Source: Marilutibacter penaei (GTDB lineage Bacteria > Pseudomonadota > Gammaproteobacteria > Xanthomonadales > Xanthomonadaceae). Taken from it: a DNA stretch of 64,000 nucleotides. The first letter of the stretch is position 1. Every line of letters starts with the position of its first letter. The translations under genes were made by a program, and so were the position numbers. The stretch is from the NCBI RefSeq assembly GCF_014145395.1, contig NZ_JACHTE010000004.1, positions 124,001 to 188,000 of the forward strand, written 5' to 3'. A model generated the notes under the pieces. It was not told where the DNA came from, ran no database searches, and saw nothing but the letters and a program-made list of their open reading frames with translations. Positions 1 through 64,000 of this stretch are shown here, in pieces.

Positions 1-1000
1 CGTCGACATCGACGCGGGCAACGACCTCGTCGAACGCATCAAGCCCCTGGTCAAGCGCAGCTTCCGGCCCGAGGTGATGGGCGGACTGGGCGGGTTCGGC
101 GCGCTGTTCGACCTGTCGGCCAAGTATCGCGAGCCGGTGCTGGTCTCCGGCACCGACGGCGTGGGGACGAAGCTGAAGCTGGCGCAGCAGCTGGGCCGCC
201 ACGACACCATCGGCATCGACCTGGTGGCGATGTGCGTGAACGACGTGCTGGTGCAGGGCGCCGAGCCGCTGTTCTTCCTCGACTACTTCGCCACCGGCAA
301 GCTGGACATCGACACCGCTGCGGCGGTCGTCGGTGGCATTGCCGCCGGCTGCACCGAGTCCGGCTGCGCGCTGATCGGCGGCGAGACGGCGGAAATGCCC
401 GACATGTACGCGCCCGGCGAGTACGACCTGGCCGGCTTCTGCGTGGCCGGTGTCGAGAAATCGAAGCTGCTCGATGGTTCGAAAACCCGTGCCGGCGACG
501 TGCTGGTCGGCATCGCCTCCTCCGGCCCGCACTCCAACGGCTACTCGCTGATCCGCAAGATCTACGAGCGTGCCGGCAGCCCTGCAGGCCATGTCCTCGA
601 AGACGGCCAGGCGCTCGCCGATGCACTGATGGCGCCGACCCGCCTGTACGTGAAGCCCGTGCTCGAACTGCTGGGCACCCACGACGTGCATGCCATGGCC
701 CACGTGACCGGCGGCGGCCTGACCGAGAACATCATCCGCGTGATCCCGGACGGCCTGGGCATCGACATCGACGCGTCGAGCTGGCCGTTGCCGCCCGTAT
801 TCAAGTGGCTGCAGCAGGAGGGCGCGGTTGAAGATGCCGAGATGTGGCGCACGTTCAACTGCGGTATCGGCTTCGTGCTGGTGCTGGATCCGGCCAGCGT
901 CGCGGCCGTCGGGACCGACCTCGACCGACTCGAACTGCCGCACTGGCGGATCGGCGAGGTGGTGGCCAGCGAGGGCAGCGAACGCGTCCGGATCGGCTGA
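1..1000 (+). CDS. purM: PurM, phosphoribosylformylglycinamidine cyclo-ligase (5' end outside window)
   Basis: AIR synthase, which closes FGAM to AIR with ATP in cytosolic de novo purine synthesis. The frame is already open at base 2, so the start lies to the left; 332 codons are visible against about 345 for the family, so only some 15-20 residues are missing. Family hallmarks seen are VMGGLGGFG near the left edge, [19 protein letters not shown] and GGGLTENI. The TGA stop is 5 nt before the purN start, so the two form an operon. The identification is secure; only the true start is invisible. Confidence 0.96.
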
Positions 1001-1005
1001 CGCCG

Positions 1006-1683
1006 ATGCTGCGCATCGCCGTGCTTGCCTCGGGCCGGGGCAGCAACCTGCAGGTGATCGTCGACGCCATCGCGGCCGGGACGCTCGATGCCCGTGTCGT
1101 CGGCGTGTTTTCAGACCGTTCGAAGGCGGGTGCGCTGGAGCGCGCCCGCGACGCCGGCATTCCCGCCTTCACGCTGCGCCCACGCGATTTCGACGACCGC
1201 GCGACGTTCGACAACGTGCTGTTCAGCCAGGTCGAGGCCGTTCAGCCCGACCTCATCGTCTGCGCGGGATATATGCGACTGTTGAGTCCACACGTCGTCG
1301 AGGCGCGTCCCGGTCGCATGATCAATATCCATCCCTCGCTACTGCCGGCTTTCAAGGGCCTGCACACCCACCAGCAGGCACTGGACGCCGGTGTCTCCAG
1401 GCATGGCGCCAGCGTGCACTTCGTCACCGCGGAGCTGGACGGCGGTCCGGTGATCGCGCAGGCGGAAGTGCCGGTGATGGAAGACGATGATGCGGCCACC
1501 CTCGCCGCACGCGTGCTGACCCGCGAGCACCCCCTGCTGCGCGCGACGGTGGAAGCCATCGCAGCGCGCCGCGTCGGCTGGCAGGACGGCCATGCCACGT
1601 GGGAGGACCAACCGCTTGCCGCGCCGCTCCAGCTCGACCGCGCGGGTGTCCTCCAACCGCCGGCCGGATCCCCCCTCGCATGA
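1006..1683 (+). CDS. purN: PurN, phosphoribosylglycinamide formyltransferase
   Basis: GAR transformylase, transferring the formyl group of 10-formyl-THF to GAR in purine synthesis. The 225-residue product begins MLRIAVLASGRGSN, the phosphate-binding loop. It carries the catalytic INIHPSLLP segment (Asn and His) and the ELDGGPVI segment with the catalytic Asp. The length is slightly above the ~212 of E. coli because of a Pro/Ala-rich C-terminal tail. An upstream in-frame ATG at 844 lies inside purM and was not used. The stop overlaps the next start (ATGA at 1680), suggesting that the envelope genes behind it are translated from the same message. Confidence 0.95.
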   Translation: MLRIAVLASGRGSNLQVIVDAIAAGTLDARVVGVFSDRSKAGALERARDAGIPAFTLRPRDFDDRATFDNVLFSQVEAVQPDLIVCAGYMRLLSPHVVEARPGRMINIHPSLLPAFKGLHTHQQALDAGVSRHGASVHFVTAELDGGPVIAQAEVPVMEDDDAATLAARVLTREHPLLRATVEAIAARRVGWQDGHATWEDQPLAAPLQLDRAGVLQPPAGSPLA

Positions 1684-2468
1684 CCATGGCTCATTCCCTC
1701 CGCCCGGCATTGGTCGCCTGCCTGCTGGCCTGCGTGTTGCCCGCGGCCGCGCAGGCCCCGGTCATCCACGACATCGCACCGGTCTCCGGATCCTCCCTGG
1801 TCGAGAGCGGCCGGGAGCTGGAACCCTTCGTCGCCCGTTACCAGGTGATCGCCGATGGCAGGAACCTCGGCGAGGCCACCCTCCAGCTCGTGCAGCTTGC
1901 GCCCCGTCGCTGGCGGGTGGACCTGGACATGAGCGGCCGCGGCCTGTTCCGCCTCGCCGGCATCCATGCCGAGCAGAGCACGGTGTTCGAGGACACCGCG
2001 GGGGGCTTCCTGCCGCTGAGCCAGGGCACCGTCCGCCGCCATCTGTTCAACAACAAGCGCATCACCGGTACCTACGACTGGTCCAACCGCCAGGCGGTCT
2101 GGGAAGGCGACGTCAAGGAGGGCCGCGAGGCGCCGGTGGCCCTGCAACCGGGCGACCTGAGCGGCCTGTTGATCAACCTTGCCGTCATCCGCGATGCGGA
2201 GCCCGGTCGCGAGCTGCGGTACCGGTATGTCGACAACGGCCGGGCCAAACCGCACGCCTACGCCGTCGCCGCGGAAACCGAGAGCGTGGCCGTGGGCGAA
2301 CTCAGCTACGACGCGATGCGCGTCACCCGCCAGCCCGATCCGGGGGACGACGAACAGACAGTGATCTGGGTCGCGCGTGGCGTGCCCACCCCCATCCGCA
2401 TGCTCAAGCGCGAGGATGGCGTGGACAGCTACGATCTCAGACTGGTGGACTACACAGGAGCACAATAG
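1680..2468 (+). CDS. DUF3108 family envelope protein, paralogue 1 of 3
   Basis: A 262-residue protein of unknown function with a Sec-type signal peptide (hydrophobic core LVACLLACVLPAAAQA, cleavage near residue 26), so periplasmic or outer-membrane associated. The mature part has the DUF3108 pattern: Y-D-W followed by W.GDVK, then LQPGDL..LLINL, then YR.VD.GR.K. Starts at 1680 and 1686 (MTM) are both possible; 1680 overlaps the purN stop. It is the longest of three tandem paralogues, with about 30 extra residues between the signal peptide and the conserved core. DUF3108 proteins resemble beta-rich lipid-binding folds, but no activity can be assigned from the sequence. Confidence 0.8.
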   Translation: MTMAHSLRPALVACLLACVLPAAAQAPVIHDIAPVSGSSLVESGRELEPFVARYQVIADGRNLGEATLQLVQLAPRRWRVDLDMSGRGLFRLAGIHAEQSTVFEDTAGGFLPLSQGTVRRHLFNNKRITGTYDWSNRQAVWEGDVKEGREAPVALQPGDLSGLLINLAVIRDAEPGRELRYRYVDNGRAKPHAYAVAAETESVAVGELSYDAMRVTRQPDPGDDEQTVIWVARGVPTPIRMLKREDGVDSYDLRLVDYTGAQ

Positions 2469-2470
2469 CG

Positions 2471-3157
2471 ATGAACCGACTGGCCATCCGCCTTCCCATG
2501 TTCGCCCTCGCCGGCCTGTTGGCCGTGGCTGCGCTGCCCGCGCGCGCCCTCGAGCCTTTCAACGCCGAATACACCGCCCGCTACATGGGCATGGAAGCCG
2601 ACGGCCGCATGAGCCTCCAGCCGGAGGACGACAGCCGCTGGCGCTACAGCCTGGAGGTCAGCAACGCCCTCGCCGACCTCAGCCAGGTCACCGTGTTCGA
2701 AGTCGATGGCGACCAGTGGCGCCCGCTGAGCAACCGCGACACCAACAAGGTGCTCGTCAAGCGCAGCGAGAAGACCGCCACCTACGACTGGAATGCCGGC
2801 CAGGCGCGCTGGAGCGGCGACGTCAAGGCGGACCGGGCCGGCCCGATCGCCCTGCAGCCGGGGGACCTCGATGCCCTGATGGTCAACCTGGCGATCGTCC
2901 GCGACCTCGCCGCCGGCACCCCGATGCACTACCGCATGGTCGACGACGGCCGCGTCAAGGAGCTCCAGTACCGCAATGCGGGTACCGAGACGATCACCAT
3001 CGCGGGCCAGTCGCGCGAGGCCACCAAGGTGGTGGGCGACGACGGCCGCCGCGAAACCACCGCATGGATCATCGACGGCATGCCCGTCCCCGCGCGCATC
3101 GTGCAGAAGAACCGCGACGGCGACGCCCTGGAACTGACCGTCAAGACCCTGCGCTGA
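2471..3157 (+). CDS. DUF3108 family envelope protein, paralogue 2 of 3
   Basis: A 228-residue protein with a signal peptide (core MFALAGLLAVAALPARA, cleavage near residue 25). It starts 2 nt after the previous stop. The conserved core is clearly related to its neighbours: ATYDWNAGQARWSGDVK, IALQPGDLDALMVNLAIVRD, MHYRMVDDGRVKELQY, and a final segment VPARIVQKNRDGDALEL. The tight spacing implies translational coupling and shared dosage with paralogues 1 and 3. Function is unknown; a periplasmic location is inferred from the signal peptide. Confidence 0.8.
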   Translation: MNRLAIRLPMFALAGLLAVAALPARALEPFNAEYTARYMGMEADGRMSLQPEDDSRWRYSLEVSNALADLSQVTVFEVDGDQWRPLSNRDTNKVLVKRSEKTATYDWNAGQARWSGDVKADRAGPIALQPGDLDALMVNLAIVRDLAAGTPMHYRMVDDGRVKELQYRNAGTETITIAGQSREATKVVGDDGRRETTAWIIDGMPVPARIVQKNRDGDALELTVKTLR

Positions 3158-3167
3158 GGCCGCGACC

Positions 3168-3854
3168 ATGAATGCTCGCCTCCTGCTCCTGCTGCTCTCC
3201 CTGCCGCTCATCCCAACCGTCGCGGAGGCCGCCACCCCCCGGGCAGCAACGGCGCACTACCAGGTGACCTACAACGGAATCTCCGCCAGCGGCTCGATGT
3301 CACTGCGGCCCGATCAGGATGGACGGCGCTGGACCTACGCGCTCGCGATGGGCAACAGCGTGGCGAGGATCGAACAGGCCACGGTGTTCCGGGCGGGGAC
3401 CACTTCATTCCTGCCCCTCGCCGCCACCCGGAACATGCGCTATCCGCTGGGCAGCCGCAGCGTCACCACGCGATTCGACTGGAGTGCGCGTAGCGCCGCC
3501 TGGACCGGTGACGTCAAGCCCGGCAAGGCAGGACCGGTCCCCGTACAGCCCGGCGACGTGGAGCCGTTACTGCTGAACCTGCGTCTGGTCGAGGACGTCG
3601 CGGCCGGACGTCCCCTCGCCTATCGGGTCGTGGACAACGGGCGGGTCAAGAACATGCGCTATACGCGCCTCGCGAACCAGACGATCCAGGTGGGCGGTCG
3701 CAGCATGGATGCCATACGGCTGTTCCATGGCGACGGCCCCAAGCAGACGGTCGTATGGCTGGTCCCGGGCGCCCCCTTTCCGGCGCGCATACTGCAACAC
3801 GAGCCCGGCGGAGACAGCGTCGACCTGCGCATGACGTCCTGGCGACCCGCCTGA
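3168..3854 (+). CDS. DUF3108 family envelope protein, paralogue 3 of 3
   Basis: A 228-residue protein with a very hydrophobic signal peptide (LLLLLLSLPLIPTVAEA). The same core is present: RFDWSARSAAWTGDVK, VPVQPGDVEPLLLNL, LAYRVVDNGRVKNMRY, and FPARILQHEPGGDSVDL. The gene begins 10 nt after paralogue 2 and ends the purM-purN-DUF3108 run; murA follows on the opposite strand. Divergence among the three copies is considerable (only motif blocks are shared), so the triplication is old rather than recent. Confidence 0.8.
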   Translation: MNARLLLLLLSLPLIPTVAEAATPRAATAHYQVTYNGISASGSMSLRPDQDGRRWTYALAMGNSVARIEQATVFRAGTTSFLPLAATRNMRYPLGSRSVTTRFDWSARSAAWTGDVKPGKAGPVPVQPGDVEPLLLNLRLVEDVAAGRPLAYRVVDNGRVKNMRYTRLANQTIQVGGRSMDAIRLFHGDGPKQTVVWLVPGAPFPARILQHEPGGDSVDLRMTSWRPA

Positions 3855-3865
3855 AGCCAGGCGGG
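3846..3865. terminator. Candidate bidirectional hairpin between convergent genes
   Basis: A perfect 8-bp stem CCCGCCTG/CAGGCGGG with the 4-nt loop AAGC straddles the stop of the third DUF3108 gene and sits just before the murA stop. There is no T-run on either side, so it would have to act with Rho or simply as an mRNA 3' end structure. Confidence 0.3.
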
Positions 3866-3875
3866 CAACACCGAA

Positions 3876-5382
<1,507 letters not shown>

Positions 5383-5504
5383 GCGATACCTCTGGGAATG
5401 CACGGGGCCGGCCCGACTGGGCGGCGGGACCGGCGGAGCGGAAGGGAGCGTCCGCACGCCACGCGGCGGACCGGCGACTTCGGGCAAAGCGCTCCGGAAC
5501 CGCC

Positions 5505-5510
5505 TAGAAT
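5505..5510 (+). promoter_or_regulatory. Candidate -10 element upstream of kdsD
   Basis: TAGAAT in the ibaG/kdsD divergent region (5383-5571) is the best sigma-70-like -10 hexamer before kdsD. No convincing -35 was found at the expected spacing. It would give a leader of about 55 nt. Confidence 0.3.
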
Positions 5511-5571
5511 TGACGGATTAGCGTAGCCCAATCGCTGTCCCCCACCAATCCCGACACAGGGAATCCGTCGA

Positions 5572-6585
5572 ATGGCCGCGTCCCCCACGCCCGTCCGTCC
5601 CGCCATCACGTTCGCCCCCGGCCAGCTGGCCGAAGCGGGCCGGCGCGTCTTCGAGGTCGAAGGCCAGGCCCTCGCGGCGGTCGGGGCGCGTATCGGCGAC
5701 GCCTTCGCCCGTGCATGCGGGTTGGTCCTGCAGGCGCCGGGCCGCGTGGTGTGCACCGGGATGGGCAAGTCCGGGCATGTCGCCCGCAAGATCGCCGCGA
5801 CCCTCGCCTCCACCGGTACGCCCGCCTTCTTCGTCCACCCGGGCGAAGCCGGCCATGGCGACCTCGGCATGGTCACCGATGCCGACGTGGTCCTCGCGCT
5901 GTCCAACTCCGGCGAAAGCGACGAGGTGCTGATGCTGCTGCCGGTCCTCAAGCGCCAGGGCAATCCGCTGATCGCGATGACGGGCCGACCGGGCTCCACG
6001 CTCGCCACCGAGGCCGACGTCCACCTCGACGTGACCGTGCCCGCCGAAGCCTGTCCGCTCGACCTCGCCCCCACCTCCAGCACCACCGCGGCGCTGGCCA
6101 TGGGCGACGCCCTCGCGGTCGCGCTGCTGGAGGCGCGCGGCTTCACCGCCGACGACTTCGCCCGCTCACATCCGGCGGGGTCGCTGGGCCGTCGCCTGCT
6201 CCTGCACATCACCGACGTAATGCATGCCGGCGACGACGTGCCGCGTGTCCGCGAGGACGCCAGCCTGAGCGAGGCGCTGGTGGAGATGAGCCACAAGCGC
6301 CTGGGCATGACCGCGATCGTCGATGCCGACGGCCACCTGCTCGGGCTGTTCACCGATGGCGACCTGCGCCGCACCCTCGACGACGCCAACGTCGACATCC
6401 GCGGCGCGCGCATCCGCGATGTCATGACCCGCTCGCCCAAGACCATCGGCGCCGACGCACTCGCGGTCGAGGCCGCGCGGCTCATGGAAACCCACAAGAT
6501 CAGCGGCCTGCTCGTCGTCGACGCGACCGGCAAGGTGGTCGGCGCGCTGAACATTCACGACCTGTTGCGCGCCCGCGTGGTGTAA
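5572..6585 (+). CDS. kdsD: KdsD, D-arabinose-5-phosphate isomerase
   Basis: Converts ribulose-5-phosphate to arabinose-5-phosphate, the first step to KDO for the lipopolysaccharide core. The product is 337 residues (E. coli about 328). An N-terminal SIS domain shows GMGKSGHVARKIA and the sugar-phosphate-binding SNSGESDEV; the HPAGSLGRRL segment follows. Two CBS domains occupy roughly residues 210-335 (KRLGMTAIVDADGHLLGLFTDGD is in the first). It heads the kdsD-kdsC-lptCAB-rpoN run; kdsC starts 7 nt after its stop. Confidence 0.95.
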   Translation: MAASPTPVRPAITFAPGQLAEAGRRVFEVEGQALAAVGARIGDAFARACGLVLQAPGRVVCTGMGKSGHVARKIAATLASTGTPAFFVHPGEAGHGDLGMVTDADVVLALSNSGESDEVLMLLPVLKRQGNPLIAMTGRPGSTLATEADVHLDVTVPAEACPLDLAPTSSTTAALAMGDALAVALLEARGFTADDFARSHPAGSLGRRLLLHITDVMHAGDDVPRVREDASLSEALVEMSHKRLGMTAIVDADGHLLGLFTDGDLRRTLDDANVDIRGARIRDVMTRSPKTIGADALAVEAARLMETHKISGLLVVDATGKVVGALNIHDLLRARVV

Positions 6586-6592
6586 CCCGTCC

Positions 6593-7177
6593 ATGCCCTA
6601 CAGCCACTTGAACGACTACCCCGCCGATATCCGCGAACGCGCCGCGCGCGTGCGCCTGGCCTGCTTCGACGTCGACGGCACCCTGACCGACGGGCGCCTG
6701 GGTTTCGACAGCGACGGCCGCGAGCTGAAGGCATTCCATGTCCACGACGGCCTGGGGCTGGTGATGCTGCGCCGGTCCGGGATCGCCGTCGCGTTCGTGA
6801 CCGCGCGTGCGAGCGCCGTAGCCGAGCGCCGCGCCGAGGAGCTGGGCGTGGAGGCCCACACCGGGGTGAAGGACAAACATGCCTGCGTGCAGGCGATCGC
6901 CGACCGCCTCGGCATCGGCATGGAGGCGGTGTCGTTCATGGGAGACGACCTGCCCGACCTGAAGGTCATCCCGCACGTGGGGTTTTCCGCGGCGCCCGCC
7001 GATGCCCACCCGTGGATGCGTGAGCGCGTCCACTGGCGCACGCGCGCCCTTGCCGGGCGTGGTGCCGCACGCGAGTTCTGCGACCTGCTGCTGGCGGCGC
7101 AGGGCCATGCGGAGGCCCTCCTCGCGGACATCGCCGGCAGCACAGGCGGCCCTGCCAGCGACGGCCGCCGCGCATGA
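6593..7177 (+). CDS. kdsC: KdsC, KDO-8-phosphate phosphatase
   Basis: HAD-superfamily phosphatase that releases phosphate from KDO-8-P. The 194 residues contain the catalytic motif CFDVDGTLTDGRL (nucleophile Asp and acid Asp), the Thr motif VTARAS, Lys in VKDKHA, and the Mg-binding GDDLPDL. This is a C0 HAD without a cap, as in KdsC tetramers. The stop overlaps the lptC start as ATGA at 7174, so KDO synthesis and Lpt assembly are translationally coupled. Confidence 0.95.
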   Translation: MPYSHLNDYPADIRERAARVRLACFDVDGTLTDGRLGFDSDGRELKAFHVHDGLGLVMLRRSGIAVAFVTARASAVAERRAEELGVEAHTGVKDKHACVQAIADRLGIGMEAVSFMGDDLPDLKVIPHVGFSAAPADAHPWMRERVHWRTRALAGRGAAREFCDLLLAAQGHAEALLADIAGSTGGPASDGRRA

Positions 7178-7737
7178 ACTGGCGCACCCTCACGACACTG
7201 GCTCTGCTGGCCGGCGCCCTGCTCGCCGGCTGGGCATTGTGGAACCAGCGCGATCGCGGCCCCGCGACCGGTGCCGCCGACAGCCCCCCGGACTACATCC
7301 TCAACGACTTCGAGCTGATCGCGCTCGACAGCGAGGGCCAGGAGTCCTTCACCCTGCGCGCGCCGCGGCTGGAACGGGACCCCGACAGCAAGACCCTGGA
7401 CATCATCACCCCGGTGTTCGTGATCCCCTCGAAAGAGGAAGGCGGACACCCCTGGGAAGTGCGGTCCCGCACCGGCTGGGTCAGCGCCGCCGGCGACGAA
7501 ATCCGGCTGCGCGACGAGGTGGAGGCCGTCAACGGCGCGAAGGACGACGAGACCCCCACCCGCATCGCGACCGAGCAGCTCGACGTCTTCCCCGAAGCCC
7601 GGCGTGCCACCTCCCCCGTTAAAGTGACGGTCACCCAGCCCGGCCTCATAATGAACGGGCGCGAGCTGGTCGCCGACCTCGAGCGCAACCAGATCACCCT
7701 GAAGGACACCCGGACCCGCTATGAGAACACCCGCTAG
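7174..7737 (+). CDS. lptC: LptC, inner-membrane LPS export protein
   Basis: Bitopic inner-membrane component of the Lpt bridge that receives LPS from LptBFG and hands it to LptA. The 187-residue product has one N-terminal transmembrane segment (LTTLALLAGALLAGWALW) and a periplasmic beta-jellyroll (DUF1239/LptC). The partner genes follow directly: lptA begins inside the last codons of this gene (17-nt overlap). Sequence conservation in LptC is low, so context carries much of the identification. Confidence 0.9.
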   Translation: MNWRTLTTLALLAGALLAGWALWNQRDRGPATGAADSPPDYILNDFELIALDSEGQESFTLRAPRLERDPDSKTLDIITPVFVIPSKEEGGHPWEVRSRTGWVSAAGDEIRLRDEVEAVNGAKDDETPTRIATEQLDVFPEARRATSPVKVTVTQPGLIMNGRELVADLERNQITLKDTRTRYENTR

Positions 7738-8254
7738 CCTCGCCGCGACGCTGCTGCTGGCCCTGCTTGCCGCGCCGACGGAGGGACTCGCACGTTCGTC
7801 GGACCGGGACAAGCCGATGGACATCAATGCCCAGACCATCGAGCACGCCCTGAACGATAGTGGCCCGTCGACGTTTAGCGGCGACGTGGTGATCACCCAG
7901 GGGACGCTCGACATCCGGTCGGCCCGCGCCGAGGTGACACTCCGTGGCAGCGAGCCCACCCGCGTGGTGCTGACCGGCAGCCCGGCCACCCTCACCCAGG
8001 AAATGGACGACGGCAGCCCCTTCAACGCGAATGCGCAGCGGGTCGACTATGACCTCGACACCGACATCGTCACCCTGACCGGCAACGTCGTGGTGAAACA
8101 GCGCGGCAACACGATGAACGGCCCCAAGGTCGTCTACAACATGGGCACCGGCCGCGTGCAGGCGTCCGGGAACGCATCGGAAGGCGGCCGGGTCAACCTG
8201 CGCCTGGTGCCCAATCGCGCGCCGCGGCCCACCAACGGGTCGGAGGGCGGCTGA
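7721..8254 (+). CDS. lptA: LptA, periplasmic LPS transport protein
   Basis: Periplasmic OstA-fold protein that forms the bridge between LptC and LptD. The 177 residues comprise a signal peptide ([18 protein letters not shown]) and the OstA-like core: [43 protein letters not shown] and [13 protein letters not shown]. The stop overlaps the lptB start (TGATG). Confidence 0.93.
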
Positions 8255-8973
8255 TGCTGGTCGCCGAAGGCCTGCGCAAGGCCTATCGATCGCGCGAGGT
8301 CGTCAAGGACTTCGGCCTGAGCCTCGAGGCAGGCGAGGTCGTGGGCCTGCTGGGCCCCAACGGCGCGGGGAAGACGACCTGCTTCTACATGATCGTCGGC
8401 CTGGTGCCCGCGGACGCCGGGCGCATCACGCTGGACGGCAAGGACATCACGGGCGAGCCGATGTACGCGCGCGCCAAGTTCGGCGTGGGCTACCTCCCCC
8501 AGGAGCCCTCGGTGTTCCGCAAGCTCAACGTCGCGGACAACATCCGCCTGGTGCTCGAGCTGCGGGCGGACCTGGACAAGGCCGGTCGCGAACGCGAACT
8601 CGCCAGCCTGATGGACGAATTGCAGGTCACGCACGTGGCGGACCAGCCGGGCGCCAGCCTGTCGGGCGGTGAGCGCCGGCGGGTCGAGATCGCCCGCGCG
8701 CTGGCCGCGCAGCCGCGCCTGATGTTGCTGGACGAACCCTTCGCCGGCGTCGACCCGATTTCGGTCGGCGAGATCCAGCGGATCGTGAGCCACCTCAAGA
8801 ATCGCGGCATCGGCGTGCTGATCACCGACCACAATGTCCGCGAAACCTTGGGAATCTGCGACCGCGCGTATATCCTGAATGAAGGCAGCGTGCTCGCACA
8901 GGGGGCGCCGGACGCGCTGCTGGCCAATCCGGACGTGCGTCGCGTGTACCTTGGGGAAACTTTCCGCCTGTAA
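8254..8973 (+). CDS. lptB: LptB, LPS export ABC ATPase
   Basis: Cytosolic ATPase powering LPS extraction with LptF/LptG (not in this window). The 239 residues hold Walker A GPNGAGKT (34-41), Q-loop LPQEPSVF, signature [15 protein letters not shown], Walker [14 protein letters not shown] and H-loop ITDHNV. This is a canonical single-domain ABC protein, immediately upstream of rpoN as in most gammaproteobacteria. Confidence 0.97.
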
Positions 8974-9110
8974 CGCTGCGGTCGCGCCGTCGGGCCCGGG
9001 CCGTCGATACCCCTCCCCGTCCGGGGACCCCGGGGTGCCGCCGGTCGGCCGGTCCCGTGGAGAGGTCGGACCCGCCGTTACCGTCAGGCCATGCACCGTC
9101 GCGACAGGAC

Positions 9111-10529
9111 ATGAAACCCCGCCTCCAGACCTCGTTGGGACAGAATCTGGTCATGACGCCGCAGTTGCGTCAGGCCATACGGCTTTTGCAGCTGTCCGCC
9201 GCGGAACTCGAGCTGGAACTGATCGAGGCGGTCGAGAGCAACCCGCTGCTGGACTGGACCGAGACCGCGATCAGCGCCAACCCCGGCGACACGCCCACCG
9301 GCGCGGCGGATGCACCCAGCAGCGAGGCCCAGCCGGACGGTCCCGACGACTGGGGTCCCGGCGACGGGGAGCCCTGGTACGAACGCGTGGGGCCGGCCGA
9401 TACCAGCCTCGCCGAAATGATGGCCGAGCAGGTGGTGGACGACGATACCCTGCACGACCACCTGCTGTGGCAGCTCCATCTCAGCCCCCTGTCGCCCCGT
9501 GACCGGCAGATCGGCGCGACCCTGATCGAAGCGATCGAGGACGACGGTTACCTGCGCGAGCCGTTCTCCGCGATCGTCGAATCGCTGGCGCCCGACATCC
9601 AGGCCCGCGAGGACGAGGTCTGTGCGGTCCTGCGCACCATCCAGCGTTTCGACCCGGCGGGTGTCGGCGCCCGCGACCTCGGCGAGTGCCTGCGCCTGCA
9701 ACTCGACGCCCTGCCCGCCTCCACGCCCGGACGCAGCCTCGCCCACGTCCTCGCCAACGGGCCGCTGCAGCGCCTGGCGAAAGTGGGGGTCGAGGGGCTG
9801 GCCAGCGAAATGAAGCTGGACGTCGCAGAGGCCGAGGTGGCCGTTCAGCTGTTGCGTTCGCTGGACCCCCGGCCGGGCTCGCAGATCGGCGCGACCGACC
9901 ATGACACCTATGTCGCCCCCGACGTCGTGATCTGGCGCCAGCACGGCCTGTGGCGCGTATCGCTGTCCGACAGCATGCGCCCGCGCATCGGCATCCATCG
10001 AGGCTATGAGGGCATGATCCGCGGGGCACGTCCCGAGGATGCGAGCTACCTGCGCGGCCACCTGCAGGAAGCACGCTGGCTGTTGAAAAGCCTTGAAGCG
10101 CGCGGCGAGACGCTGCTGAAGGTCGCGCAGTGCCTGGTCAAACAGCAGGCGGGTTTCCTCGAGTTCGGGGACAGCGCGTTGCGACCGCTGACCCTGCGCG
10201 AGGTGGCGGCCGAGATCGGCATGCACGAGTCCACCGTGTCCCGCGCCATCGCGCGCAAGTACGCGCGCACCCCGCGCGGCACCATCCCGCTGCGCGGCTT
10301 CTTCGCATCCGGGGTGAGCAACGACAGCGGTGGCGAGTCCTCGAGCACGGCGATCCAGGCGATGATCCGCCAGCTGATCGACTCCGAGGATCCGCGCAAG
10401 CCGCTGTCGGACGCACGGCTGGCCGCCTCGCTCAAGTCCACCGGTGTCCCCGTGGCGCGCCGTACCGTCGCGAAGTACCGTGAGGCGATGAACATCCCGT
10501 CTTCCCAGGAGCGCGTCCGCATCGCGTGA
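9111..10529 (+). CDS. rpoN: RpoN, RNA polymerase sigma-54 factor
   Basis: Alternative sigma factor that recognises -24/-12 promoters and needs AAA+ activators. The start at 9111 gives MKPRLQTSLGQNLVMTPQLRQAIRLLQ, the standard region I, with AGGA just upstream; an in-frame GTG/ATG extension to 9057 adds an unrelated head. The product is 472 residues, with an acidic region II (residues 50-110), a core-binding domain, an HTH (LREVAAEIGMHESTVSRAI) and the RpoN box ARRTVAKYRE near the C-terminus. The 137-nt gap from lptB is very GC-rich with several possible hairpins but no clear promoter. Confidence 0.97.
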   Translation: MKPRLQTSLGQNLVMTPQLRQAIRLLQLSAAELELELIEAVESNPLLDWTETAISANPGDTPTGAADAPSSEAQPDGPDDWGPGDGEPWYERVGPADTSLAEMMAEQVVDDDTLHDHLLWQLHLSPLSPRDRQIGATLIEAIEDDGYLREPFSAIVESLAPDIQAREDEVCAVLRTIQRFDPAGVGARDLGECLRLQLDALPASTPGRSLAHVLANGPLQRLAKVGVEGLASEMKLDVAEAEVAVQLLRSLDPRPGSQIGATDHDTYVAPDVVIWRQHGLWRVSLSDSMRPRIGIHRGYEGMIRGARPEDASYLRGHLQEARWLLKSLEARGETLLKVAQCLVKQQAGFLEFGDSALRPLTLREVAAEIGMHESTVSRAIARKYARTPRGTIPLRGFFASGVSNDSGGESSSTAIQAMIRQLIDSEDPRKPLSDARLAASLKSTGVPVARRTVAKYREAMNIPSSQERVRIA

Positions 10530-10652
10530 CGACACGGTGAATACGCCCCCTGCGCCGCGCACTACTCTGGAGGCCGGGGTCGCGGGCCTCACCCGGCCCG
10601 CGCCCGACATGCGATGCTGTATACACCCCCCATGCCCAGCAGGAGGTTCGCG

Positions 10653-10982
10653 ATGCGTATCGACACCCACGGCCAGCAGATCGACGTCACACCGGCCCTG
10701 CGCGACTACGTGGAGAGCAAGTTCTCCCGGCTGGAGCGCCATTACGAACGCCCGCTCGAAGTCCGCGCGCAGCTGAGCCTGGAAAAGCCCGAACACCGGG
10801 CCGAGGCCACGGTCACGCTGCCCGGCCGTACCCTGCATGCGGACGCCACCGCCGTGGACATGTACGCCGCGATCGACCTGCTGGCCGACAAGCTGGACCG
10901 GCTGGTGATGAAGCACAAGGAAAAGCAGGTCGACCACCATCGCGGCGAGAGCCTCGCCCGCATCGGAACGCCCGACGCCTGA
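10653..10982 (+). CDS. hpf: Hpf, short ribosome hibernation promoting factor
   Basis: Binds the decoding region of idle ribosomes and promotes 100S dimers. The start at 10653 has a perfect AGGAGG 6 nt upstream and gives MRIDTHGQQIDVTPALRDYV, the family N-terminus. The product has 109 residues with a conserved basic patch (VMKHKEKQVDHHR) and no long-HPF C-terminal domain. The position after rpoN and 2 nt before ptsN matches E. coli rpoN-hpf-ptsN. Confidence 0.93.
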   Translation: MRIDTHGQQIDVTPALRDYVESKFSRLERHYERPLEVRAQLSLEKPEHRAEATVTLPGRTLHADATAVDMYAAIDLLADKLDRLVMKHKEKQVDHHRGESLARIGTPDA

Positions 10983-10984
10983 CC

Positions 10985-11470
10985 ATGCCTTTCCGCCCCC
11001 TGCTCGACAGTGGCCGAGTGGTGCTGGTCGACGCACCCGGCCCGGCCACGCGCGACGATGCCATCGACCTTGCGGCCTCCCATCTGGCGCGCCACAGTGG
11101 CCTGGACGCAGCCCTGTTGCGCCAGGCACTGCGGGAGCGCGAGGCGCTGGCCAGCACCGGGATCGGCTTCGGCCTCGCGCTGCCGCATGCGCGCCAGCCG
11201 GGGCTCGAGGAGGACATCGGCGTGTTCCTGAAGCTGCCGCGCGCCCTCGACTTCCATGCCGCCGACCAGCGTGCGGTGGACCTGGTGTTCGCCATGGTGG
11301 TCGACGATGGCCAGGTCCAGCGGCACCTCAGGCGGCTCGCTGCCATCGCTGAGCGCTTCGCGGACCCGGCGTTCTGTTCCGCGCTGCGTCGCGCGGGCTC
11401 GCAGCGTGCGCTAGCACGGCTGCTGTTGCAGGCCGACCCGCAGGGCGCCGCCGTTTCCAGCGCCGCGTGA
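10985..11470 (+). CDS. ptsN: PtsN, nitrogen-type PTS EIIA
   Basis: EIIA-Ntr of the regulatory phosphotransferase system; it receives phosphate from HPr-type carriers and acts by binding targets rather than by sugar transport. The 161 residues include the phospho-acceptor His68 in LALPHAR. The C-terminus is slightly extended and Ala-rich. The gene starts 2 nt after hpf. Its partners HPr kinase, HPr and Enzyme I are all encoded within the next 4.4 kb. Confidence 0.92.
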
Positions 11471-11513
11471 GCATCGCGCGCGCGCAACGCCAGGGGCCGA
11501 GGGGGGCCAGGGC

Positions 11514-12467
11514 ATGACCACCGCAAGCATCAACGCCGCCGAATTGTTCGAACAGCAACGCGAGCGCCTCGGGCTTCGCTGGCTCGCGGGCGAGGCCGGG
11601 AGCCAGCGTGTCCTGGAAGCGGTCCACACCGTGGCGCGCCGGCCCTCGCTGGCGGGTTACCTCAACACGATCTATCCGAACAAGGTGCAGATCCTCGGCA
11701 CGGAGGAGCTGACGTGGCTGGACTCCCTGGATTCGCGGCAACGCTGGGAGACGATCGAGAAGATCATCCAGTACCGCCCGCTCGCGATGGTGATCAGCAA
11801 GCAGCAGGCCTGCCCGGAGGACCTCCGCGACGCCGCCGAGGAGTCGGATACGCCGCTGTGGGTCTCGCCGCGACGCGGCCACGAACTGCTCAACCACCTG
11901 CAGTACCACCTGGCGCGTACGCTGGCGCCCCGGGTGACCCTGCATGGCGTGTTCATGGAAATCTATTCCATCGGCGTGCTGATCACCGGGGAAAGCGGAT
12001 CGGGCAAGAGCGAACTGGCGCTTGAGCTGGTCACCCGCGGCCACCGGCTGGTCGCCGACGATGCGCCCGAGTTCACCCAGATCGCGCCCGACGTGCTCGA
12101 CGGCACCTGCCCGGAGATGCTGCAGGACCTGCTGGAAGTGCGCGGACTGGGCGTCCTCAACATCCGCGAGATGTTCGGCGACACCGCGATCAAGAGCAAC
12201 AAGTACCTGCGGCTGGTGATCCACCTGACCAAGCCGATGCAGGAGCCGATGCCGGCCGGCATCGAGCGCCTCACCGGGGACAGCGGCACGCGCCGCATCG
12301 TGGACCTCGACGTGCCGACCATTACCTTGCCGGTGATGCCCGGCCGCAACCTGGCGGTATTGGCCGAGGCCGCCACCCGCCTGCACAGCCTGCGCATGAA
12401 AGGCATGGATCCCGCCGCCGCGTTCATCGCCCGGCACAGCAACTTCCTGGAACGAGGCGACGCGTGA
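11514..12467 (+). CDS. hprK: HprK, HPr kinase/phosphorylase
   Basis: Bifunctional enzyme phosphorylating and dephosphorylating Ser46 of HPr. The 317 residues have an N-terminal HPrK domain, the conserved His144 (TLHGVF), P-loop GESGSGKS (159-166), and the HprK signature [16 protein letters not shown]. In Gram-negatives hprK sits with ptsH/rapZ genes and is thought to tie HPr phosphorylation to regulation. The target serine is present in the HPr encoded downstream. The stop overlaps the rapZ GTG start. Confidence 0.95.
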
Positions 12468-13339
12468 GCACTTCGCTGGCACCCACCCTGGTCATCGTCA
12501 GCGGCATCTCCGGCTCGGGGAAGTCGGTGGCGCTGAAGACACTGGAGGACCTGGGCTATTACTGCGTGGACAACCTGCCGGCGGACCTGCTGCCGCAGTT
12601 CGTCCAGAGCGTCCACCACGACGACGCCCCGACCAAGCTCGCGGTCGCGATCGACGTGCGCAACCGGCACAACGACCTGGCCCACATGCCGGACTGGCTG
12701 GCCGAAGTCGGCGCCCATGGCTTCGACCCGAGGCTGGTGTACTTCGACAGCAACGATACCGTGCTGCTGCGGCGTTACGCCGACACCCGCCGGCGACACC
12801 CCCTCAGTCGCCTCGGCCTGCCACTGGTCGACGCGATCTCCCTGGAGCGGCAGGTCTCGCGCCCGTTGCGACGCCTCGCCGACCTGGTCATCGACACCAG
12901 CGACATGAACGTCCACCAGCTGCGCCGTCGCGTGATCACCGAGTTCGGCCTCGGCGACGACGGGACGGTGTCGCTGCTCTTCGAATCCTTCGCCTACCGC
13001 CACGGGCTGCCGCCGGACGCGGACTTCGTCTTCGATGCGCGTGGCCTGCCCAATCCGCACTGGGACCCGGGTCTCCGGCCGCTGTCCGGTCGCGACTCCG
13101 CCATCCGCGAGCACCTGGAGGGCCAGGAAGAGGTCCGCCTGTATGTCGAGCAGGTGGGGGGCCTCCTCGACACCTGGTTGCCCCGCATGACCACGGACAC
13201 CACCCGCAGCTACGTGACGGTGGCGTTCGGATGCAGCGGCGGTCGCCACCGGTCCGTCTACCTCGCCGAGGTCATGGCCGCCCGTGCACGCCAGAACGGC
13301 TGGGAAGAGGTCGCCATCCATCACCGGGAACTGGACTGA
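12464..13339 (+). CDS. rapZ: RapZ, nucleotide-binding RNA adapter/regulator
   Basis: YvcJ/RapZ family. In E. coli RapZ controls GlmS synthesis by guiding RNase E to GlmZ RNA; that role is not established here. The 291 residues carry a P-loop GISGSGKS (14-21), a YYCVDNLP switch-like segment and the C-terminal [15 protein letters not shown] signature. The start is GTG within the GTGA overlap with hprK, so coupling is likely. The C-terminal domain that binds RNA or UDP-GlcNAc in E. coli is complete. Confidence 0.94.
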
Positions 13340-13396
13340 CGCCGGTTTCCGCCACCCCCACCGCGCCATCGCTACCGGCGTGTCACCGGCCTCTGC

Positions 13397-13402
13397 TAAC
13401 TT
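13397..13402 (+). promoter_or_regulatory. Candidate -10 element 6 nt before the EIIA start
   Basis: TAACTT lies in the 69-nt gap after rapZ, ending 6 nt before the ATG at 13409, with no Shine-Dalgarno sequence between. This geometry suits a leaderless mRNA starting at the ATG. There is no good -35. Confidence 0.28.
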
Positions 13403-13408
13403 GTGGCC

Positions 13409-13801
13409 ATGAGCGTCGGCATCCTCCTCGTCACCCATGAAGGCATCGGCACCGCCCTGCTGGCCGTGGCCGCGCGCCTGATCAGCCCCCTGCCGCTGAA
13501 GACGGAAGCCTTCGAGGTCCCCTTCGACGCGGACCCGGACGCCCTGCTGCCGCGGGCCAGCGCGGCCCTGCGCCGCGTGGACGGTGGTGATGGCGTGCTG
13601 GTCCTGACCGACCTGTACGGGTCCAGCCCCAGCAACCTCGCCGCCCGGGTGGCCCATCTGGGCACGCCGGTCCGACGGGTGTCCTCGCTCAGCCTGCCGA
13701 TGCTGCTGCGGGTGCTGAACTACGCGGAACTTGAACTGGACGCACTGCCGGCGGTTGCTTCGGCCGGCGCACGCAATGGCGTCATCCTGGACGACGCCTG
13801 A
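13409..13801 (+). CDS. Mannose-type PTS EIIA component
   Basis: A 130-residue EIIA-Man fold protein. The active His10 is in LLVTHEGIGTA, and TDLYGSSPSN matches the family's second conserved block. There is no attached EIIB domain and no EIIC/EIID gene nearby, so a sugar-transport role is unlikely; with PtsN, HPr and HprK it forms a regulatory relay, as described in other proteobacteria. A GTG at 13403 is an alternative start two codons upstream. Confidence 0.85.
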   Translation: MSVGILLVTHEGIGTALLAVAARLISPLPLKTEAFEVPFDADPDALLPRASAALRRVDGGDGVLVLTDLYGSSPSNLAARVAHLGTPVRRVSSLSLPMLLRVLNYAELELDALPAVASAGARNGVILDDA

Positions 13802-13827
13802 CCCGAGGACGGCCCGAGGACTCCCCC

Positions 13828-14097
13828 ATGATCGAACGCGAACTGACCGTCTCCAACCGCCTGGGCCTGCACGCGCGCGCCACCGCCAAACTCGTGCAGG
13901 TGCTGTCCGCCTTCCGCAGCAATGCCACGCTCACCGCCAAGGGCCGCGAGGTCAACGCGAAAAGCATCATGGGGGTGATGCTGCTGGCCGCCGGACAGGG
14001 CACGCCGGTCAAGTTGCGCGTCGACGGCGAAGACGAGACGGCGGCAGCGGACGCGATCGTCGCGTTGTTCGAACGCCGCTTCGACGAAGACAACTGA
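13828..14097 (+). CDS. ptsH: HPr phosphocarrier protein
   Basis: An 89-residue HPr. Both regulatory sites sit at their canonical positions: His15 in GLHARAT (phosphorylated by Enzyme I) and Ser46 in NAKSIMGVM (HprK target). The presence of Ser46 together with hprK upstream indicates dual control of this carrier. The ptsI start is 13 nt after the stop. Confidence 0.96.
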   Translation: MIERELTVSNRLGLHARATAKLVQVLSAFRSNATLTAKGREVNAKSIMGVMLLAAGQGTPVKLRVDGEDETAAADAIVALFERRFDEDN

Positions 14098-14110
14098 GCG
14101 GGCGGTCCGG

Positions 14111-15835
14111 GTGCGGCAGGCATTCAACGGCAACGGGGCCTCGCGCGGCAGCGTGCTCGGCCGCGTGCGCGTGCGTCTCCCGCATGCACTCGAGGTCGAC
14201 GAGGAGCTGATCCCCGACGACGCGATCGAACGCGAACTGGCACGCCTGCATGCCGCGGTCGATACCGTCCGCACGGAGATGCAGGAGCTCCGCGAGCGCC
14301 TGCACGGCGCGCTCGCGCATGAGGTCGGCGAGTTCCTGGACCTCCACTCCCTGCTGCTCGACGATCCTGAACTGCTCCAGGGCCTGGACGACCTGATCCG
14401 GACCGGGCACTACTCCGCCGACTACGCGTTGCGACTGCAGCGCGACCGCATCGCCTCGGTCTTCCAGGAGATGGACGACGCCTATTTCCGGAGCCGGATC
14501 GAGGACATCGACCAGGTGATCGGACGCGTCCACGCGGCGCTGCACCGCCACGAGGGCGAGCTGAAGGGCGTCGCGGGCGACATCCTGGTCACCGACACCG
14601 TGGCGCCCGCGGAGATCGCGCAGCTTCAGGCGCAGGGCGTGATGGGCATCGTGACGACGACCGGCAGCCACCTCTCGCACAGCGCCATCCTCGCGAGGAG
14701 CCTGCACCTGCCGATGGTGGTCGGTGCGCCGAACGTGGTGCTGCAGAAGCTCAACGACGGCGACACCCTGATGATCGACGGCGCGAGCGGGCTGGTCGTG
14801 CTCGAGCCGAATGCCGAAGACCTGCGCGAGCACCGGGGGCGGGTCCGCGACTACAAGCGCGAGCGCAAGCAGTTGCACCGGCTGCGCCGCGAGCCGACCC
14901 GCACGCGCGACGGCGTCGACATCAAGCTCTACGCGAACGCCGAATCACGCGAGGACGTGGCCGAGGCCCACGCGCTCGGAGCGGCGGGCATCGGTCTGTA
15001 TCGCACCGAATTCCTCTACCTGCAGCGCAGTGAGTTGCCGGACGAAGAGGAGCAGTTCCGCGCCTACCGCGACCTGGTGCTGGGCATGACCGGCCGCACC
15101 GTGACGATCCGCACCGTCGACCTGGGCGCGGACAAGGCCGACCGTACCGGCCTGGCGCTGCGCGACGAGCCCAACCCGGCGATGGGCCTGCGCGGCATCC
15201 GCCTGTCGCTCGCCCGGCCCGAGGTGATGGAGACCCAGCTCCGGGCACTGCTGCGCGCGTCGGGCTATGGCCCCCTCCGCATCCTGCTGCCGATGGTCAG
15301 CGACCGCGCCGAGATCGAAGGCGTGCGTCGGGAGATCGCTCGCGTTTCCACTGAACTTCGCGGCGAAGGACATGCCATTGCCGACGCCGTCGACATCGGC
15401 GCAATGATCGAGGTGCCGGCGGCCGCGATCGCGCTCGGCAGTTTCATCGACATCGTCGACTTCCTGTCGATCGGCACCAACGACCTGGTGCAGTACCTGC
15501 TGGCCGCCGACCGCATCAACGAGGCGCTCGGCGAGCTCTATACGCCGCTCCACCCCGCGGTCGTCCGGCTGATGCGCGACGTGATCCGGCAGGCGCAGGC
15601 ACGCGGTATCCCGGTGTCGGTGTGCGGCGAGATGGCCGGCGACCCGGTGTTCGCCCCGTTGCTGCTGGCAATGGGCCTGCAGGAGTTCAGCCTGCATCCC
15701 GGTACGCTGCTGGAGCTGCGCCAGGTGATCCGCGCGCACGACCTGGCCACCCTGCGCGGCCGGTGCGGCAGCCTGCTGCGCGCTCGCGACCGCGCGGGGC
15801 TGGAGCGCTGGATGGAGCGTTGCCAGCCGGCCTGA
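14111..15835 (+). CDS. ptsI: PTS Enzyme I (PEP-protein phosphotransferase)
   Basis: Transfers phosphate from PEP to HPr. The 574 residues lack the N-terminal GAF domain of PtsP (EI-Ntr), so this is an ordinary Enzyme I. The active His190 lies in GSHLSHSAILARSLHLP, the PEP-binding barrel shows LYRTEFLYL and GTNDLVQYLLAADR, and the C-terminal active cysteine is in VCGEMAGDP. The start is GTG. It closes the ptsN-hprK-rapZ-EIIA-ptsH-ptsI run. Confidence 0.95.
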   Translation: MRQAFNGNGASRGSVLGRVRVRLPHALEVDEELIPDDAIERELARLHAAVDTVRTEMQELRERLHGALAHEVGEFLDLHSLLLDDPELLQGLDDLIRTGHYSADYALRLQRDRIASVFQEMDDAYFRSRIEDIDQVIGRVHAALHRHEGELKGVAGDILVTDTVAPAEIAQLQAQGVMGIVTTTGSHLSHSAILARSLHLPMVVGAPNVVLQKLNDGDTLMIDGASGLVVLEPNAEDLREHRGRVRDYKRERKQLHRLRREPTRTRDGVDIKLYANAESREDVAEAHALGAAGIGLYRTEFLYLQRSELPDEEEQFRAYRDLVLGMTGRTVTIRTVDLGADKADRTGLALRDEPNPAMGLRGIRLSLARPEVMETQLRALLRASGYGPLRILLPMVSDRAEIEGVRREIARVSTELRGEGHAIADAVDIGAMIEVPAAAIALGSFIDIVDFLSIGTNDLVQYLLAADRINEALGELYTPLHPAVVRLMRDVIRQAQARGIPVSVCGEMAGDPVFAPLLLAMGLQEFSLHPGTLLELRQVIRAHDLATLRGRCGSLLRARDRAGLERWMERCQPA

Positions 15836-15855
15836 GCGCACGCCTGCGCATGGGG

Positions 15856-15884
15856 TGGGCAGTTCCACCGGCAACGGCGATAAT
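15856..15884 (+). promoter_or_regulatory. Candidate sigma-70 promoter for mgtE
   Basis: TGGGCA (15856-15861) and GATAAT (15879-15884) are separated by 17 bp, about 70 nt before the mgtE start. No other plausible promoter was seen in this 121-nt gap. Confidence 0.4.
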
Positions 15885-15956
15885 GCCGCGCGGGCGCAGC
15901 GGACGCGCCATGCCAAACGCGCCCCGCCACACCGCCCGCGCCCTCCGGAGCACCGC

Positions 15957-17318
15957 ATGGCCGAAGCCGTCCGCCACGACAAGACCGCCCGCCAGCTCCG
16001 CCTGCTGTCGGACGCGCTCGACAGCGGACGGCTCGGACCGGTCCGGCGGCTGGTCAACACCCTCTCGCCGGCCGAGATCGGCAACCTGCTCGAGTCCCTC
16101 CCGCCCGCCAAGCGCACGGTGGTGTGGGGACTCGTCGATGCCGAGGACGACGGCGAAGTACTGGTCCACGTCGGCGACGAAGTGCGTGAAAGCCTGCTCG
16201 CCGAAATGGACCCGGACGAGATCGTCGCCGCCGTCGAGGACCTCGACATCGACGACCTCGCCGACCTGGTCGAGGACCTGCCCGGCACCGTCATCGACGA
16301 AGTGCTCAAGTCGATGGACCGCGAGAACCGCGACCGCCTCGAGCAGGTGCTGTCCTACCCGGAGGACACCGCGGGCCGCCTGATGAACCCCGACGTGGTG
16401 ACGGTGCGCGCCGACACCACCGTCGACGTGGTACTCCGCTACCTGCGGCTGCGCGGCGAGCTGCCGGAACACACCGACCACCTCTACGTGGTCAGCCGCC
16501 GCCACCAGTACTTGGGGCGCATCGCGCTGTCGTCGCTGCTGACCTGCGAGCCGACGGACCCGATCAACAAGCTGGTCGATGGCGAACAGCCGGCGATCGA
16601 CGTCGATGAATCGGCCAACGAGGTCGCCCGCCAGTTCTCGGACCACGACTGGCTCAGCGCGCCGGTGGTGGACGACGGCAACGTGCTGCTGGGCCGCATC
16701 ACCATCGACGACGTCGTCGACATCATCCGCGACCGCGCGGAACACCAGGCCCTGGGCGCGGCGGGCCTCGACGAGGACGAGGACCTCTTCAGTCCGATCC
16801 GCCGTGCCATGCGGCGCCGCCTGATCTGGCTGACGATCAACCTGGCCACCGCCTTCCTGGCCGCCAGCGTGGTCGGCCAGTTCGAGACGACCATCGAGAA
16901 GGTCGTCGCGCTCGCCGTCCTGATGCCGATCGTCGCGGGCATGGGCGGCAACGCCGGCACCCAGGTGCTTGCGCTGATGGTGCGCGGCCTTGCGCTGGGC
17001 CAGGTCGGCGCCTCGAACGTCGGCGTGCTCATGTGGAAGGAGGTCCGGCTGGCACTGCTGAACGGCCTCGCCCTGGGCACGCTGCTGGGGATCATCGTCT
17101 GGTTCTGGTTCGATGACCTGCAACTCTCCCTTGTCATCGCGACCGCGCTGACCCTCAACATGCTCTTCGCCGCGACCGCCGGCGTGATGGTGCCGGTCAC
17201 GCTGAAGCGACTCGGTTTCGACCCCGCGCTCGCCAGCAGCATCTTCCTGACGACGGTGACGGACGTGCTCGGCTTCTTCACCTTCCTGGGCCTGGCGACG
17301 CTCGTGCTGCTGCACTGA
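15957..17318 (+). CDS. mgtE: MgtE family magnesium transporter
   Basis: Mg2+ channel/transporter of the inner membrane. The start at 15957 has GGAG 6 nt upstream and gives 453 residues, the normal length. Domain order: an acidic MgtE N-domain (to about residue 130), two CBS domains (about 135-260) that sense cytosolic Mg2+, then a pore domain with five predicted helices containing MPIVAGMGGNAGTQ, the conserved pore-lining stretch. An upstream in-frame ATG at 15855 would add a non-conserved Arg-rich head. Confidence 0.94.
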   Translation: MAEAVRHDKTARQLRLLSDALDSGRLGPVRRLVNTLSPAEIGNLLESLPPAKRTVVWGLVDAEDDGEVLVHVGDEVRESLLAEMDPDEIVAAVEDLDIDDLADLVEDLPGTVIDEVLKSMDRENRDRLEQVLSYPEDTAGRLMNPDVVTVRADTTVDVVLRYLRLRGELPEHTDHLYVVSRRHQYLGRIALSSLLTCEPTDPINKLVDGEQPAIDVDESANEVARQFSDHDWLSAPVVDDGNVLLGRITIDDVVDIIRDRAEHQALGAAGLDEDEDLFSPIRRAMRRRLIWLTINLATAFLAASVVGQFETTIEKVVALAVLMPIVAGMGGNAGTQVLALMVRGLALGQVGASNVGVLMWKEVRLALLNGLALGTLLGIIVWFWFDDLQLSLVIATALTLNMLFAATAGVMVPVTLKRLGFDPALASSIFLTTVTDVLGFFTFLGLATLVLLH

Positions 17319-17342
17319 GCGCCGCGTGCCGCGCGCGCCCGG

Positions 17343-18290
17343 TCAGCGACGCAGCAGGTCTTCCAGCACGGCCATGCGCACGGCCACGCCGTTCGCGACC
17401 TGGCGCAGGACCCACGATTCCGGACCGTCCGCGACTTCGTCGGTGATCTCGACCCCACGGTTCATCGGTCCCGGGTGCATCACCACGGCCCCGGGTGCGG
17501 CGCGCAGCACGCGCGACCGGGTGAGGCCGTAGTCGCGGTGGTAGTCCTCCAGCGAATTCACCAGCCCGTCCTCCATGCGTTCGCGCTGCAGTCGCAGCAT
17601 CATCAGCGCGTCGGCGCCCTCGAGCGCGGCGTCGAAGTCGTGGGACACCACGCAGCCACGCAGGGTGTCGTCGTCCGGCAGCAGCGAGGCAGGTCCGCAC
17701 ACGCGGATTTCCCCGGCCCCGAGGACGCGAAGCGCATGCAGGTCGGAACGCGCGACGCGCGAATGCTTCACGTCGCCGACGATCAGCACCTTCAGCTTCG
17801 AGAAGTCAGCGCCCTTGGCCTGGCGCAGCGTCAGCATGTCCAGCAGCCCCTGGGTCGGGTGCGCGCTGCGCCCGTCGCCGGCGTTGAGCAGCGACGTGCC
17901 CTCGGCCGCGTGGGCCGCGAGTTCCGCCACCGCGCCATCCTCCTTGTGGCGCACGATGAAGCCGCGCACGCCCATCGCCTCGATGGTCCTGAGGGTGTCC
18001 AGTGCGGTCTCGCCCTTGCTGGTCGACGAGGTGGAGGCATCGAAGCCGAGGACGTCCGCACCCAGGCGCTGGGCCGCCAGCTGGAAGCTCAGGCGCGTGC
18101 GCGTCGACGGTTCGAAGAACAGCGTGCAAACGGCCACTCCCGCCAGCGCATCGCGCGCGTCGTGACCTTCGGCAAAATGCTGGGCGCGATGGAGCAGGCC
18201 CTCCATGCGCTCGCGCGGCATGTCCTGGAGGCCGATCAGGTGGCGGCGCGGATCGAACGCCGGCATCGTGCCGGCAGCAGGCGTACTCAT
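17343..18290 (-). CDS. pyrB: PyrB, aspartate carbamoyltransferase catalytic subunit
   Basis: Condenses carbamoyl phosphate and aspartate in pyrimidine synthesis. The 315 residues show the carbamoyl-phosphate site FFEPSTRTRLSF, the 80s-loop SKGET, GDGRSAHPTQ, and the C-terminal HPGPMNRGVEI. No pyrI or dihydroorotase-like pyrC' gene is adjacent. It is the third gene of the algH-ruvX-pyrB run and starts 13 nt after ruvX. Confidence 0.96.
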   Translation of the reverse strand: MSTPAAGTMPAFDPRRHLIGLQDMPRERMEGLLHRAQHFAEGHDARDALAGVAVCTLFFEPSTRTRLSFQLAAQRLGADVLGFDASTSSTSKGETALDTLRTIEAMGVRGFIVRHKEDGAVAELAAHAAEGTSLLNAGDGRSAHPTQGLLDMLTLRQAKGADFSKLKVLIVGDVKHSRVARSDLHALRVLGAGEIRVCGPASLLPDDDTLRGCVVSHDFDAALEGADALMMLRLQRERMEDGLVNSLEDYHRDYGLTRSRVLRAAPGAVVMHPGPMNRGVEITDEVADGPESWVLRQVANGVAVRMAVLEDLLRR

Positions 18291-18303
18291 CTACGTAAGG
18301 GTC

Positions 18304-18789
18304 TCAAGGGGGCGTGGACGGGGACACCATGTCGGGCAAGGGGGGCAGTTCCGTGGCCTCGGAAGGCGACGCCAGCCAGCGCTCGATGATCACCGCCGCC
18401 GCCATTGCGTCCAGGACCTCGGCATCGCGGCGCCGGCGGCGTCCTTCATTGCGGTCGCTCGCGAACCGCTGCGCGGCCTCGACGGAACTGGAACGTTCGT
18501 CCACCAGGGCCACCGGCAAGCGGTAGCGTGCCTGCAACTCGTGTGCGAAGGCATGCGCGCGCTTGCGGATGGGCTGGTCGCCGCCGTCGAGGGTCATGGG
18601 ATCACCGACGATGAAACCGTTCGGTAACCATTCCTTGCGCAGGCGATCGATGGCGGTCCAGTCGGGGCCATGGCCGTGCACGTCGATCACCGCCAGCGCA
18701 CGTGCGCCATGGCCGAAACCGCTGCCGACGGCCACCCCGATGCGGCGCGCGCCCACGTCGAAGCCCAGCACGGTGCCCTCGCGGTTCAC
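18304..18789 (-). CDS. ruvX: RuvX/YqgF, putative pre-16S rRNA nuclease
   Basis: RNase H-fold nuclease implicated in maturation of the 16S rRNA 5' end. The 161 residues show [15 protein letters not shown] with the first catalytic Asp, [10 protein letters not shown] (Glu) and [10 protein letters not shown] (Asp). The GTG start at 18789 overlaps the algH stop (GTGA) and is the only start that gives the family N-terminus. It has a slightly extended Pro/Ser-rich C-terminal tail. Confidence 0.93.
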
Positions 18790-19367
18790 GCATGCCCCGC
18801 GTAGTCGGCGAGGTATGCGAAGTCGACCCCGATCCGCCCGGCCGCGGCCTGCCAGCGCTCGTCCAGGGGGAGCGCGAACAGCAGCTCCGCATCGGATGGC
18901 GCGGTCAACCAGTCGTTGTTCGCGAGTTCCTGCTCCAGCTGGCCGGCGCTCCAGCCGGCGCAGCCCAGCGCCACGATGGCGTTCGAGGGGCCCTCGCCCC
19001 GCGCCATCGCTTCCAGGATGTCGCGCGAGGTCGTCAGGTAGAGGCCGTCGGCGACCTCGAGCGTCGAATCCCACCCGGTCCCGCCGTCATGGAGCACGAA
19101 GCCGCGCTCCGGATGCACCGGCCCGCCGGCCAGCACGGGGGCTGCGCGCAGCGCTTCGCCCCCACCCTCCACGCCCATCTGGCCGAACACGTCGCCCAGC
19201 GTGTACTCCGAGGGTCGGTTGACCACGAGCCCCATCGCCCCGTCGGTGTCGTGCTGGCAGACGATGGCAACGCTGCGCGAGAAATTCCCGTCGGAAAGGG
19301 ACGGCAGGGCGATCAACAACTGGTTCGCCAGGGGGGTGCTGTCAGGGGCGGCGGTCGGCTCGGGCAT
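18786..19367 (-). CDS. AlgH/YqgE family protein (DUF179)
   Basis: A 193-residue member of the UPF0301/DUF179 family. The signature [36 protein letters not shown] is split here into [13 protein letters not shown] and [26 protein letters not shown] and [16 protein letters not shown] are also present. The molecular function is unsettled. It is paired with ruvX as in most gammaproteobacteria. A TAGAAT lies 6 nt before the ATG. Confidence 0.92.
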
Positions 19368-19373
19368 GGCCTC

Positions 19374-19379
19374 ATTCTA
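19374..19379 (-). promoter_or_regulatory. Candidate -10 element 6 nt before algH
   Basis: TAGAAT on the minus strand ends 6 nt before the algH ATG (19367). The intervening GAGGCC is too close to serve as a Shine-Dalgarno site, so transcription would start at or next to the ATG (leaderless). Confidence 0.42.
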
Positions 19380-19494
19380 TCGCGGCCAGCCCGCGCGTCT
19401 CGCATTGCATCCTCCCCGGCCGGGCTTCATGATGCAGGATCGCAACAGGGGTACAGGCGGGGGACCGTCGGCCCGGATCCGAGGCCTCGACCCC

Positions 19495-21306
19495 ATGCCA
19501 CCCGACCTGAGCAAACCCTGGACGCGTGTCCAACTGGCCGCCTTGGCGCTGCTGGTCGCGTTCATCGTGGCGGCGCCCTTCGCGTTGCTCCGCGCGGCCC
19601 ACCAAGAAAGCCTGGCGGTGATCGCACAGGCCGACCATGCACGGGAAGTGGAGAGCGCGATCCGTGCCCTGGCCTACGAGGTCCGCACCCTTGAGTCGGC
19701 CACCCTGGCGGCAGTGGCCGACCTGCCCTTGCCCGAAGAGCGCGAAGGCATCGAAGCCTCCCTGCAGCGCATCCCGGAACTGCTGGACACCCTCGCTCGG
19801 CTGACACAGGACAACCCCAGCCAGCAGGTGCGCATCGGCGAGATGCAGGTCACCGCCCGCCAGCGCATGGCGCGGGCCGGCGAGATCCTGTCGGCACCCG
19901 ACCAAGCCGCCCGCCGGCAACTGGCGACCAACGTCGCGCGGCGCTTCCCCTTCCGCGACCTCGCCCAGGCCATGCTCGACGAGGAAACCCGCCTGCGCGT
20001 CGAGCGCGAGGGTCGCGCGGCCAAGTTGCAGACGCGTACGAACGCATTGTTCTGGGTCGTGATCATCGCCCAGGCTGGCCTGCTGGGCCTGCTCGCCCTG
20101 TTCCTGCGCCGCCAGCACCGGCGGCGGCTGTCCGCCGAGAGCGATGCCCTGCGCGCCAGCGGGCGGGCGCTGGCCATCCTGCAGACCGTGCGCGAACCCA
20201 TCGCGCTGGTGGATTCGGGGCAGTGCGTGGTCATGCACAACCTCGCCTTCGCGGAAACCTATGGGGTCGAAGAGGGTGAGACGGCCGTCGACCGTCCGCT
20301 GACATCCATCGGTGGCGGCGCCTGGCAGCATGCGGAGTTCCTCCAGCGCTTGAAGGACGTGCTCGGCCGCGACCGGGAGTTGTGGGACTTCGAGCTGGTG
20401 CAGAAGACCGGCGATGGCGTGGAGCGCGTGATGCTTGTCAATGCCCGGCGCATGAGCCTCCCCGACCGGGTCGACGACGTCGCCCTGCTGACCCTGAACG
20501 ACGTCACCACCCAGAAATCAGCCGAGCGCCAGATCCGCGACCTCAATCGGCAGTTGTCCGGCAAGGTCGAGCAGGTCTCGGATGTCAACCGCGAGCTGGA
20601 GGCATTCAGCTATTCGGTCTCGCATGACCTGCGCGCGCCGCTGCGACACATCGCGGGCTTCGCCCACAAGCTGGGCAAGCACCTGGGCGACGACGCCGAC
20701 GAGAAGAGCGTCCACTACATCGACGTGATCGAACGCGCGGCGCATCGGATGTCGGCGCTGATCGACGACCTGCTGGTCTACTCGCGCCTGGGCCGGAGCG
20801 CGATGCGCCTGCAGGCCGTGGACATGCAGTCGATGGTCGACGAAACCCGCGCCCTGCTCGACTCCAACCTGCAGGTCGACGCCCCAGGGCGGCGCGTGCA
20901 GTGGAAGATCGCGCCATTGCCGATCCTGGTGGCGGACGAGAACATGATGCGCCAGGTCTGGCTCAACCTGATGGGCAACGCGGTCAAGTACAGCGCCACG
21001 CGCGACCCCGCGGTGATCGAGATCCAACACGAGCGCGACGACGACGGTGGCCACCGCTTCACGGTGCGCGACAACGGGGCCGGCTTCGACATGCAGTACG
21101 CCGGCAAGCTGTTCGGCGTGTTCCAGCGCCTTCACTCCGCCACCGAGTACAGCGGCACCGGCATCGGTCTGGCCAGCGTGCGCCGGGTGCTGACGCGCCA
21201 TGGCGGCACCATTTCCGCGGACGCCCGGCCCGACGAAGGGGCCACGTTCACCTTCACCCTGCCATCCTCGCTCGACACCCCGGGCGCACACGAGAAGACA
21301 CCATGA
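19495..21306 (+). CDS. Membrane PAS sensor histidine kinase
   Basis: A 603-residue kinase. Two transmembrane helices (about 12-32 and 185-204) flank a periplasmic helical region of about 150 residues resembling CHASE3-type sensors. Then come a PAS domain (about 225-340), a HisKA domain with FSYSVSHDLRAPLRHIAGF (phospho-His377) and an HATPase_c domain (NLMGNAVKYSA, DNGAGFD, GTGIGLASVRRV). The H-box belongs to the bacteriophytochrome-like kinase group, but no GAF/PHY chromophore domains are present. It is translationally coupled (ATGA) to a stand-alone receiver. Starts at 19429 or 19432 are possible but have no ribosome-binding site. The ligand is unknown. Confidence 0.85.
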   Translation: MPPDLSKPWTRVQLAALALLVAFIVAAPFALLRAAHQESLAVIAQADHAREVESAIRALAYEVRTLESATLAAVADLPLPEEREGIEASLQRIPELLDTLARLTQDNPSQQVRIGEMQVTARQRMARAGEILSAPDQAARRQLATNVARRFPFRDLAQAMLDEETRLRVEREGRAAKLQTRTNALFWVVIIAQAGLLGLLALFLRRQHRRRLSAESDALRASGRALAILQTVREPIALVDSGQCVVMHNLAFAETYGVEEGETAVDRPLTSIGGGAWQHAEFLQRLKDVLGRDRELWDFELVQKTGDGVERVMLVNARRMSLPDRVDDVALLTLNDVTTQKSAERQIRDLNRQLSGKVEQVSDVNRELEAFSYSVSHDLRAPLRHIAGFAHKLGKHLGDDADEKSVHYIDVIERAAHRMSALIDDLLVYSRLGRSAMRLQAVDMQSMVDETRALLDSNLQVDAPGRRVQWKIAPLPILVADENMMRQVWLNLMGNAVKYSATRDPAVIEIQHERDDDGGHRFTVRDNGAGFDMQYAGKLFGVFQRLHSATEYSGTGIGLASVRRVLTRHGGTISADARPDEGATFTFTLPSSLDTPGAHEKTP

Positions 21307-21740
21307 GCAAGCTCCGCACCATCCTGCTCGCCGAAGACAGCCCGGCCGATGCCGAGATGGCGATCGACGCGCTGCGCGAGGCCCACCTCGCCAATCCGAT
21401 CGTGCATGTCGAGGACGGCGTGGAAGCGCTGGACTACCTGCTGCGCCGGGGCCGCTTCGCCGATCGCCCCGAAGGCGACCCTGCCGTGCTCCTGCTGGAC
21501 ATCAAGATGCCCCGCGTGGACGGGCTGGAAGTGCTCCGCCAGTTGCGCGCCGACGAGGCCCTGAAGTCGCTGCCCGTGGTGATCCTGTCGTCCTCGCGGG
21601 AAGAAAGCGACCTGGCCCGCAGCTGGGATCTCGGCGTCAACGCCTACGTGGTCAAGCCGGTCGATGTCGACCAGTTCTTCGACGCGGTGAAGGTGCTGGG
21701 CAAGTTCTGGGGCGTCTTCAACGAGATTCCCGAGGACTGA
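21303..21740 (+). CDS. Stand-alone response regulator (Rcp1/CheY-like)
   Basis: A 145-residue receiver domain with no output domain. The acidic pair is in LLAEDSPAD, the phospho-acceptor is Asp66 in LLLDIKMPRVDGLEVL, and the switch lysine is in YVVKPVDVDQF. The insertion LLRRGRFADRPEGDP and the overall pattern resemble Rcp1-type regulators that pair with phytochrome-like kinases. It overlaps the kinase gene by 4 nt. An output by protein-protein contact is inferred. Confidence 0.9.
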   Translation: MSKLRTILLAEDSPADAEMAIDALREAHLANPIVHVEDGVEALDYLLRRGRFADRPEGDPAVLLLDIKMPRVDGLEVLRQLRADEALKSLPVVILSSSREESDLARSWDLGVNAYVVKPVDVDQFFDAVKVLGKFWGVFNEIPED

Positions 21741-21769
21741 GCGGCCCCTCGCCATCGCTGGATACCCGA

Positions 21770-21807
21770 GGGCCCCGGACGCATGCGCATCCGGGGCCCT
21801 TCGCTTG
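21770..21807. terminator. Intrinsic terminator between convergent genes
   Basis: Perfect 10-bp stem GGGCCCCGGA/TCCGGGGCCC with a 10-nt loop, followed on the plus strand by TTCGCTT. It sits between the receiver gene and the convergent slyD and could serve both. Confidence 0.7.
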
Positions 21808-21832
21808 GAACGGTCCGGCTGGATCAGTCGGA

Positions 21833-22315
21833 TCAGTCGTGGGCGCCGCCCGCGCCGTGTGCGTGGCCGTGCTGCTGCTCGTCGTCGGTGGCCTCGCGGA
21901 CATCGGTGACCTCGACATCGAAGTGCAGGGTCTGGCCGGCGAGTGGGTGGTTGCCGTCGACGGTGACGTTCTCCGCGCCGACCTCGGTCACCGTCACCAG
22001 CACCGGGCCCTGGCCCGTCTGCGCCTGGAACTGCATGCCCGGCTGGACCTGCTCCACGCCCTGGAAGGCCTCGAGCGGCACCTGCTGGACCAGCCCGTCG
22101 TGGCGGATCCCGTAACCCTCCTCGGGCGCGACGTCGACCTTGAGCGTGTCGCCGCTCTTCTTGCCGAGGAGCGCCTTCTCGAGGCCGGCGACGATGTTGC
22201 CGGCGCCATGCAGGTAGCTCAGCGGCGCCTTGCCGCTGGAGGAATCGATGACCTCGCCGTCATCGTTGGTCAGGGTGTAATGGAAGGAAGCGACGCGGCG
22301 GTCGGCGATCTCCAT
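21833..22315 (-). CDS. slyD: SlyD-like FKBP-type peptidyl-prolyl isomerase
   Basis: A 160-residue cytosolic prolyl isomerase and chaperone. FKBP-fold segments include VASFHYTLTNDDGEVIDSS, PLSYLHGAGNIVAGLEKAL and the inserted-flap region VTVDGNHPLAGQTLHFDVEV. The C-terminus is short and His-containing (QQHGHAHGAGGAHD), consistent with metal binding but much shorter than the E. coli SlyD tail. CAGGAG precedes the start. Confidence 0.9.
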   Translation of the reverse strand: MEIADRRVASFHYTLTNDDGEVIDSSSGKAPLSYLHGAGNIVAGLEKALLGKKSGDTLKVDVAPEEGYGIRHDGLVQQVPLEAFQGVEQVQPGMQFQAQTGQGPVLVTVTEVGAENVTVDGNHPLAGQTLHFDVEVTDVREATDDEQQHGHAHGAGGAHD

Positions 22316-22505
22316 GGGAGTCTCCTGTTCGGAAGTGGGTATGGACGCCGACGGCGACGGGCAGCAGGCCCGGCCAGATCAGGGGCGCTCGAAGCGCATG
22401 ACGGAACGACGCAAGTGGACACTGCGCAACGGCAGTGCACGGCAGGCTAGTCAACCGGCGGCGGCGGCGCAAGTCGTGCCCCGCGCGCGTGGGGGCTGAA
22501 CAGGC

Positions 22506-24011
22506 TCATTTGATGAAGTTGTACTGAAGCGTGCCCTGCACGCGCGCCGCATCGCCTTCCTGTCCGTCCTGCTGCTCGTAGCGGCCGTACAGCAGCTCCA
22601 TGCCCATCGTCCAGGACGGGTTCGGGCTCCAGATCATGTTCAGCGCGGCGTACTGGCTCTGCCTGAAGCCCCCCGGCCCCAATGCCCCGCCGTCGTCCAG
22701 GTCGAGGTAGCCATACACGAGGTTGGAGCGCCAGCTTGGATTCCAGTAATGGGTGTAGCCGAAGTACCCGCCGAAGGTGTCCATCGGCCGAAGCGCGCCG
22801 TCCGCCTCGATGGCTGCATCGAGATCGCTTCCGCCCAGATCGGAGATATAACGCGAAAGTCCCCTGCCCCAATTCAGGCCATACAGCAGCAGGTCCCGCC
22901 CGGCGAGGGTGTGGGACCCGGTGAACGACAGCCCGCCGGCGTTCGCATGACGCCGGCGCCCGTCCTCCAGGTAGGCCAGCCTCCGCGCCACCCCGGCGAG
23001 CTGCAGGTGGCCCCAGTGCCGTTCGAGCCGGCCGGCGACCACGAGGTCCGGCAAGGCGTTGACCGCCTCCTGGTCGCTGGCCGTCCTCCCCACCTGGCTG
23101 TCCGCGTCCTCCACCGACAGCGTGATGCTGGCGCCCTCGCCCAGCGGGAAGGCCTGGTGCACCGCTGCCGTGCGCAGGAAGATCGTGCTGCCCGGCCCTT
23201 CGAAATCGAGCGTGTCCGGCAAGGCGTCGGCGTCCATGAACGCGGAATAGCCATAGCCCGCATAGGTATTGCCGATCTGGCCATAGGCGTGGCGCAGGTG
23301 GGGCTCGTAGCTGTCGCTGCTGCCGGTGAAGTCGCCCTCGAGGAAGAAGCGCAGGTTGCCGTGCGTGGTAGGCCGCCGGGCCTCGAAGTTCACCCGCGTC
23401 TGCTTGGCGTGCAGATTGAAGTTGGGCGCCTCGTCGCGTCCATCGTCGACGGCGATGGTCGATGTCACGAACCAGTCGCGGCTGCCGATCGAGCCCCCGT
23501 CCTGGATCATGTCGAGCTTGGTGTAACCGCCGAAGCGGATCAGGGTCTGCGTCCCGGGCAAAGCGATGAACCCCGCCATCTCGGGGTCGGTCGGCGACGG
23601 TGCGTTTCCGGGCCGGGAGGCCGCCAGCGAAGGGTCGGCCACCGATTCGCGGGGAGGCAGCACCGACGCGGGTACGCCGGCCACCTCCACCCCCTGCGGC
23701 GGCCCGGCAGCGGCCGTGGCCGTGGCCGTGGCCGTCGCATCCAGCGCGCGCGCAGCGTCGGTCGTGGGCGTGGCATCGTTCGCGGTGCCGGTCTCGCCAG
23801 TGGCGACAGTCGCCGGCACCGCTGGAGACGTTGCAGATGGGCTCTCCATGGCTTCCAGCCGCCGTTCCAGCGACTGCAGCTGGCGCTTCAGGCCATCGAT
23901 CTCGGCACGCAGCGCCTCGGGGCTGTCCTGGCCCTGCGCAGCCAGTGGCACCGCGAGCCCCAGGGCCAGCCCCGTCGCCACCACGACACCGCCTCGAAGA
24001 TGACCCCACAT
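22506..24011 (-). CDS. DcaP-like trimeric outer-membrane porin
   Basis: A 501-residue outer-membrane protein. The start at 24011 gives a clean signal peptide (VVVATGLALGLAVPLAAQGQ). It is followed by a coiled coil (ALRAEIDGLKRQLQSLERRLEAM), an Ala/Thr/Pro-rich low-complexity linker to about residue 130, and a beta-barrel beginning TLIRFGGYTKLDMI and ending LQYNFIK, with alternating aromatic beta-strands typical of the DcaP family. The substrate is not evident. In-frame starts up to 24101 exist but add residues that break the signal peptide. Trimerisation through the coiled coil is inferred from the family. Confidence 0.82.
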   Translation of the reverse strand: MWGHLRGGVVVATGLALGLAVPLAAQGQDSPEALRAEIDGLKRQLQSLERRLEAMESPSATSPAVPATVATGETGTANDATPTTDAARALDATATATATAAAGPPQGVEVAGVPASVLPPRESVADPSLAASRPGNAPSPTDPEMAGFIALPGTQTLIRFGGYTKLDMIQDGGSIGSRDWFVTSTIAVDDGRDEAPNFNLHAKQTRVNFEARRPTTHGNLRFFLEGDFTGSSDSYEPHLRHAYGQIGNTYAGYGYSAFMDADALPDTLDFEGPGSTIFLRTAAVHQAFPLGEGASITLSVEDADSQVGRTASDQEAVNALPDLVVAGRLERHWGHLQLAGVARRLAYLEDGRRRHANAGGLSFTGSHTLAGRDLLLYGLNWGRGLSRYISDLGGSDLDAAIEADGALRPMDTFGGYFGYTHYWNPSWRSNLVYGYLDLDDGGALGPGGFRQSQYAALNMIWSPNPSWTMGMELLYGRYEQQDGQEGDAARVQGTLQYNFIK

Positions 24012-24137
24012 TGCGCCCTTCAGCCCCACATGGCCGCGCACCTGCATGCACGCGATCAACTGGAGTCTAGGAAGCCAGCCTGGAGCCGCGCGTGAAGGCA
24101 TCCCGCGGCCCTCCAGACACGGCGCGGGAGAACGCCG

Positions 24138-25268
24138 TCAGCGCGTCTCCGCCACCTCGACACCGTCCAGCCCCTGCGCGAGGGTGTGCGCATCGCCGCC
24201 CTGGGCCAGCTTGATCCGCAGTCGGACCTCGTTCTGCGAGTCGGCGTAGCGCAGGGCGTCCTCGTAGCTGATCTCGCCAGCCTGGTAGAGCTCGAACAGG
24301 GCCTGGTCGAAGGTCTTCATGCCCAGCTGCACGGATTCCTTCATCACTTCCTTCAGCTTGTGGATCTCGCCGTCGCGGATGTAGTCCTGGACCAGCGGGG
24401 TGCCGAGCAGGATTTCCATGGCGACACGGCGGGCCTTGCCGTCCACGGTGGGCACCAGCTGCTGGGCGACCACGCCCTTGAGGTTCAGCGACAGGTCCAT
24501 CAGCAGCTGCCCGCGGCGGTCCTCGGGGAAGAAGTTGATGATGCGGTCCATCGCCTGGTTGGCGTTGTTGGCGTGCAGCGTGCACAGCACCAGGTGGCCG
24601 GTCTCGGCGAAGGCGATCGCGTGGTCCATGCCCTCGCGTGTGCGCACCTCGCCGATCATGATCACGTCCGGCGCCTGCCGCAGGGTGTTCTTCAGCGCAG
24701 CATCCCAGCTGTCGGTATCGATGCCGACTTCGCGCTGGGTGATGATGCAGCCCTCGTGCTTGTGCACGAACTCGATCGGGTCCTCGATGGTGATGATGTG
24801 GCCGGTCGAATTCATGTTGCGGTAGCCGATCATCGCCGCCAGCGAGGTCGATTTACCGGTACCGGTCGCGCCGACGAAGATGATGATGCCGCGCTTGGTC
24901 ATCGCCAGCGTCTTGATGATCGGCGGCAGGCTCAGCTCCTCGACCGTCGGGATCTTGGTCTCGATGCGGCGCAGGACCATGCCCACCTGGTTGCGCTGGT
25001 AGAAGCAGCTCACGCGGAACCGGCCGACGCCGGCGACGCCGATCGCGAAGTTGCACTCGTGCGTCTTCTCGAACTCCTCGCGCTGCTGCGGGTTCATCAC
25101 GTTCAACACGAGATCGCGGCTCTGCTGCGGGGTCAGCGCGTTCTGGGTGATCGGGGAGATCTTGCCGTGGACCTTGATCGACGGCGGCATGCCCGCCGTG
25201 ATGAACAGGTCCGACGCCTTCTGGTGCGCCATCAGCTTGAGGAAGGAGGTGAAGTCGATGCTGCTCAT
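24138..25268 (-). CDS. pilU: PilU, PilT-dependent twitching ATPase
   Basis: Cytosolic hexameric retraction ATPase of type IV pili that assists PilT. The 376 residues include Walker A GATGTGKS (133-140), the Asp box IITIEDPIEFVHKHEGC, Walker B VIMIGEVRTREGMDHAI and the His box TGHLVLCTLHANNANQ. The extended C-terminal tail (about residues 345-376) is a PilU feature. AAGGAG precedes the start. It lies 95 nt after pilT in the usual pilT-pilU order. Confidence 0.95.
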   Translation of the reverse strand: MSSIDFTSFLKLMAHQKASDLFITAGMPPSIKVHGKISPITQNALTPQQSRDLVLNVMNPQQREEFEKTHECNFAIGVAGVGRFRVSCFYQRNQVGMVLRRIETKIPTVEELSLPPIIKTLAMTKRGIIIFVGATGTGKSTSLAAMIGYRNMNSTGHIITIEDPIEFVHKHEGCIITQREVGIDTDSWDAALKNTLRQAPDVIMIGEVRTREGMDHAIAFAETGHLVLCTLHANNANQAMDRIINFFPEDRRGQLLMDLSLNLKGVVAQQLVPTVDGKARRVAMEILLGTPLVQDYIRDGEIHKLKEVMKESVQLGMKTFDQALFELYQAGEISYEDALRYADSQNEVRLRIKLAQGGDAHTLAQGLDGVEVAETR

Positions 25269-25363
25269 GTCATTGCTCCTTCGGAGCCGGGAACTTGGAT
25301 GCGGTGTCGTTCGGGCGCGTGGATTCGACTGCGCGGCGCCTGTCGCGTCGCCATGGGCGTGGC

Positions 25364-26401
25364 TCAGTCGAAGAGGCGCTTGTCCTTGGCGTACTCACGG
25401 GCCTGCTGGCGGGCAATCTGGCCACGCTTGACCAGGTCCTGCAGGTGCTGGTCGAGGGTCATCATGCCGTGCTGCTGGCCGGTCTGGATGGCCGAGTACA
25501 TCTGCGCGACCTTGTCCTCGCGGATCAGGTTGCGGATGGCCGGGATGCCCACCATGATCTCCCACGCCGCGGTACGGCCACCGCCGACCTTCTTCAGCAG
25601 CGCCTGCGAGATCACCGCGCGCAGCGACTCGGACAGCATCGAGCGGACCATCGGCTTCTCGCCGGCGGGGAACACGTCGATGATGCGGTCGATGGTCTTG
25701 GCCGCCGAGCTGGTGTGCAGCGTACCGAACACCAGGTGGCCGGTCTCCGCGGCGGTCAGCGCCAGGCGGATGGTCTCGAGGTCGCGCAACTCGCCGACCA
25801 GGATGTAGTCGGGATCCTCGCGGAGCGCGGAACGCAGCGCTTCGTTGAAGCCGTGGGTATCGCGGTGCACCTCGCGCTGGTTGATCAGGCACTTCTGCGA
25901 GGTGTGGACGAACTCGATCGGGTCCTCGACGGAGAGGATGTGCGCGTATTCGTTCTTGTTGACGTGGTCGAGCATCGCCGCCAGCGTGGTCGACTTGCCC
26001 GAGCCGGTCGGACCGGTGACCAGGATCAGCCCCTGCGGCTGGTCGATCAGCTCCTTGAAGATGCGCGGGCAGCCCAGGTCTTCCAGCGTGAGGACTTCCG
26101 AGGGAATGGTACGGAAGACGGCGCCGGCACCGCGGTTCTGGTTGAACGCGTTCACACGGAACCGCGCCAGCCCCGGGATCTCGAAGGAGAAGTCGACCTC
26201 GAGGAACTCTTCGTAGTCGCGGCGCTGCTTGTCCGACATGATGTCGTAGACCAGCGCGTGGACCTGCTTGTGCTCGAGGGCGGGGATGTTGATGCGGCGG
26301 ACGTCGCCATCGACCCGGATCATCGGCGGCAGGCCGGCCGACAGATGGAGGTCCGAGGCCTTGTTCTTGACCGAGAATGCCAACAGCTCGGCGATATCCA
26401 T
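25364..26401 (-). CDS. pilT: PilT, type IV pilus retraction ATPase
   Basis: Motor that depolymerises the pilus for twitching motility and DNA uptake. The 345 residues include Walker A GPTGSGKS (130-137), the Asp box SVEDPIEFVH, Walker B ILVGELRDLETI, the His box HLVFGTLHTSSAAKT, and the PilT-specific AIRNLIRE motif near the C-terminus. GGGGAG lies just before the ATG. The yggS-proC genes diverge from it, a conserved arrangement. Confidence 0.97.
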   Translation of the reverse strand: MDIAELLAFSVKNKASDLHLSAGLPPMIRVDGDVRRINIPALEHKQVHALVYDIMSDKQRRDYEEFLEVDFSFEIPGLARFRVNAFNQNRGAGAVFRTIPSEVLTLEDLGCPRIFKELIDQPQGLILVTGPTGSGKSTTLAAMLDHVNKNEYAHILSVEDPIEFVHTSQKCLINQREVHRDTHGFNEALRSALREDPDYILVGELRDLETIRLALTAAETGHLVFGTLHTSSAAKTIDRIIDVFPAGEKPMVRSMLSESLRAVISQALLKKVGGGRTAAWEIMVGIPAIRNLIREDKVAQMYSAIQTGQQHGMMTLDQHLQDLVKRGQIARQQAREYAKDKRLFD

Positions 26402-26469
26402 GCGTGCTCCCCTACACTGCGTGACGACGCCGCGCGCCGCCGACTGGAACTGGAATTACCCCTGCAGGC

Positions 26470-26500
26470 AGTATAGCCCCGGAGCAGCGACGTAAAGCAA
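26470..26500 (-). promoter_or_regulatory. Candidate promoter for pilT-pilU
   Basis: On the minus strand TTGCTT (26500-26495) and TATACT (26475-26470) are spaced 19 bp, giving a leader of about 65 nt before pilT. Confidence 0.42.
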
Positions 26501-26614
26501 CGCCCACGGCGCTGGCATCCCACAACTGTGGCCGCGATCCCAGCCTGTCCCTGCCGAGGGACCGGCGCGGCCCGCGCGCCGCGCGTCCCCGGCCATCCAC
26601 AGGACCTCCACACC

Positions 26615-27334
26615 GTGCACGAGACCCGCTTGCACGACGCGCTTCGAGAGACATTGCATACCCTGCACAACGCGGCGGCCCGGGCCCAGCGGCCAGTCCC
26701 GCGCCTGCTGGCGGTCAGCAAGACGCATCCCGCCACCGCCGTGGCGGCGCTCGGTGCGGCCTGGCGTGGGCTCGAGCCGGGCGTCCGGCCCGCGTTCGGC
26801 GAGAACTATGTACAGGAAGCCGCGCAGAAGCAGGCGGAACTGGCCGGCGCGGACTTCGAGTGGCACCTGATCGGCCACCTGCAGTCCAACAAGGCCCGCG
26901 AGGCGGCCCGCCTCTTCGACTGGGTGCAGACGGTCGACCGGCCCCGGCTGGTCGAGGCACTGTCGCGGCACCGGGTGGCTGCGGCGCCACCGCTGAACGT
27001 GCTGGTGCAGGTGAACATCGACGACGAGGCCAGCAAGCATGGCTGCATGCCGGACGCCGTGGAGGCGCTCGCCGACGCGATCCGCGCACAGCCCCGGTTG
27101 CGACTGCGCGGACTGATGGCGATCCCCGCGCCGGACCCGGCCACCCGCGGCCGCGCATTCCAGCGGATGCAGGCCCTGTTTTCGGCGCTGCAGGCGCGCC
27201 ATCCCGGCGTCGATACGCTGTCGATGGGCATGAGCGACGACTTTGCCGAGGCGGTGGGCGCGGGTGCCACGCTGGTGAGGATCGGATCGGCCCTGTTCGG
27301 CGCACGACCCGCGTCATCGCCGCCGCGGGGTTGA
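26615..27334 (+). CDS. yggS: YggS/PLPBP family pyridoxal phosphate homeostasis protein
   Basis: PLP-binding TIM-barrel protein with no known enzymatic reaction, involved in B6 and amino-acid homeostasis. The GTG start at 26615 gives 239 residues (E. coli 234). The PLP lysine is in LLAVSKTHPA; FGENYVQEA, WHLIGHLQSNKAR and GLMAIPAP follow, and SMGMSDDFAEAVGAGATLVRIG binds the cofactor phosphate. It is followed by proC, the usual pairing. Confidence 0.93.
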   Translation: MHETRLHDALRETLHTLHNAAARAQRPVPRLLAVSKTHPATAVAALGAAWRGLEPGVRPAFGENYVQEAAQKQAELAGADFEWHLIGHLQSNKAREAARLFDWVQTVDRPRLVEALSRHRVAAAPPLNVLVQVNIDDEASKHGCMPDAVEALADAIRAQPRLRLRGLMAIPAPDPATRGRAFQRMQALFSALQARHPGVDTLSMGMSDDFAEAVGAGATLVRIGSALFGARPASSPPRG

Positions 27335-27397
27335 TGCCCGCCGCGGCGTCGCCATGTCTATGGGACTGGATCCGGCTTGAAAGAGGAGCATGCCTGC

Positions 27398-28219
27398 ATG
27401 AGTACCCCGACAATCGCCTTCATCGGTGGCGGCAACATGGCCCGCAGCCTGATCGCGGGCCTGATCGCGCGCGGCACCGACCCCGCCCGGGTGCGCGTCG
27501 CGGACCCGTCCGATGCCCAGCGCAGCGGACTGGAGTCCGAGTTCGGCATCGCGACCTTCTCCACTGCCGAGGCCGCCACCGAAGGCGCATCGGTGTGGAT
27601 GTTCGCGGTCAAGCCGCAGGTGATGAAGGGCGTGTGCGCGGATCTTGCCGGGCGCGCCCAGGCGACCCGGCCCCTGGCCGTGTCGGTCGCAGCCGGGATC
27701 ACCTCCGCGCAGCTCGACGGCTGGCTCGGGGGCGGCCTTCCGGTGGTCCGGACCATGCCCAACACCCCGGCCCTGCTGGGAGCGGGCATCACTGGCCTGT
27801 ATGCCAATGCACGCGTGGACGCGGCCCAGCGCGAAATCGCCGACACCGTCCTCGCGACCGCGGGCGAGACGGTATGGATCGACGACGAAGCGCAGATGGA
27901 CGCGGTGACCGCGGTGTCCGGAAGCGGTCCCGCCTATGTGTTCCTGCTCGCCGAGGCGATGCAGGACGCCGGCACGGCCCAGGGCCTGCCGCCCGAGACG
28001 GCACGCAGGCTCGCCACCCAGACGTTGCTGGGGGCGTCGCGCATGCTGGCCGAGTCGGGCGAGACCGCGGACGTACTCCGCAAGCGGGTCACCTCGCCCA
28101 ACGGCACCACCCACGCCGCCATCGAGACCTTCGAGAGCGGCGGCCTGCGCGCCCTGGTCGAGGCGGCGGTCGCCGCCGCCGCGAAGCGTGGCGGGGAACT
28201 CTCGGCGGCCAACGACTGA
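27398..28219 (+). CDS. proC: ProC, pyrroline-5-carboxylate reductase
   Basis: Last step of proline synthesis, NAD(P)H-dependent reduction of P5C. The 273 residues begin with the Rossmann motif IAFIGGGNMARSLI. They continue with VRTMPNTPALLGAG, the signature AVSGSGPAYVFLLAEAM and LRKRVTSPNGTTHAAIE. The ATG at 27398 is preceded by AGAGGAG; a TTG seven codons upstream is possible but less likely. Confidence 0.96.
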   Translation: MSTPTIAFIGGGNMARSLIAGLIARGTDPARVRVADPSDAQRSGLESEFGIATFSTAEAATEGASVWMFAVKPQVMKGVCADLAGRAQATRPLAVSVAAGITSAQLDGWLGGGLPVVRTMPNTPALLGAGITGLYANARVDAAQREIADTVLATAGETVWIDDEAQMDAVTAVSGSGPAYVFLLAEAMQDAGTAQGLPPETARRLATQTLLGASRMLAESGETADVLRKRVTSPNGTTHAAIETFESGGLRALVEAAVAAAAKRGGELSAAND

Positions 28220-28223
28220 CGCC

Positions 28224-28715
28224 ATGCGGCTCTCCCGGATACCCCGCGCGGTCCCCCTTCTTGCCGGTCTGCTGCTGGCGGCCTGCGGCGGTGGGCAGGC
28301 CCCGCCCCCGGGGGTGGAGGCGCAAGCGCCGATGCAGGAGGATGCGGTCGCGCATATCGGCGACGACGTGCGGGTACGCGCCAGCGTGCTGCCGACAGCG
28401 CGGCTGAACGCCGCCGTCGCCGCCCAGTATGGCGTGACGCCGTCGCCCGGCACGGTGCTTGTGCTGGTGGGCGTTCGGCAGGGTCCGGAGACGGACGAAG
28501 CGGCGCTCCCCGCGACGCTGGACGCCCACGCCTTCGACCTGCGCGGCGTACGCCAGGACCTGCCGTTACGCCCGGTGTCCAGCGGCAACCTCTTGGATTA
28601 CGTGGGGGTGGTCTGGATCACGCCGCCCGACAGCCTGCGCTTCGATATCGACGTACGGCTCGACGACGGCAGGCGCACCCGCCTGCGCTTCAGCCGTGAC
28701 GTGTTCCCGGAGTAA
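28224..28715 (+). CDS. DUF4426 lipoprotein
   Basis: A 163-residue predicted lipoprotein: lipobox LLLAACGG with Cys at about residue 20. The mature part matches the DUF4426 pattern (FDLRGVRQDLPLRPVSSGNLLDYVGVV followed by a beta-rich end with DIDVRLDDGR). It begins 4 nt after proC. Genes of this family commonly accompany yggS/yggT/proC in gammaproteobacteria; function is unknown. Confidence 0.8.
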   Translation: MRLSRIPRAVPLLAGLLLAACGGGQAPPPGVEAQAPMQEDAVAHIGDDVRVRASVLPTARLNAAVAAQYGVTPSPGTVLVLVGVRQGPETDEAALPATLDAHAFDLRGVRQDLPLRPVSSGNLLDYVGVVWITPPDSLRFDIDVRLDDGRRTRLRFSRDVFPE

Positions 28716-28733
28716 CGCCGGGGCCGTCGCCCC

Positions 28734-29552
28734 TCACCCCTGCCCGCGGCCCCAGGCCTGGATGCGCGCCGCGATCGCACGCACGCCATCGGTCAGTGCC
28801 GCCGGCCCGGGCTGCAGGATCAGCGGTGACTTGATCTCGTGCAGCTCGCCGTCGCGGACGGCCGGAATGGCATTCCAGCCGGGGCGGGCCGCCACCTTTT
28901 CAGGACGGAACTTCTTGCCGCACCAGGAGCCGAGGATGATGTCGGGGGCCCGTCTTGCCACCTCGCCCGGGTCCTCGAGGATGCGCTGTTTCGCAAGCGG
29001 CTCGGCAGCGCGCTCGGGAAACACATCATCCCCACCCGCGATGCGGGTCAGCTCGGCCACCCAGCGGATGCCGGTGATCAGCGGCTCGTCCCACTCCTCG
29101 AAGTAGACGCGCGGGCGCCGGGGAAGCTTCGACGCCTCCTCTTCGATGGCCTCCAGTCCCCGCTGCAGGGTGTCGGCCCATGCGTCGGCCTTGCCAGCGA
29201 CGCCCACCAGCGCACCGAGCCGGCGGATGTAATCGAGAATCCCCTCCACGCTGCGGTGGTTGGCGATCCAGACCTCGATGCCCGCGCGGATCAGCTCGGC
29301 GGCGATGTCGGCCTGGATATCGGAGAACCCGACCACGAAGTCGGGCTTCAGCTTCAGGATCTCACCCACCTTCGCACTGGTGAACGCGCTGACCTTGGGC
29401 TTCTCCCTGCGGGCAATGGCCGGACGCACGGTGAAGCCACTGATGCCCACGATGCGGTCCTGCTCGCCGAGTCCGTACAGGGTCTCGGTCGGCTCCTCCG
29501 TCAGGCAGACGATGCGGCGCGGGCCCTGCATCACCGGAAACGGACGTCGCAT
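28734..29552 (-). CDS. BtuF-like cobalamin/iron-siderophore-type binding protein lacking a signal peptide
   Basis: A 272-residue protein with the two-lobed TroA/BtuF fold pattern: RRIVCLTEEPTETLYGLGEQDRIVG, VGEILKLKPDFVVGF, VEGILDYIRRLGAL, VYFEEWDEPLITG and VARRAPDIILGSWCG. The known family members are periplasmic and carry a signal peptide or lipobox. Here the N-terminus (MRRPFPVMQGPRRIVCL) runs straight into the first beta strand, so the protein is predicted cytosolic unless the start is wrong. No ABC permease or ATPase genes are adjacent. Starts at 29552 or 29531 are possible. The ligand is uncertain. Confidence 0.78.
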   Translation of the reverse strand: MRRPFPVMQGPRRIVCLTEEPTETLYGLGEQDRIVGISGFTVRPAIARREKPKVSAFTSAKVGEILKLKPDFVVGFSDIQADIAAELIRAGIEVWIANHRSVEGILDYIRRLGALVGVAGKADAWADTLQRGLEAIEEEASKLPRRPRVYFEEWDEPLITGIRWVAELTRIAGGDDVFPERAAEPLAKQRILEDPGEVARRAPDIILGSWCGKKFRPEKVAARPGWNAIPAVRDGELHEIKSPLILQPGPAALTDGVRAIAARIQAWGRGQG

Positions 29553-29652
29553 ATAGGGGCCGCCCCCGCGAGCGCGCGCTCGTCCACTTCCACCGGCAAG
29601 CGCCTTTGCGCGGGAAGGGGCTCCAACGGCCGCGGTCGCACGGGCAGGGTCC

Positions 29653-30255
29653 TCACGGATAGAGCATCCGCTTCGACCAGTCACCGACCGGGTCGCATTC
29701 ATAGAGGTGGCGTTCGTGGAGGCGGAAATCCGCGCCGTACCAGAATTCGATCCGGTCTGGCCGCACACGCAGGCCCGTCCAGCGCGGCGGGCGTGGTACC
29801 GCACGACCCTCGAACTCCCGGTCGGCCTGCGCGAGGCGCTCTTCGAAATCCGCCCTGGCCTCCAGCGTTTCCGACTGCTTCGACGCCCACGCACCGAGCT
29901 GGCTGCCACGCGGACGCGTCGCGAAGTACGCGTCCGCCTCGTCCTCGGCCACCTTCTCGACCGCGCCCTCGATCCGCACCTGCACGCCGTTGCGCACCCG
30001 CGGCCAATGGAACAGCAGCGCCGCATGCGGATTGGCCTGCAGCTCGAGGCCCTTGCGTCCGTCCAGGTGGGTGTAGAACACGAATCCACGCGCGTCGCAG
30101 GCCTTCAGCAGCACGATCCGCGCCGAAGGGCGTCCGTCGCGACCGGCCGTGGCGACCGTCATGGCGGTCGGGTCCGGCTCAGCGGCCGCACGGGCCTCCT
30201 CGAACAGCGTGTCGAAGGTCGCCAGGGCTTCGTCGAACAATGCGGGGACGGTCAT
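29653..30255 (-). CDS. pdxH: PdxH, pyridoxamine/pyridoxine 5'-phosphate oxidase
   Basis: FMN enzyme making pyridoxal phosphate. The start at 30255 gives 200 residues. Conserved parts include [23 protein letters not shown] (FMN phosphate), [22 protein letters not shown], and the C-terminal signature [15 protein letters not shown] with [14 protein letters not shown] six codons upstream is an alternative start. It is unlinked to other B6 genes except the PLP-binding YggS 2.4 kb away. Confidence 0.96.
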
Positions 30256-30330
30256 CGTCTTGGATCCGCGCAACAGGGGGTGGGCGAAGCCTACCGCCCG
30301 GGCCGCGGACCGGCCAGCCCGACCGGCCGC

Positions 30331-30534
30331 CTACTCGACGACGAAGGTCACCTTCAGGTTGACCCGCCACTCGATCACGGCACCATCGGGCGCCGTGACG
30401 ACCTTGATCTCGTTGACCCAGGCGCCCTGGATGTTGTTGACGGATTCGCTGCATTTCTTCAGGCCGACCTTGACGGCGTCTTCCATGCTGGTCTTCGATG
30501 CGGCATTGAGTTCGATCACCTTGGCGACGGACAT
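30331..30534 (-). CDS. Dodecin flavin-binding protein
   Basis: A 67-residue dodecin, which assembles into a hollow dodecamer that stores or buffers flavins. The start MSVAKVIELNAAS has a strong AGGAGG 7 nt upstream. The flavin-stacking Trp lies in NNIQGAWVNEIK, and WRVNLKVTFVVE is the standard C-terminus. It lies next to pdxH, an FMN enzyme, though in a separate unit. Confidence 0.93.
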   Translation of the reverse strand: MSVAKVIELNAASKTSMEDAVKVGLKKCSESVNNIQGAWVNEIKVVTAPDGAVIEWRVNLKVTFVVE

Positions 30535-30628
30535 GGGGTTCCTCCTGGGTGACGGCGCAACGCGCCGGGTAACGCACACCCTATGGTTTCCGCTGTAAAG
30601 GCTGCGCGATCATCGTCCGCCGGTGACC

Positions 30629-30634
30629 TACAAT
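30629..30634 (+). promoter_or_regulatory. Candidate -10 element 6 nt before aroK
   Basis: TACAAT ends 6 nt before the aroK ATG at 30641, and there is no Shine-Dalgarno sequence, so the mRNA probably starts at the ATG. The -35 is not obvious. Confidence 0.42.
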
Positions 30635-30640
30635 CCCTGC

Positions 30641-31183
30641 ATGAACCCCGCCCGCACCCTTGTCCTGGTCGGCCCCACCGGCGCCGGGAAGTCCACCCTC
30701 GCCCCCATGCTCGCCCGGCACTTCGGCCTGGCGCTGTTCGACGTGGACCGCGAGATCGAGCGCGAGGCCGGACAGTCGATCCCGACGCTCTTCGAACACG
30801 AGGGCGAATCGGGCTTCCGCACGCGTGAAACGGCCATGCTGCATCGCCTGCTGGACGGCGGCGACGCGCTGCTGGCGACCGGTGCCGGGATCGTCCTGGA
30901 CGCAGGCAATCGGCACCGGCTGCGCACCCACGGGTTCGTCGTCCACCTGCATGCCACGCCGGCGCAACAGTTGGCGCGGCTGGCCGGCGACGGCCAGCGT
31001 CCGCTGCTGCAGCGCCCCGACCGGGAACGCGTCCTGGAGGCCATGGCCGAGGCCCGGGACCCGCTGTACGCCGAAGTCGCCGACCTGGTGTTCGATACCG
31101 GCGACTTCGCGTTGGACGGGGCGGCAACCGCCCTCATCCAGCGACTCGACACACATTGGCACAGGAACGGAGTTCCGGCATGA
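30641..31183 (+). CDS. aroK: AroK, shikimate kinase
   Basis: Phosphorylates shikimate in the aromatic amino-acid pathway. The 180 residues include P-loop GPTGAGKS (11-18), the shikimate-binding FDVDREIE and FRTRET, the GAGIV loop, and the lid arginine region [10 protein letters not shown]. The start at 30641 is preferred over a GTG at 30623 because of the TACAAT placed 6 nt upstream. The stop overlaps the aroB ATG (ATGA). Confidence 0.94.
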
Positions 31184-32286
31184 AGGCTGACCAGACCGTC
31201 GGGGTCGGCGGTGCGAACCCCTACCTCGTGCGGATCGCACCGGGGCTGATCGACGATGGCGAGGCATTGGCCGCCGCACTGCGTGGGCGCCATGCGCTGG
31301 TGGTGAGCGACGACAACGTCGCCCCCCTTTATGCGGCACGCGTCGAAAACGCGCTCACCGCCGCCCGCCCGGGACTGCGCGTGTCGCGCTGGGTCATGCC
31401 GGCCGGCGAGCACGAGAAGACCCTGGCGCGCTTCGCCGAATGCGTCGAGGCGCTGGCCGCGCTGGGCGCCACCCGCGATGCCGCGGTGGTGGCCCTCGGC
31501 GGCGGGGTCGTCGGCGACCTCGCTGGCTTCGCGGGTGCCTGCTGGATGCGCGGCATCGACGTGATCCAGGCCCCGACCACGCTGCTGGCGATGGTCGACT
31601 CCTCGGTCGGCGGCAAGACCGCGGTCGACCTGCCCACGGGCAAGAACCTCGTCGGCGCCTTCCACCCGCCGCGTGCCGTGCTGGCCGATACCACGGTCCT
31701 GCAGACCCTGCCGGGGCGCGAACTGCGGGCCGGGCTGGCGGAGGTGGTCAAGTACGGGGCGATCTTCGATGCGCGCTTCCTGGACTGGCTGGAGGGCCAC
31801 GTGGACCCGCTGCTCGCCCTCGACGACGCAACCATCGCCGAGGCCGTCGCGCGGAGCTGCCGGTTCAAGGCCGAGGTGGTGGAGCGCGACATGTTCGAAC
31901 AGGGCGATCGCGCCCTGCTCAATTTCGGCCACACCTTCGGCCACGCGATCGAGACCGAACAGGGATACGCCGGCGCGAGTGGCGCCGGCCTCAATCACGG
32001 TGAGGCGGTCGCGGTTGGCATGGTGCTGGCGGCGCGCCTCTCTGCCGACCTGGGGCTCGCACCCGCGGCGGACGCGGAGCGCCTGACGGCCCTGCTGGAG
32101 CGGTTCGCCCTGCCGGTGTCGGTACCCGGTGGGCTCGCGCCCGAGGCACTGCTGGCGCGCATGCGACTGGACAAGAAGGCCGACGCGAACGGCCTGCGTT
32201 TCATCCTGTGGGAGCGCGCCGGGTCCGCGCGCGTGGTCCGCGACGTACCGGATGACGCGGTGCTGGCCGTGCTGCGGGGGCGCTGA
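31180..32286 (+). CDS. aroB: AroB, 3-dehydroquinate synthase
   Basis: NAD+- and Zn-dependent cyclisation of DAHP to dehydroquinate. The 368 residues include [20 protein letters not shown] (NAD loop), [27 protein letters not shown] with the Zn-binding Glu, and [11 protein letters not shown] with a Zn-binding His. The short variant is normal for gammaproteobacteria. It is coupled to aroK. Confidence 0.96.
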
Positions 32287-32312
32287 GTTCTGATCGTCGG
32301 CGCCCGAGGCCG

Positions 32313-32318
32313 TACAAT
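32313..32318 (+). promoter_or_regulatory. Candidate -10 element 8 nt before the WGR-like gene
   Basis: TACAAT ends 8 nt before the ATG at 32327 in the 40-nt gap after aroB; no Shine-Dalgarno sequence is visible, suggesting a leaderless or nearly leaderless transcript. Confidence 0.38.
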
Positions 32319-32326
32319 GCGCGCCC

Positions 32327-32584
32327 ATGCGACTGCTCATGCAACAACGTCCCGACGCCTCCGACGACGCCCCGCGCTTCGTCCAGCTGTTCCTGCAGCC
32401 CGACCTGCTGGGGGGCTACACGCTGGTGCGCGAATCGGGGCATATCGGCGGCCGCAGCACGGTCCGCCGGGAACAGTTCCTCGACCAGTCGAGCGCCTTC
32501 GCAGCGCTCGAGAAGATCCGCGACCAGCAGGTCAAGCGGGGTTTCCAGGTGATGTTCACCCAGGGCGCGAGCGCCCCGCGATGA
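32327..32584 (+). CDS. Small WGR-like domain protein
   Basis: An 85-residue protein made almost entirely of one domain: FLQPDLLGGYTLVRESGHIGGRSTVRRE followed by an amphipathic helix AFAALEKIRDQQVKRGFQ. This spacing resembles the WGR domain (G.W.LVREWGRIG..G..R), with Tyr where the first Trp is usual and HIGGR for the GR core. WGR domains bind nucleic acid ends in PARPs and occur alone in some bacteria. The function here is unknown. It sits between aroB and hemE with its own likely promoter. Confidence 0.65.
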   Translation: MRLLMQQRPDASDDAPRFVQLFLQPDLLGGYTLVRESGHIGGRSTVRREQFLDQSSAFAALEKIRDQQVKRGFQVMFTQGASAPR

Positions 32585-32620
32585 ACCGGGCCCCCGCCCA
32601 CGTACGCCACGAGTAGGCCC

Positions 32621-33697
<1,077 letters not shown>

Positions 33698-33762
33698 GCC
33701 GACGACGGCAGTGCGGGCCCGGGGCGACGCCCGCCTCCGGGCATCGCCGCTCGCCCGTGCGG

Positions 33763-34332
33763 CTAGTGGTGGTCGTGGTGCCCGCCCGCCGGGCCGCGGG
33801 TATCCAGCGGCAAGACCTCGAACTCCACCTCGACTGGACCTGCCTGCTCGAAGCGCAGCGTGGCGGGCACGCGATCGCCTTCGGCGAGCATGCGCACGGG
33901 ATCGATGAACATCAGGTGGTAGCTGCCCGGTTGCAGCTCGATCGCCGCGCCCGCGGCCACCGGCAGGCCATCGGCCAGATGGCGCATCTGCATCACGCCG
34001 TCGACCTCGAGCATCTCGTGCATCTCGACCCGCGCCGCGTCCGGCGTGCTGATCTCGACCAGGCGGTCGTCGCTTCCGCCGTCGTTGTGGAGCGTCATGA
34101 ATCCGCCCGCCACCGGTGCGCCCGGGGCCATCGCACGGATCCATGCGCCGTCGACCCGGAGGCGGGCTTCGGCTGCGGGTGCGGTGCCGGGAACGGATGC
34201 GGTCTGGGACGGCTCTGGCACTGAATCGACCGCTGGCCCGGGCTGGTCCGCGCACCCCGGGAGGGCGAGGCACGCCACGAGCACGGCGGGGGCGAGGCGG
34301 AGCGTACTGGGGATGCGAAGCGAAGCCTTCAT
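33763..34332 (-). CDS. PCu(A)C copper chaperone lipoprotein
   Basis: A 189-residue predicted lipoprotein (lipobox ALPGC, Cys near residue 27), then a Pro/Ser-rich linker and a PCu(A)C cupredoxin-like domain. The copper-binding pattern H..M...H.M is visible: VEMHEMLEVDGVMQMRHL, then SYHLMFIDP. A C-terminal GGHHDHH tail could add metal sites. Related proteins deliver Cu(I) to cytochrome oxidase CuA; no oxidase genes are adjacent here. Confidence 0.88.
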   Translation of the reverse strand: MKASLRIPSTLRLAPAVLVACLALPGCADQPGPAVDSVPEPSQTASVPGTAPAAEARLRVDGAWIRAMAPGAPVAGGFMTLHNDGGSDDRLVEISTPDAARVEMHEMLEVDGVMQMRHLADGLPVAAGAAIELQPGSYHLMFIDPVRMLAEGDRVPATLRFEQAGPVEVEFEVLPLDTRGPAGGHHDHH

Positions 34333-34447
34333 GGCGGTGTCTCCTGATAATCGGGGGCGAAGATGGATCAGATCGTGCGTCGAGTCCAGCCACCGCGGGC
34401 CTGTTTTCGGCTTCGCGACGCGGCAAGGACGCGAAGCCCGCCGGGCG

Positions 34448-37400
34448 TCACGATCGTTTCGTGATGCCCGCCAGTGCCTGCCGCAGCATCGCGCCGGTCA
34501 GCGGCTTGCGCAGGAAGGCATCGAACCCGGCCGCCATGGCTTCCGCCTCCGCTTCGCCGTCGGCGCGCGCGGTGATCGCGACCAGGGGATGTTCGAAACC
34601 CTGTCGCCGCAGCTGGCGAGCCAGCGCGAGGCCATCGAGGCCGGGCAGGTCGAGGTCGAGCAGGGCGGCATCGAACCCCCGTGACTGCACCTCGGACAAC
34701 GCGTCCAGCGCATGGCCGGCATGCACGACGTGATGCCCCTGGCGTTGCAGCAGCCCGGTCACCACCTCGGCCACCGTAGCGTCATCCTCCACCAGCAGCA
34801 GCTCCAGGAGCTCGCCGTGCACCATGCGCGCAGGCGATGCCACGGCCTCCCCGCAGGCGGCCTCCGGCAGTGGCAACCAGACGTCGAAGCGGGCGCCTCG
34901 TCCCGGTTCGCTCTCCACCGTGATGCGCCCGTCCATCGCCAGCGCCAGCTCATGGCAGATCGCCAGGCCCAGGCCACTGCCGCCGTAGCGCGTCGTGGTG
35001 CGGGCACCGTCCGCCTGCTCGAACCGGTGGAACAGCCGGGCCTTCTGGCCGGCCTCAAGTCCAGGCCCGGTATCCTCGACGCTGAATCGCACGCCTCCGT
35101 CGGCGGGCGCCGTGACCGACATGCCGACCCGGCCGACATCGGTGAACTTGACCGCGTTGTTGAGCAGGTTCAGCAGGATCTGGCACACCCGCTTGCGATC
35201 GCCGGACACCGAGCGCGGCACCTCCGGCGCGATGCGCACGCCGAAGTCCAGCTGTTTCTCCAGTGCCAGCGGCTCGACCAGCACCGCCGCTTCCGCCACC
35301 AGCGCCCGCAGGTCGAACGGCGCGGGGTCCAGCTCCAGCTTGCCGGCCTCGATACGGGCCAGGTCCAGCGCGTCGTTGACCAGTCGCAGCAGGTGTTCGC
35401 CCGCCTTTCCGATGGCTTCGGCATAGCCGCGCTGGCGCCCGTCGAGGGGCGTGTCCAGCAACAGCTCGCTCATCCCCAGCACACCGGTCAAGGGCGTGCG
35501 GACCTCATGGCCCAGGGTGGCGAGGAAACGCGTCTTGGCCTGGGAGGCCTGTTCGGCCACCTCGCGTTCGTGCTCGATGCGTTGCTGGGCCTGCTGCTGC
35601 CTCAACCGGCCCCGGTACGCATCCGCAAGCCACCACGCCAACAGCGCGGCCAGCCCGGCGAACCCCGCCCAGGCCGGCGGCGTCCGCCACCAGGGCGGCT
35701 CAACCCGGAAGCGCAGCGTTCGCTCCGCGGCGGCGTTGCCGAGCGCGTCGACGGCGCGCACGTGCAGCACGTGATGGCCGGGGCCAAGGCCCGCCAGGAT
35801 GCGCTCGCCCCGCCGGCCGTGGGCGACCCAGTCCTTGTCGTCTCCGTCGAGCCGGGTGAAGTACCGGCTTTCCTCGGGGTTGTCGAACGCGAGCAGCCGG
35901 AACGCCACCCGCAACTCACGGTGGTCGGCCGGAAGCGACGCCAACGCACCGGGAGTCAGTGCGTGCCAGTCGCCCTCGCGCCGCACCTCCACCTCCCCCC
36001 ACTGCAGGCGGGGCGCCAGCGGTGCCGGATCCCGCGCACGCGTGTCCACCACCACCACGCCACCGTCCTCGACGGCACCGACCAGCAACCCTTCCGGCGT
36101 GAGCACGGTGGAGTGGTCCACGAACTGGTGGCTGCTGAGTCCGTCGGCCAGGCCGAAGCGGCGCATGTGCCAGGCCGTGGGATCCCACCGGTACAGCCCC
36201 CGGGCCGTCGCGAGCCAGACGCGGCCCCGCGCATCCACGTGCAATCCCATGCCCTCGACCGCGGGAATGCCTTGGGCCGAACCGACACGCGCGTCCCGCT
36301 GCCACCCGTCGCCGATCCGGCGGTACCGCTCCAGACCGGCCAGGCGCTGGATCCAGAGCGTGTCGGCGCCATCGAAGTCGAAGCCGAACACGCGTTCCTG
36401 GCCCAGCCCGTGCGGTGGCTCGAAGCGCCTCCGCGCGGCATCCCATCGGCGCAGGCCGTCCTCGCCGGCGATCCACACCCGCCCTTCCGCGTCGAATCCC
36501 AGGGCCTCGACGTCCCCACGCCCCAGCCCGTGCGCGTCGCCGACCGGGATTGACGTCAGCACCTCGCCGGTGCCCGGGTCGCGCTGCTGGACGCCACCGC
36601 CACTGCTGACCAGCCAGAGGCTGCCGTCCGGACCGGTCTTCATCAGCGGGATCGCGCCGCCGAAGGTGGCATCGACGTCCGACGCGGGCGACCACTCCCG
36701 CGCCACCCCTTCCGCACCGACCTGCAGCAGGCTGCCGTGCAGGCCGGCGGTGCCCAGCCAGACACGCCCATGACGATCCTCCGCGATGGAGGTTGGCCGC
36801 CAGCCCGCCAGGGCCGCGCGGATGTCGGGATCGGTCGGATGCAGCTGGCCGCGTGCGTCCAGGAAGTCCAGCTCCCCACGTTCGCCGATCATCCACACGC
36901 CGCCGTCGGCCGAAGGCACCGTGCCGAGGTACAGGGAACTGGTCAGCCCGGTCTCGCGCGAGAGCTGGACGGCGGTCCTCCAGTCCGGCCGGAGCAGCCC
37001 CAGGCCCCGGCCCGCCACCGGCATCCACAGCGCACCGTTGTCCTGTGCGTGGATCTGCTGCACCAGGCGGGTCGGCCCGTGCAGGGCCACGCCGGCCGGG
37101 ACGGGAACCTCGCCGGGCGCCACCTGCCAGATGCTGCGCTGGGTCCCGATCCACAAGTGGTCATGGGGGTCGCTGGCGATACTCAACGCCGCGTTGGGCC
37201 GCGCGAACATGCCGGACCACGACAGCGCGGCCCAGGCGCCGTCCGGCTGCATGCGGTGGAGGCCGTCCGCGGCCCCCACCCAGAGCCCGTCCTGGCGGGC
37301 GGTCACCGAGTAGACGAGGCCGTCCGGGACCTCGCCGGGCAGGGCCACGCGGCGGAATGCAGTGCCATCCCAGGCCGCGAGGCCGGCGACGGTCCCGACC

Positions 37401-37993
37401 CAGAGCGTGCCGGTATCGTCGAAGGCGAGCGACGTGACGGTCTCGGCAGGCAGGCTGGTCGGGTCGCCTTCGCGGGGCATGAAACGCACGATCCGCCCGC
37501 GCCCATCCAACCGGTGCAGGCCGCCGCCATAGGTGCCGAACCAGATCTCGTCGCCGCGACTGGCGATCGCGAACACGTCGTCGCTGCCGATGCGCGGATC
37601 GCCCGACATCCGGTAATGGGTCAGCTCGCGGCGCCCGGCATCGATCATGCTCAGGCCACGCGTTTCCACCGCCGCCCACACGCGGTTGCGGGCGTCGACG
37701 TGGACCACCGTGATCAGGTTGCCGGGCAGGGAGGCAGGATCGGCGGGGTCGTGTCGCCACACCCGCATCCCGGTACCGTCGTACCGCGCAAGGCCATCGG
37801 TGGTGGCGACCCAGATGTAGCCGTCCCGGTCTTCGGTGATCCCGTTGATGTAACTGGACGGCAGCCCGTCTTCCACCCCGATGATCCGGGGCCGGGGCAC
37901 GTCGGGCATGCGAGCCTGCGCATGCGCCCAGCCCGACACCGCGGCCAGCACCGCGACCAGGGCCGCGCGCCAGGCGATCCATCGAAGAGCCAT
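34448..37993 (-). CDS. Periplasmic-propeller hybrid sensor histidine kinase
   Basis: A 1181-residue hybrid two-component protein. Domain order: signal peptide (ALVAVLAAVSGWAHAQA); about 14 Reg_prop blades forming two periplasmic beta-propellers (repeats of the type DRDGYIWVATTDGLARYDG) to about residue 690; a Y_Y_Y domain (about 715-780); one transmembrane helix (PAWAGFAGLAALLAWWLA); HisKA with FLATLGHEVRTPLTGVLGMSELLL; HATPase_c (NLLNNAVKFT, DTGPGL, GGSGLGLAI); and a C-terminal receiver with LLDLDLPGLDGL. Unlike many propeller hybrids it ends at the receiver without an AraC-type DNA-binding domain. The start at 37993 has GGAGGGAGGG upstream. It is divergent from the YceI operon. Confidence 0.88.
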   Translation of the reverse strand: MALRWIAWRAALVAVLAAVSGWAHAQARMPDVPRPRIIGVEDGLPSSYINGITEDRDGYIWVATTDGLARYDGTGMRVWRHDPADPASLPGNLITVVHVDARNRVWAAVETRGLSMIDAGRRELTHYRMSGDPRIGSDDVFAIASRGDEIWFGTYGGGLHRLDGRGRIVRFMPREGDPTSLPAETVTSLAFDDTGTLWVGTVAGLAAWDGTAFRRVALPGEVPDGLVYSVTARQDGLWVGAADGLHRMQPDGAWAALSWSGMFARPNAALSIASDPHDHLWIGTQRSIWQVAPGEVPVPAGVALHGPTRLVQQIHAQDNGALWMPVAGRGLGLLRPDWRTAVQLSRETGLTSSLYLGTVPSADGGVWMIGERGELDFLDARGQLHPTDPDIRAALAGWRPTSIAEDRHGRVWLGTAGLHGSLLQVGAEGVAREWSPASDVDATFGGAIPLMKTGPDGSLWLVSSGGGVQQRDPGTGEVLTSIPVGDAHGLGRGDVEALGFDAEGRVWIAGEDGLRRWDAARRRFEPPHGLGQERVFGFDFDGADTLWIQRLAGLERYRRIGDGWQRDARVGSAQGIPAVEGMGLHVDARGRVWLATARGLYRWDPTAWHMRRFGLADGLSSHQFVDHSTVLTPEGLLVGAVEDGGVVVVDTRARDPAPLAPRLQWGEVEVRREGDWHALTPGALASLPADHRELRVAFRLLAFDNPEESRYFTRLDGDDKDWVAHGRRGERILAGLGPGHHVLHVRAVDALGNAAAERTLRFRVEPPWWRTPPAWAGFAGLAALLAWWLADAYRGRLRQQQAQQRIEHEREVAEQASQAKTRFLATLGHEVRTPLTGVLGMSELLLDTPLDGRQRGYAEAIGKAGEHLLRLVNDALDLARIEAGKLELDPAPFDLRALVAEAAVLVEPLALEKQLDFGVRIAPEVPRSVSGDRKRVCQILLNLLNNAVKFTDVGRVGMSVTAPADGGVRFSVEDTGPGLEAGQKARLFHRFEQADGARTTTRYGGSGLGLAICHELALAMDGRITVESEPGRGARFDVWLPLPEAACGEAVASPARMVHGELLELLLVEDDATVAEVVTGLLQRQGHHVVHAGHALDALSEVQSRGFDAALLDLDLPGLDGLALARQLRRQGFEHPLVAITARADGEAEAEAMAAGFDAFLRKPLTGAMLRQALAGITKRS

Positions 37994-38104
37994 CGGTTCC
38001 CTCCCTCCTGCGCGCACGGACGATACCGCAAACCGGCCAGGGCCGTCCGTTGCACCGGGGCAACGCTGTTTCGCCCGCGTCGCGGGTGCAGCGGACGCCG
38101 GGAT

Positions 38105-38113
38105 TGCTATCGT
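38105..38113 (+). promoter_or_regulatory. Candidate extended -10 for the YceI-b561-YceI operon
   Basis: TGC immediately before TATCGT forms an extended -10 about 27 nt before the first YceI start, in the 147-nt divergent gap with the hybrid kinase. Confidence 0.3.
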
Positions 38114-38140
38114 GTACCCGGTCGCACCCGGGAGTGCCGC

Positions 38141-38920
38141 ATGCACTGGATCCGCCTCCTTGTCCTGTTCACCGTCGCTTCGGGCCCCCTCTCGGCCCGC
38201 GCCGCGGACCCGACCGCGTGGTCGCTCGATCCAGTACACACCCGGGTTCTGGTCGGCGTGGGACACGCCGGCTTCTCCCAGGCGCTGGGCACCGTTTCGG
38301 GCAGCACCGGCGCCCTGCTGTTCGAACCGGGGGACTGGACCTCGGCCCGCCTGGATGTACGGGTTCCGCTGCAGGCCCTGGATTTCGGGGACGCGGCCTG
38401 GAACGCCGCCGTCCTCGGTCCACGGCTGCTGGATGCCAGCGCCCATCCCGAGGCCCGCTTCGTTTCCGACAACGTCATCGCCAGCGGCGAACGGCAAGCG
38501 CGGGTATGCGGCACCCTCGAGCTGCGCGGCCAGGTGCGCCCCCAGTGCCTGGAGGTGACGATGAACGCGGTCGACCGGCATCCGATGCCGCCGTTCCGCC
38601 GTACCGCCGGATTCTCGGCAACCGCGACGCTGAGCCGCTCGGATTTCGGCATCGATGCGTGGTCGACGATGATCGGCGACACGGTCACGCTGCGGATCGA
38701 GGCGGAGGCCCTCCGTGACCGCAGCGCGGCGGAGACCTTCCGCACCTCGTCGGATCCCACGCCCCCGCCGGCCGGCGCGACCACTGACGCGGGCGTAACC
38801 CCGGCGGCACCCGGCTCGAATGACATCGAAGCCGCCGCACGCGAAGCCGCCGAGTCCGAGTCCGAGTCCGAGTCCGAGTCCGAGTCCGAGTCCGAGTCCG
38901 AGAAGGAGCCCACGCCATGA
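38141..38920 (+). CDS. YceI family periplasmic protein with an (ES)n acidic tail
   Basis: A 259-residue protein. Signal peptide (LLVLFTVASGPLSARA), then a YceI lipocalin-like domain (WSLDPVHTRVLVGVGHAGFSQALG, SARLDVRVPLQAL, FGIDAWSTMIGDTVTLRIEAEA), which in the family binds polyisoprenoids such as quinones. Beyond the normal domain end (about residue 195) there is a Thr/Pro/Ala linker and a run of eight Glu-Ser dipeptides encoded by the hexamer repeat at 38852-38899. The stop overlaps the cytochrome b561 start (ATGA). The tail is unusual for the family and its length is probably variable. Confidence 0.85.
   Translation: MHWIRLLVLFTVASGPLSARAADPTAWSLDPVHTRVLVGVGHAGFSQALGTVSGSTGALLFEPGDWTSARLDVRVPLQALDFGDAAWNAAVLGPRLLDASAHPEARFVSDNVIASGERQARVCGTLELRGQVRPQCLEVTMNAVDRHPMPPFRRTAGFSATATLSRSDFGIDAWSTMIGDTVTLRIEAEALRDRSAAETFRTSSDPTPPPAGATTDAGVTPAAPGSNDIEAAAREAAESESESESESESESESEKEPTP
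38852..38899 (+). repeat. Hexanucleotide tract (GAGTCC)8
   Basis: Eight perfect copies of GAGTCC in frame near the 3' end of the first YceI gene, encoding (Glu-Ser)8. Slippage would change tail length by two residues per copy and never shift the frame. Confidence 0.95.
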
Positions 38921-39474
38921 CGCTGAAGAACACCGAGCATCGCTGGGGCGCGGTCAGCCAGGGGTTGCACTGGCTCATCATGCTGCTGATCCTCGGCCTC
39001 GCCATCGTCGGACTCAGCCTGGATGCGCTACCGCGCTCGCCGAAGTACTTCTGGGTCTATGACCTGCACAAGTCGACCGGACTGCTGGTGCTGGCGCTGG
39101 TGATCGTGCGCCTGGGGTGGCGGCTGTACGCGGGCACTCCGCGGCCGGTCGCCGGGACGCCGCCGTGGCAGGCGGCGATCGCCGGAGCCACCCATTGGAT
39201 CCTCTACGGCCTCATCCTCGCAATGCCCCTGTCGGGGTGGCTGTACGACTCGGCCAGTGGATTGCGGCCGCTGAAGTGGTTTGGCGTCGCTACCGTCCCC
39301 AAGCTGTCGCCCCCGGACGAGGGCCTGGCCGACCTCGCCCGCGACGCGCATGAATGGCTGTTCTGGGTACTGGTCGCGCTGGTCGCCCTGCACGCCGGCG
39401 CCGCGTTCTACCATCACGTCTTCCAGCGCGACGAGACCCTGCGGCGCATGCTGCCGGGACGCCGCGCCCCCTGA
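38917..39474 (+). CDS. Cytochrome b561 family protein
   Basis: A 185-residue di-heme b-type cytochrome of the inner membrane with four helices. Candidate heme ligands are His18 (GLHWLIM), His in YDLHKSTGLLVL, His in DAHEWLFWV and His in ALHAGAAFYHH. It resembles CybB, which oxidises quinol. It is sandwiched between two YceI genes, a conserved yceJ/yceI-like arrangement suggesting that the YceI proteins bring or take an isoprenoid quinone-like molecule. Confidence 0.9.
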   Translation: MTLKNTEHRWGAVSQGLHWLIMLLILGLAIVGLSLDALPRSPKYFWVYDLHKSTGLLVLALVIVRLGWRLYAGTPRPVAGTPPWQAAIAGATHWILYGLILAMPLSGWLYDSASGLRPLKWFGVATVPKLSPPDEGLADLARDAHEWLFWVLVALVALHAGAAFYHHVFQRDETLRRMLPGRRAP

Positions 39475-39488
39475 GCACCGGAGTTGCC

Positions 39489-40043
39489 ATGTCCTTCCAT
39501 CGCCTGGCCCTCGCCGCCGCCCTGGCCCTGCCGACACTGCCCGCACTCGCGGCGGAGTATGCGCAGCAACCCGGGTCGGCCCTGACATTCGCAAGCAAGT
39601 ACGACGGCGAAGTCTTCGTCGGACGCTTTCCCGACTTCCGTACGACCCTGCATTTCGACCCGGCGGACCTGTCGTCGGCACGGCTCGACGTCGCCATCCC
39701 GCTGGCAAGCGCCACGACGAAGAATGCCGACCGCGACGAAACGCTGCTCGGCGCCGACTTCTTCTTCGTCAGCCGGTTCCCCGAAGCCCGCTATACCGCC
39801 ACCGCGTTCCGCCGGCTCGACGATGGGCGCTACGCCGCCGATGGCACCCTGAGCCTGCGCGGCATCAGCCAGCCGGTGACACTGACCTTCGAGTGGACAC
39901 CGGGCGAGGCCCCGGTGCTGAACGGCCAGGCCAGCGTGCCCCGCCTCGCCTTCGAGGTCGGGGCCGGCGACTGGGCGGATACCGACACCCTGCCGGACGC
40001 GGTCGCGGTCAGCACCCGCGTCGTGTTCAGGAGGGCCGACTGA
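39489..40043 (+). CDS. YceI family periplasmic protein, second copy
   Basis: A 184-residue protein with a signal peptide (LALAAALALPTLPALA) and a compact YceI domain: SALTFASKYDGEVFVGRFPDF, SARLDVAIPLASATT, FVSRFPEARYTA and LSLRGISQPVTLTFEW. It starts 14 nt after the b561 gene and lacks the acidic tail of the first copy. It closes the three-gene unit. Confidence 0.9.
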   Translation: MSFHRLALAAALALPTLPALAAEYAQQPGSALTFASKYDGEVFVGRFPDFRTTLHFDPADLSSARLDVAIPLASATTKNADRDETLLGADFFFVSRFPEARYTATAFRRLDDGRYAADGTLSLRGISQPVTLTFEWTPGEAPVLNGQASVPRLAFEVGAGDWADTDTLPDAVAVSTRVVFRRAD

Positions 40044-40047
40044 GCGC

Positions 40048-40302
40048 TCAATCGCCCAGGAATGCCGACAGGCGGCCGGCGTCGAAGGGCCAGTCCAGTT
40101 CCCGCCCGTCACCCTGGCGGAGCACCGGCACGCGGGCGCCGTAACGCGCCTCCAGGGCCGGCACGTCGTCGATGAACACGCTCTCGAAGTCGGGGGCACG
40201 CACCGCGGCGAGGACCTCCAGCGCGAGGTCGCAGAGATGGCAGTCGTCGCGCTGGTAGAGCACCAGCAGCGACGGAGGCTGAACGCTTGGGGCAGTCTTC
40301 AC
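40048..40302 (-). CDS. Glutaredoxin-like protein (DUF836)
   Basis: An 84-residue thioredoxin-fold protein with the CHLC redox motif in LYQRDDCHLCDLALEVL, the cis-Pro in ARVPVLRQGDGREL and WPFDAGRLSAFL at the end. The start is GTG at 40302. DUF836/NrdH-like proteins of this type often occur as singletons; the partner is unknown. It converges with the YceI operon with only 4 nt between the stops. Confidence 0.85.
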   Translation of the reverse strand: MKTAPSVQPPSLLVLYQRDDCHLCDLALEVLAAVRAPDFESVFIDDVPALEARYGARVPVLRQGDGRELDWPFDAGRLSAFLGD

Positions 40303-40394
40303 GGCGGCGGAACGGACGGTAGCGGAGGGACCGGGGCGGGCCCGTAGAATAACGGGTTACCCGCTTGCCATCCCTCGCGGGCCCAGGAGTCCCC

Positions 40395-41777
<1,383 letters not shown>

Positions 41778-41800
41778 CGCCGGCGATCGCCGCATGGAGA

Positions 41801-41830
41801 GGGAGCGAGGCGGTTTCCCGCCCCGCTCCC
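41801..41830. terminator. Hairpin between convergent sdaA and subtilase genes
   Basis: Outer stem GGGAGCG/CGCTCCC and inner stem GGCGG/CCGCC with a 4-nt loop; one mismatch separates them. Only a short GTCTT follows, so it is a weak intrinsic terminator placed between convergent genes. Confidence 0.5.
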
Positions 41831-41855
41831 GTCTTGCCGGTCGGTTCCGGGTCTG

Positions 41856-43676
41856 TCAGTAGAGGCCCAGCAGCGTGACGTTGCTGAATGCCGTCTCGCC
41901 CACGACGCGCACGAAGTAGTTGCCGGCGGCGGGGTTGGTGATGACCACGGCTTCGTTGTTGCCCGGGCGCGCCGACTTGCGGTCATGGTCGGCTTCCGAT
42001 GCCGGGCGGTCGTAGGCCACGTAGATCGAGACGTCGCCGCTGCCGCCGTAGGTCCGCAGGTTGAGGCTGCGGGTCCCGGCGGGAACCGTGAGCTGGTACA
42101 GCGTGCCGTCGCCGGCCGCACCCATCAGTCCCGTTTCCGGCACGCGGTTGGGAAGCGGCGTGGCATCCTCGGACGGAAGCACCTCGGTCGCGTTGGCGAC
42201 CGCCAGCGCGGCATTGAGGATGCCCGGGCCCTGCGGCTTGTTGCTCGGCGGCGCAACGGTGAACGGCGAAACGCTCGCGCGGAGCACGTTCTTCACTTGC
42301 GCCGGGGTGAGCGGATCCAGGCCCGCGGAGACCGCGGCAGCCTGCATCAGGGCCACGGTCGCGGCCACGTGCGGCGCCGCCTGCGAAGTGCCGATCATGC
42401 CGAGGATCGCATCACCCTCGGGGCTCGGTACCGGCTCGGCTTCGCTGCTGTTGCCAAGCGACCAGATCCAGCGGTTCTCGGGGTCCGTGCCGCTGGTGGC
42501 GTTTCCGCCCGGCGCCGACAGCGTGACGGGCGCGCCATAGTTGGAGAAGTACGACCGCGCGCCATCGCTGCCCGAGGCGCCGACCGTGATCACGCCCTCG
42601 CAGCTGGCGGGCGAGAAGTTGGTCGCGTCCATGTTGTCGTTGCCGGCGGCAACCACCACGGTCACGCCCCGGCTGATCGCGCCGTCGATCGCCGCCTGCG
42701 TCACCGGGTCCTGGTTGCACTTGCGCTCGCCGCCCAGGCTGAGGTTGATCACTTCAGCCGGGGTCGGGTTGTCCGGAACTCCGTCGACGCTGCCACCGGA
42801 GGCCCAGGTGATGGCGTCGGCGATGTCGGAAGTGTAGCCGCCGCCACGACCCAGGACGCGGACCGGCTGCACCTTCGCGTTGAACGCAATGCCCGCGAGG
42901 CCGAAGCCGTTGTTCGTCACCGCGGCGACGGTGCCGGCCACATGGGTGCCATGCCAGCTGCTGATGTCCTTCGCGGTGAAGTCGCCCGGGTCATGCGCAT
43001 CCGCATCACGGCCGTCGCCGTCGCCGGCAACCGCGGGATCGTTGATGAAGTCGTAGCCGGGGATGATGTTGGCATCGAGATCGCGATGGTCGACATAACC
43101 GGTGTCGAGCACCGCGACCACCACGCCCTCACCGGTCGAGGTATCCCACGCCGTGGGCGCATGGATGCCGACGCTGGTGTTCTGGAAATCCCACTGCAGC
43201 TCTTCGAAATAGGTGTCGTCGGGGACGAAATCCATGGCGTGCTTGAGGAAGTCTTCCTGCACGTACTCGACGGAGGGATCCGCCCTGAGCTGGTCGACCA
43301 GGCGCGCGGACTCGACGCGATCCAGCTTGCGCGACACGCGAACGACCTCGGCGCCCGTGGAGAGCCGTCGGATGTGCTCCGCACCCAGCGCCGAACGCGA
43401 GTCGGCACGCACGCCGGCCCTCGTCGCCGCGGCGCGGACATTGCCCGCGACGTCGACCCGAGCCGCCCGTGCGGTGCTGCTCGTGCGGTACTTGACGATG
43501 AAGCGGTCGTTGCCGGCGACGTCGTTCGCACCGGACAGGGTCGCCATCGGCCGGACCTGCTGCTTCATGGGAGGCATGGCAGACGGGCCGGCCGCGAGTG
43601 CGGTGCCGGCGCAGAGCGCGGCCACGATGGCGGCGGCGAGCGGGGCCTGGACGGCCTTGTGGAGCTTTGTCTTCAT
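41856..43676 (-). CDS. Secreted S8 subtilisin-like serine protease
   Basis: A 606-residue extracellular protease precursor. Signal peptide (AAAIVAALCAGTALA), an I9-type propeptide ending near residue 150 (RFIVKYRTS to VEYVQEDFLKH), and a peptidase S8 domain with Asp191 (VAVLDTGY), His242 (SSWHGTHVAGT), oxyanion Asn346 (AAGND) and Ser431 (GMIGTSQAAPHVA). A C-terminal PPC-like beta domain follows (about 520-606, GTLYQLTVPAGTRSLNLRTYGG), usually removed on maturation. This is the fungal/bacterial extracellular type common in Xanthomonas and Lysobacter. It lies directly downstream of the adhesin gene on the same strand. Confidence 0.93.
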   Translation of the reverse strand: MKTKLHKAVQAPLAAAIVAALCAGTALAAGPSAMPPMKQQVRPMATLSGANDVAGNDRFIVKYRTSSTARAARVDVAGNVRAAATRAGVRADSRSALGAEHIRRLSTGAEVVRVSRKLDRVESARLVDQLRADPSVEYVQEDFLKHAMDFVPDDTYFEELQWDFQNTSVGIHAPTAWDTSTGEGVVVAVLDTGYVDHRDLDANIIPGYDFINDPAVAGDGDGRDADAHDPGDFTAKDISSWHGTHVAGTVAAVTNNGFGLAGIAFNAKVQPVRVLGRGGGYTSDIADAITWASGGSVDGVPDNPTPAEVINLSLGGERKCNQDPVTQAAIDGAISRGVTVVVAAGNDNMDATNFSPASCEGVITVGASGSDGARSYFSNYGAPVTLSAPGGNATSGTDPENRWIWSLGNSSEAEPVPSPEGDAILGMIGTSQAAPHVAATVALMQAAAVSAGLDPLTPAQVKNVLRASVSPFTVAPPSNKPQGPGILNAALAVANATEVLPSEDATPLPNRVPETGLMGAAGDGTLYQLTVPAGTRSLNLRTYGGSGDVSIYVAYDRPASEADHDRKSARPGNNEAVVITNPAAGNYFVRVVGETAFSNVTLLGLY

Positions 43677-43784
43677 TGCGTTTTCTCGTTTGTCTTGCCA
43701 GAAGGGGCATCAGGAAACAGAAGCGCCCATCGCCGTGCCTGCCGGCGGGCCTTACCCGATGCTTGGATGGAGAAGGAAGTCGGT

Positions 43785-43802
43785 CGGGGCGATCCTTCGC
43801 CC
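43785..43802 (-). terminator. Hairpin after the adhesin gene
   Basis: A 7-bp stem GGGGCGA/TCGCCCC with a 4-nt loop lies 11 nt past the adhesin stop; there is no T-run, so termination efficiency is doubtful and read-through into the subtilase is possible. Confidence 0.35.
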
Positions 43803-43813
43803 CATCTGATCGA

Positions 43814-49465
<5,652 letters not shown>

Positions 49466-49665
49466 TGCCGCGTTACTCCTGCCGTTTACCGTGTTGCAGG
49501 CGGCGGAAGGCAACGGGCATGAACGGGGGAACGCGAATGCCGCACTGCATCGCCTGCAGTTCGAAGATGATTCGCCCCCGCCATGGGCATTGGAACGGGA
49601 TGCGAATTGCGTCATCGTCCCGTCACCAATCGAAGCTATGGCCCGCGGCACCGCCTTGTCACGCG

Positions 49666-49707
49666 CGGCTTCTCGCTGAATACTCACGGCTTCTCACGTC
49701 GCCGTGA
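49666..49707. repeat. Direct repeat and palindrome in the adhesin/kinase divergent region
   Basis: CGGCTTCTC occurs at 49666-49674 and 49687-49695, spaced 21 bp (two helical turns), overlapping an inverted repeat TCACGGC/GCCGTGA (49684-49690, 49701-49707). This lies in the 289-nt gap between the adhesin start and the kinase start and could be a regulator site; no promoter was identified in that gap with confidence. Confidence 0.4.
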
Positions 49708-49754
49708 CATGAAGCACGTTTACGCGGTGACGGTTTCGAAGAGTCCGCGATCGC

Positions 49755-51143
49755 ATGCCCCGAACCTTCATCGACTGGCTTCGCCGCGCCCCCGTGCGCA
49801 ACGCCATCGACCGCCAGAACGCGCCAACCATGCAGGTCCTGCTCGCCTTCAACGGGGCGACGCTCGCCCTGAGCTGGCTGTGGCACCTGACCGCGCATGA
49901 GATCCCGGACGAGTGGCGCTTCGTGTTCGCCATGGACATCGTCACGATCGTGGTGGCCTTCATGGGAGTCGCACTGATACGGCTCGGGCGCTTCAGGGTA
50001 GCGGTGAAGCTCTACCTGGCCTGCCTGGTCGCGTCCAACTTCCTGACATACCGGCAGCTCGGTGCCTCGGACATGCTCATGGACCAGGCGACCATGATCC
50101 TGATCCTGGTGGTCAGTGGCCTGGTGCTGGGGCGACGCGCACTGTGGACCGCGTTCGGTCTGGTGGTCGCCATCCTCGTCACCGGTTTCGTCACCGATTG
50201 GCGCGCGTTGCCCGCCGGCATGGCATGGAACCGCACCGATCTCGTCAATGCACCCGGCCTCTTGCTGAGCTACACCGTCATCACCCTCGTGCTCGACCGC
50301 ACCGTCGATGCGCTGCGACGCAGCCTCGCGCAGGCCGACGCGCGCAGCCGGGCCCTGCGCCGGGAAGTCGCCCAGCGCGAACGTGCCCAGGCGCAGTTGA
50401 TCCAGTCCCAGAAGCGCGAAGCCACCGGACGGCTCGCAGCCGGCGTCGCCCACGATTTCGGCAACCTGCTGAACGTCATCAAGGGGTTCACGACGCAGCG
50501 CGACGCCAGTGCCACGCTATCCGATGCCCAACATGCGCGGGCGATGGAAGAAGCACTGGAAGGCATCGAGGACGTCGCCGATCGCGGCATCGCCACCACC
50601 CGCAAGCTCCTGACCTTCAACCGGGAAGACGAGCTCACGCTGGAGTGGTTCGATCCGGGCGCGGTCCTGCAGAGCCTGCGACCGGTGCTTGCCCAGCTCT
50701 TCCCGCCCACGGTACGCCTCGAGATCGCAGCAGAACCGTCGCCGTGGCGCATCCACCTCGACAAGAACGAGTTCGAGCTGATGGTCCTCAACATCGCCGC
50801 CAACGCGCGCGACGCCATGCCCGAGGGCGGTCACTTTCGCATCGACGCGGCAACCTCGGGCGAACACCGCTTCGAAATCCGCTTCGCCGACGACGGGAGC
50901 GGGATGGATGCGACCACGCGCGACCGCGTCTTCCAGCCGTTCTTCAGCACCAAATCCCCCGGCCAGGGCACCGGGCTGGGACTTTCCGTGGTCCATGACC
51001 TGGTCACCTTGGCCGGCGGCACGATCGGCCTGGAGACTGCGCCCGGGCAAGGCACCTGCGTGCGGATCCTGCTGCCGGCGAAGCGCACCACGCCCGACCT
51101 ACCGCCTTCCGACGCCCGTCAGGCCCCCAGCGCCAGGACGTAA
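49755..51143 (+). CDS. Membrane sensor histidine kinase
   Basis: A 462-residue kinase. The first 190 residues carry about five or six transmembrane helices with little periplasmic sequence, then a short coiled coil (ADARSRALRREVAQRERAQAQ), a HisKA-like domain with GVAHDFGNLLNVI and an HATPase_c domain (NIAANARDAM, DDGSGMD, GTGLGLSVVHDL). The H-box has Gly where this subgroup usually reads HDFNNLL. The start at 49755 has no strong ribosome-binding site. Its 3' end overlaps by 25 bp the convergent response-regulator gene, its probable partner. The signal is unknown. Confidence 0.85.
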   Translation: MPRTFIDWLRRAPVRNAIDRQNAPTMQVLLAFNGATLALSWLWHLTAHEIPDEWRFVFAMDIVTIVVAFMGVALIRLGRFRVAVKLYLACLVASNFLTYRQLGASDMLMDQATMILILVVSGLVLGRRALWTAFGLVVAILVTGFVTDWRALPAGMAWNRTDLVNAPGLLLSYTVITLVLDRTVDALRRSLAQADARSRALRREVAQRERAQAQLIQSQKREATGRLAAGVAHDFGNLLNVIKGFTTQRDASATLSDAQHARAMEEALEGIEDVADRGIATTRKLLTFNREDELTLEWFDPGAVLQSLRPVLAQLFPPTVRLEIAAEPSPWRIHLDKNEFELMVLNIAANARDAMPEGGHFRIDAATSGEHRFEIRFADDGSGMDATTRDRVFQPFFSTKSPGQGTGLGLSVVHDLVTLAGGTIGLETAPGQGTCVRILLPAKRTTPDLPPSDARQAPSART

Positions 51144-51832
51144 CCGCGTCCGTGCGCGGCGCTCAGGGGCAATGGGCACCCCGCCACGCGTTCGACCTTG
51201 CGTCGCAGGCGATGGAGCAGCGAATCCAGCCGGTGCGGGTCGTAATCGTGCACGTTGTCGGTGAGTGACGCGATGATGTCCTCACGCTGCACGATCTCGC
51301 CATCGTGCCGGGCCAGGAGGTCCAGCACGCGACGCTCCGCTTCGGTCAAGGCGACCTCCGCGCCCTCCGGGCTGGACAGCACCCAGCCCCCCCGCATGAG
51401 CTGCCAGCCGTCCGCTCGGGGGGCGACAGGCGGCTCAAGTCGCCGCGCGACGCTGTACAACGTCGCCGCCAGCAGGTCGAGCTCGACCGGCTTGGCGAGA
51501 TAGGCATCCGCACCGTCGCTCAGGCCGCGTACGCGATCCGGGGTGCCGTTGCGGCCCGTGAGCATGACCACGCCCATGGCGGGATGGGAGGCGCGCACCT
51601 GCCGCACGACGGTGAAGCCATCGGAGTCAGGCAAGCCGACATCCAGCACCAGCAGATCGAAGCGTTCGCTGCGCAGGAAGCCATCCAGCTCAGCCGCCGT
51701 CTCCATGCTGGTCACCGTGAAACCGAAGTTCCGCAGGCCCGGTTCGAGTACCCGCTCGCGCAGCAACCGGTCATCCTCGAGCAAGGCGACCCGCAGCGAT
51801 GCTTTCGGCTCTGTCTGGGCGCCCACGTCCAT
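51119..51832 (-). CDS. OmpR/PhoB-family response regulator
   Basis: A 237-residue DNA-binding regulator. The receiver has the acidic pair in LLEDDRLL, phospho-acceptor Asp in LLVLDVGLPDSDGF, and switch Lys in AYLAKPVELD; the C-terminal winged helix shows LTEAERRVLDLLARHDGEIVQREDII and LLHRLRRKVERV. The ATG at 51832 has AGAGGA upstream; longer in-frame readings to 51937 are not supported. The convergent, overlapping kinase gene is the likely cognate partner; targets may include the neighbouring chitinase and adhesin (inference from proximity). Confidence 0.87.
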   Translation of the reverse strand: MDVGAQTEPKASLRVALLEDDRLLRERVLEPGLRNFGFTVTSMETAAELDGFLRSERFDLLVLDVGLPDSDGFTVVRQVRASHPAMGVVMLTGRNGTPDRVRGLSDGADAYLAKPVELDLLAATLYSVARRLEPPVAPRADGWQLMRGGWVLSSPEGAEVALTEAERRVLDLLARHDGEIVQREDIIASLTDNVHDYDPHRLDSLLHRLRRKVERVAGCPLPLSAAHGRGYVLALGA

Positions 51833-52256
51833 CGATCCTCTGGAGAGACCTCCATGGCGATGGTAACCGACGCCCCGCCGGCGCCTTGGACAACACGCCG
51901 ATGTCCCCCAGGACCTGACGATTGACCGCAAGGTCAAGAATTCATCTGTGAACGCCTACACAATCCTTATGAAATAAGGTTGACAACGATATCAATCAGG
52001 CACAGCCTCGCGGTCACAGGGGCGGAGATTGCGTTCGGCGTGTGTCACACGCGCGGATCTCGAAGGAACCGGCATGGCCTGGCGCCAGCCCGGCAATCCG
52101 CGGGTCCCTGTAGCGCATTCGATGCCCGATTCGAGGAGGCACAAGCCTCCCGCGCCTGACCGGGGGCATCGCCCCCATTGCATCGCACCGAGGGGACGTG
52201 GGCCGGCCGCATGGGAGCGGCCCGATCGCATCGCATCCGTTCTATGGAGAGACGTC
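51833..52256. other. 424-nt regulatory region between the response regulator and chitinase genes
   Basis: No gene was seen. The part around 51930-52000 is unusually AT-rich for this genome. It holds a perfect palindrome CCTTAT-GAA-ATAAGG (51965-51979), an adjoining TTGACA (51980-51985) without a good -10, a 15-nt palindrome centred on 52045 (GCGTGTG-T-CACACGC), and two leader hairpins: GGAGGC/GCCTCC (52135-52150) and GGGGGC/GCCCCC (52162-52176). Together these suggest a regulated chitinase promoter and a structured leader of unknown behaviour. Confidence 0.55.
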
Positions 52257-54341
52257 ATGAATCCGCTTGTGAAAGCAGCCAGACCCGGAAGTCTGCTGGT
52301 GTCGTGCATCCTCGCCGCACTCGCATTTGCCCCCCACCACGCACGCGCCGCCCAGTGCGACGCCGTGCCGGCGTGGAATCCCGGCACCGTCTACAACCCT
52401 GGTGACCGATTGCAGTACCAGAACCGCCTGTACCAGGCCAAGGTCCCGATCTGGAACGCGCCGCCCACGCACTGCCCGAGCTGCGGGTGGTACGAGGATC
52501 TGGGCGCCTGCGACGACAGCCCGCCCCCCGACAACGAAGCGCCGTCGGTCGCCATCACCGCGCCCGCCGATCGCTCAAGCCACCCGGCAGGCACGGCCCT
52601 GGCCGTCAGCGCGAACGCCAGCGACCGCGACGGTGCAGTGGCGCGCGTCGAGTTCTTCCGCGGCACCACCTCGCTCGGCAGCGACACCAGCGCGCCCTAC
52701 AGCGTGAGCTGGACCAACCCCGTCGCAGGCACCTACCGCTTGACCGCGGTGGCCACGGACGACGACAACGCCAGCACCACCTCGGCTCCGGTCGAAGTCA
52801 CGATCACCACCACCACGCCACCCGACGACAGCACGCCACCCAGCGTGCCGGCCGGACTGGCCTCGAGTGCGCAGACCTCCACCAGCATCACCGTGCAGTG
52901 GACCGCGTCCACCGACAACGCCGGCGGCAGCGGCGTGGCCGGCTACGACGTCTATCGCGACGGCCAGCTCGTCGGCTCCCCGGCACAGACCCGCTTCACC
53001 GACCTGGGCCTGGCGTCGGGCACGCAGTACAGCTATGCCGTGGCCGCCCGCGATGCCGCCGGCAACGTCTCGGCACGGAGCCAGGCGATCCTCGTCAGCA
53101 CCCGTGACGACGATCCACCGCCGGGCGACGGCAAGAACGTGATCGGCTACTTCACCCAGTGGGGCATCTACGGCCGTAACTACCGGGTCAAGGACATCGA
53201 CACCAGCGGTGCGGCCGCACGCCTGACGCACATCAACTATGCGTTCGGCAACGTCCGGAACAACCGCTGCGAGGTGGGCAGGACGATCCCGTCCAATCCC
53301 AATACCGGTGAGGGTGGCGATGCCTTCGCGGACTACACCAAGTCCTTCCCGGCCGACCAGAGCGTCGACGGCGTGGGCGACACCTGGGACCAGCCGCTGC
53401 GCGGCAACTGGAACCAGCTCAGGGAACTGAAGGCCAAGTATCCGAACATCAAGGTGCTGATCTCCCTGGGTGGGTGGACCTGGTCGCGCGGTTTCTCCGA
53501 GGCCGCCAAGCCCCAGAACCGCGAGGCGTTCGTGGCGTCCTGCATCGATGCCTACATCAAGGGCAACCTGCCCGTCACCGACGGGGCCGGCGGTGCCGGC
53601 GTGGCCGCGGGGGTGTTCGATGGCATCGATCTCGACTGGGAGTACCCGGTCGCCTGTGGCCTGACCTGTGGCTCGCCGGAGGACAACGCGAACTTCACCG
53701 CCTTGCTGGCCGAGTTCCGCCGCCAGCTGGATGCGCAGCGTCCGGGGCTGTTGCTGACAGTCGCCACCGGCGCCGGCATCGACAAGATCCGCGTCACCGA
53801 TCCGGGCACGTACCACCAGTACCTGGACTTCATCAACGTGATGACCTACGACTTCCACGGCGCGTGGGATCCGCGGACCAACCATCACTCGGCGCTGTTC
53901 GACTCGCCCAACGATCCGTCCACGGGCGACCAGGCGCTATACAACTCCAATGACGCGATCGAGGCCTACCTGAGCCGTGGCGTGCCCGCCCACAAGCTGA
54001 ACCTGGGTATCGGCTACTACGGCCGCGGCTGGACCAACGTGCCCAACGTCAACAACGGCCTGTACCAGAGCGGCACCGCGGCACCCGGTCGCTATGAGGC
54101 AGGCATCCAGGACTGGAAGGAACTGAAGAACCTGGGCTGGCCGAGCTTCACCGATCCGGACGCGCGGGCGCACTGGATCTACAACGGCACGACCTTCTGG
54201 AGCTTCGACGACCCGGCGCTGATCACCGAGAAGATGAGCTACGTGAAGGCACAGGGCCTGGGCGGCGCGTTCTTCTGGGAGTTCAGCGGTGACGACACCC
54301 AGGGCACGCTGACCCGCACGATCAGCAACGGCCTGAAGTAG
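52257..54341 (+). CDS. Secreted modular GH18 chitinase
   Basis: A 694-residue secreted chitinase. Order: signal peptide (LLVSCILAALAFAPHHARA); a CBM5/12-like chitin-binding module (about 36-85, AWNPGTVYNPGDRLQYQNRLYQAK); a bacterial Ig-like domain (about 97-185, PSVAITAPADRSSHPAGTALAV); a fibronectin type III domain (about 190-285); then the GH18 catalytic domain beginning NVIGYFTQWGIYGRNYRV. The active-site motif DGIDLDWE is at 455-462 with catalytic Glu462; MTYDFHGAW is also present. The start at 52257 has GGAGAG 7 nt upstream. Such enzymes degrade fungal or arthropod chitin. Confidence 0.95.
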   Translation: MNPLVKAARPGSLLVSCILAALAFAPHHARAAQCDAVPAWNPGTVYNPGDRLQYQNRLYQAKVPIWNAPPTHCPSCGWYEDLGACDDSPPPDNEAPSVAITAPADRSSHPAGTALAVSANASDRDGAVARVEFFRGTTSLGSDTSAPYSVSWTNPVAGTYRLTAVATDDDNASTTSAPVEVTITTTTPPDDSTPPSVPAGLASSAQTSTSITVQWTASTDNAGGSGVAGYDVYRDGQLVGSPAQTRFTDLGLASGTQYSYAVAARDAAGNVSARSQAILVSTRDDDPPPGDGKNVIGYFTQWGIYGRNYRVKDIDTSGAAARLTHINYAFGNVRNNRCEVGRTIPSNPNTGEGGDAFADYTKSFPADQSVDGVGDTWDQPLRGNWNQLRELKAKYPNIKVLISLGGWTWSRGFSEAAKPQNREAFVASCIDAYIKGNLPVTDGAGGAGVAAGVFDGIDLDWEYPVACGLTCGSPEDNANFTALLAEFRRQLDAQRPGLLLTVATGAGIDKIRVTDPGTYHQYLDFINVMTYDFHGAWDPRTNHHSALFDSPNDPSTGDQALYNSNDAIEAYLSRGVPAHKLNLGIGYYGRGWTNVPNVNNGLYQSGTAAPGRYEAGIQDWKELKNLGWPSFTDPDARAHWIYNGTTFWSFDDPALITEKMSYVKAQGLGGAFFWEFSGDDTQGTLTRTISNGLK

Positions 54342-54348
54342 TACCGGT

Positions 54349-54370
54349 GGGCCCGGGTTCGCCCGGGCCC
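54349..54370 (+). terminator. Hairpin immediately after the chitinase stop
   Basis: Perfect 9-bp stem GGGCCCGGG/CCCGGGCCC closed by a TTCG tetraloop, 7 nt after the stop codon. There is no T-run; it may protect the 3' end while the next hairpin terminates. Confidence 0.5.
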
Positions 54371-54421
54371 TCCACCCGACACGGCTCCTGGCCGTTACTT
54401 GCGCACCCCATGGTGCGAACG

Positions 54422-54460
54422 CGGGCGTCGGTATCCCCCTCGGGGCCGACGCCCGTTTTT
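54422..54460 (+). terminator. Rho-independent terminator of the chitinase gene
   Basis: A 10-bp stem CGGGCGTCGG/CCGACGCCCG whose loop contains an inner CCCC/GGGG pairing, followed directly by five T residues. It is the clearest intrinsic terminator in the window. Confidence 0.85.
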
Positions 54461-54505
54461 ACGTCCGCCGCATGCCCGTCACCTCCTCGTCCGGCACAAC
54501 GACGA

Positions 54506-54525
54506 ACGGCGCCTCGCGGCGCCGT
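54506..54525 (-). terminator. Candidate terminator of the metX-metB-hom operon
   Basis: An 8-bp stem ACGGCGCC/GGCGCCGT with loop TCGC lies 26 nt past the hom stop; on the minus strand it is followed by the T-containing TCGTCGTTGT. Confidence 0.55.
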
Positions 54526-54551
54526 GCGGATGCCCTGTCGCGATGCGTGCC

Positions 54552-55667
54552 CTATCCCGCGGCGATGCGGAGGACGTCGTCCAGCATGCCGGCCGCCGTG
54601 ACGCCGGCACCCGCGCCAGGCCCCTGGATGACCAGGGGTTGCTCGTCGTAGCGATCCGACCAGATGGCCACCTTGTTGTCGGTTCCGGCCCCACCCGCGA
54701 GGGGATGGTCCGCGGGCAGCGATTCCAGGCCGACGCGTGCGGCACCATCCTCCAGGCGCGCCACGAACCGCAGCTTTTCGCCGTTCTTGTAGGCCGCGGC
54801 AAACCGCTCGCGCAACGGCACATCCAGTTGCGGGAGGGCCGCATCCACGTCCGAGCGGCCCAGCGCTGCCATGGCATCAGGAACCAGCGACGTCACCCGC
54901 ACCGTATCCTGCTCGAGCTCGAAACCGGCCGCGCGCGCCAGGATCAGCAACTTGCGGCGCACGTCCTCCCCCGACAGATCCTCCCGCGGGTCCGGCTCGG
55001 TGAAGCCCGCATCGCGCGCCTGCCGCACGAAGCCCGAGAACGGACGCAGGCCATCGTAGTGATTGAACAACCATGCCAGCGAGCCCGACAACACACCGGC
55101 GATCGCAGTGACGCGATCGCCGCCGGCGCGCAACGCACGGATCGAACGCAGCAGCGGCAGGCCCGCGCCGACGGTCGCCGAGTCGCCGTACTCCGTTTGG
55201 CCGGCGGCGCACGCGGTTTCCACGGCGCGCCAGGCCGCCAACCCGGTACCCCGCGCCAGCTTGCAGGCGGTCACCACATGGAGGCCGTCCTGGAGCCAGT
55301 CGGCGTGACGGGCGGCAACCTCGGCACTGGCGGTGGCATCGATGACGATCCTGCGTCCCGACCCGCCCAGCCGGCCCGCGACATCGTCGAGACGGCTTGG
55401 ACAGGGGCTGGCCGCCAGCGCGTCGGCCACCTGCCGGAGCGCGACGCCGCCGGGGCGGCTGATGGACCGGCGCGAATTGGCCACGTGGGCCAACGTCAGG
55501 CCTTCCGCGAAACCGGTCGACTGCCAGGCCGACAACCGCTCGAGCACCGCGCTCCCCACCGTTCCCGTGCCCAGGAGGGCCAGATGGACCGCGGGAGCCT
55601 CGACCGCCGCGGACCCTCGGGCCCGCGCCGGCGACGCATGCAGGGCCTCGGCCACCGATGCGCTCAT
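54552..55667 (-). CDS. hom: Homoserine dehydrogenase (monofunctional)
   Basis: Reduces aspartate semialdehyde to homoserine, the substrate for MetX. The 371 residues begin the Rossmann fold at LALLGTGTVGSAVLERL. The catalytic region is ITAIAGVLSGSLAWLFN-like (visible as TAIAGVLSGSLAWLFNHY), with GFTEPDPREDLSGEDVRRKLLILAR and the catalytic Lys/Asp segment. There is no aspartokinase and no C-terminal ACT domain, so it is the ThrA/MetL-type dehydrogenase domain alone. The start overlaps the metB stop (ATGA at 55667). Confidence 0.93.
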   Translation of the reverse strand: MSASVAEALHASPARARGSAAVEAPAVHLALLGTGTVGSAVLERLSAWQSTGFAEGLTLAHVANSRRSISRPGGVALRQVADALAASPCPSRLDDVAGRLGGSGRRIVIDATASAEVAARHADWLQDGLHVVTACKLARGTGLAAWRAVETACAAGQTEYGDSATVGAGLPLLRSIRALRAGGDRVTAIAGVLSGSLAWLFNHYDGLRPFSGFVRQARDAGFTEPDPREDLSGEDVRRKLLILARAAGFELEQDTVRVTSLVPDAMAALGRSDVDAALPQLDVPLRERFAAAYKNGEKLRFVARLEDGAARVGLESLPADHPLAGGAGTDNKVAIWSDRYDEQPLVIQGPGAGAGVTAAGMLDDVLRIAAG

Positions 55668-56872
55668 TGCGCCACGCGCTCGCCTTTCACCGCCGCTGCA
55701 TTGCCCTCGACCGCCGCCAGCGCACGATCCAGCGCGGCGCCGATGTCGGCGAGCAGGTCGTCCGCATGTTCGATGCCGACCGACAAGCGCAGCAGCCCGT
55801 CGCCGATGCCCGCGGCGGCACGCGCCTCGGGGCTCATCGCCGCGTGCGTCATGGTCGCCGGGTGCGCGACCAGGCTCTCCACGCCGCCCAGCGACTCGGC
55901 CAGCGTGAACGACTCCAGGCCATCGACGAAGGCACGCACGGCTGCCTCGCCGCCCCTGATGTCCACGCTCAGCATGGCGCCGAAACCTTTCTGCTGCCGC
56001 GCGGCCAGGGCATGGCCCGGATGCTCGGGGCGGCCGGGATAGTGGATGGCCTCGACCGCCGGATGCGATTCCAGCAGTTCCACCAGCGCCAGCGTGTTCT
56101 CCTGGTGCACGCGCAGCCGCGCATCGAGCGTACGCAGGCCGCGCAGGGTCAGGAAGCTGTCGAACGGCGACCCGGTCAGGCCCAGGCAGTTGCCCCACCA
56201 CGCCAGTTGCCCGCCCAGCGCCGCGTCGCGTGCGATCACCGCACCGCCGACCACGTCGCTGTGTCCGTTGATGTACTTCGTCGTGGAATGCACCACCACG
56301 TCGGCGCCGAACTCGATCGGTCGCTGCAGCACCGGCGAGAGGAAGGTGTTGTCGACGACCGCCAGCGCGCCGTTGGCCTGCGCCGCTTCGATCACGAAGC
56401 GCAGGTCGGTCACCCGCAGCAGCGGATTCGAAGGGGTCTCGATCCAGACGACAGCGGGCTTGGCGGACAGCGCGTCGGCCAGCGCGCGCGGGTCCGTCAG
56501 GTCGACCGTCAGCAGGTTGAAGGCGCCCTTGGCGGCCAGCGCGTTGAACAGGCGCCAGCTCCCGCCGTAGGCATCATGGGGGACCACGAGGGTGTCGCCC
56601 GGCTTCAGGCACGCATGCAGGACCAAGGTGATCGCGCCCATGCCGGTCGCGGTGACGACGGCGCTGTCGCCCCCCTCCAGCTCGGCCAGCGCTTCGGCCA
56701 GCAGGTCGCGGGTCGGGTTGCCGCTGCGGGTGTAGTCGTACGTGCGCTTGTTGTTGAATCCGGCGAAGCTGAAATTCGACGACAGGACGATCGGCGGCGT
56801 GACGGCGCCATAGGCGGTGTCACGATCGATGCCGGCACGGACGGCGGCGGTGGTCGGGCGACGGGTGCTCAT
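55664..56872 (-). CDS. metB: Cystathionine gamma-synthase family PLP enzyme
   Basis: A 402-residue Cys/Met metabolism PLP enzyme. PLP contacts YDYTRSGNPTRD, the Schiff-base Lys in VVHSTTKYINGHSDVVGG, and the C-terminal LRLSVGIEHADDLLADI are clear. In this operon, between an O-acylhomoserine-forming enzyme and homoserine dehydrogenase, cystathionine gamma-synthase is the most likely activity; a direct sulfhydrylase cannot be excluded from sequence alone. Starts at 56872 (MSTRRP) or 56896 are possible. Confidence 0.9.
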   Translation of the reverse strand: MSTRRPTTAAVRAGIDRDTAYGAVTPPIVLSSNFSFAGFNNKRTYDYTRSGNPTRDLLAEALAELEGGDSAVVTATGMGAITLVLHACLKPGDTLVVPHDAYGGSWRLFNALAAKGAFNLLTVDLTDPRALADALSAKPAVVWIETPSNPLLRVTDLRFVIEAAQANGALAVVDNTFLSPVLQRPIEFGADVVVHSTTKYINGHSDVVGGAVIARDAALGGQLAWWGNCLGLTGSPFDSFLTLRGLRTLDARLRVHQENTLALVELLESHPAVEAIHYPGRPEHPGHALAARQQKGFGAMLSVDIRGGEAAVRAFVDGLESFTLAESLGGVESLVAHPATMTHAAMSPEARAAAGIGDGLLRLSVGIEHADDLLADIGAALDRALAAVEGNAAAVKGERVAQ

Positions 56873-56885
56873 GCGGCGGAATTCC

Positions 56886-57941
56886 TCAACAGGCATTTCG
56901 AATGGGGGACTGGAGCGCGGCGTGAAGGATCGCGGCGATGTCCGCGTCCTCCTTCAGGAAGGCATCGTGGCCGTACGGCGAGCGCAACACCCGAAGGTGG
57001 CTTTCGCCCGCCAGCCGCTCGACCAGCGCGAACGCATCGGCGAGCGGCACCAGCCGGTCCTCCTCGATCGCGACCACGGTGGTCGGCACCCGGACCGCGG
57101 CGGGGTCGACGGATTGCAGGTCGATGGACTCGGAGAGGCGCAGGTAGGCCGTCGGCGAGCTGCGGCCGATGAACCGGGCCGCGCAATGGTCGAGGTAATC
57201 CTCGGCACCGACGCGGACGCGGCCGTCCACCACGCGGGCGGGCGGGAAGCGCGCGTCGAACTCGTCCGGGGTGCGATAGCTGAGGATGGCGAACTGGCGC
57301 GCCAGTCCGAGGCCGTGCGCTTCACCGCACTGCAGCGCGCCGAGCTCCACCGCACGCCGCTGCAGCGCGCGCCACGCACTGGCATAGGGATGGGCACGAT
57401 GGAAGCCGCTGATCGCGACCAGCCTGTCCACGCGCTCGCCATGCAGGGCGGCGAACTGCAGGCCGACCATCGCGCCGTACGAACACCCGACGAATGCCGC
57501 GATCCGCTCGATGCCCAGGGCCGTCAGCAACAGCGCGATCGCGTCCGCCTGGTCGGCCGGATCCAGCGGTGCGTCGAGGGTGCCGTCCGCGCCCAGCCAG
57601 TCGAAGGACACGATGCGACAGCAGGCCGGGTCCAGGGCGCGGCCGGGCCCGACCTGTTCCGTCCACCACCCCGGCTCGGGGAACGCTTCGCTGGCGGCCA
57701 CATGCCGGGTGGCGGAAATGCCACCGCACACGAACAGCGCGGGCAGGTGGGCGGCGCCCTGCACCTCGTAACGCAACGTGAGTTCACGGCGTCCGGCGTG
57801 CCTCAGGTCGAGCACCACCGTCCGCTCGCCTCGCAGCGCGAGGGTCGGGGCGGAAGAGACGCTGGACGCGGCGTCCGCCAGGCAGGCCGCGGCTTCGGCC
57901 GGATCGGCCTGGAGGGCATTGGAACTGTGTACGAGGCTCAT
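56886..57941 (-). CDS. metX: MetX-family homoserine O-acyltransferase
   Basis: A 351-residue alpha/beta-hydrolase that activates homoserine for methionine synthesis. The nucleophile Ser is in FVGCSYGAMVGLQFA, the catalytic Asp region in IEEDRLVPLADAF and the His in SPYGHDAFLKE. The GCSYGAM form of the elbow differs from the GGSLGGM of classical acetyltransferases; members of this group include succinyltransferases, so acyl specificity is open. The ATG at 57941 is within ATGA formed with a leader frame; an in-frame ATG at 57950 is possible. First gene of metX-metB-hom under the SAM-I riboswitch. Confidence 0.88.
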   Translation of the reverse strand: MSLVHSSNALQADPAEAAACLADAASSVSSAPTLALRGERTVVLDLRHAGRRELTLRYEVQGAAHLPALFVCGGISATRHVAASEAFPEPGWWTEQVGPGRALDPACCRIVSFDWLGADGTLDAPLDPADQADAIALLLTALGIERIAAFVGCSYGAMVGLQFAALHGERVDRLVAISGFHRAHPYASAWRALQRRAVELGALQCGEAHGLGLARQFAILSYRTPDEFDARFPPARVVDGRVRVGAEDYLDHCAARFIGRSSPTAYLRLSESIDLQSVDPAAVRVPTTVVAIEEDRLVPLADAFALVERLAGESHLRVLRSPYGHDAFLKEDADIAAILHAALQSPIRNAC

Positions 57942-58018
57942 GGCGGGCATCCGGTATGACGGGGCCATCGAGCCAGACGGGCGGCATGCACGGACTCGCC
58001 GGCATACAGCACGACCAT
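57938..58018 (-). CDS. Possible 26-residue leader frame ending at the metX start
   Basis: An ATG at 58018 opens a 26-codon frame whose TGA overlaps the metX ATG (ATGA). The product would begin MVVLYAGESVHAAR. Its ribosome-binding site is poor (GGAAG directly against the ATG), so translation is doubtful. If translated, it would couple ribosome arrival at metX to the riboswitch leader. It has no methionine-rich or otherwise attenuator-like composition. Confidence 0.22.
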   Translation of the reverse strand: MVVLYAGESVHAARLARWPRHTGCPP

Positions 58019-58029
58019 CTTCCGGCGAA

Positions 58030-58052
58030 CGAGGGATGCGGACATCGCCTCG
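58030..58052 (-). promoter_or_regulatory. Hairpin competing with riboswitch stem P1
   Basis: The 3' strand of P1 (CGATG, 58047-58043) is also part of a second helix: CGAGG-c-GATG pairs with CATC-CCTCG across the loop TCCG, nine base pairs with one bulged C. P1 and this helix cannot form together, which is the expected logic of an expression platform. No T-run follows, so it is not an intrinsic terminator by itself. Confidence 0.55.
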
Positions 58053-58141
58053 AATCACCGCAGGAATTGGCACCTTGCGCAGGCAGTGACTGCGACGGTT
58101 GCCCCGGCTTCAAAGGGCCTGTCCCTCTGCCGGTCTCGATG
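58043..58141 (-). promoter_or_regulatory. SAM-I (S-box) riboswitch upstream of metX-metB-hom
   Basis: The minus strand shows the S-box core in order: P1 5' strand CATCG (58141-58137), P2 CCGGC with GAGGGA (58133-58122), GGCCC, TGAAGCCGG (P2 3' strand), GGGGCAACC (58105-58097), a P3 arm (GCAG/CTGC), then AAGGTGCCAATTCC (58076-58063) and P4 to the P1 3' strand CGATG (58047-58043). These are the conserved SAM-binding and kink-turn elements of the family. It sits about 100 nt before a methionine biosynthesis operon, as expected for SAM feedback. Confidence 0.93.
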
Positions 58142-58151
58142 GATTGGGGGC

Positions 58152-58180
58152 AGTCTGCCCGCGCCCGACCTGGATGTCAA
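58152..58180 (-). promoter_or_regulatory. Promoter of the SAM-I riboswitch / met operon
   Basis: Perfect TTGACA (58180-58175), 17-bp spacer, CAGACT (58157-58152). Initiation 7-8 nt downstream would begin the RNA a few bases before the riboswitch P1 stem, which fits well. Confidence 0.6.
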
Positions 58181-58233
58181 TCGCTTCATTGCGATAAAGG
58201 GATTGATTGAATGGCGGCTCCCGCCACCGCGGG

Positions 58234-58264
58234 GTGACACATGTTCCGCGTTCAGGCCTACACT
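58234..58264 (+). promoter_or_regulatory. Candidate promoter of the propeller lipoprotein
   Basis: GTGACA (58234-58239), 19-bp spacer, TACACT (58259-58264), ending 8 nt before the ATG at 58273. It implies a leaderless or nearly leaderless mRNA, divergent from the met promoter. Confidence 0.42.
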
Positions 58265-58272
58265 TGCGATGG

Positions 58273-59391
58273 ATGAACATGCGTCCACTGCTGCCCCCCA
58301 CCTGCGCCCTCCTGCTTCTCGCCGCCTGTACCGGCGGTCCGGGGCTGCGCGAGACCTCCAGCAACAGCCGCGCGGATGTCGCGACGCAGGCGCCGCGCCC
58401 GGCGCTGGTCGTACCGGAGGCCTTCGTGTCCGACCCGACGACCGGGGCCGAACTGGACTCGCTCGCGACCTGGCCCACCCCGGATGGCGGCACCTGGCTG
58501 GTCGCCACCGCGAAGGCCAGCCACCAACTGCATGTGTTCGACGCCGACACCGGACGTCCGCTACGCCGCCTGGGCGGCGAGGGGGCGGCGCCCGGACAGT
58601 TCAACCGACCCAACGGCATCGCCGTGATGGGCGACGTGGCCTTCGTCGTGGAGCGCGACAACCATCGCGTGCAGGCCCTGCGCATGCCGGATTTCGAACC
58701 CCTGGGCCTGTTCGGGGCGGACGAGTTGCGAAGCCCGTACGGCATCTGGCTGCACGAGACCGCGCCCTATGCCTACGATGCCTACGTCACCGACAGTTTC
58801 ATGTACGGAGACGACTACTCGCAGGTGCCTGACTGGAACGAACTGGCCGAGCGGGTCAAGCGTTTCCATGTCGAGTTCGATGCCGATGGGCAGGTCCAGG
58901 CCACCTTCCAGGGCAGCTTCGGCGACACCCATCCCGATACCGCATTGCGCATGGTCGAGTCCCTGGCCGGGGATGCCGCCCACGACCGCCTCCTGATCGC
59001 CGACGAAGACCGTCGCCACGTCTCCACGCTGCGCGACTATGCCCTGTCGGGACGCTTCACCGGGCGCAGCCTGCCCGACAAGACCTTTGGCGCCGAAGCC
59101 GAGGGCGTGGCGCTGTGGAACTGCCGCGACGGCCAGGGCTACTGGGTCGCGGTGGACCAGCTCGCGCCGCTCACCCAGTTCCACCTCTTCGATCGCATCA
59201 GCCTGGCGTATCGCGGCACCTTCCAGGGCGAGACCACCTCCTATACCGACGGCATCACGCTGAATGCGGCGCCGAGCCGGGCGTTCAGCGGGGGCGCCCT
59301 CTATGCGGTGCATGACGACCAGGCGATCACCGCCTTCGACCTTCGCGAAGTCGCACGGGTGCTCGGGCTGGAGCACAATTGCACCGACTGA
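58273..59391 (+). CDS. Beta-propeller lipoprotein (NHL / phytase-like)
   Basis: A 372-residue predicted lipoprotein (lipobox LLLLAACTGG, Cys near residue 20). The body has repeated propeller blades, including NHL-like GQFNRPNGIAVMGDVAFVVERDNHRVQAL and a C-terminal stretch EGVALWNCRDGQGYWVAVDQ, FHLFDRISLAYRGTFQG, TDGITL that resembles the last blades of beta-propeller phytases. Whether the Ca2+/phosphate residues of phytase are kept cannot be judged by eye. It is 25 nt before the M23 peptidase gene. Activity uncertain. Confidence 0.7.
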   Translation: MNMRPLLPPTCALLLLAACTGGPGLRETSSNSRADVATQAPRPALVVPEAFVSDPTTGAELDSLATWPTPDGGTWLVATAKASHQLHVFDADTGRPLRRLGGEGAAPGQFNRPNGIAVMGDVAFVVERDNHRVQALRMPDFEPLGLFGADELRSPYGIWLHETAPYAYDAYVTDSFMYGDDYSQVPDWNELAERVKRFHVEFDADGQVQATFQGSFGDTHPDTALRMVESLAGDAAHDRLLIADEDRRHVSTLRDYALSGRFTGRSLPDKTFGAEAEGVALWNCRDGQGYWVAVDQLAPLTQFHLFDRISLAYRGTFQGETTSYTDGITLNAAPSRAFSGGALYAVHDDQAITAFDLREVARVLGLEHNCTD

Positions 59392-59416
59392 ACACCGTGC
59401 GCCGCCGAGGGCCGCG

Positions 59417-60331
59417 ATGACCCCGTCCCTGCTCGTTCCGTTGCGCATCGCGTGCCTGGCCGGCGCCGTCGGGCTGATGGCGGCGGGCAGCGTGCAGGCG
59501 GGCAAGGTCTATCGCTGGACCGATGCCGACGGCGTCACCCACTACGGCGACCACCAGCCGCAGGCGCCGACGTCCCCGGTGACCGAACTGGCCACGACCA
59601 ACGAGGTCGACGCGGTTGCGCGCTTGCGGGTGGAGAACGAGGCCGGGCGCACCCTGGCCTGGGTCGACAACCGGCTGGCCGGCCCGATCGAGGTCAGCGT
59701 CACCGCCAGCGGTCTTGCCGTGCCGCCCGCCCGCGCCACGGTGCCGGCCCATGGCAGCGCGCTGGTGTCCGTGCTCGAGGCGGCCCCGCCCGGACAGTCG
59801 CCCCATTACGAACTGCGCGTGGACCGCGTGGTTCCCGGCGATCCCCGGGCCCGCCCGGCCGACGTGGAGTACCGGCTGCCACTGGACATGCCGGAGCTGG
59901 ACATCCAGCAGGGATTCGGGGGCGCGTTCAGCCACGGCGACAGGGAGAACCGCCACGCGATCGACTTCGGTGCGCCGATCGGCACGCCGGTGCTGGCGGC
60001 GCGGGACGGCGTGGTCATGCGCACCGAAGGCGGATTCGACCAGGCCGGCCTGGACCCGGACCAGTACCTCGAGCGGGCCAATTTCATCCGCATCCTGCAC
60101 GACGACGGCAGCATGGCGCTGTACGCCCACCTGGCCGAGGGCGGCGTGCACGTGCGCGTGGGCCAGCGCGTGCAGGCCGGCCAGCGGATCGGCCTGTCCG
60201 GCAATACGGGGTACACCACCGGCCCCCACCTGCACTTCGTGGTCCAGGCGAACCGGGGCATGCGCCTGGAGTCCCTGCCGATCCGCCTGCGCGGCCCTGG
60301 CGGCGTGGTGCAGTTCGCCCTGCCCCGCTGA
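59417..60331 (+). CDS. M23 family metallopeptidase with DUF4124 N-domain
   Basis: A 304-residue secreted or periplasmic peptidoglycan hydrolase. Signal peptide (LAGAVGLMAAGSVQA), a short DUF4124-like segment (KVYRWTDADGVTHYGD), a beta-rich middle, then the LytM/M23 domain with zinc ligands in RHAIDFGAPIGTPV (His and Asp) and GPHLHFVVQ (HxH), plus MALYAHLAEGG. All four catalytic positions are present, so an active endopeptidase is expected rather than an EnvC/NlpD-type activator. Confidence 0.9.
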   Translation: MTPSLLVPLRIACLAGAVGLMAAGSVQAGKVYRWTDADGVTHYGDHQPQAPTSPVTELATTNEVDAVARLRVENEAGRTLAWVDNRLAGPIEVSVTASGLAVPPARATVPAHGSALVSVLEAAPPGQSPHYELRVDRVVPGDPRARPADVEYRLPLDMPELDIQQGFGGAFSHGDRENRHAIDFGAPIGTPVLAARDGVVMRTEGGFDQAGLDPDQYLERANFIRILHDDGSMALYAHLAEGGVHVRVGQRVQAGQRIGLSGNTGYTTGPHLHFVVQANRGMRLESLPIRLRGPGGVVQFALPR

Positions 60332-60361
60332 GCGCCGGACCCGGCCCGACGCCAGCCTCTA

Positions 60362-60367
60362 TATAAT
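60362..60367 (+). promoter_or_regulatory. Consensus -10 upstream of prfC
   Basis: A perfect TATAAT lies 45 nt before the prfC start at 60413 in the short gap after the peptidase gene. No clear -35 at 17 bp. Confidence 0.5.
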
Positions 60368-60412
60368 GTCGCGCCCCTTTCAATGCCCCGGCGCGCCGAG
60401 CGCCCCGCCCGC

Positions 60413-62017
60413 ATGTCCGACGTCTCGCTCGAAGCCGCCCGCCGCCGCACGTTCGCGATCATCTCGCATCCCGACGCCGGCAAGACCACGCTGACCGAAA
60501 AGCTGCTGCTGTTCGGCGGTGCCATCCAGATGGCCGGCTCGGTCAAGGGACGCAAGGCCGCGCGCCACGCGACCTCCGACTGGATGGCACTGGAGAAGGA
60601 GCGCGGCATCTCGGTCACGTCCTCGGTCATGCAGTTCCCGTACCAGGACCGAATCGTCAACCTGCTCGACACCCCGGGCCACGCGGACTTCGGCGAGGAC
60701 ACCTACCGCGTGCTGACCGCGGTCGACTCGGCGCTGATGGTGATCGACGTCGCCAAGGGCGTCGAGGAACGCACGATCAAGCTGATGGAGGTCTGCCGGC
60801 TGCGCGACACGCCGATCATGACCTTCATCAACAAGCTCGACCGCGAGGGCAAGGACCCGATCGAACTGCTGGACGAGGTCGAACAGGTCCTGGGCATCCA
60901 GTGCGCCCCGATCACCTGGCCGATCGGCATGGGCAAGCGCCTGAAGGGCGTCGTCCACCTGGTCACCGGCGAGGTCCACCTGTACGAGCAGGGGCGCAAC
61001 TTCACCCGCCAGGACTCGACCATCTTCGCGTCCATCGACGACCCGGCGCTGGAAGCGCGTATCGGTGCCGACGTGCTGGCCGACCTGAAGGACGAGCTCG
61101 AACTGGTCGAAGGCGCCTCGCACCCGTTCGACCTCGGCAAGTACCTGGCCGGCGAACTGACCCCGGTGTTCTTCGGTTCGGCCGTGAACAACTTCGGCGT
61201 GCAGCTGCTGCTCGACTTCTTCGTCGAGCATGCGCCTTCGCCGAAGCCGCGCGAGACCACCACCCGCGAGGTCGGCGCGACCGAAACGAAGCTGTCCGGC
61301 TTCGTCTTCAAGATCCAGGCCAACATGGACCCGCAGCACCGTGACCGCGTGGCGTTCATGCGGATCTGCTCGGGCAAGTTCAGCGCCGGCATGAAGGCCT
61401 TCCACGTGCGCAGCGGCAAGGAGATGAAGCTCGCCAACGCGCTGACCTTCATGGCCAGCGACCGCGAGATCGCCGAGGACGCCTGGCCCGGCGACGTCAT
61501 CGGCATCCACAACCACGGCACGATCTCGATCGGCGACACCTTCACCGAGGGCGAGAAGATCGCGTTCACCGGCATCCCCAACTTCGCGCCGGAGCTGTTC
61601 CGTCGCGCGCGCCTGCGCGACCCGCTCAAGCTGAAGCAGCTGCAGAAGGGCCTGGCCCAGCTGTCCGAGGAAGGCGCCACCCAGTTCTTCCGCCCGTTGA
61701 TGAGCAACGACCTCATCCTGGGCGCGGTCGGCGTGCTGCAGTTCGATGTCGTCGCTTACCGGCTGAAGGACGAGTATGGCGTCGAGGCGACGTTCGAACC
61801 GGTCACCGTCGCGACGGCACGCTGGATCCGCTGCGGTGACGACAGGAAGCTGGAGCAGTTCCGCGACAAGAACGCGATGAACCTGGCGCTCGATGCGGCC
61901 GGCGAACTGGTCTACCTCGCGCCGACCCGGGTCAACCTGCAGCTGGCGCAGGAGCGCGCACCCGACGTGGAGTTCCTCGCCACCCGAGAGCACGCGCACG
62001 CGGTGGCGGTCGACTGA
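60413..62017 (+). CDS. prfC: PrfC, peptide chain release factor 3
   Basis: GTPase that recycles RF1/RF2 from the ribosome after termination. The start at 60413 gives [23 protein letters not shown] and 534 residues (E. coli 529). G1 [10 protein letters not shown]2/switch [11 protein letters not shown]3 [11 protein letters not shown]4 FINKLDREG, and the EF-G-like domains II/III are complete. An ATG ten codons upstream (60383) is less likely. Confidence 0.96.
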
Positions 62018-62170
62018 CCCCGCCGCGCCTGCGTCAGGCACCGGCTTCCACCAGGTGCATCCAGTCCGGCTCAGGCTGGTCGAGGTGTTTCGCTCCGTCG
62101 CGCGCGCCAAGCCTACCTGCGTACCGGGAAACGCGCGACGGGTTCACGCACACCATCCGGTCGCGCACGG

Positions 62171-62176
62171 TAGGAT
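62171..62176 (+). promoter_or_regulatory. Candidate -10 element 6 nt before the hemolysin III gene
   Basis: TAGGAT ends 6 nt before the ATG at 62183 with no Shine-Dalgarno sequence between them, the same geometry as aroK and algH. Confidence 0.4.
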
Positions 62177-62182
62177 GGCGGC

Positions 62183-62857
62183 ATGGACGCCCCCGGCCTG
62201 ACCACGCCCCCGCCGCATTCGGCCGCGCACCTGCGGGAGGAGCTCGCCAACGCGCTCACCCATGGCCTCGGCGCGGTGGCCGCGCTGGCGGGCGGTTCGG
62301 TCCTGATCACCCTCGCGGCGATCCACGGCGACGGTTGGCAATTGGCGGGCGCGATCGTGTTCGGCCTGTGCCTGTTGCTGCTGTACGTCGCGTCCACGCT
62401 CTACCACGCCATCCAGCACCCCACCGCGAAAGCGCGGCTGAAGGTGTTCGACCACTGCGCGATCTACCTGCTGATCGCGGGCACGTATACGCCCTTCACC
62501 TTGATCGGCCTGCGCGGCCCCTGGGGCTGGGGCCTGTTCATCGCGATCTGGACCCTGGCGATCGCCGGCGTCGTGTTCAAGCTGATGTTCACCGGCCGCT
62601 TCAAGCTGTTGTCCACCGCGATCTACATCGCGATGGGCTGGCTGGTGCTGGTCGCCATCAAGCCCCTGCTCGGCGCGCTCGATGCATGGACGTTCGGCTG
62701 GCTGCTGGCCGGGGGCGTCTGCTACACCCTCGGGACCGTGTTCTACCACCGCCCCTCGCTGCCCTACTCGCATGCGATCTGGCACCTGTTCGTGGTGGCC
62801 GGCAGTGTCTGCCATTTCGTGGCGGTCACCGCGCAGGTCCTGCATACGGGCGACTAA
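62183..62857 (+). CDS. Hemolysin III family (PAQR-like) membrane protein
   Basis: A 224-residue protein with seven predicted transmembrane helices. The family signature is clear: ELANALTHGLGA, YVASTLYHAIQHPTAKARLKVFDHCAIYLLIAGTYTPF (here split as STLYHAIQHP and FDHCAIYLLIAGTYTPF), GGVCYTLGTVFYH and HAIWHLFVVAGSVCHFVAV, giving the conserved His/Asp metal-site residues of the CREST/PAQR group. The name is historical; the bacterial function is not established. Confidence 0.9.
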   Translation: MDAPGLTTPPPHSAAHLREELANALTHGLGAVAALAGGSVLITLAAIHGDGWQLAGAIVFGLCLLLLYVASTLYHAIQHPTAKARLKVFDHCAIYLLIAGTYTPFTLIGLRGPWGWGLFIAIWTLAIAGVVFKLMFTGRFKLLSTAIYIAMGWLVLVAIKPLLGALDAWTFGWLLAGGVCYTLGTVFYHRPSLPYSHAIWHLFVVAGSVCHFVAVTAQVLHTGD

Positions 62858-62971
62858 CCCCGGCCTGAACGCGGATCGCGGGATTCACTCCTGCTTGACC
62901 GGCACCGCGTGAGGGTGATCGCATCCCCACGCTGGATGGCACGCGATGCACCGGATGCCCGGGAGCCCCCG

Positions 62972-64000
62972 ATGAGCGGACCGCACGAGCGATGGCGACA
63001 CGCCGCCCGGCGCCCGCTTGCGCACGCGCGTGCCCACCCGGTCCTCACGGTGCTTGCGATCGCGCTGCTCGCGGTGCTGGTGCTTTGCCTGCTGTGGGAC
63101 TGGAACTGGTTCAAGGGGCCGCTCGAGCGCCAGGTGGCGTCCGCGACCGGCCGCACGCTGCGGATCGACGGGAACCTGGACGTCGACCTCGGATGGACGC
63201 CCACGGTGAGCGCGGAGGGCGTCGCCTTCTCCAACGCCGACTGGTCGGAAGAACCCCGGATGGCCCGGGCGGAACGGGTCGAGCTCGACATCGACCCCTG
63301 GCATATCCTTGCCGGCACGGTACGCATCCCCGCCATCCGGCTTCAGGCGCCGGTCGTCCACCTGGAAACCGGGCCGGACGGCACGGGAAACTGGACGTTC
63401 GACGGTGACGACGCGCCCGGCCGGTTCACCTTCGAGTTCCGGCGCGTTGAAGTCGGCCACGGCCGCCTGCGCTATCTGGACGGGAATGCCGACACCGACA
63501 TCGTGGCCCGTATCGACACCTTGCCGGCGCCCGGTGCGGAGGCCGCGCCCCCCGTGCAGGTGTCCGGCGAGGGCCGATGGAAAGGCAATGCCTTCACCCT
63601 GGAGGGCCGGGCAGACTCGCCGCTGGCCCTGCGCGACCGCGAACAGCCGTATCACATCGACGCCAAGGCGCGCGCCGGCGCGACCTCGGCACACGCCACG
63701 GGCACCCTGCTCGATCCATTCCGGCTCACCGGCTTCCAGCTGCGCATGCGGCTTCAGGGCCAGGACCTCGCGGACCTGTATCCGTTGATCGGCATCGCAC
63801 TGCCGGAAACGCCGCCCTACACACTCGACGGCCGGTTCAGCCGCGATGGCAACACCTGGCGGTACGAGGATTTCGAAGGCACGGTCGGCGACAGCGACCT
63901 CGCCGGTGATGCCCGCGTGGAAACGGATCGCGAGCGGCCGTTCTTCGAAGCGGACCTGCAGTCGCAGCGCCTCGACTTCGACGACCTGGCAGGCTTCGTC
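62972..64000 (+). CDS. AsmA family protein (3' end outside window)
   Basis: The frame is open from the ATG at 62972 to the last base (343 codons), preceded by GGGAG. The product has a cytosolic basic head, one transmembrane helix (LTVLAIALLAVLVLCLLWDW), and then the AsmA N-terminal pattern: FKGPLERQVASATGRTLRIDGNLDVDLGWTPTVSAEGVAFSNADWS, seen as ATGRTLRIDG and VAFSNADW. AsmA-like proteins form long hydrophobic grooves thought to move phospholipids to the outer membrane. Total length cannot be told. Confidence 0.88.
   Translation, partial: MSGPHERWRHAARRPLAHARAHPVLTVLAIALLAVLVLCLLWDWNWFKGPLERQVASATGRTLRIDGNLDVDLGWTPTVSAEGVAFSNADWSEEPRMARAERVELDIDPWHILAGTVRIPAIRLQAPVVHLETGPDGTGNWTFDGDDAPGRFTFEFRRVEVGHGRLRYLDGNADTDIVARIDTLPAPGAEAAPPVQVSGEGRWKGNAFTLEGRADSPLALRDREQPYHIDAKARAGATSAHATGTLLDPFRLTGFQLRMRLQGQDLADLYPLIGIALPETPPYTLDGRFSRDGNTWRYEDFEGTVGDSDLAGDARVETDRERPFFEADLQSQRLDFDDLAGFV

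Follow-up and report, generated by a model that had tools for sequence, protein, structure and literature searches.

A SAM-I riboswitch before metX-metB-hom in Marilutibacter penaei, with a predicted start-codon switch and a SamR-type palindrome at the promoter

The analysis confirms a SAM-I riboswitch before metX-metB-hom in Marilutibacter penaei, a gammaproteobacterium from the family of Lysobacter and Xanthomonas. We consider with fair confidence that it controls translation of the metX-metB-hom mRNA through a competition between helix P1 and the start codon for one element, with SamR acting upstream. At high SAM, P1 (CCAUC/GAUGG) would be stabilised and GGCUCGAUGGC left free; pairing of this element with GCCAUGAGCC would then mask the start codon (OFF). 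At low SAM, CCAUCGAG would pair with CUCGAUGG instead, in a helix of 8 bp as against 5 in P1, and the formation of this helix would free the start codon (ON). As an upstream layer, a SamR of the ArsR/methyltransferase type probably binds a palindrome at the -35 box and limits transcription. This reading draws on the sequence elements, their conservation, their covariation and the genome-wide set of palindrome sites, all of which were observed here. The riboswitch itself is ordinary for its family, and what the analysis adds is the comparative support for the exact switch together with the SamR-type palindrome stacked upon it.

The aptamer and the operon

A covariance-model search (cmscan) of the window, that is the whole stretch of 64 kb that was analysed, gave a single Rfam match at gathering level, to RF00162 (SAM-I). 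It runs from 58145 to 58012 on the minus strand and covers model positions 1-108 of 108, with a score of 73.3 bits against a gathering score of 44.4 and an E-value of 2.9e-15. The T-box families gave no match at gathering level in the 64-kb window, and the whole genome (3,165,626 bases, 16 contigs) contains one RF00162 match. The full-length match above the gathering score and the position in the 5'UTR of methionine/SAM genes, with metX-metB-hom downstream, place the feature at 58012..58145 (minus strand) among the complete SAM-I (S-box) aptamers; a chance or decayed aptamer was ruled out by the score and the conservation.

The preliminary description, made from the letters of the DNA, had recognised a SAM-I riboswitch on the minus strand, and the RF00162 search over the whole window bears this out. 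Its span of 58043..58141 needs correction at the 3' end, which truly lies at 58012, i.e., 31 nt further, because P4 is longer than usual, with 24 residues as against 3 in the RF00162 model; the extra residues form an additional hairpin in the predicted fold. P3, which had been described as short, aligns to the model in full with 1 + 4 inserted bases. In the RF00162 alignment the 3' strand of P1, GAUGG, is found at 58015..58019 (minus strand). The 5' strand of P1 plus J1/2, CCAUCGAG, occupies 58135..58142 (minus strand) and pairs in P1 in the SAM-bound form or, in the SAM-free form, presumably with the switch element.

A methionine operon had been placed directly downstream, and metX, metB and hom were confirmed there on the same strand. 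The first, metX (56886..57941, minus strand), is of the homoserine O-succinyltransferase type (NF006449, 476 bits, cut-off 296); metB (55664..56872, minus strand) encodes a cystathionine gamma-synthase (TIGR02080, 583 bits, cut-off 505), its best model being NF006450 with 728.7, just below the cut-off of 730, and has a further in-frame start upstream at 56896. For hom (54552..55667, minus strand), encoding homoserine dehydrogenase, PF00742 and PF03447 score above cut-off and no NCBIfam model was found at or above its cut-off. Elsewhere in the window, by eye, a large ORF (52029-54341, plus strand) resembles a secreted chitinase and lies near genes resembling a histidine kinase (49755-51143, plus strand) and a response regulator (51119-51937, minus strand).

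The strong promoter that had been proposed just before P1 stands as regards its -35 box, a perfect TTGACA at 58175..58180 (minus strand); TTGACN is present in 120 of 124 unique family leaders. It is less well borne out at the presumed -10 box, CAGACT (58152..58157, minus strand), from which the transcript would start at about the first base of P1: only 3 of 6 positions match TATAAT, at a spacer of 17 bp to the -35 box, and a promoter consensus scanner reported none at its threshold. The search for an intrinsic terminator found 0, against 0.3 in shuffles, in agreement with the earlier remark that none could be recognised, and the suggestion that control may differ from the Bacillus paradigm also held, the control region being unlike the Bacillus terminator design.

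Switch element and start-codon pairing

The switch element, CUCGAUGG (57965..57972, minus strand), is a perfect 8-bp complement of CCAUCGAG (58142-58135) and thereby an anti-P1 element; with its flanks (57964-57974) it is also an anti-start-codon element; it begins 31 nt 5' of the start codon and is alternatively able to pair with the start region. In the minimum-energy fold, the start codon with codons 2-3, GCCAUGAGCC (57935..57944, minus strand), pairs with GGCUC(G)AUGGC over 10 bp with a bulged G, and a small P7b-like hairpin (57948..57961, minus strand) is predicted over the weak SD (GGA, 57952-57950). The window copy combines the 8 bp helix with a predicted fold in which 7 of the 8 element bases are paired with the start region and AUG is paired at all 3 bases. 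The leader can be placed among the translational platforms by its lack of an intrinsic terminator and its anti-AUG element, which is predicted to pair with the start codon and has an alternative pairing, with the 5' strand of P1, that P1 excludes.

Because leaders vary much in the length from aptamer to start, conservation of this arrangement was assessed by helix tests, shuffles and one contingency test. From 160 family loci, 12 could not be parsed and 24 of the other 148 were duplicates, leaving 124 unique leaders. A contiguous helix of at least 8 nt between P1-5'/J1/2 and the platform was found in 86 of the 124, against 78 of 2480 dinucleotide shuffles; with the reversed segment the number fell to 3 of 124, and with the adjacent 11 nt to 13 of 124. 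The mean energy of the P1-5'/platform duplex is -12.3 kcal/mol, as compared to -7.1 kcal/mol in shuffles. Of the 86 helix-bearing leaders, 75 have the first base of the element 28-34 nt 5' of the assigned start codon, and 78 have at least 3 element bases paired with the start region in the predicted fold of the platform. Among all 124 leaders such pairing is predicted in 94, with AUG fully paired in 67; these counts are lowered by start codons wrongly assigned in at least L039, L132, L139 and L173, where the element's own AUG was taken.

The 8-nt helix is absent from 38 of the 124 unique leaders, some of which use another platform in which a strong SD is sequestered; in L039, L132, L139 and L173 the cause is the misassigned start, and others show nothing clear. 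On inspection by eye, L082, L085, L086, L088, L094, L097 and L110 were seen to retain CUCGA with a strong SD as the OFF partner (GGACUC/GAGUCC, for example, or GGAACUC/GAGUUCC in L110), so that one design seems to serve two kinds of target, the start codon or the SD.

Folding energies place the two proposed states close together. Forced folds of the window leader gave -94.4 kcal/mol with P1 and -93.4 kcal/mol with the switch helix, i.e., about 1 kcal/mol apart, which is less than the error of a 217-nt fold; the unconstrained fold, at -96.3 kcal/mol, contains neither. The platform fold, with a z-score of -2.0 and 5 of 200 shuffles equally stable, is no more than moderately unusual when taken alone.

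Covariation at J1/2

Comparative evidence supports the specific switch predicted above. For the first base of J1/2 and its platform partner we counted G-C in 94 leaders, G-U in 3, A-U in 5, C-G in 3 and a mispair in 5, which means that the base is paired in 105 of the 110 leaders where the element was found. The sample was drawn from the 160 family loci, of which 5 were skipped, leaving 131 unique leaders, with no element found in 21 of the 131; the regular expression used leaves the tested base free. Where the first base is other than G, 8 of 12 leaders pair, against a shuffle mean of 0.74, and 0 of 10,000 shuffles reached 8; these are counts of sequences and not of events, and the shuffles ignore relatedness. 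Two genera account for the three C-G cases. At least two rows, L008 and L010, were scored at a position other than the true element. An earlier 2x2 test on CTCG/CTTG (3/5 versus 3/87, p 0.0015) was weak and is superseded by the free-base test, the two not being independent.

Comparison with the riboswitch of Xanthomonas campestris

The riboswitch is the orthologue of SAM-I_Xcc from the met operon of Xanthomonas campestris, for which SAM binding (at about 2 uM, with discrimination of SAM from SAH) and translational control have been reported (PMC7270179). Common to both are the operon (metX/metA-metB-hom), the SAM-I aptamer, the lack of a terminator, the anti-AUG AUGGC before a weak SD, and a small anti-SD hairpin, whose counterpart in the window is the P7b-like hairpin. 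In SAM-I_Xcc the anti-AUG element lies at 172-176, an anti-SD is also present, and P1 and P7a reorganise (PMC7270179). The two differ in P4, which is longer in the window, and in the distance from AUGGC to AUG, 27 nt in the window and 26 in Xcc. The M. penaei riboswitch very probably senses S-adenosylmethionine, and the copy would be expected to bind SAM and to switch in the manner described above. The S-box riboswitches of Firmicutes, for instance yitJ of B. subtilis, share the aptamer architecture and the RF00162 model with the window's riboswitch, which is set apart from them by its lack of a terminator and by a predicted translational platform that draws on the 5' strand of P1; functionally characterised SAM-I riboswitches are reported to use terminators (PMC7270179).

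The riboswitch might instead control transcription, through termination by Rho or through decay of the mRNA, and not the start codon. This has to be considered, as transcriptional fusions in Xcc were about 24% lower with SAM, expression was reduced by the three hairpins of the platform, and a part for Rho had not been ruled out (PMC7270179). However, repression reached about 98% in the Xcc translational fusion, and control there is described as mainly translational (PMC7270179); moreover, no intrinsic terminator was found here, and 78 of 86 leaders show predicted pairing between the conserved element and the start region. We therefore regard a purely transcriptional mode as improbable and retain the competition for the start codon as the preferred reading.

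A second input has also been described for SAM-I_Xcc, namely uncharged initiator tRNA bound through C181C182, with one substitution in the anti-SD abolishing the binding (PMC7270179). The tRNA response that the preliminary description mentioned for Xanthomonas is real for X. campestris, but it cannot simply be transferred, because C181C182 reads U181 C182 by index in the window (numbering set from AUGGC = 172-176 and the 200-nt length), i.e., one of the two bases differs, and on sequence grounds the window copy is not classed as tRNA-sensing. A two-input switch in which the tRNA would also bind the anti-SD bases and open the SD is, by analogy with Xcc, possible though rather doubtful: the operon and platform are orthologous, AUGGC and GGA occupy corresponding positions, and the SD lies under a small hairpin, whereas the spacing here is 27 nt, and CC is found at 181-182 in 13 of the 19 leaders that do have the Xcc spacing (26 nt, A172 to AUG).

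A SamR-type palindrome at the promoter

A 24-bp near-palindrome, ATCCCTTTATCGCAATGAAGCGAT (58180..58203, minus strand), missed in the preliminary description, abuts TTGACA and is predicted to be a SamR operator; in its 26-bp form (58179-58204) it overlaps the -35 box by 2 bp. Two other candidates were set aside: the inner palindrome ATCGC-N6-GCGAT as operator, since relatives show the longer 24-bp palindrome containing it, and MetR as the owner of the site, on the orientation of the half-sites.

The search pattern is symmetric, with 16 fixed bases, and was derived from the family leaders themselves; with the first pattern that was used, the window's site alone matched in the genome. Allowing up to 3 mismatches, 4 sites were found in the whole genome, against 1 for a control pattern, the window's palindrome having 0 mismatches and the other three sites 3 each. 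One of the three ends 9 nt before the presumed start of metK, another stands before metF, and the third precedes the gene for a 320-aa ArsR-plus-methyltransferase protein (HTH_5 + Methyltransf_11) directly upstream of metH; this last site also faces, by eye, a divergent ORF resembling an acyl-CoA dehydrogenase.

Across the family, all 60 genomes searched carry 1-5 sites with up to 2 mismatches, 160 in total, against 2 for the control; the neighbouring genes were checked for the window's genome and for the metX leaders. A site with up to 4 mismatches stands 49-57 nt before the aptamer match at 159 of 184 aptamer-bearing loci, some of which represent the same genome from two collections, and 3 of 3680 shuffles reached 4 mismatches. 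At the same threshold the palindrome is absent from all 16 alphaproteobacterial loci. Two of the 160 family loci, L091 and L190, lack it within 75 nt; the genome of L190 does carry a site farther upstream. By eye, other inverted-repeat-like sequences, perhaps a diverged operator, are seen at about the palindrome's place in L066 (a Rhodanobacteraceae MAG), L067 (a Dokdonella MAG) and L069 (Lysobacteraceae bacterium PS02065).

A SamR regulon with a 24-bp palindrome has been predicted from 4 Xanthomonadales genomes, with targets that include metX2, metB, hom, metK and metF and with samR beside metH at a shared site (PMC4239095). The genome of the window resembles this prediction in the palindrome and in the metX/metB/hom, metK, metF and samR-metH gene set. 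Upstream of the operon the 24-bp palindrome has 0 mismatches to the pattern, which was derived from the leaders rather than from the published logo. The SahR-like gene of the ArsR type next to metH, where this site recurs at 3 mismatches, is a samR candidate by its domains. SamR would bind the palindrome as a repressor and respond to an effector, presumably the SAM or SAH between which the regulon prediction did not decide (PMC4239095). The riboswitch classes scored in that study were SAH, SAM_alpha and SAM-SAH, without SAM-I, and its available text does not describe an operon under SAM-I control whose -35 box adjoins the palindrome (PMC4239095). SamR is not mentioned in the main texts of PMC7270179 and PMC6230763, and in the open-licence PMC literature, going by titles, abstracts or passages, we found no paper joining SamR and this riboswitch. 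In the operon studied here, SamR and SAM-I control appear to be stacked.

One result from Xcc counts against the SamR layer responding to methionine there: fusions carrying 52 or 109 bp of the DNA that precedes the start site showed no methionine response; the response came from the 5'UTR and not from the promoter (PMC6230763). This unresponsive promoter would also suit a palindrome that belongs to another factor or serves the promoter only, as would the facts that the palindrome is a SamR site by prediction, that the pattern was drawn from the same leaders, that the other sites have 3 mismatches with the control giving 1 site as well, and that the samR-side site has a second, divergent neighbour. 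We nevertheless think it unlikely that the palindrome is something other than a SamR operator, considering that the other sites, at metK, metF and samR-metH, form part of the predicted SamR set (PMC4239095) and that the site is retained where the aptamer has been lost.

If the palindrome is the SamR operator, two SAM-cycle sensors may, in this family, be stacked on little more than 250 bp, with SamR as a repressor at the -35 box, possibly sensing SAH, and the SAM-I RNA acting at the start codon and sensing SAM, and the operon would then compute the SAM/SAH state, i.e., read this state rather than the SAM level; we put this forward tentatively, as an idea somewhat short of an even chance. Two genomes of one genus, which have naturally lost the RNA but not the palindrome, provide a test of it. 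The findings widen a single characterised case, that of Xanthomonas campestris, to a family-wide design, with a comparative test of a switch in which one 8-base element is contested by a P1 strand and the start codon. A further question arises between two literatures, namely why an operon under a tight SAM riboswitch keeps the apparent palindrome of a second SAM-cycle regulator, a puzzle sharpened by the reported lack of a methionine response of the Xcc promoter (PMC6230763).

Distribution and losses

Within the family, counting the genome studied here, 277 of 297 genomes carry RF00162. The order, with the family counted in, gives 96 of 151, and the class 6 of 274; 3 of these 6 are family members, which leaves 3 of at most 271 outside the family. 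The riboswitch is ordinary for its lineage; the earlier statement that SAM-I riboswitches are rare in Gammaproteobacteria is right for the class outside the family and does not apply to the family or the order. Lysobacter spongiae, at 76%, and L. aestuarii, at 75%, are by metX the closest cultured relatives among the named ones listed; NCBI now places both names under Marilutibacter, Lysobacteraceae.

Among the 20 RF00162-negative family genomes, some of whose assemblies are incomplete, 17 lack a metX match above 41% identity, and in the other 3 the match is at 54-57%. Of the negatives with metX, L143 has its aptamer cut by a contig end. The loci L142 and L144 (genomes G135 and G154, both of genus g10) possess a metX leader without an aptamer, none being detected even at E 0.1, and by eye retain the SamR-type palindrome; other genomes of g10 carry the aptamer. 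The aptamer therefore mostly follows metX, with rare real loss.

From these two genomes, and from the presence of palindrome sites in all 60 family genomes examined, one could argue that regulation is the work of SamR and that the riboswitch is a dispensable relic. Such a reading is very hard to sustain, given that the aptamer is kept in 277 of 297 family genomes with covarying switch pairs, that 17 of the 20 negatives (incomplete assemblies among them) have no metX match above 41% identity, and that in Xcc the methionine response comes from the 5'UTR, not the promoter (PMC6230763).

A few further observations concern related elements. Two RF00162 matches per genome were found in G570, G581, G597, G659 and G663 of the same order and in G278 of the same family. 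In Alphaproteobacteria, SAM-I aptamers (RF00162, 65-89 bits) without the SamR palindrome occur upstream of MetX homologues, at L059, L060, L063 and L064 (Sphingomonas) and at L070, L071, L073, L075, L078 and L081 (Brevundimonas); in the open-licence PMC literature we found no paper that treats a SAM-I riboswitch together with Sphingomonas and Alphaproteobacteria. The window's genome also contains an SAH riboswitch (RF01057, 45.3 bits; L214:9191-9285, plus strand) between metK and metF, which stands, by eye, before an ORF resembling S-adenosylhomocysteinase, and three kinds of SAM/SAH control, by SAM-I, SamR and the SAH riboswitch, may act in this one genome.
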